From assembly GCF_015475875.1 (NCBI RefSeq), contig NZ_JADKYM010000002.1:1-64000 (forward strand): 64,000 nt of DNA, written 5' to 3'. The notes under the pieces are model-generated. The model was not told the DNA's origin. It did not search any database and saw nothing but the letters and a program-made list of their open reading frames with translations. Both the position numbers and the translations under genes were made by a program. The stretch is from Sphingopyxis solisilvae. GTDB lineage: Bacteria; Pseudomonadota; Alphaproteobacteria; Sphingomonadales; Sphingomonadaceae. Shown here in pieces: positions 1 through 64,000 of the stretch. How positions within the stretch are numbered: the stretch's first letter is position 1; each line of letters opens with the position of its first letter.

Positions 1-492
1 GCGCCCGATATGTCGGCGGCCGCGCGCGCCGAATCGGGGTTGAGCGCGCGGCCCGCCCCAAACCAGCCGCCGGTGTCGAATGCCGCCCCCGCCAAGCCGC
101 GCGTTGCCGCCGCGACGGCCGAGCCGGGCAAGCGGCCTTGGGCAACCGGGCCGAAAGACCGGCCAGCCCTGAAATCGGATACCGCGTCAGCGCCCGCGCG
201 CATCCCCGGCCGGGCGCCGCCGCAAAGCGGCGGTCGCAAAAAAATCGTCACCGGCAAATGGTGGGATGCCAAAGGGCCGCGCACGATCGAGCTTGGCCCG
301 AAGGGACAGCAGGCGCTGAGCGGCGGTTTTCTGATGCTGTTTGCCGTCGCGTTTGTCGCAGCGATCGTCGCGCTGATCATTCAGCCTTTGCTGCTGTTTG
401 TCGGCGCCTTCCTGCTGTTCCGTTTCGGCAGCAATATTCTGGGGCCGCTGGGCGCGGGGATTATCGACAAGGCGATTGCGGAAAGGGATTAG
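1..492 (+). CDS. Putative membrane protein, C-terminal part (5' end probably outside window)
   Basis: The reading frame is open from the first base of the window, so the ATG at position 10 may be internal and the gene may begin upstream. The visible 160 or so residues have a Pro/Ala/Arg-rich, probably disordered first half. This is followed by a basic stretch and then a hydrophobic region (about residues 103-150 from that ATG) that can form two membrane segments before the short tail AERD. I recognise no domain. It ends 148 bp before the convergent reductase gene, with a palindromic repeat between them. Function unknown. Confidence 0.6.
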   Translation, partial: APDMSAAARAESGLSARPAPNQPPVSNAAPAKPRVAAATAEPGKRPWATGPKDRPALKSDTASAPARIPGRAPPQSGGRKKIVTGKWWDAKGPRTIELGPKGQQALSGGFLMLFAVAFVAAIVALIIQPLLLFVGAFLLFRFGSNILGPLGAGIIDKAIAERD

Positions 493-494
493 CC

Positions 495-631
495 GATCCT
501 CCCTGTCGCATGGCGACGGGGAGGGGGACCGTTCGCGAAGCAAATGGTGGAGGGGCCGCGACGCCGCGTCATAGCCCCTCCGTCAGCGCTTCGCGCTGCC
601 ACCTCCCCATGGCTACGCCACAGGGAGGATA
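495..631. repeat. R1 palindromic intergenic repeat, copy 1
   Basis: This is a roughly 135-bp imperfect cruciform between two convergent genes. The outer arms are related in inverse orientation: CCTCCC...GGGGAGG at 498-524 and CCTCCCC...GGGAGG at 602-628. Each arm also folds on itself, for example around the GTCGC/GCGAC pairs. The inside carries GCCCCTCCGTCAGCGC at 574-589, the inverse of the core seen in the two other copies near maeB. It has no coding capacity and was probably spread as a REP/MITE-like element. In a convergent gap it may also end transcripts. Confidence 0.75.
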
Positions 632-639
632 GACACCGT

Positions 640-1725
640 TTACGCGTCCACCAAAGCCGGATAGTCGATGTAACCCTCGGCGCCCGGCGAATACCAGGTC
701 TGCGGATTGTCCTGCGACCAGGCGGCGCCGCTCCGGATGCGTTCGACGAGATCGGGATTGGCAATGAAGGGCCGGCCAAAGGAGATGGCGTCGGCCACAC
801 CGCTCGCCAGCGCCGCCTCGGCCTTCGCCACATCATAGTCGCTGTTGAGCACCAGCGGCCCCTTGAACGCCTGACGAATTGCGGGCGACTGCTTCGGCAC
901 CTCGGTATTCCCGAACGTCCCGTCGGGGCCGGGTTCGCGCAGTTCAAGGAAACCGATGCCGAGCGCGTCCAGCGCCGCGGCTGCCGCCGGGAACAGCTTC
1001 TCCGGCGCGCTGTCGTCGACGCCCTGCGTTTCGCCGTTCGGCGACAGGCGCACCGACACCCGGTCGGCGCCCCAGACGCCGGTCAGCGCTTCGGTGACTT
1101 CGCGCAGCAGGCGGATGCGGTTTTCGACCGGTCCGCCATAATCATCGTCGCGCAGGTTCGAATTGTCGCGCAAAAACTGGTCGATCAGATAGCCGTTGGC
1201 GCCGTGCAGCTGCACCCCGTCGAACCCCGCCTTTTTGGCATTTTCGGCGGCATGGACATAATCGGCGATCACGCGGGGGATCTCGTTCTGTTCCAGCGGA
1301 CGCGCGACTTCCAGATCGCGACGGCCGACCGGCGTATGAGCGCGGCCCGCGCCGACGGTGGCCGATGCCGACACCGGCGGCTTGCCGTCGTTGAACACCG
1401 AATGGACGAGGCGGCCCATGTGCCACAGCTGCGCGATGATCCGCCCGCCCGCGGCATGGACGGCATCGGTCACCGGCTTCCAGCCTTCGACCTGCGCATC
1501 GGTCCACAGCCCGGGGGCCGACGGCCAGCCGAGCCCTTCCTGCGAAATGCCGGTCGCTTCCGAAATGATCAGGCCCGCCGCGGCGCGCTGGCGATAATAT
1601 TCGACCGCCAGCTCGTTGGGGACGAAACCGGGCCCGGCGCGGCCGCGGGTGAGCGGCGCCATGATGATGCGGTTCGGTGCCTCGATGGCGCCCAGCTTGA
1701 TCGGGTCGAAAAGCGATACGGCCAT
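640..1725 (-). CDS. NADH:flavin oxidoreductase / alkene reductase, old yellow enzyme family
   Basis: This 361-residue protein is an FMN-dependent (beta/alpha)8 barrel of the old yellow enzyme family, which reduces activated C=C bonds in enones, maleimides or nitro compounds with NAD(P)H. Visible signatures are the N-terminal NRIIMAPLTRGRA segment (residues 18-30), QLWHMGR (99-105) and the substrate-anion pair H174-x-x-N177 in the HGANGYL block. The C-terminal FMN-phosphate segment ends with FGRPFIANPDL. I chose the ATG at 1725 because GGAGG lies a few bases upstream and the family N-terminus MAVSLFDP starts there. It is divergent from a DMT exporter. The physiological substrate cannot be read from the sequence. 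Confidence 0.92.
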   Translation of the reverse strand: MAVSLFDPIKLGAIEAPNRIIMAPLTRGRAGPGFVPNELAVEYYRQRAAAGLIISEATGISQEGLGWPSAPGLWTDAQVEGWKPVTDAVHAAGGRIIAQLWHMGRLVHSVFNDGKPPVSASATVGAGRAHTPVGRRDLEVARPLEQNEIPRVIADYVHAAENAKKAGFDGVQLHGANGYLIDQFLRDNSNLRDDDYGGPVENRIRLLREVTEALTGVWGADRVSVRLSPNGETQGVDDSAPEKLFPAAAAALDALGIGFLELREPGPDGTFGNTEVPKQSPAIRQAFKGPLVLNSDYDVAKAEAALASGVADAISFGRPFIANPDLVERIRSGAAWSQDNPQTWYSPGAEGYIDYPALVDA

Positions 1726-1838
1726 AAATCCTCCACGTTCCAAATTTCCGGCGACGACCGGTCGGGGCGTCGCTATGGCCCGCAAAGCTATGGTCGCCGC
1801 GGTGCCTGCACAATGGTCAGTATCAAAAGAAAATCTAA

Positions 1839-2750
1839 ATGACAGCCAAGATCGAAAGCCTCGACGAGAAAGACGGTGCGGCGACGGTCGCGGGACGCTG
1901 GGCGTTTCTGGCGTTGCTCGCGGGAAATATTTCGCTGTCGGTCGGCGCGCTGTTTGTCCGGCTGGCCGACACCGGCCCGACCGCCTCGGCCTTCTGGCGC
2001 ATGGCGATCGCGCTGCCCTTTCTGCTTGCGCTGGCATGGCGCGAGAGCGGCGGGCGGATGCCGCCCCGCAATGCCATCGTCGTGGCCGGCGCTGCGGGCA
2101 TTTTTTTCGCGCTCGATCTCGTCGCCTGGCATATCGGCATCCTCCAGACCAAGGTCGCCAACGCGACCTTGTTCGGAAATTGCGCCAGCCTGCTGCTGGT
2201 CATCTGGGGCATTTTCCTCGCGCGCCGTTGGCCGCGCGGGTGGCAGGCGCTGGCGATCCTGCTCGCCTTTGCCGGATCGGCGCTCTTGATGGGGCAAAGT
2301 TACGAACTGTCGCCCGCCTATCTGGTCGGCGACCTGCTCAGCCTGCTCGCAGGGGTGCTCTACACCGCCTATGTCATCCTGATGCAGCGCGTGCGCGGCA
2401 CGCTCGAACCCTGGACCGCGCTCGCCATTTCGTCGGTCGTCTGTGTCCCGATCCTGCTCGCCACCGCGATGGGGCTGGGCGAGACGATCATGCCGCAAAA
2501 CTGGACGCCGCTGATCCTGCTGGCGCTGACCAGCCAGCTCATCGGCCAAGGATTGATGACCTGGTCGCTGCCGCGCTTCTCGCCGCTCGTCATCGGGCTG
2601 ACCTTGCTCGTCCAGCCGGCGGTCGCCGCGCTCGCCGGCTGGCTGGCGTTCGGCGAGCTGCTGGGACCCCTCGACATTTTCGGCGGGATGATGGTCGGCG
2701 CCGCGCTCGTGCTGATCCGGTTGCCGAACCGCCGCGCGGCGCCTATCTAG
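1839..2750 (+). CDS. DMT superfamily (EamA) transporter
   Basis: This 303-residue integral membrane protein has about ten hydrophobic segments arranged as two EamA repeats, the usual architecture and length of drug/metabolite-transporter exporters. The N-terminal 17 or so residues are polar. Repeat one includes the SVGALFVRLADTGP region and repeat two the LTSQLIGQGLMTWSLPRFSP region. Such proteins usually export amino acids, nucleotide-like compounds or drugs at the inner membrane; the substrate here is unknown. It is divergent from the alkene reductase, 113 bp away, and lies 5 bp upstream of the COQ9-like gene, suggesting co-transcription with it. Confidence 0.9.
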   Translation: MTAKIESLDEKDGAATVAGRWAFLALLAGNISLSVGALFVRLADTGPTASAFWRMAIALPFLLALAWRESGGRMPPRNAIVVAGAAGIFFALDLVAWHIGILQTKVANATLFGNCASLLLVIWGIFLARRWPRGWQALAILLAFAGSALLMGQSYELSPAYLVGDLLSLLAGVLYTAYVILMQRVRGTLEPWTALAISSVVCVPILLATAMGLGETIMPQNWTPLILLALTSQLIGQGLMTWSLPRFSPLVIGLTLLVQPAVAALAGWLAFGELLGPLDIFGGMMVGAALVLIRLPNRRAAPI

Positions 2751-2755
2751 AGCCT

Positions 2756-3421
2756 ATGGCCTCGATCCTTCCTGCCGATCCGACCCTTGACGAGATCCGC
2801 GCCGCGCTCGCGCCGCTGGTCGCGCAGTCGGCGGCGTTCGACGGCTTCGGCGCCGCGGCGCTCGCCGACGCGGCGCGCCGCGTTGCGATTGATTCCGACG
2901 TCGCCCGGCTTGCCTTTCCCGGCGGCGGGCGCGACATGGTCGATGCCTGGTTCGCCGACATCGACGCGCGCATGGCGGCGAAGTGGCCCGCCGACAAACT
3001 GGCGGCGCTCAAGATCCGCGAACGCATCACGACGCTGGTCGAAACGCGCATCGACCTGCTCTCCCCCGACCGCGAATCGCTGCGCCGCGCGCTCGCGCTG
3101 CTCGCGCTGCCCACCAATGTGCCGTTCGCGGCCAAGCTCGGCTGGCGCAGCGCCGATGCGATGTGGCGGCTCGCGGGCGACACCGCGACCGACTATAACC
3201 ACTACAGCAAACGCGCGATCCTCGGCGCCGTCTATGCCTCCACAATGGCGGTGTTCCTGAACGACGAGAGCGCGGGTTTTGCCGACACCCGCGCCTTCCT
3301 CGCGCGCCGGATCGACCAGGTGATGCGCTTCGAAAGCTGGAAATATCGCCGCGCCTCGCGCAGCACCGAACGCCCGAGCCTTGCCCGCTTCATCGGGCGG
3401 CTGCGCTATCCGGGGCGCTAG
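2756..3421 (+). CDS. COQ9 family protein
   Basis: This 221-residue mostly helical protein matches the COQ9 family of alphaproteobacteria and mitochondria. COQ9 binds lipid and assists COQ7-type hydroxylation in ubiquinone synthesis. The C-terminal half carries typical COQ9 features: W-x-x-AGDTATDYNHYSKR, followed by LGAVYASTMAVFLND. The last residues are basic and could be membrane-proximal. The ATG lies 5 bp after the transporter stop. A role in ubiquinone synthesis is inferred from the family; no other ubi gene is adjacent. Confidence 0.88.
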   Translation: MASILPADPTLDEIRAALAPLVAQSAAFDGFGAAALADAARRVAIDSDVARLAFPGGGRDMVDAWFADIDARMAAKWPADKLAALKIRERITTLVETRIDLLSPDRESLRRALALLALPTNVPFAAKLGWRSADAMWRLAGDTATDYNHYSKRAILGAVYASTMAVFLNDESAGFADTRAFLARRIDQVMRFESWKYRRASRSTERPSLARFIGRLRYPGR

Positions 3422-3453
3422 CGAGCCGCGATAAAGCGCTGGCGCTCGACCAG

Positions 3454-3474
3454 CGTTATTGATAATCGCTCGCA
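3454..3474 (+). promoter_or_regulatory. Candidate Fur box overlapping a -10 element at the feoA start
   Basis: The stretch GTTATTGATAATCGCTCGC has the GATAATC core of Fur sites and matches about 13 of 19 positions of the classical GATAAT-based consensus as I recall it. It also contains GATAAT (3461-3466), a good -10 hexamer only 9 bp before the feoA ATG. No convincing -35 was found. Assignment is by eye and by gene context (ferrous iron uptake). Confidence 0.45.
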
Positions 3475-3475
3475 A

Positions 3476-3727
3476 ATGAACCCCAGGCTCGATTCTGCGC
3501 CGCTCGGCGTCGCCGTCCGCATTTCCCGTATCGATTGGGACGCCATGTCGCAGGACGAGGGGCGGCGGCTGCGCGAATTCGGGTTGATGGAGGGGATCGA
3601 AGTGACCCCGCTGCACCGCGGCAGCCTGTTCTCGCGTGACCCGCTGGCGCTGTCGGTCGGGCGGATGCAAGTGATCATCCGCGCGCGGCAGGCGGCGATG
3701 ATCGAAGTGGCGCCGACCGCGCCATGA
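3476..3727 (+). CDS. feoA: FeoA family ferrous iron transport accessory protein
   Basis: This 83-residue SH3-like protein shows the FeoA signature LREFGLMEGIEVTPLHRG (about residues 35-52) and the closing segment DPLALSVGRMQVIIRARQA. FeoA is a small cytoplasmic partner of FeoB. The gene overlaps feoB by 4 nt (ATGA), which indicates translational coupling. No Shine-Dalgarno sequence precedes this ATG, and a Fur-like/-10 sequence lies immediately upstream, so the message could be nearly leaderless. The next Met would cut into the conserved domain, so the first ATG is preferred. Confidence 0.92.
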   Translation: MNPRLDSAPLGVAVRISRIDWDAMSQDEGRRLREFGLMEGIEVTPLHRGSLFSRDPLALSVGRMQVIIRARQAAMIEVAPTAP

Positions 3728-5595
3728 CCGCTGCCATCCCGACGATCGCGCTGGTCGGCAATCCCAATGCCGGCAAATCGAGCCTGTTCAACGCGCTGAC
3801 CGGCGCGCGGCAAAAGATCGCCAATTATCCCGGCGTCACCGTCGAACGCAAGGCGGGGCACGCCAGCTTTGCCGATGGGCGCCCCATGTCGCTGGTCGAC
3901 CTGCCCGGCAGTTACAGCCTGACTCCGGCCAGTCCCGACGAGGCGGTGACGCGCGATGTGCTGCTGGGAAGGCAGGCGGGCGAGCGGCAGCCCGACGCGC
4001 TGGTCGTCGTCGTCGACGCCGCCAATCTCGACAATCATCTGTGCTTTGCGCTCGAACTGATCGCGCTCGGGCGGCCGACGGTGGTCGCGCTCAACATGCT
4101 CGACCTTGCGACACGCGACGGGCTGACGCTCGACCCGGCGATCCTGTCGCGCGAGCTCGGCGTGCCGGTGGTGCCGACCGTCGCGGTGCGCAAGCGCGGG
4201 CTGGCCGACCTGCTCGCCGCGGTCGACGGCGCGATCCTGTCGCACCAGACGCAGGCGAGTGCGCCGTCCGCCCCGCCGCCCTCCGACGCCGCGCTGCACC
4301 AGCGCGCCCGCGCAATCGCACGCGCCGCGACCGTATCCGAAACCCCGGTGCGCCGCTGGACCGGGCGCGTCGATGCGATCGTGCTGCATCCGGTCGCAGG
4401 TTTCCTGATCCTGCTCGCGCTAATGTTCGTGATGTTCCAGGGGGTCTATGCCTGGTCCGAGGCGCCGATCGGCTGGATCGAGGGCGGCATCGCCGCCTTG
4501 CAGGGCGCGGTCGATGCCGCGTTGCCCGATGGCTTCCTGCGCGGACTGATCATCGAGGGGATTCTCGGCGGGGTCGGGTCGGTGATCGTCTTCCTGCCGC
4601 AGATCCTGATCCTGTTCCTCTTCATCCTGTTGCTCGAGGCGACGGGCTATATGACCCGCGCCGCCTTTCTGATGGACGGCATCATGGCCAAGGTCGGGCT
4701 GTCGGGGCGCGGCTTCATCCCTTTGCTGTCCAGCTTCGCCTGCGCGGTCCCCGGGATCATGGCGACACGCGCGATTCCCGATGCGAAGGATCGGCTGACG
4801 ACGATCCTGATCGCGCCGCTGATGACCTGTTCGGCGCGGCTGCCCGTCTACACGCTGATCATCGGCGCCTTCATCCCGAACAGCAACGTCGGCGGCTCGC
4901 CGGTCGGGTTGCAGGGGCTGGTGCTGTTCGGCCTCTATCTGTCCGGCATCGTCGGGGCGCTCGTCGTCGCGCTGGTGCTGCGCCGCACCGTCGCCAAAGG
5001 CACCGCGGCGGGCTTCATGATGGAAATGCCGCGCTATCAATGGCCGCGGCTGCGCGATGTCGCCATCGCGCTGTGGCAGCGCGCGTGGATTTTCCTCCGC
5101 CGCGCCGGGACGATCATCTTTGTCACCACGATCGCGCTATGGCTGCTGCTCAGCTACCCCACGGTGCCGACCGACAGCAGCGAGAGCCAAGTCGATTACA
5201 GCGTCGCCGGCCGCATCGCGAGCGGGCTGGAGGTCGTCGTCGCGCCGATCGGGTTCAACCATGACATCGCGCTCGCGCTGATCCCCGCGATGGCGGCACG
5301 CGAGGTGGCGGTGTCGGCGCTCGCCACCGCCAATGCGATCGAGGCGGGCGATGACGAGGAGGCGATGGCGCAATCGCTCAGCGAGCGCTTGCAGGGCCGC
5401 TGGAGCATCGCCACGGCGCTCGCTTTTCTGGCGTGGTTCGTGTTCGCACCGCAATGCATTTCCACCATCGCGATCACCAAGCGCGAGACCAACGGGTGGA
5501 AATGGCCGCTGTTCATGGTTGGCTATTTGTTCGCGCTCGCCTATGCCGCAGCAGGTATCACCTACTGGACAGCCGTTGCCTTTGGACTAGGCTGA
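3724..5595 (+). CDS. feoB: Ferrous iron transporter FeoB
   Basis: This is the GTPase-coupled Fe(II) importer of the inner membrane. The N-terminal G domain shows the P-loop GNPNAGKSS (residues 12-20), switch I YPGVTVE (35-41), the G3 motif DLPG (59-62) and the G4 motif NMLD (124-127). The membrane part carries both Gate repeats, including the conserved [10 protein letters not shown] and [10 protein letters not shown] blocks. At 623 residues it is shorter than the roughly 770 residues of the enteric protein; the shortening is mainly in the linker and C-terminal regions. It is translationally coupled to feoA. Control by iron through Fur is likely from the upstream site. Confidence 0.96.
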
Positions 5596-5626
5596 TCCTT
5601 CCAACATTCAAGCGGAGCGGAGCGGC

Positions 5627-6154
5627 ATGGCTGGCAGCGTCAACAAGGTAATTTTGATCGGCAATCTGGGCGCCGACCCCGAAATCAAGTCGTTCCAGAA
5701 CGGCGGCAAGATCGCCAACATCCGCATCGCGACCTCCGAACAGTGGAAGGACCGCATGACCGGCGAGCGCAAGGAGCGCACCGAATGGCATAATGTCGTG
5801 ATCAACGGCGAAGGGCTGGTCGGGGTGGTCGAACGCTATCTGAAAAAAGGCTCGAAGGTCTATATCGAAGGCTCGCTGCGCACCCGCAAATGGCAGGACC
5901 GCGACGGCAACGACAAATATACGACTGAAGTGGTGATCGCGGGCATGGGCGGCAATCTGACCATGCTCGACGGCGCGCCCGGCGGCGGCTCGCGCGGCGG
6001 TGGCGGCGAGGATAGCTGGGGCGGCGGCGGGTCGAGCGGTGGCTCGGGCGGCGGCTGGAACCAGGGCGGCAGCTCCGGCGGATCGTCCGGCGGCGGTAGC
6101 GGCGGCGGACGCCCGCCGTTCGACGACGATCTGGACGACGACGTCCCGTTCTGA
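5627..6154 (+). CDS. ssb: Single-stranded DNA-binding protein
   Basis: This 175-residue SSB has an N-terminal OB fold, starting [19 protein letters not shown] and running to about residue 112. A Gly/Ser-rich disordered linker follows, and the acidic C-terminal tip is DDDVPF, the docking peptide for replication and repair partners. It coats single-stranded DNA during replication, recombination and repair. It lies 15 bp upstream of mmcB, another DNA repair gene. The linker is made of GGC/GGS-type codons and is naturally low-complexity, not a sequencing artefact. Confidence 0.97.
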
Positions 6155-6169
6155 CGAGTAACTGACACG

Positions 6170-6640
6170 ATGCTGAGCGAACAGATCACCGCCGCGGACG
6201 TTGCGCGCGGCGTGTGCCGTCTGTTCGCGCAGGCGGGGCTGGTCGCAATCCCCGAAGTGCCGTTGCCCAACGGGCGGCGCACCGACCTGACCGCGATCGA
6301 TGCCAAGGGCAACATCACGATCGTCGAGATCAAGGTCAGCCGCGCCGACCTCATCGGCGACGGCAAATGGCCCGACTATTGCGACTGGTGCGACCGTTTT
6401 TACTGGGCACTGGCGTCGGGGCTCGACCCGGCGATCCTCGACACCCCCGATTATCGCCCCGAAACCTCGGGCCTGATCATCGCGGACCGCTATGGTGCCG
6501 CGGTCGTGCGCGAAGCCGCAAGTTGCAACCTCGCCCCGGCGCGGCGCAAATCCGAACTGCTGCGCATCGGCCGCATCGCGATGCGGCGGTCGATGGTGGC
6601 GATGGACCCTGAGATCGCGGTGGGCTGGGGCGAAGGCTGA
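6170..6640 (+). CDS. mmcB: MmcB family DNA repair protein
   Basis: This 156-residue protein matches the alphaproteobacterial MmcB family, a restriction endonuclease-like fold linked to mitomycin C and UV damage tolerance in Caulobacter. Visible features are the nuclease-like core RRTDLTAID...ITIVEIKVSRADLIGD (D-x-n-E-x-K arrangement, about residues 40-62) and the conserved KWPDYCDWCDRFYWA block. It follows ssb closely, supporting a DNA metabolism role. I saw no clear GTTC-N7-GTTC SOS box upstream. The gene ends before a large inverted repeat. Confidence 0.88.
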   Translation: MLSEQITAADVARGVCRLFAQAGLVAIPEVPLPNGRRTDLTAIDAKGNITIVEIKVSRADLIGDGKWPDYCDWCDRFYWALASGLDPAILDTPDYRPETSGLIIADRYGAAVVREAASCNLAPARRKSELLRIGRIAMRRSMVAMDPEIAVGWGEG

Positions 6641-6666
6641 GGCCGTCAGCGTCGCGCAGGAAAATG

Positions 6667-6912
6667 TTCTCACGCAAAGGCGCGAAGGCGCAAAGAAAAA
6701 GAAATCTCACACAAAGACACAAAGATGGCGTGATTTTCCGCGGCCGTCGCTTGTCGCCGCAGGCGACCATCAAAATGGCGCTTCGCGTGGTTTGCGCGCG
6801 ACGGTGTTCGAGAAGACCACCATCTTTGTGTCTTTGTGTGAGATTATCGAAAGGCCCGCCGCGCTGACTTTTTCTTCTTCGCGCCTTTGCGCCTTTGCGT
6901 GAGACATTCTCA
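6667..6912. repeat. R3 long inverted repeat between convergent mmcB and ribE
   Basis: Two modules recur on both arms in inverse orientation. The inner module, reading CATCTTTGTGTCTTTGTGTG on the right arm (6829-6848), pairs with its complement at about 6705-6728. The outer module CTTTGCG...CTTTGCGTGAGA (about 6885-6905) pairs with the complement at 6668-6695. About 90 bp of non-repeated sequence forms the loop. The arms themselves consist of tandem CTTTGCG/CTTTGTG heptamer-like units. The region is AT-richer than the flanking genes and has no believable ORF. It fills most of the 293-bp gap. Confidence 0.8.
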
Positions 6913-6933
6913 CAACCGACCTCTGAAGCCCGC

Positions 6934-7548
6934 CTATCCCCGCGCCTGCATCCGCGCCAGATAGCGCGCGAGGATGTCGATCTCCAGATTGACCAACCGC
7001 CCCGCCGCCGCTTCGTCGAGCGTCGTCATCGCCTGCGTATGCGGGATGATGTTCAGCGTGAAATGCGCGCTGCCGTCGGGCTGGTCGGTGACCTCGTTCA
7101 CCGTCAGCGACACCCCGTCGACGGTGATCGATCCCTTCGGCGCGATATGCGCCGCCAGCGCAGCGGGCGCCGCGACGGTGACTGTCACGCTGTCGCCAAC
7201 CGGCACGACCGACACGATGGTCCCGACGGCATCGACATGGCCGGTGACGATATGCCCGCCAAGTTCATCGCCAACCTTGAGCGCGCGTTCGAGGTTCATG
7301 CGGCGGCCCGCGTCCCACATGCCTGGTGCGGTGCGCGCCAGCGTTTCGGCGCTCGCGTCGATCGCAAACCAATGCCCGTCTGCATCGGCGCCCCTGTCGA
7401 CGACGGTCAGGCACGCGCCCGAACAGGCGATCGAAGCGCCCAGGTCGATGGTGGCGGTGTCATAGGTCGTGCCGATGATCAGCCGCGCGTCGCCGCGATC
7501 CTCGCGCGAACGAACGGTGCCGATGTCGGTGATGATGCCGGTGAACAT
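6934..7548 (-). CDS. ribE: Riboflavin synthase, alpha chain
   Basis: This 204-residue protein has the two tandem lumazine-binding domains of riboflavin synthase. It opens with MFTGIITDIGTV, and the second domain contains GHIVTGHVDAVGTI and the SLTVNEV segment. The enzyme converts two molecules of 6,7-dimethyl-8-ribityllumazine into riboflavin and the pyrimidinedione precursor. It lies 9 bp downstream of ribD on the same strand, so the two late riboflavin genes form an operon. Symbol usage varies (ribE or ribC). No ribB/ribH follows here; a repeat comes next. Confidence 0.95.
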   Translation of the reverse strand: MFTGIITDIGTVRSREDRGDARLIIGTTYDTATIDLGASIACSGACLTVVDRGADADGHWFAIDASAETLARTAPGMWDAGRRMNLERALKVGDELGGHIVTGHVDAVGTIVSVVPVGDSVTVTVAAPAALAAHIAPKGSITVDGVSLTVNEVTDQPDGSAHFTLNIIPHTQAMTTLDEAAAGRLVNLEIDILARYLARMQARG

Positions 7549-7557
7549 GGGGCGCGC

Positions 7558-8532
7558 TTATCCTTCTCTGACCCGCTCGTAAACGTCGAGCCGGTCGCTG
7601 CCAAGCAGGCGGCTGTCGGCCAGGCGCCAGTGGCCATGGGCGTCGGCCAGACCGGTCAGGCCGATGTCGCCGAGCGCGGGCTTGCCGCCACCGATCAGGA
7701 TCGGGGCGCGATAGAGCAAAAGCCGGTCGACGCGGTCGGCGGCGAGAAAAGCCGCCGCGGCCCCGGCGCCGCCCTCGACCAGCACCGAATCGACGCCATC
7801 GATCGCTTCGGGCGAGCCAACCGCGGTCCAGCCGGCCGGCGCAATCCCCCGCGTCAGCAGCAGCCTTTTCGGGCTGCGCGCTTCCAGTCCGGGTAGCCGC
7901 ACATCGAGTTTCGGATCGTCGGCGCCCAGCGTCCCGCGGCCGACGAGAATCGCCTGATGCTGCGCGCGTTCGAGGTGGCCGTGCGCGCGGGCGCACACTC
8001 CCGTGATCCAGCGGCTCGACCCGTCAGCCATCGCGATGCAGCCGTCGAGCGACGTTGCGAGCTTGAGCGTGACATACGGACGCCCTGCCGTCTGGCGCGT
8101 CCACCACGGCGCCATCGCGGCGCGCGCGTCGGCGGGCAGGACGTCCTCGACAACCGCGATCCCCGCATCGCGCAGCCGCGCGATGCCCTCGCCATCGGTG
8201 CGCGGGTCGGGATCCTGCGCCGCGACGACGACGCGCGCGATACCGGCGGCGATCAGCGCGTCGCTGCACGCCGGGCCGCGCGGGCTGGTGTGCGCGCAGG
8301 GTTCAAGGCTGACATAGGCGGTCGCACCGCGCGCGGCGTCACCCGCTGCCGCCAGCGCCACCGCCTCGGCATGGGGACGGCCGCCGGGTTGCGTCCAGCC
8401 GCGCGCGACGACGATCCCGTCCTTGACGATCAGGCATCCGACATTGGGGTTCGGCGCCGACATCGGCTTCCCCCGCCGCGACAGCGCGATCGCGGCTGCC
8501 ATCCAGTCGGCATCGGCGGGTACAGGCTGCAT
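7558..8532 (-). CDS. ribD: Bifunctional pyrimidine deaminase/reductase RibD
   Basis: This 324-residue protein has an N-terminal cytidine deaminase-like domain with the zinc ligands H54-A-E56, C79 and C89 (PCAHTSPRGPAC block). A C-terminal reductase domain starts near residue 148 (RPYVTLKLATSLDGCIA) and carries VEGG (about 256-259). It performs two consecutive steps of riboflavin synthesis: deamination of the pyrimidine and NADPH-dependent reduction of the ribosyl side chain. It is followed by ribE and preceded, 5 bp away, by a small membrane protein. No FMN riboswitch was recognised upstream. Confidence 0.95.
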   Translation of the reverse strand: MQPVPADADWMAAAIALSRRGKPMSAPNPNVGCLIVKDGIVVARGWTQPGGRPHAEAVALAAAGDAARGATAYVSLEPCAHTSPRGPACSDALIAAGIARVVVAAQDPDPRTDGEGIARLRDAGIAVVEDVLPADARAAMAPWWTRQTAGRPYVTLKLATSLDGCIAMADGSSRWITGVCARAHGHLERAQHQAILVGRGTLGADDPKLDVRLPGLEARSPKRLLLTRGIAPAGWTAVGSPEAIDGVDSVLVEGGAGAAAAFLAADRVDRLLLYRAPILIGGGKPALGDIGLTGLADAHGHWRLADSRLLGSDRLDVYERVREG

Positions 8533-8537
8533 GCCGA

Positions 8538-9005
8538 TCAGTCGGCGGCCTGCGATTGCGGACCGCGCGCCGCGCGTTCGGCGAGGGTGGAGCGCTGGGC
8601 AGCCACCGGCCTTTTCTGCTTCGCCGCCGCCGCCGCTTCCTCGCCCAAAGTTTCGCGGGTCACCTTGTCGGCCTCCGCCGAATCATATGCGACGCCCATC
8701 ATGTCGGCGAGGCGCTGATATTCTGCGCGTTTTTCGGCGTTTCGGCGGGTCGTCTCCTTTGCGCGTGCGACCCAGTCGGCGCGAATCTCGTCGGCGCCGC
8801 GGTCCTGCTTCCAATTTTCGAAATAGATGATCTTCGGCTGTGGCTTCTCGTAGGGAATCAGATGTTCCGAAAATCCGTAAAACACGACCAGCGGAAGAAC
8901 GAGCGCCACCCCCCAGCTCGCCCAGCGATGCGGGCGCGGTTGGCGGATATAGGCCCAGAAATCCGACAGGCCGCCGCCAACATCGACAGGTTTGAACATT
9001 CGCAT
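8538..9005 (-). CDS. Hypothetical membrane-anchored protein
   Basis: This 155-residue protein has one hydrophobic segment near residues 29-48 (WGVALVLPLVVFYGF), a charged region with YFENWKQDRGADEIRADWVAR, and an Ala-rich C-terminus. That suggests an N-in, single-pass membrane protein with a periplasmic or extended helical tail. I recognise no family. It sits directly upstream of ribD (5 bp), so the two are probably co-transcribed, although nothing ties it to riboflavin. A second Met at residue 3 is an alternative start. Confidence 0.75.
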   Translation of the reverse strand: MRMFKPVDVGGGLSDFWAYIRQPRPHRWASWGVALVLPLVVFYGFSEHLIPYEKPQPKIIYFENWKQDRGADEIRADWVARAKETTRRNAEKRAEYQRLADMMGVAYDSAEADKVTRETLGEEAAAAAKQKRPVAAQRSTLAERAARGPQSQAAD

Positions 9006-9082
9006 CGGCGCAGTTTAGGCGATGCCGCGTCAATTTGCGAGGGGGTCGAAGATTGCACTGAATAGACACCAACCCGGCAACG

Positions 9083-9137
9083 ATTGCAAATTTTGCAATT
9101 ACAGATGCTCATTTCGCAGTTGCACAATTTTTTGTGC
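9083..9137. promoter_or_regulatory. Two operator-like dyads at the candidate sRNA promoter
   Basis: A perfect dyad ATTGCAAA-T-TTTGCAAT occupies 9083-9099. A second, GCACAA-TTTT-TTGTGC, occupies 9122-9137 and overlaps the presumed -35 and spacer of the small RNA promoter. The region is markedly AT-rich compared with its surroundings. The same gap also holds the upstream region of the minus-strand gene ending at 9005, so the sites could serve either side. Confidence 0.45.
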
Positions 9138-9147
9138 GCTGCAATAT
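9120..9147 (+). promoter_or_regulatory. Candidate sigma-70-type promoter of the small RNA
   Basis: TTGCAC (9120-9125) is followed after 16 bp by CAATAT (9142-9147); an alternative -10 is AATATG with a 17-bp spacer. The predicted start point falls at about 9153, exactly at the first base of a short hairpin. This is a visual match only. Confidence 0.4.
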
Positions 9148-9152
9148 GACAC

Positions 9153-9213
9153 TGCCTTTTAGGCATCCTCTCCCAAAACTTTCATGGGCCGCCCCTCGGG
9201 CGGCCCTTTTTTT
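9153..9213 (+). ncRNA. Candidate small regulatory RNA with anti-Shine-Dalgarno stretch
   Basis: From a plausible start at about 9153 the transcript would begin with a small hairpin (TGCC-TTTTA-GGCA, 9153-9165). It continues with the single-stranded pyrimidine-rich stretch TCCTCTCCC (9166-9174) and ends in a rho-independent terminator. The CCUCUCCC segment is complementary to Shine-Dalgarno sequences, a feature of several alphaproteobacterial trans-acting sRNAs. No plus-strand protein gene lies upstream within 2 kb that would need this terminator. The T-run follows only the plus-strand orientation. Length is about 61 nt. Identity as an sRNA is inference. Confidence 0.5.
9186..9213 (+). terminator. 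Rho-independent terminator
   Basis: There is a perfect 9-bp stem, GGGCCGCCC (9186-9194) with GGGCGGCCC (9198-9206), a 3-nt loop CTC and a run of seven T residues (9207-9213). It is oriented on the plus strand; the opposite direction has no T-run next to the stem. Confidence 0.85.
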
Positions 9214-9264
9214 CGACCTTTTTGGTTGAGAGTGCGATTCGCCGTTTCCGGCACGGCGCGCGAA

Positions 9265-9726
9265 TCAGTCCTGGCGCGGCAGCCGTTTCTCGAATCGCCG
9301 CACTTCGGCGATAAAGCTGCCCGGCAACGCGGTCGGCTGGCCGCTGTCGCTGTCGATATGCGCATAACCGATTTCGATGTCGGTCAGCCGGTCCGTACCC
9401 CGAAATATGCCGCAGTGGATCGTGAAGCTGGTCCGCCCGATCGCGCTGATCCGCGCCGCGATCGTGATCAACTCGTCCAGCCGCGCCGGCGAATGATAAT
9501 CGATTTCGCAATGCGTTTCACGGATGTCTGTACCATATTGGTCAAAATACGGTCCCGGTTGTCCTTCGCCGAGCGCGCGAAAATATTCGGTCACCCCGAT
9601 GTCCGCATAAACCAGATAATTGCCGTTGAAGACGATATTCTGTCCGTCGATCTCGTTGAAGCGCACGCGCACGCGCTCCTGCACGCGGAAATCGTCGAGC
9701 GGCACGGCGCTGCGCGGGTCGGTCAT
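9265..9726 (-). CDS. Acyl-CoA thioesterase, 4HBT (hotdog) family
   Basis: This 153-residue hotdog-fold protein has the 4HBT signature region RVRFNEIDGQNIVFNGNY (about residues 20-37), where the Asp is the usual catalytic position, followed by YADIGVTEYFRA. It probably hydrolyses an acyl-CoA thioester; the substrate is unknown. I chose the start at 9726 because the upstream part of the open frame overlaps the aminopeptidase gene. That gene ends only 8 bp before this ATG on the same strand, so the pair may be co-transcribed. Confidence 0.85.
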   Translation of the reverse strand: MTDPRSAVPLDDFRVQERVRVRFNEIDGQNIVFNGNYLVYADIGVTEYFRALGEGQPGPYFDQYGTDIRETHCEIDYHSPARLDELITIAARISAIGRTSFTIHCGIFRGTDRLTDIEIGYAHIDSDSGQPTALPGSFIAEVRRFEKRLPRQD

Positions 9727-9734
9727 ACGGACGC

Positions 9735-11573
9735 TCAAGCCGCGAGCGCGGCAGGCGTGCGGTCGAGCGGCGCGCAGGCGGCGGCAAGCCAGCCGCGCGT
9801 CGCCTCGTCCATCCCCGGCGCCAGCTTGTCGAACACCGCGGCGTGATAGGCGTCGAGCCAGTCGGCCTCGGTCGCCGACAACAAAGACACGTCGACCAGA
9901 TTCTGCGCGATCGGCGCGAAAGTAATCGTCTCGAACCCCAGCATCTCCTCCTCGGCGCCCGTGATGCTTTGCGGCACGACGATCACCAGATTTTCGATGC
10001 GGATGCCGAAATGCCCCGCTTTGTAATAGCCGGGCTCGTTCGACAGGATCATGCCGGCATGCAGCGGCTCCTCGGTCCCCGCCTGCCCGCCCGCGGGCTT
10101 GGCGATCCGCTGCGGCCCTTCGTGGACCGCCAGATAGGTGCCGACCCCGTGGCCGGTGCCATGCGCATAATCGACCCCGTCGGCCCACAGATATTGGCGC
10201 GCGAGAATGTCGAGCTGGCTGCCGCGCGTGCCCTTGGGGAAGCGCGCGGTGGCGAGCGCGATATGGCCTTTCAGCACCTGCGTGAAGCGGCGGCGCATTT
10301 CGGCGGTAGGGGTGCCGATCGCGATCGTGCGGGTGATGTCGGTCGTCCCATCAGCATATTGCCCGCCCGAATCGACCAGATAGAGCGTGCCCGTTTCGAT
10401 CGCGCGGTTGGTCGTCTCATCGACCTTGTAATGCGGCAGCGCGCCGTTCGGCCCCGCCGCCGAGATGGTGTCGAACGACAGATCCTTCAGCCCGCCGCCC
10501 TGCTCGCGAAATTCGCGCAGCTTCGCCGCGGCGCCCAGCTCGTCGAGCCCGCCCTGCGGCGCGACCTCCTCCGTCCATTTCAGGAAGCGCGAAACCGCGA
10601 CCCCGTCGCGGACATGCGCGGCGCGGGTGCCGCCGAGTTCGACGTCGTTCTTGATCGCCTTGGGCAGCACCGCGGGGTCGCGATGACGCTCGATCTTGGC
10701 GCCGGTCGCTTCGAGCGCGGTAAAGATCGCCGCGACCGCGCGGTCGGGATCGACCGCCACCTTCTTGCCCGCGAGATCGGCGAGCGCACCCTCGAACGCG
10801 TCGCGATCATGGATGCGCACGCTGTTGCCCAAATGCGCACGCACCGCATCGGTGATCTTTTCGGGCGCGATAAACAGGTCGGCGGTCGCATCGGCGTGCA
10901 GCAACGCAAAGGCGAGGCCGACCGGGGTGTGGCTGACGTCGGTGCCACGGATATTGAACGTCCAGGCGATCGAATCGAGCGCAGTCATCACGGTGGTGTC
11001 GAGGCTGTTGGCTTTCAGCCAGTCGGCGATGATCTCGCGCTTTTCCACCGCGCTCTGTCCGGCCAGTGTAGCATCATGGACGGTCACGACCGCGGCGCTC
11101 GGCGCGGGCTGGTCGTCCCACGCGGCATCGACCGGATTTTTATCGACCGCGACCAGTTCGGCGCCCTTCGCCGTCAGCGCCTTTTCCAGCCCGCGTGCCC
11201 AGTCGATGCTGTGCAGCCAGGGGTCATACCCGACCTTCTGCCCCGCGCTGACATGGGCGCCGAGCCATTCGGCGACACTCGACTGCGGCACCCCGACATA
11301 GTCGAACAGCGCGCCGTCGACCTGGTCGCGCACCTGCACCGTATAGCGCCCGTCGACGAACACCGCCGCCTTTTCGGGCAGCACCGCCGCGGTCCCCGCC
11401 GATCCGCCAAAGCCGGTCAGCCACGCCATGCGCTGCGCATAATCGCCGACATATTCGCTCATATGCTCGTCGCTGATCGGCACGACAAAGCCGTCGAGGC
11501 CGCGCGCGGCGAGTTCGGTGCGGACGCGGGCAAGGCGCTCGGCGTGGATTGAGCCGGGGACGGGGCTGGACAT
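9735..11573 (-). CDS. Xaa-Pro aminopeptidase (aminopeptidase P family, M24B)
   Basis: This 612-residue protein is of the long three-domain aminopeptidase P type. Two N-terminal creatinase-like domains (starting ARVRTELAARGLDGFVVP, and again near residue 165) precede the C-terminal pita-bread domain. The dimetal ligands are visible in order: Asp in LVDSGGQYADGTTDITRT (two Asp), His in GTGHGVG, Glu in LSNEPGYY and Glu in GFETITF. It removes N-terminal residues preceding proline. It lacks a signal peptide, so it is cytoplasmic. It is divergent from the secreted S9 peptidase, 68 bp away. Confidence 0.93.
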   Translation of the reverse strand: MSSPVPGSIHAERLARVRTELAARGLDGFVVPISDEHMSEYVGDYAQRMAWLTGFGGSAGTAAVLPEKAAVFVDGRYTVQVRDQVDGALFDYVGVPQSSVAEWLGAHVSAGQKVGYDPWLHSIDWARGLEKALTAKGAELVAVDKNPVDAAWDDQPAPSAAVVTVHDATLAGQSAVEKREIIADWLKANSLDTTVMTALDSIAWTFNIRGTDVSHTPVGLAFALLHADATADLFIAPEKITDAVRAHLGNSVRIHDRDAFEGALADLAGKKVAVDPDRAVAAIFTALEATGAKIERHRDPAVLPKAIKNDVELGGTRAAHVRDGVAVSRFLKWTEEVAPQGGLDELGAAAKLREFREQGGGLKDLSFDTISAAGPNGALPHYKVDETTNRAIETGTLYLVDSGGQYADGTTDITRTIAIGTPTAEMRRRFTQVLKGHIALATARFPKGTRGSQLDILARQYLWADGVDYAHGTGHGVGTYLAVHEGPQRIAKPAGGQAGTEEPLHAGMILSNEPGYYKAGHFGIRIENLVIVVPQSITGAEEEMLGFETITFAPIAQNLVDVSLLSATEADWLDAYHAAVFDKLAPGMDEATRGWLAAACAPLDRTPAALAA

Positions 11574-11641
11574 GACGGCTTCCTTGTTCCTACATCGCAG
11601 CCGAACCGGCCCATCTGGGACGATGCTGCGGGAGTTTTCTT

Positions 11642-13795
11642 ATGCGCGCTATTTGGATGTTTCTGGCCGCAATTACCACCCCGCTTGTCGCGTCCCCGGC
11701 CGCCCTTGCCGCAGAGAAAGAGAGCGAATTGACCACCATCCCCGCCGCTCCGGTCGCCGAAAAACGGCCGCATGACGTGACCTTGCACGGCAAAACGCTG
11801 TCCGATCCCTGGTTCTGGCTGCGCGATCAAAGCTACCCCGTAATCGATGACGCCGACATCCTCGATTATGTGAAGGCCGAAAACGCCTATTTCGACGCGG
11901 CGATGAAGCCCCACGCCGATCTGGTCGAAACATTGTTCCAGGAAATGAAGGGCCGGATCAAGGAGGCCGATTCGAGCGTGCCGCAAAAGGACGGCGACTG
12001 GGTCTATTGGGTCGAATATGAGGAAGGCGCCGAATACAAGAAGTGGTACAGGAAGCCGGCGGCCGGTGGTGATACCCAGCTGATCCTCGACGAGGTCGCA
12101 ATGGCGGCGGGCAAGGAATATTTCCGCCTCGCCGAAGTGTCGGTGAGCCCGAACGGCAAGCTGATGGCCTATTCGTTCGACGACAATGGGTCGGAGCGCT
12201 TCGAGGCGCGCATCCGCAACCTCGAAACGGGCGAGCTGCTCCCCGACGTGATCCCCGGCACCTTATCGTCGCTGGTGTGGACCGCGAACAACGACGCCAT
12301 TCTCTATGGCCTTGCGAACGAGAATTGGCGCACCGACAATGTCCGGCTGCACAAGCTCGGCACCCCGGTGAGCGACGATAAATTGCTCTACAAGGAAGCC
12401 GACATCGGCTTCGGCGTCGGCATCGGCAAGACCGCCGCCGACAATTATATCGTCATCGCGACGGGCGATAACGAGACGAGCGAGGTTTACCTCCTCCCCG
12501 CCGACAATCCCGAAGCGCCGATGCAGCTCGTATCGGCGCGCCAGAAGGGCCGCGAATACAGCGTCGATGAGCGCGAAGGCACGCTCTATATCCACACCAA
12601 CGACGAACACCCCAATTTCCGTGTCGCGACCGCGAGCATCGACAAGCCCGGCGAATGGAAAACGCTGATCCCCGGATCGGATCATAGCTACATCACCGGC
12701 CTGTCGATCTTTCGCGACTATTTCGTGCTGGAAGCGCGCGAGAACGGGCTCGATCAGGTCGATGTCCGCAAATATGACGCCCCGCTGACCCCCGGCCGGA
12801 TCAAATTTCCCGAAGCGACCTATGTGGCCGGGCTCGGCGACAATCCCGAATATCATCAGGACAAGCTGCGCCTTGACTATGAATCGATGGTCACCCCCGA
12901 CACCGTCTATGACTATGATCTGGCGAGCGGGACGCTCGAAACGCTGAAGGTGCAGGAAATTCCGTCCGGTTACGATTCGTCCCAATATATTACCGAATGG
13001 GTGAATCTGCCGAGCCGCGACGGCAAGACGATGATCCCCGCCTCGCTCGTCTACAAAAAGGGCATAAAGCTCGACGGCAGCGCGCCGATGCACCTCTATG
13101 CCTATGGCAGCTACGGCTACCGCGTCCCGCCGGGCTTTTCGACGACGCGTTTGAGCCTCGTCGACCGAGGGATGATCTATGCCATCGCGCATGTCCGCGG
13201 CGGCGACGATATGGGGCGCGCCTGGTATCTTGCGGGCAAGACGACCGAGCGCACCAACACGTTCAACGACTTCATTGACGTCGCAAAAGGCCTGATCGCC
13301 AAGAAATATACCAGCGCGGGCAAGATTTCGATCGAGGGCCGCTCGGCGGGCGGACAGGTGATGGGGGTTGTTTATAACGAGGCGCCCGAATTGTGGGGCG
13401 CGGTGCTCGCGGGCGTACCCTTCGTCGATGTCATCAACACGATGGTCGACGAAACGCTGCCGCTGACCCCGGGCGAATGGCCCGAATGGGGCAATCCGGT
13501 CACCGACAAGGCGGCGTTCGATTATATGCTGCGCTACAGCCCCTATGACAATGTGACGGCCAAGGCCTATCCGCCGATGCTTGTGTCGGCGGGCCTCAAC
13601 GACCCGCGCGTGACCTATTGGGAGCCCGCGAAATGGGTCGCCAAGCTCCGCGCGGCGCGGACGAACGATTCGCTCCTGCTGCTGCGCACCAACATGGGCG
13701 CGGGCCATGGCGGCAAGTCGGGCCGCTGGGGCGCGCTGCGCGAGGACGCCGAGGAGTTCGCCTTCGTGCTGACGCAGCTGGGGGTGGAGGAATAA
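11642..13795 (+). CDS. Oligopeptidase B-like S9 family serine peptidase with signal peptide
   Basis: This 717-residue peptidase has an N-terminal signal sequence (hydrophobic MFLAAITTPLVASPAALAA, cut near residue 24), a seven-bladed propeller domain and a C-terminal alpha/beta hydrolase domain. The catalytic triad is Ser568 in GRSAGG, Asp654 in GLNDPRV and His689 in GAGHGG. The LPLTPGEWPEWGNP segment is typical of oligopeptidase B (cleavage after Arg/Lys), not prolyl endopeptidase. Classical oligopeptidase B is cytosolic, so the signal peptide points to a periplasmic or secreted version. The exact specificity is inferred. Confidence 0.9.
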   Translation: MRAIWMFLAAITTPLVASPAALAAEKESELTTIPAAPVAEKRPHDVTLHGKTLSDPWFWLRDQSYPVIDDADILDYVKAENAYFDAAMKPHADLVETLFQEMKGRIKEADSSVPQKDGDWVYWVEYEEGAEYKKWYRKPAAGGDTQLILDEVAMAAGKEYFRLAEVSVSPNGKLMAYSFDDNGSERFEARIRNLETGELLPDVIPGTLSSLVWTANNDAILYGLANENWRTDNVRLHKLGTPVSDDKLLYKEADIGFGVGIGKTAADNYIVIATGDNETSEVYLLPADNPEAPMQLVSARQKGREYSVDEREGTLYIHTNDEHPNFRVATASIDKPGEWKTLIPGSDHSYITGLSIFRDYFVLEARENGLDQVDVRKYDAPLTPGRIKFPEATYVAGLGDNPEYHQDKLRLDYESMVTPDTVYDYDLASGTLETLKVQEIPSGYDSSQYITEWVNLPSRDGKTMIPASLVYKKGIKLDGSAPMHLYAYGSYGYRVPPGFSTTRLSLVDRGMIYAIAHVRGGDDMGRAWYLAGKTTERTNTFNDFIDVAKGLIAKKYTSAGKISIEGRSAGGQVMGVVYNEAPELWGAVLAGVPFVDVINTMVDETLPLTPGEWPEWGNPVTDKAAFDYMLRYSPYDNVTAKAYPPMLVSAGLNDPRVTYWEPAKWVAKLRAARTNDSLLLLRTNMGAGHGGKSGRWGALREDAEEFAFVLTQLGVEE

Positions 13796-13902
13796 TGTAC
13801 CGGTACCGCTAGCGCCGCGCGCTGCGACAGCCGTGCGACAATTCGGCACATCGGTGCGACAGCTCGCCATCACCGCCTCCCCTCCACCGAGGGAGACATG
13901 GA

Positions 13903-15342
13903 ATGCGAACAATCTCGACGGCGCGCGCTGCGGGGCTATTGGCTTTGCTGGCGGGCGCATCACCGGCAGTCGCCGAACCCGGCGCCGATGCTGCCATCAT
14001 CGCGCAACGCCTGCTCGATACGCTGCGCGACACCAACGGCGTCCCCGGCATGGGGGCGGCGGTGTGGCAGGACGGCAGGATCGTGTGGGAGGGATCAAGC
14101 GGGCTGCGCGATATCGACCGCGACCTGTCCGTTACGCGCGATACGCTGTTCCGCCTTGCCAGCGTATCCAAACTGTTCACCGTCACCGCCGCCGCCAAGC
14201 TTGCCGAAGCGGGCAGGCTCGACCTTGACGCACCGGTGCAGGCGCAGTTGCCCTGGCTCGGCGCGCGCTGGCCCGCGATCACCCCGCGCCAGCTCGCCGC
14301 GCATACATCGGGGTTGCCGCATTATCAGGCCATCGATGCGGATCGCGGATCGCGCCATTACGCTACCGGGCGTGACGCGGTCGCCATCTTTGCCGAACGC
14401 GACCTGCTGAGCCCGCCGGGAACCGCCTACAGCTATTCATCATGGGGCTATACCTTGCTCGGTGCGCTGGTCGAAGAAAAGGCCGGGCGCCCCTTCACGG
14501 ATTATGTGAGCGAGGAGGTAGCGCCGGGCATCGCGATCCGCGCCGACGCGACGAACAGTGATAATCCCGACGCCTCGCGCGCCTATGGGTTCGATGCGGG
14601 TCGGGTGGTCGAGATGCCGCGCCATGATTTCAGCTACACTTGGGGTGGCGGCGGCTTAAGCGGCACCGCGAGCGCGGTCGCGAGCTTCGGCGGGCGGATG
14701 ATCGACGGCCGCGTCGTGCGCCCGCAAACCTTCGACGCAATGCTGGTCCCGGTACAGCTGGCCAGCGGCGAAGCGGCCGGAGAAGATGATTATCGCGTCG
14801 GCTTCGGGTGGCGGATCGGTTCCGATGCCGACGGCGCGCCATTCCTGTTCCACAATGGCGTCACGCAGGGCGCGCGCAGCACGCTCGGGCTGTGGCGCGG
14901 CGAGCGCATTGCGGTCAGCCTGCTTTCCAACGCCGCGTGGGTGTCGCGCATGGAACCCACTGCGCAGATGATCGCGGCACCATTTCGTCCCGTCCCGGCG
15001 GGGCTCGTTTCAGCGCCCTGCCCCCTCGAAGCGCGGAATTACAGCGGCACGTTTGGCGACGCCGCGGTTGAAGGCGTTGTCCGCTTCCGGATCGAGCGGG
15101 GCTTGTGCGTCGGTACCGCGGAACAGCATCCCGCGATACTGGCCTATTTCGGCACCGCGATGCAGCGCAGTGACGCGCCGCTGACGATCATCGGGCTCGA
15201 GTCCAAAGGCGGACTGAGCCGCGCGGGGATCGTCAATCCGTTCGGCATTGCCGATCTTCGCGCGCAAGCCGATGGCAGCTTTGCCGCCGACGTCACCGCA
15301 ACACGGCGACTGGTTCTGCGTTTCGATCAGCCGGGCAAATAG
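13903..15342 (+). CDS. Serine hydrolase of the beta-lactamase (class C / esterase EstB-like) family
   Basis: This 479-residue protein has a signal peptide (cleavage near AVAEP, residues 22-25), a penicillin-binding-protein-like domain and a C-terminal extension. The catalytic S-x-x-K is S87-V-S-K90; the second motif position is the Y176-S-Y-S-S region; HTSGLPHY (about residue 136) is typical of the family. Such periplasmic enzymes hydrolyse esters, D-peptides or beta-lactams; the substrate cannot be told, and calling it a resistance enzyme would be unjustified. It overlaps the end of the convergent HAD gene by 16 bp. Confidence 0.88.
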   Translation: MRTISTARAAGLLALLAGASPAVAEPGADAAIIAQRLLDTLRDTNGVPGMGAAVWQDGRIVWEGSSGLRDIDRDLSVTRDTLFRLASVSKLFTVTAAAKLAEAGRLDLDAPVQAQLPWLGARWPAITPRQLAAHTSGLPHYQAIDADRGSRHYATGRDAVAIFAERDLLSPPGTAYSYSSWGYTLLGALVEEKAGRPFTDYVSEEVAPGIAIRADATNSDNPDASRAYGFDAGRVVEMPRHDFSYTWGGGGLSGTASAVASFGGRMIDGRVVRPQTFDAMLVPVQLASGEAAGEDDYRVGFGWRIGSDADGAPFLFHNGVTQGARSTLGLWRGERIAVSLLSNAAWVSRMEPTAQMIAAPFRPVPAGLVSAPCPLEARNYSGTFGDAAVEGVVRFRIERGLCVGTAEQHPAILAYFGTAMQRSDAPLTIIGLESKGGLSRAGIVNPFGIADLRAQADGSFAADVTATRRLVLRFDQPGK

Positions 15343-15953
15343 CCGCGCGCGACCAGAGCGCGTTCGAGCATCGCCGCGCCGCCAAACAAATGGCCGGCGA
15401 TGCCGACCGATTCAGCGCCCGCGACATTCGCCGCCACATCATCTACGAACAGCGCGCCTGCGGGGTCGATGTCGAAGCGCTCGAGCGCGAGACGGTAGAT
15501 CGCGGGGTCGGGCTTCATCATTTTTTCGGTGCCCGACACGATGATATCGCGGAAGCGATCGAAGATCGGCTGGGTCGGACGGAAGCCTTCCCAAAATTCA
15601 TGGCCGAAATTGGTGATCGCAAACAGCGGCACGCCCGCGGCATTGAGCCGCTCGACCAGTTCGAGGCTGCCCGGCATCGGCCCGGGGATCGTCTCGTTGA
15701 AGCGCGCGGCATAGGCGTCGATCAGCGGCGCATGGCCGGGAAAGTCGGCCTTGAGCTCGGGCAGCATCTCGGCGAGCGGGCGCCCGGCGTCGTGCTGAAA
15801 ATGCCATTCGGGCGTGACGACGTTGGTCACGAACCATTCGAGTTCGTCCCGGTCGTCGATCAGCTTGGCAAACAGGTGGCGCAGGTCCCAGTCGAACAGG
15901 ACGCGGCCGACATCGAAGATTACGCTTTGGCGAATCATAGGCTTTCCAGACAC
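15327..15953 (-). CDS. HAD family hydrolase (HAD-IA, YihX-like)
   Basis: This 208-residue protein has the HAD core: motif I FDVGRVLFDWD near residues 13-23, in which the second Asp of the usual DxD is Gly as in the YihX-type group, motif II ITNFG, the Lys in KMMKPDP and motif IV FVDDVAANV. It is likely a small-molecule phosphatase in the cytoplasm; the substrate is unknown. MIRQSV, five codons in, is an alternative start. The tail overlaps the convergent beta-lactamase-fold gene. Confidence 0.87.
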   Translation of the reverse strand: MSGKPMIRQSVIFDVGRVLFDWDLRHLFAKLIDDRDELEWFVTNVVTPEWHFQHDAGRPLAEMLPELKADFPGHAPLIDAYAARFNETIPGPMPGSLELVERLNAAGVPLFAITNFGHEFWEGFRPTQPIFDRFRDIIVSGTEKMMKPDPAIYRLALERFDIDPAGALFVDDVAANVAGAESVGIAGHLFGGAAMLERALVARGYLPG

Positions 15954-16035
15954 GCGAAAGCGCCGCCGGAAGCATCCGACGGCGTCACGCTTACTCGCAA
16001 ATGCACGCGGGGCGAAAAAAGCCCCGGCAGGACAA

Positions 16036-16161
16036 TCAGCCCTGGCGCGCCTTGAAGCGGCGGTTGGTCTTGTTGATCACATAAGTGCGGCCACGGCGGC
16101 GGATAACGCGGTTATCCCGGTGGCGGTCCTTCAGCGACTTCAGGCTGTTGCGAATCTTCAT
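16036..16161 (-). CDS. rpmJ: 50S ribosomal protein L36 (bL36), zinc-independent short form
   Basis: The 41-residue product begins [17 protein letters not shown] and ends RRFKARQG. It is very basic and lacks all four Cys/His zinc ligands of the C+ form, so it is the zinc-independent L36 type. Such small genes are often missed by ORF callers. It stands alone downstream of rpoN on the same strand, away from the spc operon where rpmJ sits in many bacteria. A possible -35 TTGACT lies at 16227-16232 (minus strand), with a -10 CATAGT at 16206-16211. Confidence 0.95.
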
Positions 16162-16252
16162 GGTTCTTGTCCGTAAATCTTGGCGTGTTGACGCGAAGCG
16201 GCGCAACTATGGGGAAGCGGGTAAAAAGTCAACCGGCTGCCGGCGAGAAAAC

Positions 16253-16336
16253 GTCGCCCCCGCGAAGGCGGGGCCGTCGTCGGGCTTGCGCGACACCGCT
16301 GCGTATACCTCCAGCGGCCCCCACCTACCCGGGGGC
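16253..16336. repeat. G+C-rich hairpins between rpmJ and rpoN
   Basis: Two short inverted repeats lie in the 183-bp gap: CCCCGC-GAAG-GCGGGG (16258-16273) and GCCCCC with GGGGGC (16317-16322 and 16331-16336). Neither is followed by a T-run on the minus strand, so they are not classic terminators for rpoN. The first has the form of a hairpin unit common in sphingomonad intergenic DNA, by recollection. Confidence 0.5.
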
Positions 16337-16344
16337 GACCGATC

Positions 16345-17817
16345 CTACCCCGCCAGCGCCTTTTGCCGCCGCCGCTGCACCGACGATCCATAACCCATCG
16401 CTTCGCGATATTTCACCACCGTGCGGCGCGCGATGTCGTGGCCCTCGGCCGACAGCCGCTGCGCGATCGTCTCGTCGGACAGGATCGCCTTGGCGTCCTC
16501 GGCCTCGATCATCGCCTTGATCCGGCTCTTGACCGCCTCGGCCGATACCGCGCCGTCACCCTCGGTCGCCGAAATACCGCTGGAGAAGAAATATTTGAGT
16601 TCAAACAGCCCGCGCGGACAGGACAGATATTTGTTACTGGTGACGCGGCTGACGGTCGATTCGTGCATGCCGATTTCCTCGGCGACCTGACGCAAGGTCA
16701 GCGGCCGCATATGCGCGACGCCGTGCAGGAAAAATCCCTCCTGCTGCTTCACGATCGCGCTCGCCACCTTGATGATCGTGCGCTGCCGCTGGTCGAGCGC
16801 GCGAACCAGCCAGTTCGCGCTCGCCAGCTGTTCGGACAGCCACGCCTTGCTCTTGGCCGCGGCACCGGTGGCCAGCTCGGTGTAGTAACGGCGATTGACC
16901 AGCAGGCGCGGCAGGGTGCCGCTGTTGATCTCGACCGCCCAACCCTTGGCGGTCGGGCGGATGAACAGGTCGGGAACCACCGCCTGCGACCGGTCGCCGC
17001 CGAATTTCAACCCGGGCTTGGGATCATAGCCGCGCAGCTCGCGAATCATGTCGGCCAGATCCTCGTCGTCGACCCCGCAGATGCGCTTCAGCTGCGGAAA
17101 GGCGCCCTTGGCGACCAGATCGAGATGCGCGATCATCGTCGCCATCGCCGGATCGTAGCGGTCGGCCTCGCGCGCCTGGATCGCGATACATTCGGAAAGG
17201 TCGCGGCCGCCGACCCCCGACGGATCGAAACATTGCACCCCGGCCAGCACATTCTCGACCAGCGCCAGCGGCACGCCCAGCCGCTGCGCAACCTCGGCCA
17301 AATCGGCGCGCAAATAGCCCGCCTCGTCGATCAGCGCGACGAGCTGTTCGGCGATCATCGCCTCCATCCCGCTGAACCGCTCGCCGACCTGCGCCAGCAG
17401 ATGCTCGTGCAGCGTCGCATCCTCGCCGGCAAAGCTGTCGAAATCGATACCCTCGCTATCGTTTCCACCCGACAGTCCGACATTGTCGCTGGCGCTGTCG
17501 TGGTGAAAGCTTTCGACGGTCATATCGACGTCGAGATCGTTGGCGGTGCCGCTCTCCGACGACAGCGCATGATCCGCATCGAGCGATGCCGCTTCGCTGA
17601 TCGGCGTTTCGTCGCCCGGGACGTCCATCGCATCGGCCGCGCTGCTGTCGCTGTCGGCCGACGCCGTATCGAGCAGCGGATTGCCCTCGAGCGCTTCGGC
17701 CAGATAGGTTTCGAGTTCGAGGTTCGACAGCGCCAGCAGCTTGATTGCTTGCTGCAGCTGCGGCGTCATCACCAGCGATTGCGACTGGCGAAGATCGAGG
17801 CGCGGACCCAACGCCAT
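16345..17817 (-). CDS. rpoN: RNA polymerase sigma-54 factor
   Basis: This 490-residue sigma-54 shows all three regions: the glutamine-rich N-terminal activator-responsive part (LRQSQSLVMTPQLQQAIKLL), an acidic Asp/Ser-rich linker (about residues 50-130), and the core-binding and DNA-binding C-terminus. The last carries the helix-turn-helix near LRQVAEEIGMHESTVSR and the RpoN box ARRTVVKYRE (463-472). It directs transcription of activator-dependent -24/-12 promoters, for example nitrogen genes, consistent with glnD elsewhere in the window. It lies 192 bp downstream of lptB. The hpf and ptsN genes that often follow are absent here. Confidence 0.96.
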   Translation of the reverse strand: MALGPRLDLRQSQSLVMTPQLQQAIKLLALSNLELETYLAEALEGNPLLDTASADSDSSAADAMDVPGDETPISEAASLDADHALSSESGTANDLDVDMTVESFHHDSASDNVGLSGGNDSEGIDFDSFAGEDATLHEHLLAQVGERFSGMEAMIAEQLVALIDEAGYLRADLAEVAQRLGVPLALVENVLAGVQCFDPSGVGGRDLSECIAIQAREADRYDPAMATMIAHLDLVAKGAFPQLKRICGVDDEDLADMIRELRGYDPKPGLKFGGDRSQAVVPDLFIRPTAKGWAVEINSGTLPRLLVNRRYYTELATGAAAKSKAWLSEQLASANWLVRALDQRQRTIIKVASAIVKQQEGFFLHGVAHMRPLTLRQVAEEIGMHESTVSRVTSNKYLSCPRGLFELKYFFSSGISATEGDGAVSAEAVKSRIKAMIEAEDAKAILSDETIAQRLSAEGHDIARRTVVKYREAMGYGSSVQRRRQKALAG

Positions 17818-17840
17818 CGAAAGTTACCTGCTTACTTTCC

Positions 17841-17967
17841 CGTTCGTGTCGAGCCCCTCGACTGCCTTGGCAGTCGCTCGGGATAAACTTCCGGCTTTCC
17901 CGGAAGTCGAGACACGTGAAGCCATGCACGAACTCGGCGTATCTCGACTTCGCTCGACACGAACGGA
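17841..17967. repeat. R4 inverted repeat between lptB and rpoN
   Basis: The outer arms are CCGTTCGTGTCGAG (17841-17854) and CTCGACACGAACGG (17954-17967), a perfect 14-bp inverted pair. Inside are two smaller perfect hairpins, GACTGCC-TT-GGCAGTC and CTTCCGG-CTTTC-CCGGAAG. There is no coding capacity. It separates two co-oriented genes that are adjacent in many proteobacteria. Confidence 0.8.
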
Positions 17968-18009
17968 AACGGAAAGCCGCTCATTCGACATTGGTACGAC
18001 CACGGCCCC

Positions 18010-18828
18010 TCACAGCGAGAAACCCTCGCCCAGATACAGCCGCCGCACTTCGGGGTCGGCGACCAGCTCTTCGGGCGACCCCGCGAGCAGCACCTTGCCG
18101 TCGTAAATGATGCAGGCACGATCGACCAGGTCGAGCGTTTCGCGGACATTGTGATCGGTGATCAGCACCCCGATGCCGCGCGTCTTCAGATCGGCAACAA
18201 GGTCGCGAATGTCGCTGATCGACAGCGGATCGATCCCGGCGAAGGGTTCGTCGAGCAGCATGATCGACGGGTTGGCGGCGAGCGCGCGGGCGATTTCGGC
18301 GCGGCGCCGCTCGCCGCCCGACAGCGCCATCGCCGCCGCGCTGCGCAGCCGCGTCAGCCCGAATTCCTCAAGCAATTCTTCCAGCCGCCGTTCGCGCGCG
18401 ATCTTGTCGGGCTCGGCAAGCTCGAGCACCGCGCTGATATTCTGCTCGACCGTCATGCCGCGAAAAATCGAGGTTTCCTGCGGCAGATAGCCGAGGCCGA
18501 GGATCGCGCGGCGATACATTGGCAGCGCGGTGATGTCGGCGCCGTCGAGCATGATGCGCCCGGCGTCGGGCTTTACGAGTCCCATGATCGAATAAAAACA
18601 GGTCGTCTTGCCGGCGCCATTGGGGCCCAGCAGACCGAGCACTTCGCCCTTTGCCACCGACAACGACACGTCGGATAGCACCACCCGCTTGTCATAGCTT
18701 TTGGCGATCGAGATGACCGCCAGCCCGTTGCCCGCCGCCGCGTCGTCGCGGACATGCGCCCGATGTTCGGCGACGCCATGATCGGTGTCGGCAGTCACGA
18801 TCGCAGGGGTCGCTTCGTCGTCGGTCAT
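18010..18828 (-). CDS. lptB: LPS export ABC transporter ATP-binding protein LptB
   Basis: This 272-residue ABC ATPase powers extraction of lipopolysaccharide from the inner membrane with LptFG. Visible motifs are Walker A GPNGAGKTT (about 68-76), the Q-loop YLPQETSIFRGM, the signature LSGGERRR, Walker B IMLLDEPFAG and the H-loop TDHNVRE. The C-terminal YLGEGFSL tail is typical of LptB. An extra acidic/Ala-rich N-terminal segment precedes the domain. I prefer the ATG at 18828 with AGGAAG upstream; a GTG at 18858 would add ten residues. lptA and lptC are not adjacent in this window. Confidence 0.93.
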   Translation of the reverse strand: MTDDEATPAIVTADTDHGVAEHRAHVRDDAAAGNGLAVISIAKSYDKRVVLSDVSLSVAKGEVLGLLGPNGAGKTTCFYSIMGLVKPDAGRIMLDGADITALPMYRRAILGLGYLPQETSIFRGMTVEQNISAVLELAEPDKIARERRLEELLEEFGLTRLRSAAAMALSGGERRRAEIARALAANPSIMLLDEPFAGIDPLSISDIRDLVADLKTRGIGVLITDHNVRETLDLVDRACIIYDGKVLLAGSPEELVADPEVRRLYLGEGFSL

Positions 18829-18917
18829 TTCCACATCGCTTCCTGAGGAGACATGCACGGGCGTTACCCGAGGAGCGCCGCCAAGGTCAATCTGGCAAGA
18901 TATTTGCAGGGCTGTCC

Positions 18918-19011
18918 CCCTCCCTTTTAGGGAGGGGTTAGGGGTGGGTCGCCGCAGGCGTTCTTTCTTCGCCGCACACCCACCCCCGACCCCTCCCTAG
19001 AAGGGAGGGGA
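18918..19011. repeat. R2 inverted repeat between pgmG and lptB
   Basis: There are two hairpins of the same type in inverse order: CCCCTCCCT-TTT-AGGGAGGGG (18918-18938) and CCCCTCCCT-AGA-AGGGAGGGG (18991-19011). They are flanked by TTAGGGGTGGG on one side and CCCACCCCCGAC on the other, so the whole is an imperfect palindrome. It lies 8 bp from the pgmG stop codon and may shape the end of that message. Confidence 0.75.
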
Positions 19012-19019
19012 GATAGAAA

Positions 19020-20402
19020 CTAATGCCCCGCTTGCGGTCCGCGTGCGATCCCCGACAGCGCGAGCTGTTCGTCGATCGCGGCGAGCAACCGTGCCAACGC
19101 TGCGTCGTCGTTTGCCTCGGCGCGCGCCACCAGCACGTCCTGCGTGTTCGACGCGCGGAGCAGCCACCAGCCGTCATCGGTGAGGACGCGCGCGCCGTCG
19201 GTGCGATCGACTTTTGCCCCCGATGCGGCGAGCCGCGCCAGAACTTCATCCACAATGGCGAATTTGCGCACCTCGTCGACCTGAAAGCGCAGCTCGGGCG
19301 TGTTGACCATCGGCGCCATATTGCCGCGCAATTCGGTCACGCTCTGCCCCAGCTTCGTCGCCGCCTCGATCAGCCGCACCGCCGCGTAAGGCGCATCGTC
19401 ATAGCCAAAATAGCGGTCGGCAAAAAACACATGCCCGCTCATCTCGCCCGCCAGCGGGCTGCCGACCTCCTTCATCTTGGCCTTGATCAGGCTGTGGCCG
19501 GTCTTCCACATCAACGGCTGGCCGCCGAGTTCGGCAACGCGATCGAACAGCGCCTGGCTGGCCTTCACATCGGCGATGATCGTTGCGCCGGGCGTGTCGG
19601 CAAGCAGCGCCGCGGCATAGATTTGCAGCAGCTGGTCGCCCCAGATCACCCGCCCCTCGCCATCGATCGCACCGATTCTGTCGCCGTCTCCATCGAAAGC
19701 GACGCCGAAATCGAGGCTCCTCTCGGCGACGAGCTTACGCAAATCGGCCAGATTCTTCTCTTCGGTGGGATCGGGATGGTGGTTCGGGAAATGACCGTCG
19801 ATGTCGGTAAACAACAGGAAATGCTCGCCCGGCAACTTCGCGGTGAGTTTTTCGATCACGGTTCCCGCGGCGCCATTGCCCGCATCCCAGCCGATCCGAT
19901 AGGCGCCGCCGGTAAAACCTTCGACCAGCCGGTCGACATAGGCGTCGATGATGTCGATGCCCCGCGTGGCACCTTCGCCAACTTCCCAATCCCCCGCAGC
20001 AGCCATTTCGCCGATCCGCTGAATATCGGCGCCATAAAAAGGCCGCCCCTGCATCACAAATTTGAAGCCGTTATAGTCGGGGGGGTTGTGGCTGCCGGTT
20101 ATCTGGATGCCGCCGTCCACCTCCTGGGTTGAGGCCGCATAATAGAGCATCGGTGTCGGCCCCAGCCCGACGTTCAAGGCGTCGATACCCGCGGCGTTGA
20201 CCCCCTCGATCAGGGCATCGCACAGCATCGGCGACGACAGTCGGCCATCGTAGCCAACCGCGATCCGCTTGCCCCCGGCGCGCGCCACCAGCGTCGCGAA
20301 ACTACGCCCGATGGCATAGGCATCCTTGTCGGACAGCGTGTCGCCAACGACGCCGCGGATGTCATATTCGCGCAGCATTGTGGGATGGAAGATATGGGTC
20401 AT
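19020..20402 (-). CDS. pgmG: Phosphomannomutase/phosphoglucomutase
   Basis: This 460-residue alpha-D-phosphohexomutase interconverts hexose 6- and 1-phosphates and supplies sugar nucleotides for exopolysaccharide and LPS. Motifs are the phosphoserine loop [14 protein letters not shown] (about residue 102), the metal loop FDGDGDR, the sugar-binding GEMSGH and the phosphate-binding C-terminal segment RASNTQD. Family and length match the dual-specific PMM/PGM called PgmG in sphingan-producing Sphingomonas and AlgC elsewhere. It is located between mipZ and lptB on the same strand. Confidence 0.92.
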
Positions 20403-20430
20403 TGGGGGATCCTGTTGGGGGAGAGAAATC

Positions 20431-21240
20431 TCAGGCGGCAGCGAACAGATCGCCGTCGGGGTGCAGCCGCTCGCGCGCGGGCAGGTTCAGCCCGCCCATC
20501 GCCTCGCGCAATTCCTGCCGCGCGACGACATGGCCGATGCCCATACCGCCTAGATGCGCCTTGTCGAGCAGGGTCAGACCCGCAGGGAAGAGTTCGCGAT
20601 AGATGACGCGCTCGCCTAGCCCGGGAATGACGCGGAAACCGACGCGGCGCGACAGCTGGCTCAATGCTTCGCCGACGCGGCGCATATTGTGCGCGTCGAC
20701 ATGCTGGAGGCGGTTGCGCAGGATGATCCAGTCGATCGTTCGCCCGTCGGTCTTCGCGCGCGCCTTGCGCGTGTCCCAGATCAGCTCGGAATAAAAGCTG
20801 GGGCGGGTGACCTGAAATGTCTCGGGATCGACTTGGCCGATCAGGTCGAAATCGATGAAGCTGTCGTTGATCGGAGTGACCAGCGTGTCGGCGGATGTCG
20901 CCAGATGGCGCGCAAAGACATCGTCGCGGCCGGGTGTGTCGGCGATGAAATAATCGACGTCGTGCGACAACCGCGCGACCTGCGCGTCAAGTTCCTCGAC
21001 CGTCGACCCTTCGAATACCTCGAAATGCGGCGTCGGCAGGTCGATATCGCGGCGCTTCGCGGTATTGGTCCGATTTTCGAGATAGCGGTGAAAGGTGCGC
21101 TGGCGCGGATCGAGATCGAGGCCGGCGACCTTCCATCCCTGGCTGGTGAGCGCGACCGCAAAATGCACCGCGCAGGTCGATTTGCCGGTCCCGCCCTTTT
21201 CATTGGCAAAGATGATGCGGTGCGGTGCGGGGTTCGTCAT
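20431..21240 (-). CDS. mipZ: Division-plane positioning ATPase MipZ
   Basis: This 269-residue ParA-type ATPase has the deviant Walker A KGGTGKST (residues 16-23), the Asp in [10 protein letters not shown] and the MipZ-specific block around [17 protein letters not shown]. The [13 protein letters not shown] and [11 protein letters not shown] segments are typical of MipZ and distinguish it from chromosomal ParA. In alphaproteobacteria MipZ forms bipolar gradients with ParB and inhibits FtsZ assembly away from midcell. It is divergent from panC (83 bp) and upstream of pgmG by 28 bp. Confidence 0.93.
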
Positions 21241-21323
21241 GGGCGTTGCGATTTTCCTGTTGGCGGCGCATGGGAGCCGCTCGGGGTGGCCATCGCGTCG
21301 CCATTATCGGAGGGCGGGCAAGC

Positions 21324-22163
21324 GTGCAAATCATCCGTGACATCGCGACGCTGCACCGCGCCATCGCGGCGCTCAAGCAGGGCGGCAAAAGTGTTGCCTT
21401 GGTGCCGACGATGGGGGCATTGCACGATGGCCATCTCTCGCTGGTCCGCATGGGGCGGCGCGTCGCCGATCATGTCGTCGTGTCGATCTTCGTCAACCCG
21501 ACCCAATTCGGCCCCAACGAGGATTTCGCCGCTTATCCGCGCGACGAAGCACGCGACGCGGCGCTGCTGGTCGAGGAAGGCGTCGCGCTGCTCTGGGCGC
21601 CCGACGTCGCGGTCATGTATCCGGGCGGTCACAGCACCCATATCGAGGTCGCCGAGCTCGGCGCCGATTATTGCGGTGCCGCGCGGCCCGGCCATTTCGA
21701 CGGGGTCGCGACCGTCGTCGCCAAATTGTTCAACCAGGTCAGGCCCGACATCGCCATTTTCGGCGAAAAGGACTGGCAGCAACTCGCAATCATCCGCCGC
21801 ATGGCGCGCGATCTCGATTTCCACCTCGACATTCTGGGCGCGCCGATCGCGCGCGACCCCGACGGCCTCGCACTGTCGTCGCGCAACGCCTATCTGTCGG
21901 TCGAGCAGCGCTCCGCCGCAACCGCCTTTCCCGATGCCTTGAAAGCCGCCGCAACAACAATTGCCAAGGGTGGGGATGTCGATGGGGCGTTGGCCGAAGC
22001 GGCAGCGGCTATCGTCGCGGGCGGGTTCGACAGCGTCGATTATGTCGCGCTCGCCGATGCCGACAGCCTTGAAAGATTGACCGTTTTTCGGCGCCCGGCG
22101 CGCCTGCTCGCTGCCGCGCGGATGGGCAAAACGCGGCTGATCGACAATTATCCGGTGAATTGA
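21324..22163 (+). CDS. panC: Pantoate--beta-alanine ligase
   Basis: This 279-residue enzyme makes pantothenate from pantoate, beta-alanine and ATP. Signatures are the HIGH-like PTMGALHDGHLSL (about residues 28-40), VSIFVNPTQFGP, GEKDWQQL and the KMSKS-equivalent loop LSSRNAYLS. The start is a GTG at 21324 preceded by GGAGGG; the frame is open further upstream to an ATG at 21225, but that would overlap mipZ and add residues not seen in the family. No panB or panD is adjacent. Confidence 0.93.
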   Translation: MQIIRDIATLHRAIAALKQGGKSVALVPTMGALHDGHLSLVRMGRRVADHVVVSIFVNPTQFGPNEDFAAYPRDEARDAALLVEEGVALLWAPDVAVMYPGGHSTHIEVAELGADYCGAARPGHFDGVATVVAKLFNQVRPDIAIFGEKDWQQLAIIRRMARDLDFHLDILGAPIARDPDGLALSSRNAYLSVEQRSAATAFPDALKAAATTIAKGGDVDGALAEAAAAIVAGGFDSVDYVALADADSLERLTVFRRPARLLAAARMGKTRLIDNYPVN

Positions 22164-22202
22164 TTGCGGCCAATAACCACGGAATTGCGCCACTTTGGCG
22201 TG

Positions 22203-22245
22203 CTATCCACAAGAAATCGCGCACCGCGTTAACGCTTTGTTGACC
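22203..22245 (+). promoter_or_regulatory. Near-consensus DnaA box and CtrA-like site
   Basis: CTATCCACA (22203-22211) differs by one base from the DnaA box TTATCCACA. TTAA-N7-TTGA (22229-22243, followed by CCAT) differs by one base from the CtrA site TTAA-N7-TTAA. Both lie in the leader of the small Sel1-like gene. Single near-matches like these can occur by chance. Confidence 0.3.
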
Positions 22246-22303
22246 ATAAGTCGCAAGGTTAGACCCCGAAGCCTCCTGTGGGGGGAGGCGACAGGGGGTT
22301 TTT

Positions 22304-22618
22304 ATGGCCAACAGTCTGAAGTCCGCGCAGTTTCTGATCGAAAGCCGCTTGCTCGATGCGGCGCGCGGTGACGCCAATGCCTATTTCGATCTGGGCATCG
22401 CCTTTTCCACCGGGACCGGCGGTGTCGATGTCGACCTGATCCAGGCGCATAAATGGTTCAACCTCGCGGCGCTCGGCGGCAACAAGGAAGGCCAGCAATG
22501 CCGCGCCGACCTGTCCGACGAAATGACCCGCGACGAAATCGCCGAAGCGCAGCGCCAGGCACGCGCCTGGCTCGATGAAACCGCGCGCCGTCCGGCTGCA
22601 CGGCGCTTTGCCGCCTAA
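22304..22618 (+). CDS. Small Sel1/TPR-like repeat protein
   Basis: This 104-residue helical protein has a single Sel1-like repeat pattern: DANAYFDLGIAFSTGTGGVDVDLIQAHKWFNLAALGGNKEG (residues 24-64, not a signal peptide), where AHKWFNLAA-x-GG is the Sel1 core. The C-terminal helix is charged. Cytoplasmic; probably a protein-interaction module of unknown partner. The ATG follows GGGGG by 5 nt, and a hairpin GCCTCC/GGAGGC (22271-22289) sits just upstream. It overlaps the end of the convergent DUF482 gene by 4 bp. Confidence 0.8.
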   Translation: MANSLKSAQFLIESRLLDAARGDANAYFDLGIAFSTGTGGVDVDLIQAHKWFNLAALGGNKEGQQCRADLSDEMTRDEIAEAQRQARAWLDETARRPAARRFAA

Positions 22619-23763
22619 TCCTTCCGCTTGAAGGGCGTATGCCCTTCTAGCCAGTCCATCTCGGCTGCTTCGGCGCGGCGCTCCTGCTCCAGAAAATCGG
22701 CAACCGCACGGCGGAACCCGGGATCGGCGATGAAATGCGCCGACCAGGTCGCCACGGGGCCATAGCCGCGCGCCAGCTTGTGCCCGCCCTGCGCGCCCGC
22801 CTCGACCCGGCGCAGCCCGCGCGCGATCGCGATATCGATCGCGCGGTAATAGCACAGCTCGAAATGCAGATAGGGGATGTCGGCCAGGCACCCCCAATAG
22901 CGGCCATAGAGCGTGTCGGCGCCAAGGAAGTGCAGCGCCCCCGCGACCGGCCGGTCATCTTCATAGGCGATAAGCAGAATGACTTGCTGCGCCATCCGCT
23001 TGCCAATCAGGTCGAAGGCCGCGCGGGTCAGATAGGGCTGGCCCCATTTGCGCGCGCCGGTGTCCTGATAGAAAAGCCACATCGCGTCCCAATGCTCGGG
23101 ACGGATCGCGTCGCCGCTCAGTTCCTCGATCCGCAACCCTTCGACCGCCCGCAAGCGTTCCTTGCGCAGCTGCTTGCGCTTGGCCGAGGTCAGCGTCGCT
23201 AGAAACTCGTCGAAGCTGGCGTAGCCCGCATTGGCGAAATGAAACTGGATGTCGCGGCGCACCAGCCAGCCAGCCTTCTCGAACAGCGGCATCTGCTCGG
23301 GCGCGACAAAGCTCGCGTGCGCCGACGACAATCCGTTCTGCCGCACCACCGTTTCGGCGGCGCGGACCAGCAGCGATGCGTCGCCGGCGTCCCGTGCCAG
23401 CAACCGCGGCCCCGGCACCGGGGTAAAGGGCGCCGCAATCTGGAGCTTGGGATAATAATCCCCGCCCGCCCGCGCCCAGGCGTCGGCCCAGGCGTGGTCG
23501 AAGACATATTCGCCCTGGCTGTGCGATTTGAGGTACGCGGGCGCGGCGGCGGCGAGGCTGCCCGCCGCATCTTCGACCAGCAACGGGGCGGCCTGCCAGC
23601 CCGTCCCCGGCCCGACGCTGCCCGATTCTTCGAGCAGCGACAGGAAGGCATGGCTGACGAACGGGTTGCCGCCGTCGTGCAACGCGTCCCACGCCGCGGC
23701 ATCGATCGCCGCGACACCGGTGCCGAGCGAGATCGTCCGGGCAGGCGGGTCGGCTTCGGCCAT
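22615..23763 (-). CDS. DUF482 / peptidogalycan biosynthesis-type GNAT-fold protein
   Basis: This 382-residue protein is related to the DUF482 family, with tandem GNAT-like folds resembling FemX-type aminoacyl transferases. Recognisable parts are NPFVSHAFLSLLEESGSVGPGTGW near the N-terminus, the FDHAWADAW block, KRKQLRKERLR in the middle and YYRAIDIAIARGL with GAQGGHKLARGY towards the end. The biochemical role is not established to my knowledge. It lies 8 bp downstream of ridA on the same strand, in a four-gene run with the HAD and DUF3572 genes. Confidence 0.85.
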   Translation of the reverse strand: MAEADPPARTISLGTGVAAIDAAAWDALHDGGNPFVSHAFLSLLEESGSVGPGTGWQAAPLLVEDAAGSLAAAAPAYLKSHSQGEYVFDHAWADAWARAGGDYYPKLQIAAPFTPVPGPRLLARDAGDASLLVRAAETVVRQNGLSSAHASFVAPEQMPLFEKAGWLVRRDIQFHFANAGYASFDEFLATLTSAKRKQLRKERLRAVEGLRIEELSGDAIRPEHWDAMWLFYQDTGARKWGQPYLTRAAFDLIGKRMAQQVILLIAYEDDRPVAGALHFLGADTLYGRYWGCLADIPYLHFELCYYRAIDIAIARGLRRVEAGAQGGHKLARGYGPVATWSAHFIADPGFRRAVADFLEQERRAEAAEMDWLEGHTPFKRKD

Positions 23764-23771
23764 CGCCAGCC

Positions 23772-24236
23772 TTAGGCGGGTTTCACCGCGACGATCGCAT
23801 CGGCCTCGACCGCGGCGCCGAGCGGCAGCACCGCCACGCCGACCGCGGCGCGCGCGTGGCGCCCCGCTTCGCCAAACAACGTTTCGAACAGGTCAGACGC
23901 GCCGTTGGCGACCTTTGCCTGATCGGTGAAGCTCGGCGCGCTGTTGACGAATACGCCCAGCTTGATGACGCGCTCGACACGCGAAAGGTCGCCGCCCAGC
24001 GCCTGCGCAATCTGCGCGATCAGCATCAGCGCGACGCGCTGCGCCGCATCCTGCCCGCTGGCGACATCCATGTCGTCACCGAGGCGTCCGGTCACGACCT
24101 GCCCGTCACGGAACGGCAGCTGGCCGCTGACATAGAGCAGCCCGCCATGTTCGACGACGGGGACATAGGCGGCGACCGGCGCGGCAGCCTTGGGCAGTTC
24201 GAGGCCGAGTTCGGTGAGCTTTGCGGTGATATCCAT
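23772..24236 (-). CDS. RidA family enamine/imine deaminase
   Basis: This 154-residue protein is of the longer, alphaproteobacterial RidA-like (YjgF-like) type. It has the pattern YVPVVEHGGLLYVSGQLPFRDG (about residues 24-45), GDLSRVERVIKLGVFVNS and the C-terminal ARAAVGVAVLPLGAAVEADAI, where the conserved Arg of RidA binds the substrate carboxylate. It removes reactive enamine/imine intermediates of amino acid metabolism in the cytoplasm. It belongs to a closely spaced minus-strand run. Confidence 0.88.
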   Translation of the reverse strand: MDITAKLTELGLELPKAAAPVAAYVPVVEHGGLLYVSGQLPFRDGQVVTGRLGDDMDVASGQDAAQRVALMLIAQIAQALGGDLSRVERVIKLGVFVNSAPSFTDQAKVANGASDLFETLFGEAGRHARAAVGVAVLPLGAAVEADAIVAVKPA

Positions 24237-24248
24237 GGTCGTTCCTTC

Positions 24249-24890
24249 TTAAACGGGTTCGGGGGCCGGAGCGGGGACATTTTCCGCGAGCCGCGCGAGG
24301 ATCCAGTCCTGCGCCGCCGCCCAGTCATCGATGCGCGCATGGGCATAAGGCGACGGCGCGATCTTGTCGGCGATCGCGGGTTCGCCGACCAGATGGAGCC
24401 GCCACACGTCGGGCGCTTCCTGCGCCACCGACTGATGATGCCCCGCCAGATCGTCGATGAACAGCGCGACAGAGGGTTGATATTGTTCGATCAACCGGCG
24501 CACCGGTTCGCCCTTGCCGCCGCGGCTGCCGATCACCGGCGCGTGAAAATCGTGCAGCGCGAGTTGCTCGATCCGCGCCTGCTGATGGTCGGGACCGACG
24601 TTGGTCAGCACGACGATGTCGGCCTGCTCGGCGATTGCGGCCATCGCCGCGAGCGCGCCCGGAATCGGATATTGCCGCGCCATCTCGCCCCGGAAAAAGG
24701 CGTCGAGCAGCGGCCAAACCTCGGCCGCCTCCAGCGGCGTGCCGCATTCCTTGCGCTTCAGCGCCCCGGCAAAGCTGGCATCCTCGATGCGGAACAGCAC
24801 GCCATGTTCGGCGTCGACCCATTCGGCGAAAGGCACGACCATGTGCATCAGCACCTCGTCGCAATCGGTGATGACGAGCGGGCGGGTCAT
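24249..24890 (-). CDS. HAD family hydrolase
   Basis: This 213-residue HAD-like protein has motif I as ITDCDEVLMHMV (D9-C-D11), motif II VLTNVG, a basic residue in the GGKGEP segment and motif IV LFIDDLAGHH. The function is probably a small phosphatase. It overlaps DUF3572 by 4 nt (ATGA on the minus strand), so translation is likely coupled. The substrate is unknown. Confidence 0.85.
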   Translation of the reverse strand: MTRPLVITDCDEVLMHMVVPFAEWVDAEHGVLFRIEDASFAGALKRKECGTPLEAAEVWPLLDAFFRGEMARQYPIPGALAAMAAIAEQADIVVLTNVGPDHQQARIEQLALHDFHAPVIGSRGGKGEPVRRLIEQYQPSVALFIDDLAGHHQSVAQEAPDVWRLHLVGEPAIADKIAPSPYAHARIDDWAAAQDWILARLAENVPAPAPEPV

Positions 24891-25195
24891 GGGTCGATCC
24901 TTTCATGGCCTTCGAGGCGGTCCGCCGCGGCGGCAAGCTGTGCGGGGGGCAGGTCGAGCGCGTCGGCGCAGGCGACCAGATCGGCCTCGTGCGCGGTGAG
25001 GAAGGTCAGGATCGCCGCGAGCGTCGCGCGTTCGCCGAGCGATGCGCGCAGCCCGTCCGGGTCGAGCCCGGTCATGCCGAGCAGCCGTTCGGCGCGCGGC
25101 TCGTCGCTCAAAATCCACCCCAGTGCCTGGAGCGCCAGCGCCTCGTCACTTTCCTGCAAGACCGAATATCCTTCGCCGCGAGGCAATTGTGTCAC
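24887..25195 (-). CDS. DUF3572 family protein
   Basis: This 102-residue, mostly helical acidic protein matches DUF3572, a small alphaproteobacterial family. It contains ALALQALGWILSDEPRAERLL (residues 19-39) and LTAHEADLVACADALDL. The frame begins with GTG at 25195. No catalytic motif is seen and its role is unknown. It heads the minus-strand run HAD - ridA - DUF482 and is divergent from divK. Confidence 0.85.
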   Translation of the reverse strand: MTQLPRGEGYSVLQESDEALALQALGWILSDEPRAERLLGMTGLDPDGLRASLGERATLAAILTFLTAHEADLVACADALDLPPAQLAAAADRLEGHERIDP

Positions 25196-25248
25196 ACCGC
25201 CGATTCGCCTAAACGGTCGACAGACGCAAGGTGGGGAAGCGAATAATC

Positions 25249-25611
25249 ATGGGCAAGACCATCCTGGTCGTCGAAGATAATGAGCTGAACCTGCGCCTAT
25301 TCTGCGACCTGCTCAACGCCCACGGCTATACCGCGCACCCCGTCCGCGACGGCCGCGATGCATTGGCGAAAGCGCGCGAGATCGCGCCCGATCTGATCAT
25401 CATGGACATCCAACTGCCGCATGTCAGCGGGCTCGAGCTGATCGGCCAGATGAAGGCCGACCTGACTCTGCGCGCGGTGCCGATCATGGCCGTCACAGCC
25501 TATGCTGGCAAAGGCGACGAGGAACAGATCAGGGCGGCGGGGGCCGAGGCCTATGTGTCGAAGCCGATTTCGGTGATCAAATTCATCGAGAGCGTTGGGG
25601 TGTTTGCCTGA
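25249..25611 (+). CDS. divK: Single-domain response regulator DivK
   Basis: This 120-residue receiver domain has acidic pocket residues in VVEDNE, the phospho-acceptor Asp in LIIMDIQLPHVSG and the Lys in YVSKPISV. The VEDNELNLRLFCDLLNAHGY opening closely resembles Caulobacter DivK, which relays cell-pole kinase signals (PleC/DivJ/DivL) to CtrA. I chose the ATG at 25249; an in-frame GTG at 25231 would add six residues. Unlike in Caulobacter, no pleD follows. A cell-cycle role is inferred from the family. Confidence 0.9.
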   Translation: MGKTILVVEDNELNLRLFCDLLNAHGYTAHPVRDGRDALAKAREIAPDLIIMDIQLPHVSGLELIGQMKADLTLRAVPIMAVTAYAGKGDEEQIRAAGAEAYVSKPISVIKFIESVGVFA

Positions 25612-25658
25612 CGCGAACGACTGGAAGCGACCAATTGCGGACATAAGCTCAATCTGGA

Positions 25659-26057
25659 ATGCTGATCGCGATGGCCGAGCTAGACAATCAATGGAGCCTC
25701 TCCAACCCTGGGCGCGACGAGCTTTTGGTGTGGCTTGAGCCATGGGCCGAAGAGTTTGTTGTACCAGCCAGATCAACCATCGCCATGAGACCGTCTAGTG
25801 GGCGCACCCTTGGCGAGGTCGAATGGACACCCGATCATCTCATTGTGTGGGCAAGCGCTCCGACGGTGGAGGTTTTGGTCGATGACGTGCTCCAGGATTC
25901 TGCATCGGCAGCGATCACTGTTCCTGATGGTTTGACCAAGGGAATGCTCAATATCGTCTTCGCTGGTCGGCCCGCCGCTCGTCTTGGCGGCGCCCCTGCA
26001 AATATGAATGAGCGAGACTCACTGTGGAGTCGTATCAAGCATCGCCTAGGCTGGTAG
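25659..26057 (+). CDS. Hypothetical protein in lower-GC DNA
   Basis: This 132-residue protein (or 128 from an ATG four codons on) has no family that I recognise. It is predicted soluble, with a beta-rich middle (HLIVWASAPTVEVLVDDV) and a basic C-terminus ending WSRIKHRLGW. Its codon use includes AGA, GTA, TTG and CTT more than its neighbours, and the surrounding DNA is AT-richer. No clear Shine-Dalgarno sequence is present. It may be an acquired orphan or a lineage-restricted gene; being spurious is possible. Confidence 0.5.
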   Translation: MLIAMAELDNQWSLSNPGRDELLVWLEPWAEEFVVPARSTIAMRPSSGRTLGEVEWTPDHLIVWASAPTVEVLVDDVLQDSASAAITVPDGLTKGMLNIVFAGRPAARLGGAPANMNERDSLWSRIKHRLGW

Positions 26058-26089
26058 TTTGCGTGCGCAGATAGTGTGCGGGCTTCGCA

Positions 26090-26118
26090 ATGTCAGCTTC
26101 CCACCCCAAAGCTGACAT
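26090..26118. repeat. Perfect 10-bp inverted repeat downstream of the orphan gene
   Basis: ATGTCAGCTT (26090-26099) pairs with AAGCTGACAT (26109-26118) across a 9-nt pyrimidine-rich loop. No T-run follows on either strand, so it is not a classic terminator. It lies 33 bp after the orphan's stop codon. Confidence 0.6.
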
Positions 26119-26223
26119 CTAATCGGCGCACGAAAAAGGGCGGCGCAAATGGCCACCCCTTGATCCCGGCTTTCACCGGGGTAGCGAATCTTGCCGCGCG
26201 CGTTCAGCGCGCGGGAAAATGCC

Positions 26224-26391
26224 TCACTTGATCTTCGATTCCTTGAACTCGACATGCTTGCGCACGCGCGGGTCGTACTTCCGGACCGACATTTTTTCGG
26301 TCATCGTGCGCGGGTTCTTTTTCGTCACATAGAAAAAGCCCGTGTCGGCGGTGCTCACCAGCTTGATCTTGACGGTCGTCGGCTTGGCCAT
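26224..26391 (-). CDS. rpmG: 50S ribosomal protein L33 (bL33)
   Basis: The 55-residue product runs from [18 protein letters not shown] to VEFKESKIK. It lacks the CxxC zinc pairs of the C+ form, so it is the zinc-independent L33 typical of alphaproteobacteria. The start is the last ATG of a longer open frame and agrees with the family N-terminus. It is monocistronic, with a 214-bp upstream gap that contains a TTGACA hexamer on the minus strand but no convincing -10. The adjacent minus-strand gene upstream is tonB. Confidence 0.96.
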
Positions 26392-26605
26392 GGCCTGTGT
26401 TCCTCGAAATAACTGCACATCCGCCGGAGTTCCGGGGACGCGGCGGGACTTTGGCCCCGACGTTGGTGTGAAAAAACTCAGGGGCCGCGCACGAGGCGCC
26501 GCCCCCAATATCCGCGCGCCTGTGGCCGGATTCGGCGCTTCTGTCAAGCAAAAGAGCGGGCGGGCCGACGCTTTGATCGCCCGTCCCGCGAGGTTCATGA
26601 CATGA

Positions 26606-27343
26606 TCATGCGCCCTTGATTTCAAAGCGCACCGTCATCGTCTTCCAGCTTTCTTCCGTCACGCCGCCGCGCGTCGCGGGCTTGAAACGCCACTTGGCGA
26701 GCGCGCGGCGCCTGGTTTCGGCGAAAAAGCCGGGGCTGTCGGTGCTGACCAGTTCGACAGCCTTCACCCGCCCGTCGGTGCCGATCAGGACGCGGACTTT
26801 CACGACGCCCTCGATCTCGCGGCGCTGTTCGCTCGCCGGATAATCGGGCTGGAACGACGCAGCGTAGCGCGGGTCGAGTTCGGCAAGGACGAGCTGGGGC
26901 AAAGGCGGATCGGCGGGCGGATCGATCACAAGCGTCGGCCCGGTCCCGGTTCCGCTTGGCGCGACATAAGGACGTTCGGGGCCGGCCGTCGGCGCTTCCG
27001 GGGTCAGCGGTCGGAACGGCGATTCGCTGGCGGTGAAAGCGGGATCGGCGGGTTGCGGCACCGGCAGTTTCGCCTTCTTCGCGTCGGGCGGCACCGGCTT
27101 GGGAAGTGTGATCGTCTCCCAGGGTTCGGAATGGATCTTGGGCGGCGGTTCGACGATCATCGGCGACAGTGCCACCGCGACGACCAGCGCGGCGGGCAGC
27201 CCGACGGCGAGAAGCGCCGCGACCGGATGGCGACCGTGATCGCTGCCATAGATGTTGCGGGGCATCGATTCTGATCGACTCGCGGGGGCCGTGGTCACTT
27301 CGGGCGCGGTCATGATCGCCGAAATCAAGGGTATCAGGGTCAT
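26606..27343 (-). CDS. tonB: Energy transducer TonB
   Basis: This 245-residue protein has a cytoplasmic N-terminus, one membrane anchor (about residues 40-62), a Pro/Lys-rich periplasmic linker and the C-terminal TonB domain (about 150-245). The domain includes [21 protein letters not shown] and [14 protein letters not shown]. It couples the proton gradient through ExbBD to TonB-dependent outer-membrane receptors, which sphingomonads carry in large numbers. The ATG at 27343 follows AAGGAG at good distance. No exbBD is adjacent. A strong promoter with a Zur-like dyad lies about 75-105 bp upstream. Confidence 0.93.
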
Positions 27344-27414
27344 GGCATCTCTCCTTGCCTGTCAGACCCGGCCCCGCCGCGTTTTGACCACCGCTAGTCG
27401 GCCAAGTCATAGCA

Positions 27415-27446
27415 GAGTAATAGTATAACATTACTCATTTTGTCAA
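27415..27446 (-). promoter_or_regulatory. tonB promoter overlapped by a Zur-like operator
   Basis: On the minus strand a perfect -35 TTGACA (27441-27446) is followed by -10 candidates TACTAT (15-bp spacer) or TATTAC (18-bp spacer). A perfect dyad GAGTAAT-N8-ATTACTC (27415-27436) covers the spacer and -10. Its inner part, GTAATGTTATACTATTAC, closely resembles the AT-rich Zur box (TGTTATA-N-TATAACA type) as I remember it, with about two mismatches. Repression by a dimeric metalloregulator is inferred. Confidence 0.6.
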
Positions 27447-27491
27447 GCTGAGAAGTAGGCAAATCTGCGCCCGCTTGGTGCTATGGGCAGT

Positions 27492-28802
27492 TTAGCCGAC
27501 GTTCAGACGCGCCAGCGCCTGATCTTTCGCGATCAACGGCAGCAGTTCCGCCATGTCGGGACCATGGTTGCGCCCGGTCAGCACGCGGCGCAGCGGCAGG
27601 AACAGGCTGCGCCCCTTTGCCCCGGTCGCCTCCTTCACCGCTGCGGTCAGGGCGTGCCAGGGGTCGGCGCTCCAGTCGATCGCAGGCACAGCCGCAGCGG
27701 CGGCGGCCAGCACCGCGCGGTCGGTATCATCGACCGGTGACGGCCCAAGCGGCCCGTCGAACACGTTCACCCAATCAGCGGCCTCGGGGACCGTCATCAG
27801 ATTCGGGCGAATCGCGTGCCAGCGCGCCGCGGTGATCGCGGCGGGGAGCCGATCGGCGACCGCCTCATAATCGGTTTGGTGCAAAATCTTCTGGTTGAGC
27901 AACGCAAGCTCGGCCTCGTCAAAACGCGCCGGAGCGCGGCCGAAACGGGCGAAGTCGATATGTTCCACCAGCGGCGTCAGACTGGTAACCGGCTCGACCG
28001 GATCGCTGGTGCCGAGCCGCGCGAGCAAGGCCGCGAGCGCGATCGGTTCGATCCCGGCGTCGCGCAAGCTGGCCATGCCCAGCGAGCCGAGCCGCTTCGA
28101 CAATTTGCCCTCGGTGCCGACGAGCAGCGCCTCGTGCGCGAAGTGCGGCGGCGTCGCGCCGAGCGCCGCAAACATCTGGATCTGCGTCGCGGTGTTCGAC
28201 ACATGGTCCTCGCCGCGCACGACATGGGTAATGCCCATCGCAATATCGTCGATCACGCTGGGGAGCAGATACAGCCAGCTGCCGTCGGCGCGGCGGATCA
28301 CCGGGTCCGACATGGTGCGCGGATCGAAATGCTGGTCGCCGCGGATCAGGTCGGTCCATTCGATCGGCGCATCATGATCCAGCCTGAAACGCCAGTGCGG
28401 CGCCACACCCTCCGGCACCGGCGCATCCACCGGTTTGCGTTCATAGACCGGCGGCAGCCCGCGCGAGAGCAGGATCTTGCGCCGGATGTCGAGCTCCTCG
28501 GGCGTTTCGTAGCAGGCGTAAACGCGCCCCGCCGCCTTGAGCTTCTCGAACTCCGCCTCGTACAGCGCGAAGCGCGCCGACTGGCGCTCCTCGCCGTCGA
28601 TAGCGAGCCCGAGCCACGCGAGGTCGGCGCGAATCGCGTCGACATATTCTTCTTTCGATCGCTCAAGATCGGTGTCGTCGATGCGCAGCAGGAAGCGCCC
28701 GCCATGTTTGCGCGCCCATAACCAGTTGTGGAGCGCGGTGCGGACGTTGCCGACATGCAGGGCGCCGGTCGGCGAGGGGGCGAAGCGGGTCACGACGGTC
28801 AT
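27492..28802 (-). CDS. gltX: Glutamyl-tRNA synthetase
   Basis: This 436-residue class I synthetase charges tRNA with glutamate. The HIGH motif appears as APSPTGALHVGN (residues 8-19) and the KMSKS motif as KLSKR (about 232-236). The catalytic GDQHFDP and RGEDHVSNT blocks are present. At 436 residues it is shorter than the typical 465-500, and alphaproteobacteria often have two copies, so this could be one of two paralogues; only one is in this window. It is downstream of a DoxX gene, 52 bp apart. Confidence 0.94.
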   Translation of the reverse strand: MTVVTRFAPSPTGALHVGNVRTALHNWLWARKHGGRFLLRIDDTDLERSKEEYVDAIRADLAWLGLAIDGEERQSARFALYEAEFEKLKAAGRVYACYETPEELDIRRKILLSRGLPPVYERKPVDAPVPEGVAPHWRFRLDHDAPIEWTDLIRGDQHFDPRTMSDPVIRRADGSWLYLLPSVIDDIAMGITHVVRGEDHVSNTATQIQMFAALGATPPHFAHEALLVGTEGKLSKRLGSLGMASLRDAGIEPIALAALLARLGTSDPVEPVTSLTPLVEHIDFARFGRAPARFDEAELALLNQKILHQTDYEAVADRLPAAITAARWHAIRPNLMTVPEAADWVNVFDGPLGPSPVDDTDRAVLAAAAAAVPAIDWSADPWHALTAAVKEATGAKGRSLFLPLRRVLTGRNHGPDMAELLPLIAKDQALARLNVG

Positions 28803-28854
28803 GCCGCGCGCCTATAACCGCTTCGTCCTCTGCGCGCGACCCTGTCGTGGCGCC

Positions 28855-29277
28855 TCAGTCGGTGGGGCGCCGTTCCGGCCAATAGGCCCAGGCGATGGCG
28901 AGCAGCGACACGATCAACAGGACGCTATACTCCATCCCGTTGCGGCCGCCGCCGACGACGAACCATCCGGCGGGCAGATGGACCAGGATCATCCCGAGCG
29001 TCAAGATTGCCGCATGGCCCAAGGCCGCAAGGCTGGTCCAGCGACGCGCGAGCATCAGCGCGGGACCGACGAGCTCGTACAGGGTGACGGCCATCGCCCA
29101 GCCATAACCAAAGGGAAATCCGATGCTGTCGAGCCAGGTGCCGAACGGCACGACGAGCCCGGCCGCGAGCCGATAGACGCCATGGATCAGAATCAGGATC
29201 GCCACTGTGATCCGGAGTATTTCGAGCACTTGTGCGGCCCGCTTTGCCGGAGCCTTTGGTCCCAAATACGCCGTCAT
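28855..29277 (-). CDS. DoxX family membrane protein
   Basis: This 140-residue protein has four hydrophobic helices and matches the DoxX family: RITVAILILIHGVYRLA (helix 1), GWAMAVTLYELVGPALML (helix 2), then two further helices. Members are inner-membrane proteins linked to redox or quinone-dependent processes; the precise role is unknown. The start at 29277 is supported by a GGGGAGG sequence upstream. It is transcribed towards gltX. Confidence 0.82.
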   Translation of the reverse strand: MTAYLGPKAPAKRAAQVLEILRITVAILILIHGVYRLAAGLVVPFGTWLDSIGFPFGYGWAMAVTLYELVGPALMLARRWTSLAALGHAAILTLGMILVHLPAGWFVVGGGRNGMEYSVLLIVSLLAIAWAYWPERRPTD

Positions 29278-29382
29278 CTTCTGCCTCCCCTGTCGCTGCA
29301 TTGCGGATCTCGACCCTGCACGGCTGCGCCGATCCAACCAGCCCCAAACATGCACCGGTACGCGGGCCGGAGTCGTCGACGT

Positions 29383-31065
29383 TCAACCGGTCCGGAAACC
29401 GTGGGTGATCGGGTAGCGCCGGTCGCGGCCGAAATTGCGCGTCGACAGCTTGACCCCCGGCGGCGCCTGGCGGCGCTTGTATTCGGCCAGCATCAGCAAG
29501 CGTTCGATCCGCGCGACCGTTTCGCGCGCGAACCCATATCGGGCAACTACCTCGTCGGTACTCGCTTCCTCCTCGACCAGCATGTGCAACATGCGGTCAA
29601 GATCGGGATAGGGCGGCAGGCTATCCTCGTCCTTCTGGTCGGGACGCAGCTCGGCGCTGGGTGGCTTGGTGATTACGCCCTCGGGCATGACGGGCGTCAC
29701 CGGGTTTCGCGACAGGCGCGGCACATTCTCGTTGCGCCATTTGGCGAGCGCAAACACCGTCATCTTGTACGCGTCCTTCAGCGGATTATAACCACCCGCC
29801 ATGTCGCCGTAGATGGTCGCATAACCGACGCTCATCTCGCTCTTGTTGCCCGTGGTCAGCAGCATCGGCCCGAATTTGTTGCTGAGCGCCATCAGGGTCA
29901 CGCCGCGGATGCGCGACTGGACATTCTCTTCGGTGATGTCGACCTCGACATCGGCAAAGCTGCCTTCCAGCATCGTGTCGAACGCGTCCACCGCGGCGGC
30001 GATCGGGATGGTGTCGAGCCGGCACCCGATCATCGCGGCGCAGCCCGCCGCATCGTCGAGGCTGACCTGACTGGTGAAGCGGCTGGGCAGCATCACGCAC
30101 CAGACCTTGTCCGGTCCCAGCGCGTCGGCGGAGATTGCGGCGCAGATCGCCGAATCGATCCCGCCCGACAGCCCGAGCACGACGCCCGGAAAGCGGTTGC
30201 GTTCGACATAGTCGCGCAAAGACAGGATCATCGCGCTATAGATGTCGGCGGGATGCGCCTCCCATTCGGCGATCGCACCGGGGGCACAGGTCCAGCCGCC
30301 CCTTTCGACATTTGGCGCGCCTTTTGTCCAGCACGTCACGCGCTCCTCCGGCTCCCAGTCGGTCAACCGGTGCGCCGTTGACCCGTCGGCGTTGAGCACG
30401 AACGAGCAGCCGTCGAACACAATCTCGTCCTGCCCGCCGATGCGGTTGAGAAAGATCACCGGCAGCCCGGTTTCGGCCACGCGGCTGGCAAAGACCTGCG
30501 TCAGTCGTCGTTCGTCCTTGTCGATTTCATAGGGGCTGCCGTTGACCGAAATCAGCAGCTCGGCGCCCTGCCCCGCCAGATGCTGGCAAACTTTCGGCAG
30601 CCACCCGTCCTCGCAGATCGGCAGTCCGAGCTTGATCCCGCGCCAATCGACGACATCGGGGAGCGGGCCGGGAACAAAGATGCGCTTTTCGTCGAAGGTG
30701 CCGTAATTGGGCAGCTCGTGCTTGCGCCGCACGGCGACAATTTTGCCGCCGTCGAGCAATGCGACGATGTTATAAAGGTCGGCCCCGTCGCGTTCCACCG
30801 ACCCGACCAGCATCGCCGGGCCGCCATCGGCGGTTTCCAGCGCCAGTTCGGCCAGCATGGTCGCGGCGCGTTCGGCGAGCGCGGGTTTCAGCACCAGATC
30901 CTCGGGCGGATAACCGATCAATTGGAACTCGGGATAGAGGATCAGGTCGGCCCCGGGGTGGCGCGCCCGAACGCCACGCATCGCGTCGGCATTGGCGGCA
31001 AGGTCGCCGACCGCCTGCGTCATCTGGGCCATCACGATGGTGAGCATTTGGGCGGCGTCGGTCAT
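29383..31065 (-). CDS. nadE: Glutamine-dependent NAD+ synthetase
   Basis: This 560-residue two-domain enzyme has an N-terminal nitrilase-type glutaminase, whose triad Glu (LYPEF), Lys (RRKHELPNYG) and Cys (PICEDGW) is visible. The C-terminal synthetase has the P-loop LGLSGGIDSA (about residue 295) and GNKSEMSVGYATIYGD. It converts nicotinate adenine dinucleotide to NAD+ using glutamine ammonia and ATP, the last step of NAD synthesis. The start at 31065 gives MTDAAQMLTIVMAQM; a Met six codons later is possible. It is monocistronic or follows the DUF2306 gene by 39 bp. Confidence 0.94.
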   Translation of the reverse strand: MTDAAQMLTIVMAQMTQAVGDLAANADAMRGVRARHPGADLILYPEFQLIGYPPEDLVLKPALAERAATMLAELALETADGGPAMLVGSVERDGADLYNIVALLDGGKIVAVRRKHELPNYGTFDEKRIFVPGPLPDVVDWRGIKLGLPICEDGWLPKVCQHLAGQGAELLISVNGSPYEIDKDERRLTQVFASRVAETGLPVIFLNRIGGQDEIVFDGCSFVLNADGSTAHRLTDWEPEERVTCWTKGAPNVERGGWTCAPGAIAEWEAHPADIYSAMILSLRDYVERNRFPGVVLGLSGGIDSAICAAISADALGPDKVWCVMLPSRFTSQVSLDDAAGCAAMIGCRLDTIPIAAAVDAFDTMLEGSFADVEVDITEENVQSRIRGVTLMALSNKFGPMLLTTGNKSEMSVGYATIYGDMAGGYNPLKDAYKMTVFALAKWRNENVPRLSRNPVTPVMPEGVITKPPSAELRPDQKDEDSLPPYPDLDRMLHMLVEEEASTDEVVARYGFARETVARIERLLMLAEYKRRQAPPGVKLSTRNFGRDRRYPITHGFRTG

Positions 31066-31104
31066 GCCGCCGAGCCATACGCGCGGCGGCGGCGATTGCA
31101 ATGC

Positions 31105-31605
31105 TCAGCCGAACAGCAGGTGGGGAAGGAACCGGCCCGGCATCATCGAAAAGGCGCCGGCGACGATCAGCCCGATATAGACCCCGCGCATGGCGCGCTG
31201 GTGTGCGACGATATTCCCGCGCCGCGCATGCCAGATGCCCATCGGAATCGAATAGAGGGTGATCACCGAAAAAATATGGATCGGCCCGATGCCGCCGGTC
31301 AGCCCGCGCAGCCAGAAGCTGGCGATCGCGGTCACCAGCATCAGCAACGCCCACACGCGCCCCGCCGTTTTGTGCCCGCGCGTTCCCTTGGGCGCCCACA
31401 GCACAAAGGCGCCGAGCGGCACCGCGGGGATCACGGTGCCAAGATGGATCCACAGCGCCCAGGCCGGGGTGCGATATTCGCCCTGGCCGCGCATCAGATA
31501 GCCCAGCGCGAGCACCGCGGCGGTGATCGCGGCGGTCTGTGCGATCGCGCGTAGAAACGGGGCGGAACGACGTAGTGGCGGAGCGGCTGCGGTATGGGTG
31601 ATCAT
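31105..31605 (-). CDS. DUF2306 family membrane protein
   Basis: This 166-residue integral membrane protein has about five hydrophobic segments and matches DUF2306: HLGTVIPAVPLGAFVLWAPKGTRGHKTAGRVWALLM (not a signal) and AHQRAMRGVYIGLIVAGAFSMMPGR. The conserved His residues in HKTAGR and AHQRAMRG are typical of this cytochrome b561-like group; ligand or haem binding is not proven. It is divergent from a LytTR-domain membrane regulator, suggesting it may be a partner or target of that regulator. Confidence 0.82.
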   Translation of the reverse strand: MITHTAAAPPLRRSAPFLRAIAQTAAITAAVLALGYLMRGQGEYRTPAWALWIHLGTVIPAVPLGAFVLWAPKGTRGHKTAGRVWALLMLVTAIASFWLRGLTGGIGPIHIFSVITLYSIPMGIWHARRGNIVAHQRAMRGVYIGLIVAGAFSMMPGRFLPHLLFG

Positions 31606-31749
31606 CGGATAGTCCTTGCTGGTCGATGCACTGCAGATGCCGCGCGGCCATCCGCGGGCAATCGCCACTTCGCCGGTCCGGCCAAAAACTTCGCGAATCC
31701 GGCGCATTTGCCAATTGACGAAGCGCGAACCGGCAGCCAGACCGGCGTC

Positions 31750-32532
31750 ATGGCGCGGAAAATTGCGATCGAAAGCTTTCTGATGATCGTCGCGGGAATC
31801 ATCCTCGCGCTGATCGGCCCGTTTGGTAGCTACGAATTGCCGCTGGTGCAGCGGCTGATCCTGTGGCCGCTGATGATCCTGTGTGGCTATCCGATCTTCG
31901 GCGGCCTCGGCGCGGTGGCACGCTGGCTCGCCGAAGCGGTGCGTATCCCCTATGCGGTGACCATCGCGCTCGGCCTGATCGTCGGGTCGATGCCGATGAC
32001 GTTGCTCGTCATGCTGCTTTGGCGACGGGCTTCGATCGACCAAGCGCTGCAATCGCCCTTGCTCGGTGCGGTCTATCTGCAGGTGCTGGTGATCGGGGTG
32101 ATCATCCACACGGCGATGTATCTGCTGTTTCGTCCCGCCGCCAATCCCGAACCGACGGCGCCCCCTCTCCTTCCGCCGACGCTCCAACCGACGGCGGGAG
32201 CACCCGACAGCGGCACCGCGGCGTCCATCGCCCCTAACTTGCCGCTCCCGCCCGGTTTCGGTCCGGTGCGCGCGCTGAAAGGCGAGGATCATTATGTCCG
32301 CGTCATCGGTGACGGCCGCGAAGAACTGATCCTGATGCGCCTGCGCGACGCCATCGAGCGGCTCGGCACCACCGACGGCCTGCGCGTCCATCGCAGCTGG
32401 TGGGTGGCGCGCGGCGGGGTGATCGCGGTGCGCCGCGACGGCCGCGTTGCGGCAATCACGCTGGTCGGCGGGCAAGAGGTCCCGGTATCGCGCGACATGA
32501 TGCCGCAGCTTCGCGCGGCGGGATGGCTTTAA
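31750..32532 (+). CDS. Membrane-anchored LytTR family DNA-binding regulator
   Basis: This 260-residue protein has an N-terminal domain of four hydrophobic helices (about residues 8-130), a Pro-rich linker (about 133-160) and a C-terminal LytTR DNA-binding domain. The LytTR block includes VRALKGEDHYVRVIGDG, MRLRDAIERLG, VHRSWWVA and VPVSRDMMP. Regulators of this type act from the membrane as DNA-binding one-component systems. It is divergent from the DUF2306 gene, with 144 bp between. Direct repeats ACCGGC-N6-ACCGGC lie just before the ATG. No Shine-Dalgarno sequence is obvious, so the start is less certain. Confidence 0.85.
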   Translation: MARKIAIESFLMIVAGIILALIGPFGSYELPLVQRLILWPLMILCGYPIFGGLGAVARWLAEAVRIPYAVTIALGLIVGSMPMTLLVMLLWRRASIDQALQSPLLGAVYLQVLVIGVIIHTAMYLLFRPAANPEPTAPPLLPPTLQPTAGAPDSGTAASIAPNLPLPPGFGPVRALKGEDHYVRVIGDGREELILMRLRDAIERLGTTDGLRVHRSWWVARGGVIAVRRDGRVAAITLVGGQEVPVSRDMMPQLRAAGWL

Positions 32533-32604
32533 GCTCTTCCCCTATCGCCCCCCGCTGGCTAAGGGGCGCGCAATCCTATCCGCCGCGAAAGGGCCGCGCA
32601 CCCC

Positions 32605-33540
32605 ATGAAACTGATCTCCGGCAACAGCAACCTGCCTCTCGCCCGCGCCATCGCGGACTATCTGGAGCTGCCGCTGACCGACACGAGCGTGCGCCGCTTT
32701 GCCGACGAGGAAGTGTTCGTCGAAATTCATGAAAATGTCCGCGGACAGGACGTCTTCATCGTCCAGCCAACCAATTTCCCGGCCAACGACAATTTGATGG
32801 AGTTGCTGATCATCACCGACGCGCTGCGCCGCGCCTCGGCAAAACGGATCACCGCGGTCATCCCCTATTTTGGCTATGCCCGCCAGGACCGCAAACCCGG
32901 TCCGCGCACGCCGATTTCGGCGAAGCTCGTCGCCAATCTGATCACCACCTCGGGCGCTGACCGTGTCCTCGCGATCGACCTGCACGCCGGGCAAATCCAG
33001 GGCTTTTTCGACATCCCGACCGACAATCTTTACGCCGCGCCGGTGATGAGCGCCGACATTCAGGCGCGGTTCGCGGGCAAGAATCTGATGGTCGTGTCAC
33101 CCGACGTCGGCGGCGTCGTGCGCGCCCGGGCGCTCGCCAAGCGGCTCGACAATGCGCCGCTGGCGATCGTCGACAAGCGCCGCGAACGCGCCGGCGAATC
33201 CGAAGTGATGAACATCATCGGCGACGTTGCAGGGCGCTTCTGCATCCTGATCGACGACATCGTCGATTCGGCGGGAACGCTGTGCAACGCCGCCGGGGCG
33301 CTGAAGGCCGCGGGCGCCGAGGGCGTCGTCGCCTATTGCACCCACGGTGTCTTGTCCGGCGGCGCCGTCGCGCGCGTCGAGGCGAGCGAGCTGACCGAAC
33401 TGGTCATCACCGATTCGATCCAGCCGACCGACGCGGTCAACGACAGCAAAAAGGTCCGCGCGCTGACCGTCGCGCCGCTGCTCGGCGAAGCGATTAAGCG
33501 CATCGCCGACGAATCGAGCGTCTCGTCGCTGTTCGACTAG
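32605..33540 (+). CDS. prs: Ribose-phosphate pyrophosphokinase
   Basis: This 311-residue enzyme makes PRPP from ribose 5-phosphate and ATP for nucleotide, His, Trp and NAD synthesis. Motifs are [12 protein letters not shown], the flexible loop [25 protein letters not shown] and the PRPP-binding [11 protein letters not shown] (about residues 216-226). Length is normal for a class I PRS. It is followed 9 bp later by a cupin gene and then hisN, which uses histidine-pathway chemistry downstream of PRPP. Confidence 0.96.
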
Positions 33541-33549
33541 GAGGGCCTG

Positions 33550-33945
33550 ATGACCAATCCCGATATCTTCACCCAGCCGCTGCACCTCGGCCTGGGCGCG
33601 ACCGCCGCCGTCCAGCCTGCGTTCGACGGTATGCAATGGTACGCCGATTATGCGGCACGCACCGCATCGGATGGACGCGAGGGACGGCTGGTCAGCGCCC
33701 ATCGCTTCACCGGAAACTGGACCAGCTGGGAAATGCACCCGGCGGGCGACGAAGTGGTCCTGTGTCTCAGCGGTGAAATTAGTCTGCATCAGGAAATGGC
33801 CGACGGCTCAGCCCGATCGCTCACACTGAAACCCGGCGAATATGCGATCAACCCTCCCGGTTGCTGGCACACCGCCGATATCGATGGCGACGCTAGCGCG
33901 TTATTCATCACCGCCGGGGCGGGTACCGAGCATCGGCCTCGCTGA
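33550..33945 (+). CDS. Cupin domain protein
   Basis: This 131-residue single-domain cupin has motif 1 as WEMHPAGDEVVLCLSGEISL (about residues 60-79), with His and Glu in the usual metal-binding spacing, and motif 2 as PGEYAINPPGCWHTAD (about 96-111), with His. It is a small soluble beta-barrel; enzymatic or binding function is unknown. It follows prs closely (9 bp) and the hisN GTG comes 1 nt after its stop, so all three are probably one operon. Confidence 0.82.
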   Translation: MTNPDIFTQPLHLGLGATAAVQPAFDGMQWYADYAARTASDGREGRLVSAHRFTGNWTSWEMHPAGDEVVLCLSGEISLHQEMADGSARSLTLKPGEYAINPPGCWHTADIDGDASALFITAGAGTEHRPR

Positions 33946-33946
33946 C

Positions 33947-34729
33947 GTGGCCCGATCGTCCGATATCGCGCTTGCCAATCGCTTGGCCGACGCCGCAGGC
34001 GCCGCGATCCGTCCACTGTTCCGTTCAAATTGGACCCACGAGGCGAAAGCCGACGCGTCGCCGGTGACCGAGGCTGATCGCGCCGCCGAGGCCGCGATGC
34101 GCCGCCTGCTCGACGCCGAGGCGCCGCGCGATGGGATCATCGGAGAGGAATATGGTGCCGAGCGCCCTGATGCCGCGCGCCAATGGGTGCTCGACCCGAT
34201 CGACGGCACGGTCAGCTTCATGGCCGGGCGGCCGATCTTCGGCACCCTGATCGCGCTGTTGCAGGACGGCTGGCCGGTGCTGGGCATCATCGACCAGCCG
34301 ATCGCGGGCGAACGCTGGATCGGGGCGGTCGGACAGCCGACCTTGTTCAACGGCGAACCAGCGCGCGCGCGAAGCTGTCGCACGCTCGGCGACGCGGTGC
34401 TCGCAACCACTGGGCCGCAATATTTCGACGATCATGACGCCGAACATTTCATGGCGCTCGCCGCCAAGACCGCGCACAAGCGCATGGTCTTTGGCGGCGA
34501 CTGCTATAATTATGGTCTGCTGGCGAACGGCCACATCGATCTGGTCGTCGAGGCAGGCCTCAAGCTCCACGACTTCGCCGCGCTGGCACCGATCGTCGAG
34601 GGTGCGGGCGGGACGATGTGCGACTGGAACGGCGACCCGCTCAGCGCCGAAAGCGCGGGCCATGTCATCGCGCTGGGCGATCCGGCGCGGCTCGAGGATG
34701 TGATCGAAGGCCTCGCCTGCCATCATTGA
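33947..34729 (+). CDS. hisN: Histidinol-phosphatase HisN-like / inositol monophosphatase family
   Basis: This 260-residue Mg-dependent, Li-sensitive-type phosphatase has metal ligands in GEEYG (Glu), LDPIDGT (Asp, Asp) and KLHDFAALAPIVEGAGG (Asp). The HD in place of WD in that last motif and the SFMAGRPIFGTLIALL segment fit the HisN group that dephosphorylates histidinol phosphate in alphaproteobacteria. The start is a GTG immediately after the cupin stop. Inositol-phosphatase activity is an alternative, since the families overlap. Confidence 0.85.
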   Translation: MARSSDIALANRLADAAGAAIRPLFRSNWTHEAKADASPVTEADRAAEAAMRRLLDAEAPRDGIIGEEYGAERPDAARQWVLDPIDGTVSFMAGRPIFGTLIALLQDGWPVLGIIDQPIAGERWIGAVGQPTLFNGEPARARSCRTLGDAVLATTGPQYFDDHDAEHFMALAAKTAHKRMVFGGDCYNYGLLANGHIDLVVEAGLKLHDFAALAPIVEGAGGTMCDWNGDPLSAESAGHVIALGDPARLEDVIEGLACHH

Positions 34730-34805
34730 GCCGCAGCGCGCGCACCTGTGCGCCCGCAGCGCTTGCATTTCATTGCGATTCCCCCTAAGCGCCCCGCTTC
34801 CGATT

Positions 34806-34840
34806 GTGTCGGCTGGCGACAAGGGCTGCCAGGCCGACAC
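34806..34840 (+). promoter_or_regulatory. rpmI-rplT leader hairpin
   Basis: GTGTCGGCTGGC (34806-34817) pairs with GCCA-G-GCCGACAC (34828-34840). This is a 12-bp stem with one bulged G and a 10-nt loop, ending 26 nt before the rpmI ATG. No U-run follows. Its place fits an autoregulatory ribosomal-protein leader, as known for L20 in other phyla; binding is not shown. Confidence 0.5.
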
Positions 34841-34866
34841 CAAACGGACTTCCAAAGGAGACCAAA

Positions 34867-35070
34867 ATGCCCAAGCTGAAGACCAAGAGCGGTGTGAAGA
34901 AACGCTTCAAATTCACCGCCACGGGCAAGGTGAAGCACGGCGTTGCCGGCAAGCGCCACCGCCTGATTTCGCACAATGCCAAATATATCCGCACCAACCG
35001 CGGCACGAGCGTGCTCAGCGATTCGGACGTGGCCCATGTGCGCCTCTGGGCGCCCTACGGCCTGAAGTAA
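34867..35070 (+). CDS. rpmI: 50S ribosomal protein L35 (bL35)
   Basis: This 67-residue basic protein begins [21 protein letters not shown] and has the family core [16 protein letters not shown]. It is preceded by AAAGGAG at good spacing. It is co-transcribed with rplT 13 bp downstream. infC, which often heads this operon, is not present here, so the operon starts with rpmI behind a leader hairpin. Confidence 0.97.
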
Positions 35071-35083
35071 GGAGCGCTAGACC

Positions 35084-35449
35084 ATGTCACGCATCAAACG
35101 CGGCGTCACCACGCGCGCCAAGCACAAACGCGTATTGGAACAGGCGAAAGGCTATTATGGCCGTCGCAAGAACACCATTCGTATCGCCAAGCAGGCGGTC
35201 GAAAAGGCCGGCCAATACGCCTATCGCGACCGCAAGGTTAAGAAGCGGAGCTTCCGCGGCCTGTGGATCCAGCGCATCAACGCGGCGGTCCGCGCCGAAG
35301 GCCTGACCTATTCGCAGTTCATGCACGGCGTGAAGCTGGCCGGAATCGATCTCGACCGCAAGGTCATGGCCGACCTCGCCATGAACGAAGGCGGCGTCTT
35401 TACCGCGATCATCGCACAGGCGAAAGCGGCGCTGCCCAAGGCAGCGTAA
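35084..35449 (+). CDS. rplT: 50S ribosomal protein L20 (bL20)
   Basis: This 121-residue protein matches L20 throughout: [26 protein letters not shown] at the N-terminus (not quoted in full) and [25 protein letters not shown] in the middle. It binds 23S rRNA early in 50S assembly and represses its own operon in several bacteria. A strong terminator follows, so pheS is mostly transcribed separately or by read-through. Confidence 0.97.
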
Positions 35450-35473
35450 CGCTCCGGCGGACAAGCCAGTTAC

Positions 35474-35506
35474 AAAGGGGCGGTTCCGCAAGGAGCCGCC
35501 CCTTTT
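35474..35506 (+). terminator. Rho-independent terminator after rplT
   Basis: GGGGCGG (35477-35483) pairs with CCGCCCC (35496-35502), extended inward by TTCC/GGAG around a GCAA tetraloop, and is followed by TTTT. Flanking AAA/TTT extend the stem. It is placed 27 bp after the rplT stop. Confidence 0.85.
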
Positions 35507-35621
35507 GCATCGCCCGTCGCGGGGTTGACCCGCTCGCACCATCCGGTGCAAGCGGCACCCCGGATGGCGAATGGAACATGCGGTGGCGCGCGGGGTGCCC
35601 GTCATCGCCGCAGGACAAACG

Positions 35622-36719
35622 ATGATGAGCAATTATCAGGCGATGCAAGCCCGGCTGGCGGCAGACATTGCGGCAGCGGAAGATCTCGACGCCCTCGAAG
35701 CCCTGCGCGTCATCGCGCTCGGCAAGGCGGGCAGCATCACGGCGCTGCTCAAATCGCTCGGCGCCATGACCCCCGATGAGCGGCAGGCGCAGGGGCCGCA
35801 GATTCACGCGCTGCGCGAGACGATCACCGCTGCGCTCGCCGAACGCAAGGCGGCGCTCGATGCCGCGGCGCTCGACATCAAGCTCGCCGCCGAGGCGATC
35901 GACATGACCCTTCCCGCCGATGCCGCGCCGAAGGGCAGTGTTCATTCGGTCAGCCAGGTGATGGACGAACTCACCGAAATCTTTGCCGACATGGGCTTTG
36001 CCGTCGCCACCGGTCCCGAGATCGAGGATGACTGGCACAATTTCACCGCGCTCAACATTCCCGAAACGCATCCGGCGCGCGCGATGCACGACACCTTCTA
36101 TTTCCCCGACGTGGACGCCGAGGGCCGCGCAATGTTGCTGCGCACCCACACGTCGCCGGTGCAGATCCGCACGATGATGAACCAGGAGCCACCGATTCGC
36201 ATCATCGCCCCCGGCCGTGTCTATCGCAGCGACAGCGATGCGACGCACACGCCGATGTTTCACCAAGTCGAAGGTCTCGTCATCGACCGCGGCATCCATA
36301 TGGGACACCTCAAATGGACGCTCGAAACATTCCTGAAGGCCTATTTCGAGCGCGACGACATCGTCCTGCGGCTGCGCCCGAGCTATTTCCCCTTCACCGA
36401 ACCGTCGGCGGAAGTCGATGTCGGCTATAAACAGGAAAAGGGTCGCCGGATCGTCGGCGGACATGGCGACGATGATGGCCATGCGTGGATGGAGCTGCTC
36501 GGCAGCGGGATGGTCAACCGCCGCGTGATCGCGAACTGCGGGCTTGATCCCGACGTGTGGCAGGGCTTTGCCTTTGGCGTCGGGGTCGATCGGTTGGCGA
36601 TGCTGAAATATGGCATGGACGATCTGCGCGCCTTCTTCGACGGCGACCTGCGCTGGCTGGCGCATTATGGGTTCGGCGCGCTGAGTGTTCCCACGCTGAG
36701 TGGGGGGATTTCGGCATGA
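35622..36719 (+). CDS. pheS: Phenylalanyl-tRNA synthetase, alpha subunit
   Basis: This 365-residue class II synthetase subunit has the N-terminal coiled-coil that contacts tRNA (residues 1-90). Motif 2 lies in the region [23 protein letters not shown] (in two halves), and motif 3 is [14 protein letters not shown]. The SPVQIRTM block is typical of PheS. Two adjacent ATG codons are possible starts; AGGA lies 6 bp before the first. The tail overlaps pheT by 4 nt (ATGA). There is no visible Phe-rich leader peptide upstream. Confidence 0.96.
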
Positions 36720-39103
36720 AGATCACCCTCGACTGGCTCCGCGAGCATCTGGACGGCGATTTCACCGTCGAAGATGTCGTCGCCACGCTCAACCGCATCG
36801 GTCACGAAGTCGAAGGCGTCGAGAATCCCGCCGACAAGCTGGAGGGCTTCCGCGTCGCGCGCGTGCTGACCGCCGAGAAACATCCGCAGGCCGACAAATT
36901 GCAGGTGCTGACCGTCGACACCGGCGACGGTGGCGCACCACTGACCGTCGTGTGCGGCGCCCCCAATGCGCGCGCCGGGCTGGTCGGCGTGCTCGGCCTG
37001 CCCGGCGCGGTCGTGCCCGCGAACGGCATGGAGTTGAAGGTCGCCGCGGTGCGCGGGGTCCAATCGAACGGCATGATGTGCTCGTCGCGCGAGCTCGAGC
37101 TCGGCGACGATCATGACGGCATCATCGAACTGCCCGAGGATGCGCCCGTCGGCACCAGCTTCGCCGATTACAGCGGCGCGGGCGACCCGGTGATCGACAT
37201 TTCGATCACCCCGAACCGGCAGGATTGCATGGGGGTGCGCGGGATCGCGCGTGACCTCGCCGCCGCCGGGCTCGGCACGCTGAAGCCGCTCGACGTCCCG
37301 ACGATCATCGGCGAGGGCGCGCCCGCAACCGAAATCCGCACCGACGATCCCGAAGGCTGCCCCGCTTTCTATGGCCGCACGATCAGCGGCGTCACCAACG
37401 GCATCGCCCCCGAATGGATGCGCCGCCGATTGGAAGCGGTCGGGCAGCGGTCGATCTCGGCGCTTGTCGACATCAGCAATTATGTGATGTTGGACCTCGG
37501 CCGCCCGAGCCATATCTATGACCGTGCCAAGCTGACCGGGCCGCTCGTCGCGCGGCGCGCAAAGGCGGACGAGACGCTTACCGCGCTCAACGGCAAGGAT
37601 TACACGCTCACCGACACGATGACGGTGATCGCCGACGATAGCGGCGTCCACGACATCGCGGGCATCATGGGCGGCGAGCATTCGGGGTGCAGCGAAGCGA
37701 CGAGCGACGTGCTGGTCGAGGTCGCGTACTTCACCCCCGAACGCATCGCGCTGACTGGACAGGCACTGGCGCTGACCAGCGACGCGCGCAGCCGTTTCGA
37801 GCGCGGGGTCGATCCGGCGTTTCTGGACGACGCGACCGCGATCGTCACCGCGCATGTGCTGGCGATCTGCGGCGGCACACCCTCGGCGGTCACCCGCGCC
37901 GGGACGCCGCCCGCCGAGGTGAAGATGGTCGATTACGACCCGACGCTGTCGGCGACGCTGGGCGGTATCGCGATCGCGCCCGAGCGGCAGCAGGAAATCC
38001 TGACCGCGCTGGGCTTCACCGTCATCGAACAGGGCGGCCGCTGGCAGGTTCAGGTGCCGAGCTGGCGCCGCGACATCGACGGCGCCCCCGATCTGGTCGA
38101 GGAGGTCACGCGCATCACCGGGTTCGACGCAATCGCGTCGGTGGCTCTGCCGCGCACCGATGGGGTGGCCAAACCGACCGCGACCCCCGAACAGATGCTG
38201 GAGCGGCGTATGCGCCGCGCCGCGGCCGCCGCAGGCTTCCATGAAGCGGTGACCTGGTCATTCATCAGTGACCGTGATGCGGCGCCGTTTGGCGGCGGCG
38301 ACTGGTCGCTCGCCAATCCGATCAGCGAAGATCTGAAGGTCATGCGCCCGTCGCTGCTCCCCGGCCTGCTCGCCGCGGCGCAGCGCAACCAGAACCGCGG
38401 CGCGGCCAGCATCCGCCTGTTCGAAATCGGCCGCCGCTATCTGGCCGATGCCGAGCATCCGACGCTGGCGGTGCTTATGGCGGGCGAGAAGCGCGCGCGC
38501 GGCTGGCAGGCGGGCAAGGCGGCGGCGTTCGATGCGTTCGACGCCAAAGCCGCAGCGCTGGCACTGCTCGACGCCGCGGGCGCACCCGCCGACCGTTTGC
38601 AGGTGATGGAAGCGGTGAGCGAGGGCCAAATCTGGCATCCCGGCCAGTCGGCCACCCTGCGGCTGGGGCCCAAGGCGGTGCTCGCCGAATATGGCGCGCT
38701 CCACCCGCTGCTGACCCGCCATTTCGACGTCGACGGCCCGGTGATGGCGGTGCAGATCTTCCTCGATGCCATTCCCGCCAAACGCGCGAGCGGCCCGGCG
38801 CGCGCGGCCTTCACCCCGCCCACGCTGCAATCGGTGCGCCGCGACTTTGCGTTCCTGGCCCCGACGAGCCTGACCGCCGCCGAGCTGGTGCGAGCGATCC
38901 GCGGTGCCGACAAGGCGGCCATCGTCGATGCTCGTTTGTTCGACCGCTTCACCGGGCAGGGCGTGCCCGAGGGTCATGTGAGCCTGGCGGTGGAGGTCGA
39001 ATTGCAGCCGGTCGAGAAGAGCTTCACCGATGCAGAGCTGAAGGCGATCGCCGACAAGGTGGTGGTGGCGGCAGCGAAGGTGGGGGCGGTGTTGCGGGGG
39101 TAG
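36716..39103 (+). CDS. pheT: Phenylalanyl-tRNA synthetase, beta subunit
   Basis: This 795-residue subunit has the EMAP/tRNA-binding domain ([15 protein letters not shown], about residues 57-71), B3/B4 editing domain, B5 domain, the catalytic-like core and the C-terminal anticodon-binding ferredoxin-like domain ([12 protein letters not shown]). Length and order are standard. It forms the heterotetramer with PheS and charges tRNA-Phe. The start overlaps the pheS stop. Confidence 0.96.
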
Positions 39104-39199
39104 GCCCCTGAAAGTCCGCCGTTTATCGAAGGCGACTGGACAAGGATGGCGTGGCGCGGAACGCGCCAATTCTGGAATAGCTTTTGTCACGGAGGGAAC

Positions 39200-39511
39200 A
39201 TGGCGCTCGAGCTTCGTCCGAATTGCGAATATTGCGACCGCGACTTGCCGATCGATGCTGTGGACGCACATATTTGCACCTATGAGTGCACATATTGCGC
39301 CGATTGCGTCGACAATATCCTGTTCAATGTCTGCCCGAATTGCGGCGGCGGATTTGTGCCGCGGCCGATTCGTCCCGCGAACGAATGGCGCCCCGGCGTA
39401 TCACGCGTCCACCAGCCGCCATCGACGCAGCGCCGTAAGGTAAGCTATGACGCCGAGAATATTCGCGCGCATTCGCTCCGCCTGCGCGACATTCCGCCCG
39501 AGCAGCGCTGA
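39200..39511 (+). CDS. DUF1272 zinc-ribbon protein
   Basis: This 103-residue protein begins MALELRPNCEYCDRDLP and carries eight cysteines within about 40 residues, arranged as CxxC pairs (CEYC, CTYECTYC, CADC, CPNC). This is the DUF1272 signature and surely binds zinc. The C-terminal half is basic and probably disordered. It is preceded by GGAGGG. The function of the family is unknown. The gene stands alone, 96 bp after pheT, and is convergent with the SDR gene. Confidence 0.87.
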   Translation: MALELRPNCEYCDRDLPIDAVDAHICTYECTYCADCVDNILFNVCPNCGGGFVPRPIRPANEWRPGVSRVHQPPSTQRRKVSYDAENIRAHSLRLRDIPPEQR

Positions 39512-39512
39512 T

Positions 39513-39552
39513 CGCACACAGCCGGTTCGGTAGCGACGTTGCCGTGTGTGCG
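39513..39552. repeat. Stem-loop between convergent genes
   Basis: CGCACACA (39513-39520) pairs with TGTGTGCG (39545-39552) across a 24-nt loop. There is no T-run, so it is at best a weak bidirectional terminator between the DUF1272 gene and the convergent SDR gene. Confidence 0.45.
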
Positions 39553-39589
39553 CTGTGGATCGGGCAGGGAGCGAAGATGGGGTTGGCCA

Positions 39590-40369
39590 TCAAACCGTCG
39601 GGATCGTGCCGCCGTCGATCACATATTCGGTGCCCGTGATCGCCGCGGCGCGGTCCGATGCGAGGAAGGCGATCAGGTTGGCGACATCTTCGGGCTTTGC
39701 CGGGCGGCCGAGCGGAATGCCGCCGAGCGAGTTCATGATGATCGCCCTGCCGCCTTCATAATCGGTCCCCGCGTCGCGCGCGATGCGTTCGGCGAGCTGC
39801 ACCGATGCTTCGGTCTCGATCCATCCCGGGGCGACGCGGACGACGCGCACCCCCTTTGGCGCGACCTCTTTCGACAAGGCTTTGCTGTAGGTCGAAAGCG
39901 CCGCCTTGGCCGCGGCATAGCCGGTCGTTGCTTCCGGTAAGGGCAACTGGCGCTGAATCGAGGAGACATGGACGACGACGCCAGATCCCTGCGCGGCCAT
40001 CGCCGGGACCAGCGCCCGGTCGAGCCGGACGGCGGGGAACAGGTTGAGCGCAAGCTCGCGATCCCAATGCGCGTCGCTCAGCGCGGCAAAACCACCGCCC
40101 GGCGCCGACGACCCGCCGAGCATGTGGACGAGAATGTCGATGCCGCCGAGGCGTTCGTGCACCGCGGCAGCGGCGCGCTCGCATCCTTCGGCGGTCGTCA
40201 GGTCGGCGGCGATGAACAGGGGGTCAGCCCCGGAATCGGACGCGTTCCGGGCGACGGTGAGCACCGTCGCGCCGAGTTCGCGGAGCAGGGCGGCGGTTGC
40301 CTTGCCCGCGCCCTTCGTGCCCGAGGTGACGAGCGCGCGCTTGCCGGCGAGCGACAGAAAGCCGGTCAT
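39590..40369 (-). CDS. Short-chain dehydrogenase/reductase (SDR)
   Basis: This 259-residue classical SDR has the nucleotide-binding [10 protein letters not shown] (variant of TGxxxGxG, residues 15-24), a NAG-equivalent HMLGG, catalytic Ser in VSSIQ, Y-A-A-A-K ([10 protein letters not shown]) and the C-terminal [16 protein letters not shown]. It is a cytoplasmic NAD(P)-dependent oxidoreductase of unknown substrate. It overlaps the NTF2-like gene by 4 nt and is divergent from a LysR regulator, which probably controls both. Confidence 0.92.
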
Positions 40370-40689
40370 GGCCGAATCTCCAGTTCGGCGATGCGACCGT
40401 CGGCGAGCGTAAAATGATAGGTGAGGACAGCCGGGCTGGTCGGGAAATTGCCCGTCACCGTGGCACGAACGCTGATCCGGTCATCCGCGAGCTCCGCCTC
40501 GAATGGCGCCGCCTGATGGGCATATTGCTGCTTGGCGTCGCGCCACCAGGCATCGATCTGGTCGTGCCCGCGGTACGAGTGCCCTTCATCTTTCACGAGC
40601 GCATCGGGGGCGAAGGCCGCCATCAGGGCGGCGCCGTCGCCGCGCTGGTCGGCGTCGAAATAGGTTTGAACGGGATGAGGCAATTGCAT
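40366..40689 (-). CDS. Nuclear transport factor 2-like (SnoaL-like) protein
   Basis: This 107-residue cone-shaped alpha+beta-fold protein has the SnoaL/NTF2-like pattern: [24 protein letters not shown] (residues 7-30, not quoted whole), [11 protein letters not shown] and [20 protein letters not shown]. Such proteins act as small enzymes or ligand-binding partners. It is the first gene of the pair with the SDR (ATGA overlap) and divergent from LysR. Confidence 0.85.
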
Positions 40690-40787
40690 GACGAGTCTCC
40701 GATCTTGGGCTTGCTTCCCATCTAAGCGCGCGGCATCATCCGCATAAGTGGGCTAATGTTGGATGTTCTGATGAAGAAATCGGGATA

Positions 40788-41687
40788 ATGACACAACTTG
40801 CACTGCGCGATTTTGACGCCGTGCTAGCGGTTGCGCGGCGCGGATCGTTCCGGCAGGCGGCCGTTGACCTTGGCCTGTCGACGACCGCGCTCAGCCACAT
40901 GATCGCGCGGATCGAGGCCGAACTGGGCGTGCGGTTGTTCAACCGCACCACGCGCAGCGTCGCGCTGACCGACGCGGGCCATATTTTCGTCGATCGGATC
41001 GGCCCGTCGCTGCTCGACGTTCGCGAGGCGATCGAGATTGTCCGGGCGCGCGGCGAAACGCCATCGGGGACGCTGCGTATCAACGCGCCGCCGTTTGCGG
41101 CGCGATCGGCGCTGGCGGCGCTGATCCTGGACTATACGCGTCGCTACCCGGACGTGCATGTCGATGTGGTGGCTGACGGGCGGCTGGTCGATATTGTCGC
41201 GGAAGGGTTCGATCTGGGGGTGCGGGTCGAGTCACTGGTCCCCACCGACATGATCGCGCTGTCGCTGGGCGAAGCGCAGCGTTTTGCCGTCGTCGCGTCG
41301 CCCGACTATCTTGCTGCGCATGCGCCGCCGCGTGTTCCCACCGATCTTGCCACCCATGCCTGCATCCGCGTGCGCCTGCCCGACGGCGGGCTTTATCGCT
41401 GGTATTTCGAGAATGGCGCCGAGACGGCACAGATCGACGTGAGCGGCCCGATGACCATCGACGATGTGACGATCGCGCGCGCGGCGGTGGTTGCGGGTGT
41501 GGGGGTCGGATTCTTTTTCGAACAGGATGTGATCGCCGACATCGAGGCGGGGCGGCTCGTCCGCCTGCTCGACGACTGGACCCCAGCGTTTCCGGGGGTC
41601 GCGCTCTATTATCCGGACCGCCGTCATCCTTCAGCCGCTCTGGCGGCGTTTCTGGCGCTGGCACGCGAGCTGGGGCGCAAGACCTAA
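40788..41687 (+). CDS. LysR family transcriptional regulator
   Basis: This 299-residue regulator has the N-terminal winged helix-turn-helix ([20 protein letters not shown], then [20 protein letters not shown], residues 6-48) and a C-terminal periplasmic-binding-protein-like effector domain. It probably controls the divergent NTF2-like/SDR pair, the usual LysR arrangement with 98 bp between. The stop codon overlaps the convergent glnD stop. The inducer is unknown. Confidence 0.92.
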
Positions 41688-44443
41688 GCCGCCACCGCCT
41701 CCTCGCTCGCGCTCGTCGCCGCTTCGAGCAAGCGTTTCTCCAGCGACTTCACCCGCGCTGCGCTGTCGATCTTGTCGCCGATCAGGTCGGTGACATAGAA
41801 GGTATCGACCGCGCGTTCGCCATAGGTGGCGACGTGGGCGCTGTGGACCGTCACCTTCGACTGGAACAGCGCATAGGCGAGCTGGTTGAGCAGCGCGGGG
41901 CGGTCCTGTGCGTTGACCTCGATCACGGTGAAGCGGTTCGATGCCTTGTTATCGACGAAGACATTGGGGGCGATGCGGAAAGCTTCGGCGCGGGTGCGCG
42001 GGAGGGCGCGGGCTTCGAGTTTGGGGAGCAGTTTCTGGCGGTTGGCGAGCGCGTCCTCGATCGCGCGGGTCAGTCGGCCGATCTGCCCCGGCTCGTCGAA
42101 CGGGCGACCGATCGGGTCCTGCACCAGAAAATTGTCGAGCGCGAGACCGTCGCGCGTCGTGTGGATACGCGCGTCGATGATGTTGCCGCCGGCCAGGTGA
42201 ATGCCCCCCGCGATGCGATAGAAGAGCCCCGGATGGTCGGCGGCAAGCACCATCACCAAGGTCGCGCCGCGATCGTCGTCGGGGACCGCGGCGATGTGCA
42301 GCGGCGCGTCGCCCGCCTGCCGGATATGGACGAGATTGGCGGCGATGACCTCGACCGGCTCGGCGATCCAATAGCTTTCGGGCAGGCGCTTTGCGACCTT
42401 GTCGAAGGTTTTCTGGTCGAAGCCGAATTGCGCCGCGACCGCTTCCTTCTTGCTGGCGATGCGTTGTTCGCGGCCCTTTTGCTTGTGGCCGAGGCGCAGC
42501 ACTTCTTCGGCGGCGTCGTAGAGTTCGGTGAGCAACTGCCGTTTCCAGCTGTTCCATACCCCGGGCCCGACCGCGCGAATATCGACGACGGTGAGGACGA
42601 GGAGCAGGCGGAGGCGTTCGGGGCTTTGCACTTGTCCGGCGAAGTCGAGGATCGTCTTGAAATCGGCGAGGTCGCGTTTGAATGCGGTCGCCGACATGAG
42701 GAGATGATAGCGCACGAGCCACGAGACGGTCTCGGTCTCCGCCTCGCTCAGCCCCAGCCGCGGGCAGACGCGCAGCGCGAGTTCGGCGCCGAGCACACTA
42801 TGGTCGCCGCCGCGCCCCTTGGCGATATCGTGCAGCAGCACCGCGACATAGACGACGCGGCGCGAATGGATCTGGTCCATGATCGCGGTCGACAGCGGAT
42901 GATCGTCCTTGAGCCGCCCCTGTTCGATATCGGACAGCAGGCCGATGGCGCGGATCGTATGCTCGTCGACGGTGTAGTGATGATACATGTCGAACTGCAT
43001 CTGCGCGACGACGCGGCCGAAATCGGGAACGAAGCGGCCGAACACCCCAGCCTCGTTCATCCAGCGCAGCACCGTTTCGGGATCGCGTGGGGACGTCAGC
43101 ACGTCGAGGAACAGCGCGTTGGCGCGCGCGTTGCGCCGCACCCCCTGCGTCTCGATCAGCTTCGCCTCGTGCCGCGCCTGCCGCATCGCCTGCGGATGGA
43201 TTTCGAGGGCGTGCTTGTCGGCGAGCGCAAAAATCTCGACCAGCCGCACCGGGTCCTGCTGAAAAAATTTGTCGTCGGGCAGCGCGAGGCGGCCGCGGTC
43301 GAGGACGAAGCCATTGAGCTTGCCGGGACGCCGCCGGATCGTCGGCAGAAAGCGCCGCCCGCGCGCCGCCATCTGGTCGTCGAGATGCGCGAGGAAGGTG
43401 CCGGTCAGGTCGCCGACGCTTTTCGCGTGGAGGAAATAGAGCTGCATGAAGCGCTCGACTGCGCTTTTGCCGGGGCGGTCGGCGAATTGCATGCGCGCGG
43501 CGATCTCGCGCTGGAAATCGAAGGTCAGCCGGTCCTCGGCGCGGCCCGCGAGGGTGTGGAGGTGGCAGCGCACCGCGAGCAGGAAATTTTCGGCGCGCGC
43601 AAACTGGCGAAGCTCGCGCGCCGAGAGCAATCCGGCGTCAACGAGCTCGGGCACGGTGCGCACGCGGTGGATGAACTTACCGATCCAGAACAGCGTGTGG
43701 AGATCGCGCAGCCCCCCCTTTCCTTCCTTCACATTGGGTTCGACGACATAGCGCGAATCGCCCATGCGCTTGTGCCGCTCGTCGCGCTCGGCGAGCTTGT
43801 CGGCGACGAAGGCGCGCGCGTTGCCCGCGACGACCTCGGCATCGAACCGCGCTGAGGCCTGATCATAAAGTTCGCGGTCGCCCCAGATGAAGCGGCCTTC
43901 GAGCAACGCGGTGCGGATCGTCAGGTCGTCCTTGGCGGCGCGGACCATTTCGTCGATCGAGCGGCTGGAATGGCCGACCTTCAGCCCGAGATCCCACAAC
44001 GTGTACAGCTGCGCCTCGATCACACTTTCGGTCCAGCTCGTCTGCTTGAACGGGGTGAGAAAACCGATGTCGATGTCGCTGTATGGCGCCATTTCGCCGC
44101 GGCCATAGCCGCCAACCGCGATCAGGGTGATCCGCTCGCCCGACGATTTATTGCCCGAAGGATAGAGGTGGCCGACAGTGAAGTCGTGGCTGAGGCGGAC
44201 GATCTGGTCGATCAGGAAGGCGGTGGCGCTGGCGGCGAGGCGGCCCGACGAGGGGTGCGCGAGCAGCCGCCGCTCGATCTCTGCCCGCCCGTCGTCCAGC
44301 GCGCTCTTAAGCAGCGCGACCATCGCGCGGCGGCGGGCACCGGCGTCCTGCGCTTCGGCGGCGATCGCGTCGAGCCGGTCGGCGAGAGCGCGGCGATCGA
44401 TGATCGCGCGGCGCTGTTCGAGCTTGTCGAAGATGTCGCTCAT
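41684..44443 (-). CDS. glnD: [Protein-PII] uridylyltransferase / uridylyl-removing enzyme
   Basis: This 919-residue bifunctional nitrogen sensor has an N-terminal nucleotidyltransferase domain with GGYGRGEMAPYSDIDI (111-126, metal Asp 123 and 125), a central HD domain (YHHYTVDEHT and LLHDIAKGRGGDHS) and two C-terminal ACT domains (TLVMVLAADHPGLFYRI; TVIEVNAQDRPALLNQL). It uridylylates PII under nitrogen limitation and removes UMP in excess glutamine. The ATG overlaps the mutS stop (ATGA). An upstream open frame would run into mutS and is rejected. Confidence 0.96.
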   Translation of the reverse strand: MSDIFDKLEQRRAIIDRRALADRLDAIAAEAQDAGARRRAMVALLKSALDDGRAEIERRLLAHPSSGRLAASATAFLIDQIVRLSHDFTVGHLYPSGNKSSGERITLIAVGGYGRGEMAPYSDIDIGFLTPFKQTSWTESVIEAQLYTLWDLGLKVGHSSRSIDEMVRAAKDDLTIRTALLEGRFIWGDRELYDQASARFDAEVVAGNARAFVADKLAERDERHKRMGDSRYVVEPNVKEGKGGLRDLHTLFWIGKFIHRVRTVPELVDAGLLSARELRQFARAENFLLAVRCHLHTLAGRAEDRLTFDFQREIAARMQFADRPGKSAVERFMQLYFLHAKSVGDLTGTFLAHLDDQMAARGRRFLPTIRRRPGKLNGFVLDRGRLALPDDKFFQQDPVRLVEIFALADKHALEIHPQAMRQARHEAKLIETQGVRRNARANALFLDVLTSPRDPETVLRWMNEAGVFGRFVPDFGRVVAQMQFDMYHHYTVDEHTIRAIGLLSDIEQGRLKDDHPLSTAIMDQIHSRRVVYVAVLLHDIAKGRGGDHSVLGAELALRVCPRLGLSEAETETVSWLVRYHLLMSATAFKRDLADFKTILDFAGQVQSPERLRLLLVLTVVDIRAVGPGVWNSWKRQLLTELYDAAEEVLRLGHKQKGREQRIASKKEAVAAQFGFDQKTFDKVAKRLPESYWIAEPVEVIAANLVHIRQAGDAPLHIAAVPDDDRGATLVMVLAADHPGLFYRIAGGIHLAGGNIIDARIHTTRDGLALDNFLVQDPIGRPFDEPGQIGRLTRAIEDALANRQKLLPKLEARALPRTRAEAFRIAPNVFVDNKASNRFTVIEVNAQDRPALLNQLAYALFQSKVTVHSAHVATYGERAVDTFYVTDLIGDKIDSAARVKSLEKRLLEAATSASEEAVAA

Positions 44444-47133
44444 TCCTCGTCCGCCAGCAGGCGTTTGAGCGCATAAAGCGCGTCGAGCGCCTCGCGCGGT
44501 GCGAGCGCGTCGGGGTCGATCCGGGAGAGCGCGTCGCGCAGCGCGTCGGCCTTTTCGGCAGGCGCCGCGGCGAGGGTGGCGGCGAACAGCGGCAGGTCGT
44601 CGAGCCCTGCGGCGAGGCCGCCGGTTTTCTCGCGCCCCGCTTCGAGCTTGGCTAGCACCGCCTCGGCGCGCTTGACGACCGCCGCGGGTACCCCGGCGAG
44701 GCGTGCGACGGCGAGGCCGTAGCTGCGGTCGGCGGGACCGTCGGCGAGTTCGTGGAGCAGCACCAGTTCGCCCTGCCATTCGCGCGCGCGGACATGGTGG
44801 AGCGAGAGCGCATTCAGCGTTTCGGCGAGGCGCGTCAGTTCGTGGTAATGCGTCGCGAACAGGCAGCGGCACTTGTTCACTTCATGCACCGCCTCGACCA
44901 CCGACCAGGCGAGCGCAAGCCCGTCGTAGGTTGAGGTACCGCGCCCGACCTCGTCGAGAATGACGAAGCTTTGCGGGGTCGCCTGCGCGAGGATCGCGGC
45001 GGTTTCGACCATTTCGACCATGAAGGTCGAGCGCCCGCGCGCGAGATTGTCGCTGGCGCCGACGCGGCTGAACAATTTGTCGACGAGGCCGAGCTTCGCC
45101 GAAGCCGCGGGGACGAAACCACCCGCCTGCGCGAGCACGATAATCAGCGCATTCTGGCGCAGGAAGGTCGATTTACCCCCCATGTTCGGGCCGGTGACGA
45201 GCCACAATCGGTCGGTTTCGGACAGCGACAGATCGTTGGGGACAAAACGCTCGCCCGCTTTCGCGAGCGCCGCCTCAACCACCGGATGTCGCCCGCCGAC
45301 AACATCGAGGCAGGGCGTATCGGCCAGGTCGGGGCGGCACCAGTTATGGCTCATCGCATGGTCGGCGAGCGCCGCGGCGACGTCGATGCGCGCCAGCACG
45401 TCGCAGCTGGCGGCGATCTGCTCACGCCGCGCGGTCGCGGCTTCGGTGAGCGATTCGAGATGCGCGGCTTCGGCGGCGACGGCATGGACGCCCGCCTGCG
45501 TCACGCGGCTCGCCGCTTCGTGGAGGTCGGAGGAGTTGAAGCGCACGACACCCGCGAGCGTCTGGCGGTGGGTGAAACCCGTTTCGGGCGCCATCAGCAC
45601 GTCGGCGTGCTTCGCGGGCACCTCGACATGATAGCCGAGGACACCATTGTGGCGGATCTTGAGCGAGGCGATGCCGGTGCGGTCGCGATACTGCGCCTCC
45701 AGTGCCGCAATCGCCTTGCGCCCGTCGCGCGCGGTTTCGCGCAGCGCGTCGAGCGCATAGTCGTAACCTTCGGCTATATAGCCGCCCTGCGCGGCATCGA
45801 TCGGCGGCATTTCGATCAGCGCGCGAGTCAGTTCGTCGACGAGCGCGCCGTGGCCGTCGAGGCCGGGAAGCAGGCGCGCGAGCAAGGGCGGCAGGTCGGC
45901 GCGCCGCGCGAGGCGTTCGCGCAGGCGCCGCGCGCCTTCGAGCGCGTCGCGCAGCTGCGCCAGGTCGCGCGGGCCGCCGCGCCCCGCGACGAGGCGTCCG
46001 AGCGCGCGTCCGGCGTCGGGCAGTGCGCGGAGCGCCGCGCGGAGATCGCCGCGCCATAGCGCATCGCGCGCAAGCGCATTGACAAGGTCGAGCCGGTCGA
46101 GGATCGCTGCCTTGTCGGTGAGCGGGCTGGCGAGATCGTCAGCGAGCAGCCGCGCGCCTGCCGCAGTGACGGTGCGGTCGATCGTGCCGAGCAGGCTGCC
46201 GTCGCGCGTCCCGGCCATGGTGCGGACGAGTTCGAGGCTTTCGCGCGTCGCGGCGTCGATCGCCATGCGCCCCGACGCAAGATGCCGCACCGGCGGCTGG
46301 AGAAAGGTCGGCGCGCCGGTGCCGACATGGTCGAGATAGGCGATAAGCGCGCCCATCGCGGCGATTTCGCCGCGCGAAAATTGGCCAAAACCGTCGAGCG
46401 TCTGGACGCCGAAGAAGGATTCGAGCCGTTTCTGCGCCGCGGTACTCGAAAAGTCGCTCGGTGGTCTCCGCACGATCTGGCGCGCTGACGACATCGGGAG
46501 TTCGCCCGCGCTTTCGCTGACCAGCAGTTCGGACGGCGCCAGCCGCGCCAGTTCGGCATCGATCGCTTCGCGGCGCACCGCGACAACCTCAAACCGCCCG
46601 GTCGAAATATCGGCGGCGGCAATCGCGACTTCGTCCTCGCTGCCAACTTCGGCGAACGCGGCGAGCCGGTTGGCGCTGCGCCCTTCGAGCAGGCTTTCCT
46701 CGGTCAGCGTCCCCGCGGTGACAAAGCGCACGATCGCGCGCGCCACGAGCGCCTTCGACCCGCCGCGCGCCTTGGCCTCCGCAGGCGTTTCGACCTGTTC
46801 GGCGATCGCGACGCGGTGCCCGGCGCGGATCAGCCGCGCAAGATAGGATTCGGCCGAATGCGCGGGCACGCCGCACATCGGCACCGGCTGTCCATCATGC
46901 TCGCCGCGCGACGTGAGCGCGATGTCGAGCGTCGAGGCCGCGGCCTTGGCATCGTCGAAGAACAGCTCGAAAAAATCGCCCATGCGATAGAAAAGCAGGC
47001 AGTCGCCGGCCTTGGCCTTCAGCGCCCAATATTGCGCCATCATCGGCGTTGCCGCGGACGCAGCGGCGTTGCTGTTCGCGGGTTTGGGAGCGGCGGCAGG
47101 CATCGGACCCTGCTTAGTGACTGGGCGCGGCAT
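44440..47133 (-). CDS. mutS: DNA mismatch repair protein MutS
   Basis: This 897-residue MutS has the mismatch-recognition domain with the Phe-x-Glu motif (RMGDFFELFFDDA, near residue 50), connector, lever and clamp domains, and the ATPase domain with P-loop GPNMGGKST (648-656), Walker B ILDEVGRGTST and the His in FATHYHEL. The start is less certain: ATG at 47133, or ATG at 47103 which has a better upstream AGG. Further upstream frame is repeat DNA. It overlaps glnD by 4 nt. It is divergent from maeB, with a palindromic repeat between. Confidence 0.94.
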   Translation of the reverse strand: MPRPVTKQGPMPAAAPKPANSNAAASAATPMMAQYWALKAKAGDCLLFYRMGDFFELFFDDAKAAASTLDIALTSRGEHDGQPVPMCGVPAHSAESYLARLIRAGHRVAIAEQVETPAEAKARGGSKALVARAIVRFVTAGTLTEESLLEGRSANRLAAFAEVGSEDEVAIAAADISTGRFEVVAVRREAIDAELARLAPSELLVSESAGELPMSSARQIVRRPPSDFSSTAAQKRLESFFGVQTLDGFGQFSRGEIAAMGALIAYLDHVGTGAPTFLQPPVRHLASGRMAIDAATRESLELVRTMAGTRDGSLLGTIDRTVTAAGARLLADDLASPLTDKAAILDRLDLVNALARDALWRGDLRAALRALPDAGRALGRLVAGRGGPRDLAQLRDALEGARRLRERLARRADLPPLLARLLPGLDGHGALVDELTRALIEMPPIDAAQGGYIAEGYDYALDALRETARDGRKAIAALEAQYRDRTGIASLKIRHNGVLGYHVEVPAKHADVLMAPETGFTHRQTLAGVVRFNSSDLHEAASRVTQAGVHAVAAEAAHLESLTEAATARREQIAASCDVLARIDVAAALADHAMSHNWCRPDLADTPCLDVVGGRHPVVEAALAKAGERFVPNDLSLSETDRLWLVTGPNMGGKSTFLRQNALIIVLAQAGGFVPAASAKLGLVDKLFSRVGASDNLARGRSTFMVEMVETAAILAQATPQSFVILDEVGRGTSTYDGLALAWSVVEAVHEVNKCRCLFATHYHELTRLAETLNALSLHHVRAREWQGELVLLHELADGPADRSYGLAVARLAGVPAAVVKRAEAVLAKLEAGREKTGGLAAGLDDLPLFAATLAAAPAEKADALRDALSRIDPDALAPREALDALYALKRLLADEE

Positions 47134-47154
47134 GGCAAGGTCGGGGTGGGGGGA

Positions 47155-47345
47155 TGCTGGTGGAAGGGCCGCTCTGGGGTGGGGAGCGGACACCGACAGA
47201 TCCTCCCAATCGACTTGCGATGGGGAGGTGGCAGCCCGCAGGGCTGACGGAGGGGTTGAGCGCGCAGCGCTCGCTGACGCTCGCGGCCCCTCCACCACCG
47301 CTTCGCGGCGATCCCTCTCCCCATCGCAAGTCGATGGGGAGGATA
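47155..47345. repeat. R1 palindromic intergenic repeat, copy 2
   Basis: This copy is about 190 bp, lying in the 391-bp mutS/maeB divergent gap. Outer arms are inverse copies of about 28 bp: a CCTCCC...CGACTTGCGATGGGGAGG arm near 47194-47220 and a CTCCCCATCGCAAGTCG...GGAGGA arm near 47315-47343. The core GCTGACGGAGGGG is at 47243-47255. The rest of the gap (47346-47524) holds a small hairpin and the maeB leader. Confidence 0.78.
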
Positions 47346-47378
47346 TTATGGCAGCAACCGGTCGAATCCAGACATGCG

Positions 47379-47403
47379 GCATCCCCGGCTCAATCCGGGA
47401 TGC
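47379..47403. repeat. Small hairpin in the maeB leader region
   Basis: GCATCCCCGG (47379-47388) and CCGGGATGC (47395-47403) form a 9-bp stem with one bulged C and a 6-nt loop. It resembles short hairpin units frequent in high-GC intergenic DNA. No T-run on the plus strand; AAAA follows. Confidence 0.5.
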
Positions 47404-47524
47404 AAAATACCGGAGCCGTTCATCGGACCACCGCTCGACAACATTGGCGGTTACAATCGCCGCCGGTGACGTTAGGGAATGGGCTCGGGCGCGCGTCTGG
47501 CAAATTCAACCAAGGGGAACAGCG

Positions 47525-49789
47525 ATGGACAGCGGCAGCAAGGTGCAGTTTTCGGACCGCGAGGCTCTGCTTTACCATGAATATGGGCGGCCCGGGAAAA
47601 TCGAGATCGTCGCGTCGAAGCCGATGGCGACGCAGCGCGACCTGAGCCTTGCCTATTCGCCCGGCGTCGCTGTCCCGGTGAAGGCGATCGCCGCCGATCC
47701 CGCGACGGCCTATGACTATACGATCAAGGGCAATCTGGTCGCGGTGATTTCGAACGGCACCGCGATCCTCGGCCTCGGCAACCTTGGCGCGCTCGCCTCG
47801 AAGCCGGTGATGGAGGGCAAGGCGGTGCTGTTCAAGCGCTTTGCCGACGTTGATTCGATCGATTTGGAAATCGACACCGAAGACCCGCAGCGCTTTATCG
47901 ATGCGGTCGAGTTGCTCGAGCCCAGCTTCGGCGGCATCAACCTGGAGGACATCGCGGCGCCCAACTGCTTCATCATCGAGCAGGCGCTGAAGGAAAAGAT
48001 GAATATCCCGGTCTTCCATGACGACCAGCATGGCACCGCGATCATCACCGCCGCGGGGCTGATCAACGCCTGTTACCTGACCGGGCGCGACCTTTCGACG
48101 GTGAAGGTCGTCGTCAATGGCGCCGGTGCGGCGGCGATCGCGTGCACCTCGCTGATCAAATCGATGGGCGTGCGGCACGAAAATGTCATCATGTGCGACC
48201 GCAAGGGCACCATTTATCAGGGCCGCACCGAAGGTATGGACCAGTGGAAGTCCGCCCACGCCGTCCCGACCGAGGCGCGCGACCTGACCGAGGCGCTGGT
48301 CGGCGCCGACGTGTTCCTGGGGCTGTCGGCGGCGGGCGCGCTGAAGCCCGAGATGGTCAAGGATATGGCGCCGGCGCCGATCATCTTTGCGATGGCGAAT
48401 CCCGATCCCGAAATCTCGCCCCCCGACGCCCGTGCAGCAAGACCTGACGCGATCATTGCGACGGGGCGGTCGGATTATCCGAACCAGGTCAACAACGTCC
48501 TCTGCTTCCCCTTCATCTTCCGCGGCGCGCTCGACGTCCATGCGACCGCGATCAACGAGGAGATGAAGATCGCCGCGGCCTATGCGATCGCCGACCTGGC
48601 ACGCCAGCAGGTGCCCGAAGAGGTCGCCGCGGCCTATGGCGGACGCGCGTCGAGCTTTGGCCCCGAATATATCATCCCCTCGCCCTTCGACCCGCGGCTG
48701 ATGGAAATCGTGCCCGCCGCGGTCGCCAAGGCGGCGATGGAGACGGGGGTCGCGCAGAAACCGATCGCCGATCTGGGCGCCTATCGCACCTCGCTCCGCG
48801 CACGGCTCAACCCCACGACGTCGGTGCTAACGCTCGCCTATGAGGCGGCGCGCGCGAACCCCAAGCGTGTGGTGTTCGCCGAGGGCGAGGAAGAAGTGGT
48901 GCTGCGCGCCGCAATCCAGTTCCGCGACGGCGGCTATGGCACCCCGGTGCTGGTCGGCCGCGAGGGACTGCGCGACAAGCTGAAAGAAATGGGGGTCGCC
49001 GACCCTGAAAGCTACGAAGTCCACAACAGCGTCAATTCGCCGCATGTGCCGCAAATGGTCGAGATCCTGTACGAACGCTTGCAACGGCGCGGGTACCTGC
49101 GCCGTGATGTCGAACGCATGGTCAACCGCGACCGCAACATCTTTGGTTCGCTGCTGCTCAAACTCGGGCTGGGCGATGCGATGATCACCGGGGTCACGCG
49201 TACCTATTCGCAGACGATGCGCGAGGTGCGGCGGGTAATCGACCATGCCGAGGGCAAGACCGCTTTCGGCATCCATGTGCTGGTCGGCCAGCATCAGACG
49301 ATCTTCATGTCCGATACGACAGTGAACGAGCGGCCGAGCGCCGAAATGCTGGCCGATATCGCCGAACGCACGGCGCAGGTCGCGCGGCGGATGGGGCACG
49401 AGCCGCGCGTCGCGTTCCTGTCCTATTCGACCTTCGGCAATCCGCCGGGCAGCTGGCTCGACAATATCCGCGACGCGGTCGCGATCCTCGACGCCCGCAA
49501 ACCGGCCTTCGAATATGAGGGCGAAATGTCGCCCGACGTCGCGCTCAACCCCAAGGTGATGGCGAACTATCCCTTCTGCCGCCTGTCGGGTCCGGCGAAC
49601 GTGCTGGTCATGCCGGGGCTGCAATCGGGCAATCTGTCCGCGAAACTGCTGCGCGAACTGGGCGGCAGCGCGGTGATCGGCCCCATGCTCGTCGGCATGG
49701 AGCATCCGGTCCAGGTCGCGACGATGGCGTCGCCAGCGTCGGATCTGGTGACGCTGGCGGTGCTCGCGGCGGGCGGGATCGCGCAGTAG
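47525..49789 (+). CDS. maeB: NADP-dependent malic enzyme, MaeB type with phosphotransacetylase-like domain
   Basis: This 754-residue multimodular protein has an N-terminal malic enzyme ([35 protein letters not shown](P)-binding [15 protein letters not shown]), spanning about residues 1-430. A C-terminal phosphotransacetylase-like domain (about 435-754: [27 protein letters not shown]) is regulatory and usually inactive in this family. It decarboxylates malate to pyruvate, forming NADPH. It starts after AAGGGGA. Both flanks carry an R1 repeat. Confidence 0.95.
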
Positions 49790-49795
49790 TTTCTA

Positions 49796-49935
49796 ATAAT
49801 CTTCCCTGTGGCGCAGCCATGGGAAGGTGTCAGCGCCAAGCGCTGACGGAGGGGCGATAGCGCACAGGCCGCGGCCCCCCATCGGCTGTGCCGACGGTCC
49901 CCCTCCCCATCGCTTCGCGACAGGGAGGATTAACG
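49796..49935. repeat. R1 palindromic intergenic repeat, copy 3
   Basis: This copy is about 140 bp, between convergent maeB and bamE. Outer arms TAATCTTCCCTGTGGCG (from 49796) and CGCGACAGGGAGGATTA (to 49933) are inverse relatives. The core GCTGACGGAGGGGC is at 49842-49855, within a hairpin TCAGCGCC/GCGCTGA. It has the same organisation as the copies at 495 and 47155. Confidence 0.78.
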
Positions 49936-49942
49936 CATAAGC

Positions 49943-50428
49943 CTACTGCCCGCTCGGCGCGCCCGCGCCCGGGGCGCCGACCGCGCCGATATTGCCGAAG
50001 ATATCTTCAAAGAAACTGCGCTGGCGGCCCAGCGTCGGCGTCTTGTCACCCGACGGATTGAGGCGGCTGACCAGTTCGAGCCCGGTGCGATCGACCGCCG
50101 CAACATTGCCCGCCGCGTCGAAGCGGATACGCAGAACCTGCTGGTTCACGGGGCGCGGCTTGGCAAAGGCGAGCTGGCGCGTTTCGCGCGAGACATAATA
50201 ATATTCGTTGGTGCCGAACTGGCCGACAAAAGTCGGGCGGCCCAGCGTTCTTTCCACCGATTCGCGGTTATCGACGCCCGCAGTGACCGAGTCGGTCAGC
50301 AGGGGATCGACAACATAGCCCTGCCGCCCCTTGAGCTGCGAGCAGCCGCTGGTGGCGACCGCGACGAGCAGGCCAAGGGCGAGAAGACGCGCGCGCGAGG
50401 CGGCGGGCGAAAGGCTGAAATTCGACAT
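49943..50428 (-). CDS. bamE: Outer membrane protein assembly factor BamE (SmpA/OmlA)
   Basis: This 161-residue lipoprotein has a signal peptide ending in the lipobox ATSGC. The BamE domain follows: GYVVDPLLTDSVTAGVDNRESVERTLGRPTF (in two parts) and NEYYYVSRETRQLAF. It is part of the BAM complex that inserts beta-barrel proteins. The C-terminal 30 residues are Gly/Ala-rich. The ATG at 50428 has GGAG at better spacing than the ATG one codon earlier. It is divergent from the CBP3 chaperone gene, with 181 bp between. Confidence 0.92.
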   Translation of the reverse strand: MSNFSLSPAASRARLLALGLLVAVATSGCSQLKGRQGYVVDPLLTDSVTAGVDNRESVERTLGRPTFVGQFGTNEYYYVSRETRQLAFAKPRPVNQQVLRIRFDAAGNVAAVDRTGLELVSRLNPSGDKTPTLGRQRSFFEDIFGNIGAVGAPGAGAPSGQ

Positions 50429-50609
50429 CATTATCTCCGTTGCGCCGGATCGCCGCATTCCGGCGGTCGGCGCGCGCTCTCGCGCCTCTTAACCGCAAGC
50501 GGACGGGACGCACAAGCGGCTTGTGGCGCCGCCAAGCTTGCCAGAAGCTGACCGGCGCGGCGGACCGGTGCCTCTTTTCGGCAGCGCCAATTGCGCCTAA
50601 GCGGTGGGC

Positions 50610-51140
50610 ATGTTTTCGCTCCGCAATCTTTTCCGCCCGCAACCCGATCCGCGCGAGGCGCGCCGACCGCTGTGGAACGCCGTCGTCGCCACCGCGCGCG
50701 CGCCGCACTGGTATGCCGCAGGCGGTGTTCCAGACACGCTTGACGGCCGGTTCGATATGGTCAGCCTGGTGCTGGCGCTGGTCCTCCACCGGATCGACGA
50801 GGACCCCGCGCAGGCTCGCGCAGGCGTCGAGCTGACCGAATTGTTCGTCACCGACATGGACGGTCAGATGCGTCAGATCGGGTTCGGCGACATGGTCGTC
50901 GGCAAACAGATCGGTCGCATGGTCGGCGCACTGGGCGGGCGACTCGGTGTCTACCGCGCCGCCGACGGATCGGACGAACTGCGCGCGGCACTGGTCCGCA
51001 ACCTGTGGCGCGGCAACGAACCCGATGCCGCGGGGCTGGCGCACGTCATGGCCGAGGTGGCGAAATTGCGGGCCGCGTTGGCGGCGACGCCGGTGGCCGA
51101 GCGGGTCGTCGCCGATCGGTTGGGCGGAGTCGCAGAGTGA
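50610..51140 (+). CDS. Ubiquinol-cytochrome c chaperone (CBP3/UQCC1 family)
   Basis: This 176-residue helical protein matches the alphaproteobacterial CBP3-type family: YAAGGVPDTLDGRFDMVSLVLALVLHRI (in parts) and ELFVTDMDGQMRQIGFGDMVVGKQIG. In mitochondria the relatives assist cytochrome b synthesis and complex III assembly; the bacterial role is inferred. The ATG at 50610 is chosen over the GTG two codons upstream. It overlaps the DUF177 gene by 4 nt (GTGA). Confidence 0.88.
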   Translation: MFSLRNLFRPQPDPREARRPLWNAVVATARAPHWYAAGGVPDTLDGRFDMVSLVLALVLHRIDEDPAQARAGVELTELFVTDMDGQMRQIGFGDMVVGKQIGRMVGALGGRLGVYRAADGSDELRAALVRNLWRGNEPDAAGLAHVMAEVAKLRAALAATPVAERVVADRLGGVAE

Positions 51141-51667
51141 GCGCGGCGCCCGAATTTTCGCTGATCCTGACACTGGCCGACGCGGCGCAAGGGCGTGCCG
51201 TGGCGGTCGAGGCCGACGCCGAAGCGCGGGCGCGGATCGCGCAGCGACTGGCGCTGATCACGGTCGATCACTTTGTCGTTACTGCCGAAATCCGCACCGT
51301 GGCGGGTGGGATCGGCGCCAAGGGGGCGGTGGATGCCGCCATTGTCCAGCCGTGCGCGGCGACGGGGCTGCCGGTCCCGGCGACGCTCAGCGAGCCGTTC
51401 GACTTGCGATTCCTGCGCGATATCGACGCACCGGTCGATGCGGACGAAGAAATCGAGATCAGCAGCGAGGATTGCGACCTGCTGCCGCTGGAGGGCGATC
51501 GCATGGATCTGGGCGAAGCGGCGGTGCAAACGCTGTCGCTTGCGCTTGATCCTTTTCCCCGTCACCCCGATGCCGACCGCATCCTCGCCGAAAAGGGCGT
51601 GCTGAGCGAAGATGCGGCGGGGCCTTTTGCGGCGCTAGCGAAGCTCCGCGGGAAACCCGGCAATTAA
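51137..51667 (+). CDS. DUF177 (YceD-like) protein
   Basis: This 176-residue protein has the DUF177 pattern: V-x-P-C-x-A-TGLPVPATLSEPFDLRFL in the centre and DLLPLEGDRMDLGEAAVQTLSLALDPFPRHPDA (parts) towards the end. The C-terminal Lys-rich LRGKPGN matches. Members are linked to 23S rRNA and ribosome assembly and often precede rpmF-plsX; here it follows the CBP3 chaperone by overlap. It starts with GTG at 51137 inside the upstream gene's end. It is convergent with the SRPBCC gene, 1 bp apart. Confidence 0.85.
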   Translation: MSAAPEFSLILTLADAAQGRAVAVEADAEARARIAQRLALITVDHFVVTAEIRTVAGGIGAKGAVDAAIVQPCAATGLPVPATLSEPFDLRFLRDIDAPVDADEEIEISSEDCDLLPLEGDRMDLGEAAVQTLSLALDPFPRHPDADRILAEKGVLSEDAAGPFAALAKLRGKPGN

Positions 51668-51668
51668 A

Positions 51669-52328
51669 TCAGTCGGGCGTCGCCGAATCATCCTTTGCCA
51701 GATCGGCGGCGACAGAATCGAGCCCGGTTTCCTTGGCGGGCGTCGCTTGCCCCGCCGCCGCTTCGTCACGCGAAGCCGGCAAAGCACCGCCGAGCGCCGC
51801 AGCGAGGCCGGCAAGCTGTTCGCCGATCACCGCGTCGACCGCCGGAGCGATGTCGGCGACCTTGAAGCGCATATAGCCGCCGACGACATAGTCGAACCGC
51901 AATGCACTGCCCGTCGGCGTTTCCTTGATCTGGATGGTCAGCGTACCGGTTACGGCCTCGCCCTGGAGCGGCCCGAAGGCGCCCGACAGACGCAGCATCT
52001 GGCCGGGCTTCGAGAACAGGACGCGGGCGTGCTGAACGCTGCCGACCCCCGCGCCGCCATCGGGCAGCTTTTCGCAAAAACAGCCCCCTGCCTGCGAATC
52101 GAGCCAGAAATTCGCCGCATCGCCCGACCAGCTATGGTCCTTCGACCACCATTTGTCGGGCGTACGGAGCATTTTCCATACATCGGCGGGGGTCGCCGCA
52201 ACCTGCGCGGTGTGCGCGACAGTGAACCCCGCGTCGCTCTGGTCGATAACCTTGGCGTGCGCCGCAGGCGCCAGGGTCAGCGCCGCAACGGCTGAAACTG
52301 CACTCGCGCATATTGAGTTGAAATTCAT
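51669..52328 (-). CDS. SRPBCC family protein with signal peptide
   Basis: This 219-residue protein has an N-terminal signal peptide (cut near APAAHAK, residues 20-26) and a START/SRPBCC domain (about 30-170). Family features are TPADVWKMLRTPDKWWSKDHSWSG (in parts) and LRFDYVVGGYM. It ends with an Ala/Glu-rich tail. It is predicted periplasmic and binds a hydrophobic ligand. It is preceded by a repeat-like region upstream and convergent with DUF177. Confidence 0.82.
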   Translation of the reverse strand: MNFNSICASAVSAVAALTLAPAAHAKVIDQSDAGFTVAHTAQVAATPADVWKMLRTPDKWWSKDHSWSGDAANFWLDSQAGGCFCEKLPDGGAGVGSVQHARVLFSKPGQMLRLSGAFGPLQGEAVTGTLTIQIKETPTGSALRFDYVVGGYMRFKVADIAPAVDAVIGEQLAGLAAALGGALPASRDEAAAGQATPAKETGLDSVAADLAKDDSATPD

Positions 52329-52355
52329 GACCGGTCCCCCGCTTGCCGCAACCAG

Positions 52356-52443
52356 GCTTCGTCGATGCGAGCGAAACGAAGCAGTCCAAGGCGGCATTGC
52401 ACCGGTCCGGATTGCCACGGGGCTTCGCCCCTCGCAATGACGA
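52356..52443. repeat. R5 repeat-like element between adk and the SRPBCC gene
   Basis: About 90 bp with TTCGTCGATGCGAGCGAAACGA, CAGTCC, GGATTGCCACGG, hairpin GGGGC-TTC-GCCCC and CTCGCAATGACG. The ATTGC...CTCGCAATGACG frame is one I recall from many alphaproteobacterial intergenic regions. Only one copy is in this window, so repetition is not shown here. Confidence 0.45.
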
Positions 52444-52456
52444 TTAAGCGTGGGCG

Positions 52457-53116
52457 CTAGCCAGCAGGCGTGAGGACGGCCTCGATCGCGTCGTTGACCT
52501 GGTCGATCGGCGCCATGCCATCGACACGCGTGACAATACCACGCGCGTCGTAGATCGGCAGGATCGGCGCGGTCTTGGCGCGATATTCGGCCATGCGGGT
52601 GCGCACCGTTTCCTCGTTATCGTCGGGGCGGCGCTTGAATTCGGTGCTGCCGCAAACGTCGCAAACATTCTCCACCTTCGGGAGCTTGTAGCGGTCGTGA
52701 TAGCCCGCGCCACAGCTGGCGCAGGAAAAGCGCCCAGTGATGCGATCGACCAGCGCGTCTTCCTCGACCAGCAGTTCAATGACGTGATCGAGCTTGCGAC
52801 CACGCTCGCCAAGAATGATGTCGAGCGCGTCGGCCTGCGCCGCGGTGCGCGGATAGCCGTCGAAGATCACCGAAACGTCGGCGCCAAGCTGGTCGAGCCG
52901 TTCGCCGATCAGGCCCGAGACAATGTCGTCGGAGACGAGCTCGCCCGCGTCCATCACCGCCTTGGCCTGGACGCCGATCGGAGTGCCTGCCTTGACCGCG
53001 GCGCGCAGCATGTCGCCGGTCGACAGCTGGACCATGCCATGCTCGTCCTCGAGCCGCGAAGCCTGCGTACCCTTGCCCGCCCCCGGCGGTCCGAGCAAAA
53101 TGATGTTCAGCGTCAT
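52457..53116 (-). CDS. adk: Adenylate kinase
   Basis: This 219-residue long-type adenylate kinase has the P-loop GPPGAGKGT (residues 9-17), the AMP-binding LSTGDMLR, and DGYPRT. The LID domain holds a four-cysteine zinc site (CASC...CDVC). It interconverts ATP+AMP and 2 ADP. It lies 49 bp downstream of secY, as in the classical spc operon end. The upstream frame extension to 53179 is rejected because MTLNIILLGPP is the family start. Confidence 0.96.
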   Translation of the reverse strand: MTLNIILLGPPGAGKGTQASRLEDEHGMVQLSTGDMLRAAVKAGTPIGVQAKAVMDAGELVSDDIVSGLIGERLDQLGADVSVIFDGYPRTAAQADALDIILGERGRKLDHVIELLVEEDALVDRITGRFSCASCGAGYHDRYKLPKVENVCDVCGSTEFKRRPDDNEETVRTRMAEYRAKTAPILPIYDARGIVTRVDGMAPIDQVNDAIEAVLTPAG

Positions 53117-53165
53117 GGAAGCCCCTGTTGCCTCAACCCGTGTCGCGGTTGCCGTAGCGGGGCGA

Positions 53166-54539
53166 TCAGCGCCGCGCAACGCCGCCCTTCAACTTGGCCT
53201 TTTTGATGAGGTCGCCATATTGGTGCGCCAGCATATGGCTCTGGATCTGGCTGATCGTATCGATGGTCACATTGACGACGATGAGCAGGCTGGTGCCGCC
53301 GAGCGCAAAGGGCAGGCCCGAACTGGCGATGAAATATTCGGGGACAAGACAGATGGCTGCCAGATAGGCGGCCCCGATCACCGTGATGCGTGTCAGGACG
53401 AAATCGAGATAGGTTGCGGTATTCTTGCCCGGGCGGATGCCCGGAATGAAACCGTTCTGGCGCTTCAGATTGTCCGCCGTTTCCTCGGGATTGAACACCA
53501 CCGCGACGTAGAAGAAGCAAAAGAAGATGATGCCCGCGGCATAGAGCGCCATATAGAGTGGCTGGCCGTGCGCCAGATACTGGTTCAGCGTGATCAGGAA
53601 GTCGCCCGTCGCGGTGTCGCCCTGGACATTATTGCCCATCATCTGGGTGATGGTGACGGGCATCAGCAGCAGCGACGACGCAAAGATCGGCGGGATGACG
53701 CCCGCGGTGTTGACCTTCAGCGGGAGATGGCTGCGGTCGGCCTGCATCACCCCGCGCTGTGTCGCGCGCTTGGGATATTGGACAAGCACGCGGCGCTGCG
53801 CGCGTTCCATGAAGCTGATGAAGGCGATGATCGCGACCGCCCCGACGAGGACCGCGACGACGACGCCGCCGCCCATCGAACCTTCGCGCACCTGGGTGAA
53901 CATCTGCGAAAAGCTGCGCGGCAGCTGCGCCAGAATGCCCGCCATGATGATCAGCGACACGCCGTTGCCGATCCCGCGCGCGGTAATCTGTTCGCCAAGC
54001 CACATCAGGAACAAGGTGCCGCCTACGATCGAAATCACCGCCCCGACGCGGAACATCATGCCGGGATCGACGACTGCGGCAATGCCCTGGCTGGCGCCGA
54101 GTGTTTCGAGCCCGACGGCGATGAAATAGCCCTGGATCGCGGTGAGGAACACCGTGCCGTAGCGCGTATATTGATTGAGCTTCTTGCGCCCGCTTTCGCC
54201 CTCTTTCTTGAGCGCGGCGAGCGTCGGCGAGAGCGCCGCGGCCAGCTGCACGACGATCGACGCGGTAATATAGGGCATCACGCCGAGCGCGATGATGCTC
54301 ATGCGCTCCAGGCTGCCGCCCGAGAAGGTGTTGAAGATGTCGAGGACGCCGCCCGAAGCGGCCTGGCTGTACAACGTCGACAGCGCGACCGGATCGACGC
54401 CCGGCAGCGGCACGAACGACAGAAAGCGAAACACGATCAGCGCACCGATCGTGAACCAGATGCGGTTCTTGAGTTCGGTCGCCTGACCGAATTTCGAGAA
54501 ATTGAGGTTGGAAGCAAACTGGTCGGCGCGAGAGGCCAT
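53166..54539 (-). CDS. secY: Preprotein translocase subunit SecY
   Basis: This 457-residue inner-membrane protein has ten transmembrane segments and family blocks FVPLPGVDP (near residue 43), GGSLERMSIIALGVMPYI, GIGNGVSLII and the cytoplasmic loop YPKRATQRG. It is the channel of the Sec translocon. In the operon it sits between adk and the rplO side; an unusually long 236-bp gap with hairpins separates it from rplO. Confidence 0.97.
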   Translation of the reverse strand: MASRADQFASNLNFSKFGQATELKNRIWFTIGALIVFRFLSFVPLPGVDPVALSTLYSQAASGGVLDIFNTFSGGSLERMSIIALGVMPYITASIVVQLAAALSPTLAALKKEGESGRKKLNQYTRYGTVFLTAIQGYFIAVGLETLGASQGIAAVVDPGMMFRVGAVISIVGGTLFLMWLGEQITARGIGNGVSLIIMAGILAQLPRSFSQMFTQVREGSMGGGVVVAVLVGAVAIIAFISFMERAQRRVLVQYPKRATQRGVMQADRSHLPLKVNTAGVIPPIFASSLLLMPVTITQMMGNNVQGDTATGDFLITLNQYLAHGQPLYMALYAAGIIFFCFFYVAVVFNPEETADNLKRQNGFIPGIRPGKNTATYLDFVLTRITVIGAAYLAAICLVPEYFIASSGLPFALGGTSLLIVVNVTIDTISQIQSHMLAHQYGDLIKKAKLKGGVARR

Positions 54540-54642
54540 GGGTGTTTTCCTCGAGGATATTCCGGACCGCGCCCCCCGCGACCCGGCGCCTATGTGCGTT
54601 CGCCGGTCACGAAGCGCAAGGGGAAAGACCCGCTTTAAAGCT

Positions 54643-54766
54643 CCCTCCCCTTCAGGGGCGGGTTGGGGTGGGGCCTGTCCGCGTAGCGCGAAGCCGAGGC
54701 GCCCTCCCCGCTGCGACCAGGAAGCAAGCTTCCAAGTCTCACTGCCCCTCCCGCAAGCGGGAGGGG
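54643..54766. repeat. R2-like hairpins between rplO and secY
   Basis: A CCCTCCCC-TTCA-GGGGCGGG hairpin (54643-54662) followed by TTGGGGTGGGG is very like the R2 arm at 18918. A second, perfect 10-bp hairpin CCCCTCCCGC/GCGGGAGGGG (54745-54766) lies just after the rplO stop as transcribed (minus strand). Neither is followed by a U-run in the transcribed direction, so they look like processing or stabilising structures or an inserted repeat. Confidence 0.7.
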
Positions 54767-54775
54767 TAATTTAGA

Positions 54776-55303
54776 TCAAGCGTTCTTGGCGGTCGCTGCG
54801 GCCTTGCGCTTGGCCTTCTTGCCGTCGCCTTCCGGCTGGACTTCGGGAAGTTCGACCTTGCCGCCGGCCTTTTCGACCGCTTCGATCGCGCCCTTCGACG
54901 CACCGGCAACCGCGAAGGTCAGCTTGGCGGTGAGTTCGCCCTTGGCAAGCAGGCGGACGCCGTCCTTGCCGCCGCGGGCAACGCCGGCGGCCTTGAGCGC
55001 GGCGTGATCCACCGTCTTCTTGGCATCGAGCTTTTTGGCATCGACCAGCTTCTGGATCATGCCCAGGTTGACGATGGCAAAATCCTTGCCGAAGATATTG
55101 TTGAAGCCGCGCTTCGGAATGCGCATGTGGAGCGGCATCTGGCCGCCCTCGAAGCCGTTGATCGCGACGCCGCTGCGGGCCTTCTGGCCCTTCTGGCCGC
55201 GCCCGGCGGTCTTGCCCTTGCCCGAGCCGATACCGCGGCCGACCCGCATCCGGCCCTTGCGGGCACCGGCGTTGTCACGAAGTTCGTTAAGCTTGATCGT
55301 CAT
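54776..55303 (-). CDS. rplO: 50S ribosomal protein L15 (uL15)
   Basis: This 175-residue protein matches L15 with [20 protein letters not shown] near the N-terminus and [18 protein letters not shown]. It is longer than the usual 144-150 residues because of a Lys/Ala-rich C-terminal tail after residue 155. It is a late-assembling 23S rRNA-binding protein. It lies downstream of the DUF1737 gene and not directly of rpmD. Confidence 0.96.
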
Positions 55304-55356
55304 TTTGCACTCGCTTTCGCTTTGTTCGCGCTGGGAACCGCCCTGTCCGTTTGGGA

Positions 55357-55563
55357 CTAGTCCGGTTCGATTTCACTCGACGGTTGAAAGCCGGGGTACG
55401 CCCCGGCCTTGTCCATCACGATGGCCTGGGCGACATAGCCCCGACCGTCGACGCAGGTGATCGACGGGCTGCCGTGAAGTTGCCACCCCCGGTTGAGCAG
55501 CCCTTCGACGCGCGCACAAAAGGCGGCGTCATCGGGACCGGTCAACAGGCGGTAGAGCTTCAT
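55357..55563 (-). CDS. DUF1737 small protein within the spc operon
   Basis: This 68-residue protein begins [19 protein letters not shown] and contains [15 protein letters not shown], the DUF1737 signature. Small, probably soluble, function unknown. Its ATG follows the rpmD stop directly (adjacent bases) and rplO starts 53 bp downstream, so it is translated from the ribosomal protein mRNA. Codon use and GC match the neighbours, so it does not look like a recent insertion. Confidence 0.87.
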
Positions 55564-55749
55564 TCAGCCCTCGACGACTTCCACCATGTGCGGCAGCTTG
55601 CGGATCATGCCGCGCACTTCCGGGGTGTCGACCAGTTCGACCTCGCGGTGCATCTTGCCGAGGCCAAGCCCCGTCAGGATGGCGCGCTGGCTCTTGGGAC
55701 GACGGATCGGCGAACCGATCTGGCGGATCTTGATCTTCTTGTCGGCCAT
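55564..55749 (-). CDS. rpmD: 50S ribosomal protein L30 (uL30)
   Basis: This 61-residue protein has the L30 pattern [20 protein letters not shown] and [21 protein letters not shown]. The stop abuts the ATG of the DUF1737 gene; rpsE ends 4 bp upstream. Normal length for the bacterial family. Confidence 0.96.
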
Positions 55750-55753
55750 CGTC

Positions 55754-56449
55754 TTACTCCGTCACCGCCGCGGCTTCCGCCTCGGCCGCACGGTCGGATG
55801 CACCGCCGCGCTTGATCAGATCCGACACCTTCTTGCCGCGACGCTGCGCGACCGACTTGGGGCTGGTCTGTTCGCCGAGCGCCTCGAAGGTCGCGCGGAT
55901 CATGTTATAGGGGTTCGAGGTGCCGTTCGACTTGGTCACCACGTCGGCAACGCCGAGCGATTCGAACACGGCGCGCATCGGACCACCGGCGATGATGCCG
56001 GTCCCGGCGGGCGCCGAACGAACGGTGACCAGACCGGCGCCAAAATGACCGCGGCCATCATGGTGCAGCGTGCGGCCGTCGCGCAGCGGAACGCGGATCA
56101 TCGACTTCTTAGCCGCCGCAGTCGCCTTCGAAATGGCTTCGGGCACTTCGCGCGCCTTGCCATGACCGAAACCGGCGCGGCCCTTGCCGTCGCCGACGAC
56201 GACGAGCGCGGCGAAACCGAAGCGCTTGCCGCCCTTCACCGTTTTCGACACGCGGTTGATGTGGACGAGCTTTTCGATCAGCTCTTCGCCGCCGTCCTCG
56301 TCGCGCGGGCGACGGTCGTCGCGGCGACCACGGCCACCGTCACGTCCGCCACGTCCGCCGTCGCGACCGCCGCCACGGCCGCGGCGCGGCGCCTGGCCCT
56401 CGGTGGCTGCCTCGGGGGCGCCTTCGGCGTTCTGAATTTCGTCTGCCAT
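55754..56449 (-). CDS. rpsE: 30S ribosomal protein S5 (uS5) with RGG-rich N-terminus
   Basis: This 231-residue protein has the S5 domains from about residue 56 ([43 protein letters not shown]). It has a long N-terminal extension: an acidic start, then repeated GRG/GGR/RDGG units (residues 21-50). The usual bacterial S5 is about 166 residues. The extension is Arg/Gly-rich and so could bind RNA. The C-terminal tail is Ala/Glu-rich. Confidence 0.95.
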
Positions 56450-56451
56450 GA

Positions 56452-56805
56452 TTAGAACTCCAATCCGCCTTCGCGTGCCGCGTCGGCCAGCGCCTTGATG
56501 CGCCCGTGGAACAGGAAACCGCCGCGGTCGAACACGACCTGCGTCACGCCCGCTTTCTTGGCGGCAGCGGCAAGGCGCTTGCCAACGTCAGCCGCAGCTG
56601 CCGTGGTCGCGCCGGTCTTGCCACGAACATCCTTGTCGAGCGTCGAAGCCGAAGCGAGCGTCTGCCCGGCCGCATCGTCGATAAGCTGCGCATAGATGTG
56701 GCGGCCCGAACGGTGAACCGACAGACGCGGACGCCCGGCGGCGCGCTGGCGAAGGGCGGTACGGACGCGCTGGCGGCGTTTTTCGAATTGGGTAAGATGT
56801 GCCAT
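56452..56805 (-). CDS. rplR: 50S ribosomal protein L18 (uL18)
   Basis: This 117-residue protein opens [17 protein letters not shown] and has [14 protein letters not shown] and the terminal [22 protein letters not shown]. It binds 5S rRNA together with L5. It lies 2 bp from rpsE and 3 bp from rplF. Confidence 0.96.
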
Positions 56806-56808
56806 GGC

Positions 56809-57342
56809 TTACTTCTTCTTGCCTTCTTTGCGGAAGATGTACTCGCCGCGATATTTGATGCCCTTGCCCTTATAGGGCTCCGGCTTGCGCCAGCGGCGGA
56901 TTTCCGCCGCGACCTGGCCGACCTGCTGCTTGTCGATGCCGCTGATCTCGATCGTCGTATTGTCCGGCGTCTTGATCTCGATGCCTTCGGGCACCGCGAA
57001 ATCGACATCATGGCTGTAGCCGAGCTGCAGCTTGAGCGTCTTGCCCTGCGAGTTGGCACGATAGCCGACACCGGTGATTTCGAGCACCTTGGTGAAGCCT
57101 TCGGTCACGCCGGTGACCAAATTCTGCACCAGCGTGCGCTGCATGCCCCAAAAGGCGCGTGCTTCACGCGTGTCATTCGCGGGCTGCACCGAGATGCTGC
57201 CGTCGCCGACTTCATATTTGATGTTGTCGGCGAGCGGCATCGCGAGCGTGCCCTTCGGGCCCTTAACCGACAGCTGGCCGCCGTCGATCGCGGCGGTGAC
57301 GCCGCTGGGGATCTCCACAGCCTTTTTACCAATGCGCGACAT
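56809..57342 (-). CDS. rplF: 50S ribosomal protein L6 (uL6)
   Basis: This 177-residue protein opens [17 protein letters not shown] and has the C-terminal signature [17 protein letters not shown]. It binds near the sarcin-ricin loop. The start codon shares one base with the rpsH stop (TGATG), so translation is probably coupled. Confidence 0.96.
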
Positions 57343-57746
57343 CAGAACACCTCCGCCAGCACTTCGCCGCCGACATTATGCTCGCGGGCTTCGGCATCCG
57401 ACAGGACACCGCGCGGGGTCGACACGATGGTGATGCCCAGGCCGTTGCGCACGATCGGCAGCTCTTTCGAGCCCGAATAGATGCGGCGGCCCGGCTTGGA
57501 CACGCGGGCCACGTGGCGGATCGCCGGCTGGCCTTCGAAATATTTGAGCTCGATGCGGATGCCCTTGTGTTGGCCCTTCGCGCCCAGCGCTTCTTCGCTG
57601 TAGCCGCGGATATAGCCTTCGCGCTGGAGGACGTCGAGCACACGGACGCGCAGCGTCGAGGCGGGCGTCAGGACGCTGTCCTTCTTCGCCTGCTGGCCGT
57701 TGCGGATGCGGGTGAGCATATCACCCAGGGGATCGGTCATTGCCAT
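57342..57746 (-). CDS. rpsH: 30S ribosomal protein S8 (uS8)
   Basis: This 134-residue protein opens [18 protein letters not shown] and ends with the S8 signature [21 protein letters not shown]8 binds helix 21 of 16S rRNA and in enterics represses the spc operon at rplE. A Met at codon 3 is an alternative start. Confidence 0.96.
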
Positions 57747-57757
57747 CTTCTAGTCCC

Positions 57758-58063
57758 TTACCAGCTCGACTTCACAACACCGGGGATCAGGCCCTTGTTG
57801 GCCAGATCGCGGAGCTGGATACGGCACAGCCGGAATTTGCGATAATAAGCGCGCGGGCGCCCCGTCAGCTCGCACCGGTTGCGGATGCGGGTCGGGTTGC
57901 CGTTGCGCGGGATTTCCGCCATCTTCAGACGCGCGATCAGACGCTCGCTCTCGTCGAGCGAGCTATCCGCCGCAATCGCCTTCAGCTTCGCATAACGGCC
58001 GGCATATTTCTTCACCAGCTGCTTGCGACGCTCGTTCTTGTTTACCGAACTCAGTTTCGCCAT
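57758..58063 (-). CDS. rpsN: 30S ribosomal protein S14 (uS14), zinc-independent form
   Basis: This 101-residue protein is the long, zinc-free form of S14, with [18 protein letters not shown] at the start and the conserved [15 protein letters not shown] near the end. Only single scattered cysteines are present and no CxxC pairs. It belongs to the spc part of the cluster between rplE and rpsH. Confidence 0.96.
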
Positions 58064-58115
58064 GACTTAAGTTCTCTTTCCTTCTTGAAAGAGCCTGCCT
58101 GGTCCCTTGCGGGAA

Positions 58116-58694
58116 TCAGGCGGCTTCCTTTTCCTGCGCTTCGATCGGGAAGGGGAAGCCGAACAGCTTGAGCAGTTCGCGGGCCTCTTCGTCGGTGCGA
58201 GCGGTGGTGGTGACGATCACGTCCATGCCGCGCACCTGGTCGATGCGGTCATAGTTGATCTCGGGGAAGATGATCTGCTCTTTCAGGCCCATGGCATAGT
58301 TGCCACGGCCGTCGAAGCTGGTCGCCGACACGCCGCGAAAGTCGCGGATGCGCGGCATGGCGATCGTGATCAGCCGGTCGAGAAATTCATACATGCGTTC
58401 GCGGCGCAGGGTGACCTTGCAACCGATCGGCATGCCTTCGCGCAGCTTGAACTGGGCGATCGACTTCTTGGCCTTGGTCACGACGGGCTTCTGACCGGCG
58501 ATGAGTTCCATCTCGGCAGCGGCCGCTTCGACCTTCTTCTTGTCCTGCGTGGCTTCGCCGACGCCCATGTTGAGCACGATCTTTTCGATCTTCGGCACTT
58601 CCATCGCATTTTTGTAACCGAATTTCTCGGTCATCGCCTTGACGATCACATCGTCATAGCGCTTGCGCATGCGCGGGGTGTAGTTGTCAGCCAT
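58116..58694 (-). CDS. rplE: 50S ribosomal protein L5 (uL5)
   Basis: This 192-residue protein has the L5 pattern [32 protein letters not shown] and [18 protein letters not shown]. It carries 5S rRNA into the 50S subunit. It overlaps rplX by 8 nt. Confidence 0.96.
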
Positions 58695-59004
58695 TGATCG
58701 TCTCCCCGGACTTCACGGCCACGCGGACCTTCTTGCCGTCCTTGGTTTCAAAGCGCACGCGCGTCGGCTTGCCGCTTTTCGGGTCGGCCAGTGCGACCTT
58801 GCTCGCGAACAGCGGCGCTTCCTTGCGTTCGAGACCGCCCTGCGGGTTCTGCTGGGTCGGCTTGCGGTGGCGGGTGATGACGTTGACGCCCGCGACGACG
58901 ACTTTACCGTCCTTCGGCAGCGCCTGCGTCACTTCGCCGGTCTTGCCCTTGTCCTTGCCGGACAGGACGACGACGGTGTCACCCTTCTTGATCTTGCTCG
59001 CCAT
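58687..59004 (-). CDS. rplX: 50S ribosomal protein L24 (uL24)
   Basis: This 105-residue protein carries the KOW motif [21 protein letters not shown] at the N-terminus (residues 4-24, shown in part) and [12 protein letters not shown]. It is an assembly initiator protein binding the 5' end of 23S rRNA. Two bp separate it from rplN. Confidence 0.96.
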
Positions 59005-59006
59005 GG

Positions 59007-59375
59007 TCAGAGCACCTCCGGCGCCAGGCTGATGATCTTCATATAGCCGCGGCCGCGCAGTTCGCGGACGACGGGGCCGAAGATACGGGTGCCGATCGGC
59101 TCTTCATTCTTGTTGACGAGCACGGCGGCGTTGCTGTCGAAACGGATCACCGACCCGTCGGCGCGGCGCACGTCCTTGGCGGTGCGGACGATGACGGCGC
59201 GATGCACGTCGCCCTTCTTCACCTTGCCGCGCGGCTGGGCTTCCTTGATCGACACGACGATCACGTCGCCCACGCCGGCGGTGCGACGCTTCGATCCGCC
59301 CAGCACCTTGATGCACTGGACGCGCTTGGCACCGCTGTTGTCAGCGACTTCCAATTGTGACTGCATCTGAATCAT
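59007..59375 (-). CDS. rplN: 50S ribosomal protein L14 (uL14)
   Basis: This 122-residue protein begins [20 protein letters not shown] and ends with [19 protein letters not shown], both family-typical. It lies at the subunit interface. A 60-bp gap separates it from rpsQ, the longest spacing in this part of the cluster; no clear promoter is seen in it. Confidence 0.97.
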
Positions 59376-59435
59376 CGATGCACTTCCTTCTTGTTTGGCC
59401 TACCGGGATGCCCCGGCGGTTCCGTGAAACTCAGC

Positions 59436-59705
59436 TCAGGCGTCAGCAGCCGTTTCGGGCTTGCTGTGGGTGTCGACCTTGTCGAGCACCTTCCACGTCT
59501 TCAGCTTCGAAATGGGCTTCGTTTCCTCGATGCGGACGGTTTCGCCGGCCTTGACGGCATTGTCCTCATCATGGGCGTGATACTTCTTCGAACGGCGGAT
59601 GATCTTGCCGTACAGCGGGTGCTTCACCTTGCGTTCGACTTTCACCACAACGGTCTTGTCGCCCTTGTCGGACACCACCGTACCGGTCAGAATGCGCTTC
59701 GGCAT
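59436..59705 (-). CDS. rpsQ: 30S ribosomal protein S17 (uS17)
   Basis: This 89-residue protein has [20 protein letters not shown] and the OB-fold end [16 protein letters not shown]-like region (here [19 protein letters not shown]). It binds the 5' domain of 16S rRNA. It is the last gene of the classical S10 operon; rplN begins the spc part. Confidence 0.96.
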
Positions 59706-59716
59706 CGACAGTCTCC

Positions 59717-59920
59717 TTATTTCGCGGCCGAGCGCGCGCGCTCGGTCTGCTGCGTCTTGATGCGCGCGATCGAGCGGCGCACTTCCTTGACGCGTGACGC
59801 TTTTTCAAGCTGGCCGGTGGCCGCCTGGAAACGGAGGTTGAACGCCTCGCGCTTCAGTTCGCCAAGCTGTTCGGCGAGCTGGTCGTCGGTCTTGGCCTTG
59901 AAATCTTCGGTCTTGGCCAT
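59717..59920 (-). CDS. rpmC: 50S ribosomal protein L29 (uL29)
   Basis: This 67-residue helical hairpin protein has the L29 core [23 protein letters not shown] and [14 protein letters not shown] (parts). It lies near the nascent-chain exit. Four bp separate it from rplP. Confidence 0.96.
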
Positions 59921-59924
59921 GTCC

Positions 59925-60356
59925 TTAACCCTCCAGGTGCGAGGTGTCGCCGAGGCGGGCGATCACCTTGGTCTTGATCGGAAGCTTCATCGCGGCGCGT
60001 TCGAACGCCAGCGCGGCCACGGGGCCGGGAACGCCGTCGAGTTCGAACAGGATGCGACCCGGCTTCACCCGCGCGGCCCAATATTCCGGCGAACCCTTGC
60101 CCTTGCCCATACGGACTTCGGCCGGCTTCGACGACACGGGGACGTCGGGGAAGATGCGGATCCACAAACGGCCCTGACGCTTGATCGCACGGCTGATCGC
60201 ACGGCGCGCCGCTTCGATCTGGCGTGCGGTAATGCGCTCGGGTTCCATCGCCTTCAGCCCGTAGGAGCCGAAGTTCAGGCTGGTCCCACCCTTGGCATTG
60301 CCATGGATGCGGCCCTTGAAAGCCTTGCGAAACTTGGTTTTCTTCGGTTGCAACAT
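59925..60356 (-). CDS. rplP: 50S ribosomal protein L16 (uL16)
   Basis: This 143-residue protein starts [19 protein letters not shown] and has [17 protein letters not shown] and [20 protein letters not shown]. Its ends pack near the peptidyl transferase and 5S rRNA region. Normal length for the family. Confidence 0.97.
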
Positions 60357-60367
60357 GTCCGTTGTCC

Positions 60368-61075
60368 TTAGCGGCGGTCTTCACGAGCCGGACGCACGCC
60401 GGTCGTCTGTGCGTCGAGCATCAGACGGTCGGTCGCCATCGGGTCGTGGCCCAGAATCTCGCCCTTGAAGATCCACACCTTGATCCCGCACACGCCATAG
60501 GCGGTGTGCGCGGTCGATTCGGCATAATCGACATTGGCGCGCAGCGTGTGCAGCGGCACCCGGCCTTCGCGATACCATTCGGTGCGCGCGATTTCCGCGC
60601 CGCCGAGACGGCCGGCGCAGTTGATGCGGATGCCTTCGGCGCCCAGACGCATCGCCGACTGCACCGCGCGCTTCATCGCACGGCGGAACGCGACGCGGCG
60701 TTCGAGCTGGTCGGCAATGCCCTGGCCGACGAGCTTGGCGTCAACCTCGGGCTTGCGGATTTCGACGATGTTCAGCGACACATCGCTGCCCGTCAGCTCG
60801 CCGAGCTTCTTGCGCAGCTTTTCGATGTCCGCGCCCTTCTTGCCGATGATGACGCCCGGACGGGCGGCATAAATCGACACGCGGCACAGCTTCGCCGGGC
60901 GTTCGATCACGACCTTCGAGATCGCTGCCTGCGGCAGGGTCTTGAACACAAACTGGCGGATTTTCAGATCCTCGACCAGCATGCGGCCATAGTCCTGGCC
61001 TTCGGCGAACCAGCGGCTGTCCCAGGTGCGGTTGACCTGCAGGCGCAGGCCGATCGGATTGCTCTTCTGGCCCAT
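60368..61075 (-). CDS. rpsC: 30S ribosomal protein S3 (uS3)
   Basis: This 235-residue protein begins [20 protein letters not shown] and has the KH domain [20 protein letters not shown] and the C-terminal [13 protein letters not shown]. It forms part of the mRNA entry. The start at 61075 was chosen by the family N-terminus; the frame is open to 61105 but overlaps rplV there. Confidence 0.96.
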
Positions 61076-61076
61076 A

Positions 61077-61457
61077 TTACGCCTCTTCTTCCTGTTCGCG
61101 CACAACGATGCGGATGCGGCTGAACGGCTTGACGATCCGGGTCGACTTGCCGCGGCCGCGGGCGTGCCAGCGCTTCATCGAGATCGACTTGCCGACGCTG
61201 GCTTCCTTGATGACCAGCGCGTCCACGTCGAGGTTGTGGTTGTTTTCCGCGTTGGCGACGGCGCTGGCGAGAACCTTGCGCACGTCGACAGCCATCGCCT
61301 TCTTCGAGAAAGCGAGGACGTTCATCGCGTCTTCGACCTTGCGACCGCGGATCAGCGCGGCGACGAGGTTCAGCTTCTGCGCCGAACCGCGAATCTGCGT
61401 GCCGACCGAGAGAGCCTCGTTATCCGCAACGCGGCGGGGGGATTTTGCCTTGCCCAT
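61077..61457 (-). CDS. rplV: 50S ribosomal protein L22 (uL22)
   Basis: This 126-residue protein has the L22 core [20 protein letters not shown] and [20 protein letters not shown] (the exit-tunnel loop). It overlaps the rpsS stop by one base and ends 1 bp before the rpsC ATG. Typical S10 order. Confidence 0.96.
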
Positions 61458-61732
61458 TAGCGTTTGCCCTTCTTGTCGGCAGCGTGGCCGGGGAAGAAGC
61501 GCGTCGGCGCAAATTCACCCAGCTTCATGCCGACCATGTCTTCGTTGACCGACACCGGCACGAACTTGCGGCCGTTGTAGACGTTGAAGGTCAGCCCCAC
61601 GAACTGCGGCAGGATGGTGGACCGGCGCGACCAGGTCTTGATCGGGGCAGAGCTGCCGCCGTCCTGGGCCGTTTCGGCTTTCTTGAGCAGATGGAGGTCC
61701 ACGAACGGACCCTTCCAGACCGAGCGAGCCAT
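61457..61732 (-). CDS. rpsS: 30S ribosomal protein S19 (uS19)
   Basis: This 91-residue protein begins [20 protein letters not shown] and has [20 protein letters not shown]. It is in the head of the 30S subunit with S13. Three bp separate it from rplB. Confidence 0.97.
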
Positions 61733-61735
61733 GGC

Positions 61736-62572
61736 TTACCTCTTCTTCTTCGCGTGACGCGACCGGATGATCATCTTGTCGGTCGACTTGTTGTGGCGGG
61801 TACGGGCACCCTTGGTCGGCTTGCCCCACGGGGTCACCGGATGACGGCCACCCGATGTGCGGCCTTCACCACCACCATGCGGGTGATCGACCGGGTTCTT
61901 CGCAACACCGCGCGTCAGCGGACGCTTGCCGAGCCAGCGGCCGCGACCGGCCTTGCCAAGGTTGGTGTTCTGGTTGTCGGGGTTCGACACCGCACCGACC
62001 GTGCCCATGCACTCGCCGCGGATATAACGCTGTTCGCCCGAACCGAGACGCACGATGACGAGGCCGCGGTCACGACCGACGACCTGGGCATAGGTGCCAG
62101 CCGAACGGGCGATCTGGCCGCCCTTGCCCGGCTTCATCTCGATATTGTGGACGATCGTGCCGACCGGCATCTGCGACAATTCCATCGCATTGCCCGGCTT
62201 CACGTCGGTCTTTTTGCCCGCGACGATGGTGTCGCCGACCGCCAGACGCTGCGGCGCCAGAATATAGGCCTGCGTACCGTCTTCATATTTCACCAGCGCG
62301 ATGAAAGCCGTGCGGTTGGGGTCATATTCCAGCCGCTCGACGGTGGCCGGCATGTCCCACTTGCGACGCTTGAAGTCGATGAAGCGGTACTTCTGCTTGT
62401 GGCCGCCGGCGATGCCGCGCGAGGTCACATGACCCTTGTTGTTGCGGCCACCGGTCTTGCGCTTGCCTTCGGTCAGCGCCTTGACGGGCTTGCCCTTCCA
62501 CAGCGCCGACTTGTCGACGAGGATCAGGCCGCGCTGTCCGGGGCTGGTCGGATTATAGGATTTAAGTGCCAT
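61736..62572 (-). CDS. rplB: 50S ribosomal protein L2 (uL2)
   Basis: This 278-residue protein has [20 protein letters not shown], the [17 protein letters not shown] region and the conserved C-terminal [20 protein letters not shown]. The His in this segment is the one required for peptidyl transferase function. Standard length. Confidence 0.97.
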
Positions 62573-62593
62573 TGTTCCTGCCTCTTCCTACAA

Positions 62594-62902
62594 TCAGACG
62601 CCGGTGGTGACGTCGATCGACTGGCCTTCGGCCAAGCGAACGATCGCCTTCTTCACGTCGCTGCGGGTGTAGGGCTTGCCCTTCCAGCGCTTGGTCTTGC
62701 CCTTGGTGACGAGCGTGTTCACGCCGATTACCTTGACATCGAACAGCGCCTCGACGGCGGCCTTGATGGCGGGCTTGGTCGCATCGTTCGCAACCTTGAA
62801 CACCACCGCGTTATTTTCGCTGAGCAGCGTCGACTTTTCGGTGATCACCGGAGCCAGGATCACGTCATAGTGACGCGCATCGACGGTTTTTGCCTTAGCC
62901 AT
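62594..62902 (-). CDS. rplW: 50S ribosomal protein L23 (uL23)
   Basis: This 102-residue protein has [19 protein letters not shown] and the loop [20 protein letters not shown]. It is the main docking site for trigger factor and SRP at the tunnel exit. It overlaps rplD by 8 nt. Confidence 0.96.
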
Positions 62903-63521
62903 TGCAACGTGCCTCCAGCTTTTCGACCGCCGCGCGGGTCAGGACCAGCGTGTCGGCACGGATGATGTCATAGACATTGGCGCCGATCGCCGGCAGCGCA
63001 TCGATGCCGACCAGATTGGCCGACGCCATCGCGAAGCTTTCGTGCACCGCGTCGCCGTCGATGAAGAGGGCGCGGTTGCCGAGGTCCATCTTGCCGAGCT
63101 TGCCGGCGAGCGCCTTGGTCTTCGCGTCCTTGATCTCGAGCGTGTCGAGAACGACGAGCTTGCCGCCCTTCGCCTTGTCGCTGAGCGCCATCTTCAGGCC
63201 GAGGGTGCGGATCTTCTTGTTCAGCGCGTGGCCAAAGGTGCGGGCACGCGGGCCGTGCGCCTTGCCACCGCCGATGAAGATCGGCGCCTTGCGGTCGCCG
63301 TGACGCGCGGTACCGCCGCCCTTCTGGCGACCGAACTTCTTGCCGGTGCGGGCGACGTCGCTGCGCTCGCGCGCGGCACGCGCCGGACCGCGGCGCTTTT
63401 CGAGCTGCCAGGCAACGACGCGGTGCAGGATGTCGGCACGGGCATCGACGCCGAACACATCGTCATTGAGATCGATGTCGGTGCCGGCTTTACCGTCGAG
63501 GGTTTGAACCTTGACCTTCAT
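62895..63521 (-). CDS. rplD: 50S ribosomal protein L4 (uL4)
   Basis: This 208-residue protein contains [29 protein letters not shown] (the tunnel loop, in parts) and [14 protein letters not shown]. In enterics L4 represses its own operon. It begins 2 bp after the rplC stop and overlaps rplW. Confidence 0.96.
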
Positions 63522-63523
63522 GA

Positions 63524-64000
63524 TCAGGACTCCTGTGCGCCGTCGGTGGCCGCGGTGTCGACGACGGTTTCTTCGACCGGCGTTTCGACCGGCGCGTCAG
63601 CCGGGGCTTCGTTGGTGTTGGCCGCGCTCTTGATGCCCGCCGGATAGGGGGCATCGGGGTGACGCGGCAGCTTCACCGCATCGCGGACGAGCAGCCAGCC
63701 GCCCTTCGAGCCAGGGACCGAGCCCTTGACGAAGAGAAGGCCGCGCTCGGCGTCGGTGCGGACGATTTCGAGATTCTGCTGGGTGCGATTGCGCGCGCCC
63801 ATGTGGCCGGCCATCTTCTTGTTCTTGAAGACGCGGCCCGGATCCTGGCGGTTACCGGTCGAACCATGCGCACGGTGGCTGATCGAAACACCGTGGGTCG
63901 CGCGCATACCGCCGAAACCCCAGCGCTTCATCGCACCGGCAAAGCCCTTGCCCTGCGTCACACCCTGGATGTCGACGATCTGGCCGGCGACGAAATGGTC
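63524..64000 (-). CDS. rplC: 50S ribosomal protein L3 (uL3), C-terminal part, cut by window end
   Basis: The frame is open through the window end; the visible part includes [21 protein letters not shown] and [11 protein letters not shown]-like [24 protein letters not shown]. The C-terminus (after PHPDAPYPA) is an Ala/Thr/Glu-rich extension of about 35 residues. The N-terminus and the rpsJ gene expected upstream are outside the window. Confidence 0.94.

Follow-up and report, generated by a model that had tools for sequence, protein, structure and literature searches.

A SuhB small RNA of Sphingopyxis solisilvae with a probable PhaR operator over its promoter and a family-specific pairing core

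Between two minus-strand protein genes of Sphingopyxis solisilvae, promoter-like hexamers on the plus strand are followed closely by a small hairpin, a CU-rich stretch, and a strong terminator. Does this arrangement specify an independent small RNA (sRNA), is that RNA new, and what would control it? We addressed these questions within the window, meaning the whole 64-kb stretch of DNA analyzed here, and by comparison with related genomes and with published alphaproteobacterial sRNAs.

A SuhB orthologue

A search of the 64-kb window against Rfam gave a single match, to RF00519 (suhB/mmgR), at positions 9147 to 9221 on the plus strand. The score of 59.4 bits exceeds the curated gathering cut-off of 41 bits that served as the threshold for family membership, and the alignment covers the full length of the model (1 to 77). 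This score is the decisive evidence that the locus specifies an independent sRNA beyond chance. Other Rfam families, SorY and BjrC1505 among them, scored far below their own cut-offs. The predicted 61-nt transcript (9153 to 9213, plus strand) has the RF00519 architecture of a 5' hairpin, a single-stranded CU-rich linker, and an intrinsic terminator. The hairpin, TGCCU-UUU-AGGCA, occupies 9153 to 9165. It is followed at 9167 to 9174 by an exposed anti-Shine-Dalgarno stretch, CCUCUCCC (DNA letters CCTCTCCC), which is unpaired in the fold and is the predicted pairing region. The terminator (9186 to 9213), identified by terminator scan, fold, and conservation, consists of a 9-bp stem (9186 to 9206) and seven Ts (TTTTTTT, 9207 to 9213), and it ranks strongest among eight terminator-like sites in 9 kb. 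Folding of the RNA yields -26.8 kcal/mol, whereas shuffled versions average -15.7 (z = -4.8); none of 200 shuffles did as well. The promoter (9120 to 9147, plus strand), recognized from sequence and conservation, comprises a -35 hexamer, TTGCAC (9120 to 9125), a 16-nt spacer, and a -10 hexamer, CAATAT (9142 to 9147). Both hexamers are weak when judged against the Escherichia coli consensus (three of six positions each), and they were not among the sites listed by our promoter scan. An earlier note on this DNA had described all of these elements, and each was found where the note had placed it.

Conservation was assessed across 25 syntenic Sphingopyxis loci, including that of S. granuli NBRC 100800. 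Hairpin, CCUCUCCC, and terminator are kept in 25 of 25, so the RNA passes the check on related genomes that the earlier note had proposed. Length (about 61 nt) and sequence are likewise conserved at every locus, as expected of SuhB in this genus. The hairpin appears as a near-invariant GCCTTTTAGGC, the block GCCTTTTAGGCATCCTCTCCC varies little or not at all, and exchanges of G-C for A-T in the terminator stem keep its pairing (CCGCC/GGCGG versus CCACC/GGTGG). TTGC(A/G) and TGCAATA are kept in all 25 promoters, and upstream conservation reaches about 70 nt. A plain MAFFT alignment across genera, made in an attempt at covariation analysis, misaligned the two hairpins.

An RNA of this name has been studied within the genus. 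According to a review of S. granuli TFA (PMC6563040), TFA SuhB is a 61-nt RNA, as defined by differential RNA sequencing (dRNA-seq) and Northern blotting (Garcia-Romero 2018, cited therein). The syntenic locus in the S. granuli type strain NBRC 100800, on which we judged the likeness, has the same hairpin, CCUCUCCC, and terminator. Because this locus shares its parts with ours, and because our predicted 61 nt equal the 61 nt found in TFA, synteny and sequence identify the locus as suhB, a gene already known, and its product as the orthologue of an experimentally known RNA. The earlier note read the locus as an sRNA of alphaproteobacterial type that exposes an anti-Shine-Dalgarno stretch and has its own promoter and terminator. 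This interpretation is supported, and the note's estimate of about 60 nt agrees with the length given for TFA. The note did not recognize the known SuhB/MmgR family; its term "candidate" thus understates the case, and taken at its word it would overstate the novelty of the locus. The best overall explanation, a suhB sRNA that pairs with ribosome-binding sites, is one that we hold with high confidence; control by PhaR, taken by itself, is less certain.

The genome has one suhB copy by RF00519 search, and at least one RF00519 match was found in 58 of 60 relatives. Several Sphingopyxis genomes (G003, G004, G006, G008, G009, G012, G014, G028, and others) carry a second, weaker match of 29 to 49 bits, possibly a paralogue missing from the present genome.

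Control of suhB

The promoter carries a probable operator for PhaR/AniA, the sensor of the cell's carbon-storage polymer. This operator, TTTTTGTGCGCTGCAATATGA (9129 to 9149), lies over the -10 hexamer with its center at about -14 and matches perfectly the experimentally defined Sinorhizobium meliloti motif, WNWD2NYGCRNYGCRNH2WNW (PMC12542648). At the S. meliloti mmgR promoter, where binding of PhaR has been proven by electrophoretic mobility shift assay (EMSA), the site is listed 13 nt from the transcription start site (PMC12542648), the same place in the promoter as here. The palindromic form of the motif has its sole match in the 64-kb window at 9129 to 9149. Across the 3.4-Mb genome it occurs at 6 sites, versus 4 for a reversed-pattern control, and since these counts are so close, the case for PhaR rests on where the sites stand. 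Two of the six stand just upstream of the only phasin gene detected in the genome, which comes after phaC. These two PhaR-type operators are 48 bp apart (L069/L070, G000:C46:165539-165607), and the second overlaps a -10-like sequence. Each of the three congeners checked has such a pair, identically spaced, ahead of its phasin gene, and pairs 47 to 48 bp apart were found in most genomes of a multi-genome motif search. S. meliloti phaP1 and phaP2 likewise have two motif copies each. Direct pairing of SuhB with the phasin mRNA was also considered; the pairing energy does not support it, as no strong pairing with the phasin 5' end was found (-10.4 kcal/mol versus a random mean of -12.5).

All 25 named Sphingopyxis loci have the PhaR core in their suhB promoters. 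The motif is complete in 22 of them, and the other three miss the full consensus by an arm base. The box was found at 3 of 10 suhB loci from other genera of Sphingomonadaceae and at none of 13 from other families of the order. PhaR itself (L064, PF07879 and PF05233), Hfq, PhaC, and the phasin are all encoded in the genome. The motif, its placement and its conservation, together with the S. meliloti example, suggest that PhaR probably represses suhB at the -10 operator and that polyhydroxybutyrate (PHB) granules, by titrating PhaR, would relieve this repression, as at mmgR. With PhaR drawn off by granules, SuhB would report carbon surplus. Such repression would also explain a published observation: the TFA review describes suhB as expressed when growth is fast and names PHB as promoting this expression (PMC6563040). 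A literature search that covered neither of the primary papers Garcia-Romero 2018 and Lagares 2017 turned up no mention of a PhaR box at suhB, and the operator is a modest addition to what is known of this RNA.

Other conserved repeats lie nearby. The inverted repeat ATTGCA-N5-TGCAAT (9083 to 9099), centered at about -62, is kept upstream of Sphingopyxis suhB; where present in a Sphingopyxis genome, its exact form occurs once, at suhB, and related RTTGC-N7-GCAAC dyads precede suhB in other genera of Sphingomonadaceae. The position of the dyad would suit an activator. By eye, it does not fit what we take to be the NtrC type of site, TGCACY-N5-RGTGCA, and no NtrC site was identified at suhB here, a point of difference from MmgR. 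Around the -35 hexamer, TTTCGCAGTTGCA (within 9112 to 9124) is near-invariant in Sphingopyxis and has a counterpart, TTTCGCACTTGCA, in several other genera of Sphingomonadaceae; it may belong to the site of another regulator. Because both the -62 dyad and TTTCGCAGTTGCA are conserved, one or more additional regulators probably act here. In an alternative reading, suhB is made as described above, the TGC/GCA repeats of its promoter bind some other regulator, for example one of growth rate or nitrogen, and the effect of PHB is indirect. The same TFA review describes growth rate as controlling suhB (PMC6563040). Against this stand the perfect PhaR consensus at suhB, an operator position shared with mmgR, and the double occurrence of the motif upstream of a phasin gene, a typical PhaR target. 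We regard the alternative as a serious but lesser possibility, and direct repression by PhaR as the reading to be favored.

The pairing core and its targets

The α-r8 RNAs are defined by an internal single-stranded 10-mer, UUUCCUCCCU (PMC12559287). The pairing stretch in Sphingopyxis, AUCCUCUCCC, is a variant of this canonical sequence: the aligned 10 nt are UCCUCUCCCA, with just the CUCCC core in common. Because it lacks the 10-mer UUUCCUCCCU, we file the RNA as RF00519/SuhB with a variant core and not as a strict α-r8 member. Of 147 genomes sampled from the order, 32 contain GCATCCTCTCCCAAAACTT with at most one mismatch; every one belongs to Sphingomonadaceae (about half of that family's sample), and the pattern is absent from the sampled genomes of the other families. 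The 13 loci examined from those families of Sphingomonadales have the canonical core. A pairing core specific to the family is thus a second modest addition to the known RNA.

The relatives of SuhB indicate how it might act. MmgR of S. meliloti (α-r8), whose name RF00519 also carries, shares its covariance model and architecture but is 77 nt long, versus 61 nt predicted here, and has what is taken as the canonical core, UUUCCUCCCU, in place of AUCCUCUCCC. SisA-D of Caulobacter crescentus (α-R8) have in common with it a weak hairpin, a single-stranded anti-Shine-Dalgarno core, an intrinsic terminator, and Hfq; they differ in their four copies, canonical 10-mer, and unrelated promoters. AbcR1 and AbcR2 (α-r15), described as only partly similar to the suhB model, bind Hfq and have CU-rich anti-Shine-Dalgarno motifs as SuhB does, but they are 114 to 120 nt long with two such motifs and three stem-loops. 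TFA SuhB is of the same genus, Rfam name, and length; its target thnR, of the tetralin genes, is strain specific.

SuhB would then be a monocistronic, trans-acting sRNA, for which RNA polymerase would start near 9153 and stop at 9213. Assisted by Hfq, the unpaired CCUCUCCC would pair with GA-rich ribosome-binding sites in mRNA 5' ends, lowering translation. Hfq is here a single polypeptide with two Hfq domains (L124, 1552 to 1980), and such tandem Hfq proteins are known in sphingomonads. Two precedents suggest, by analogy, that SuhB should mask ribosome-binding sites in this organism. The TFA RNA is Hfq-dependent, binds the thnR 5' untranslated region (UTR), and lowers thnR translation, according to the review (PMC6563040), and in Caulobacter the anti-Shine-Dalgarno 10-mer of SisA mediates repression of a TonB-receptor mRNA by validated base pairing (PMC12559287). 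That many mRNAs are targeted in the present genome is plausible. The pattern GGGAGAGG-N3-12-ATG has 26 sites in the genome versus 1 in a reversed control, a difference confounded by ordinary Shine-Dalgarno sequences, for which reason we do not claim these sites as SuhB targets; some of the matches fall in hairpins or in short spurious frames. Two GGGAGAGG sites lie upstream of genes that by eye resemble those for TonB-dependent receptors (L091 and L092; compare the SisA targets), and further sites lie upstream of a LacI-type regulator and an MFS-type transporter.

Caulobacter has a sponge for a relative of this RNA, and SuhB might by the same token act mainly as, or against, a sponge, pairing with other sRNAs instead of mRNAs, in the manner of CrfA with SisA. 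The direct 5' UTR regulation of thnR, which the TFA review reports from within the genus, makes this very unlikely.

Genomic context

The genes flanking suhB both lie on the minus strand. On one side, at 8538 to 9005, is a gene for a conserved 155-amino-acid protein with no Pfam match; it sits between ribD and suhB, and was found at 26 genome loci, nearly all in Sphingopyxis. On the other, at 9265 to 9726, is a 4HBT thioesterase gene. Directly 3' of the terminator, CGACCTTTTTGGTTGAG (9214 to 9231) is kept in many Sphingopyxis loci and may be part of the 3' end of the thioesterase gene. No credible plus-strand gene enters the terminator, which, as the earlier note had held, serves no protein gene. 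That the hairpin and T-run are a mere terminator or the 3' end of a neighboring transcript is therefore scarcely credible: although the element adjoins protein genes and its terminator is strong, we reject this reading because both neighbors run on the minus strand, and the conservation of the entire 61 nt together with the promoter, the RF00519 match, and the detection of the orthologue as a discrete 61-nt RNA (PMC6563040) all speak against it.

Conclusions

The RNA itself is known; what the present analysis adds is a probable PhaR operator and a pairing core peculiar to the family. We think it somewhat probable that PhaR directly represses Sphingopyxis suhB and that stored PHB thereby turns on this anti-Shine-Dalgarno sRNA, which would lower expression of catabolic and uptake genes. 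The figure in the TFA review draws unknown steps as dotted lines (PMC6563040). If our reading is true, it would close the gap between PHB and catabolite repression that is left in the published account of S. granuli TFA, and it offers a testable mechanism, running from stored PHB through SuhB to catabolite repression, for pollutant-degrading sphingomonads. The rhizobial circuit of PHB, PhaR, and sRNA would then extend to sphingomonads, in a version whose pairing core is altered. The different core found in Sphingomonadaceae should change the set of targets of the sRNA.
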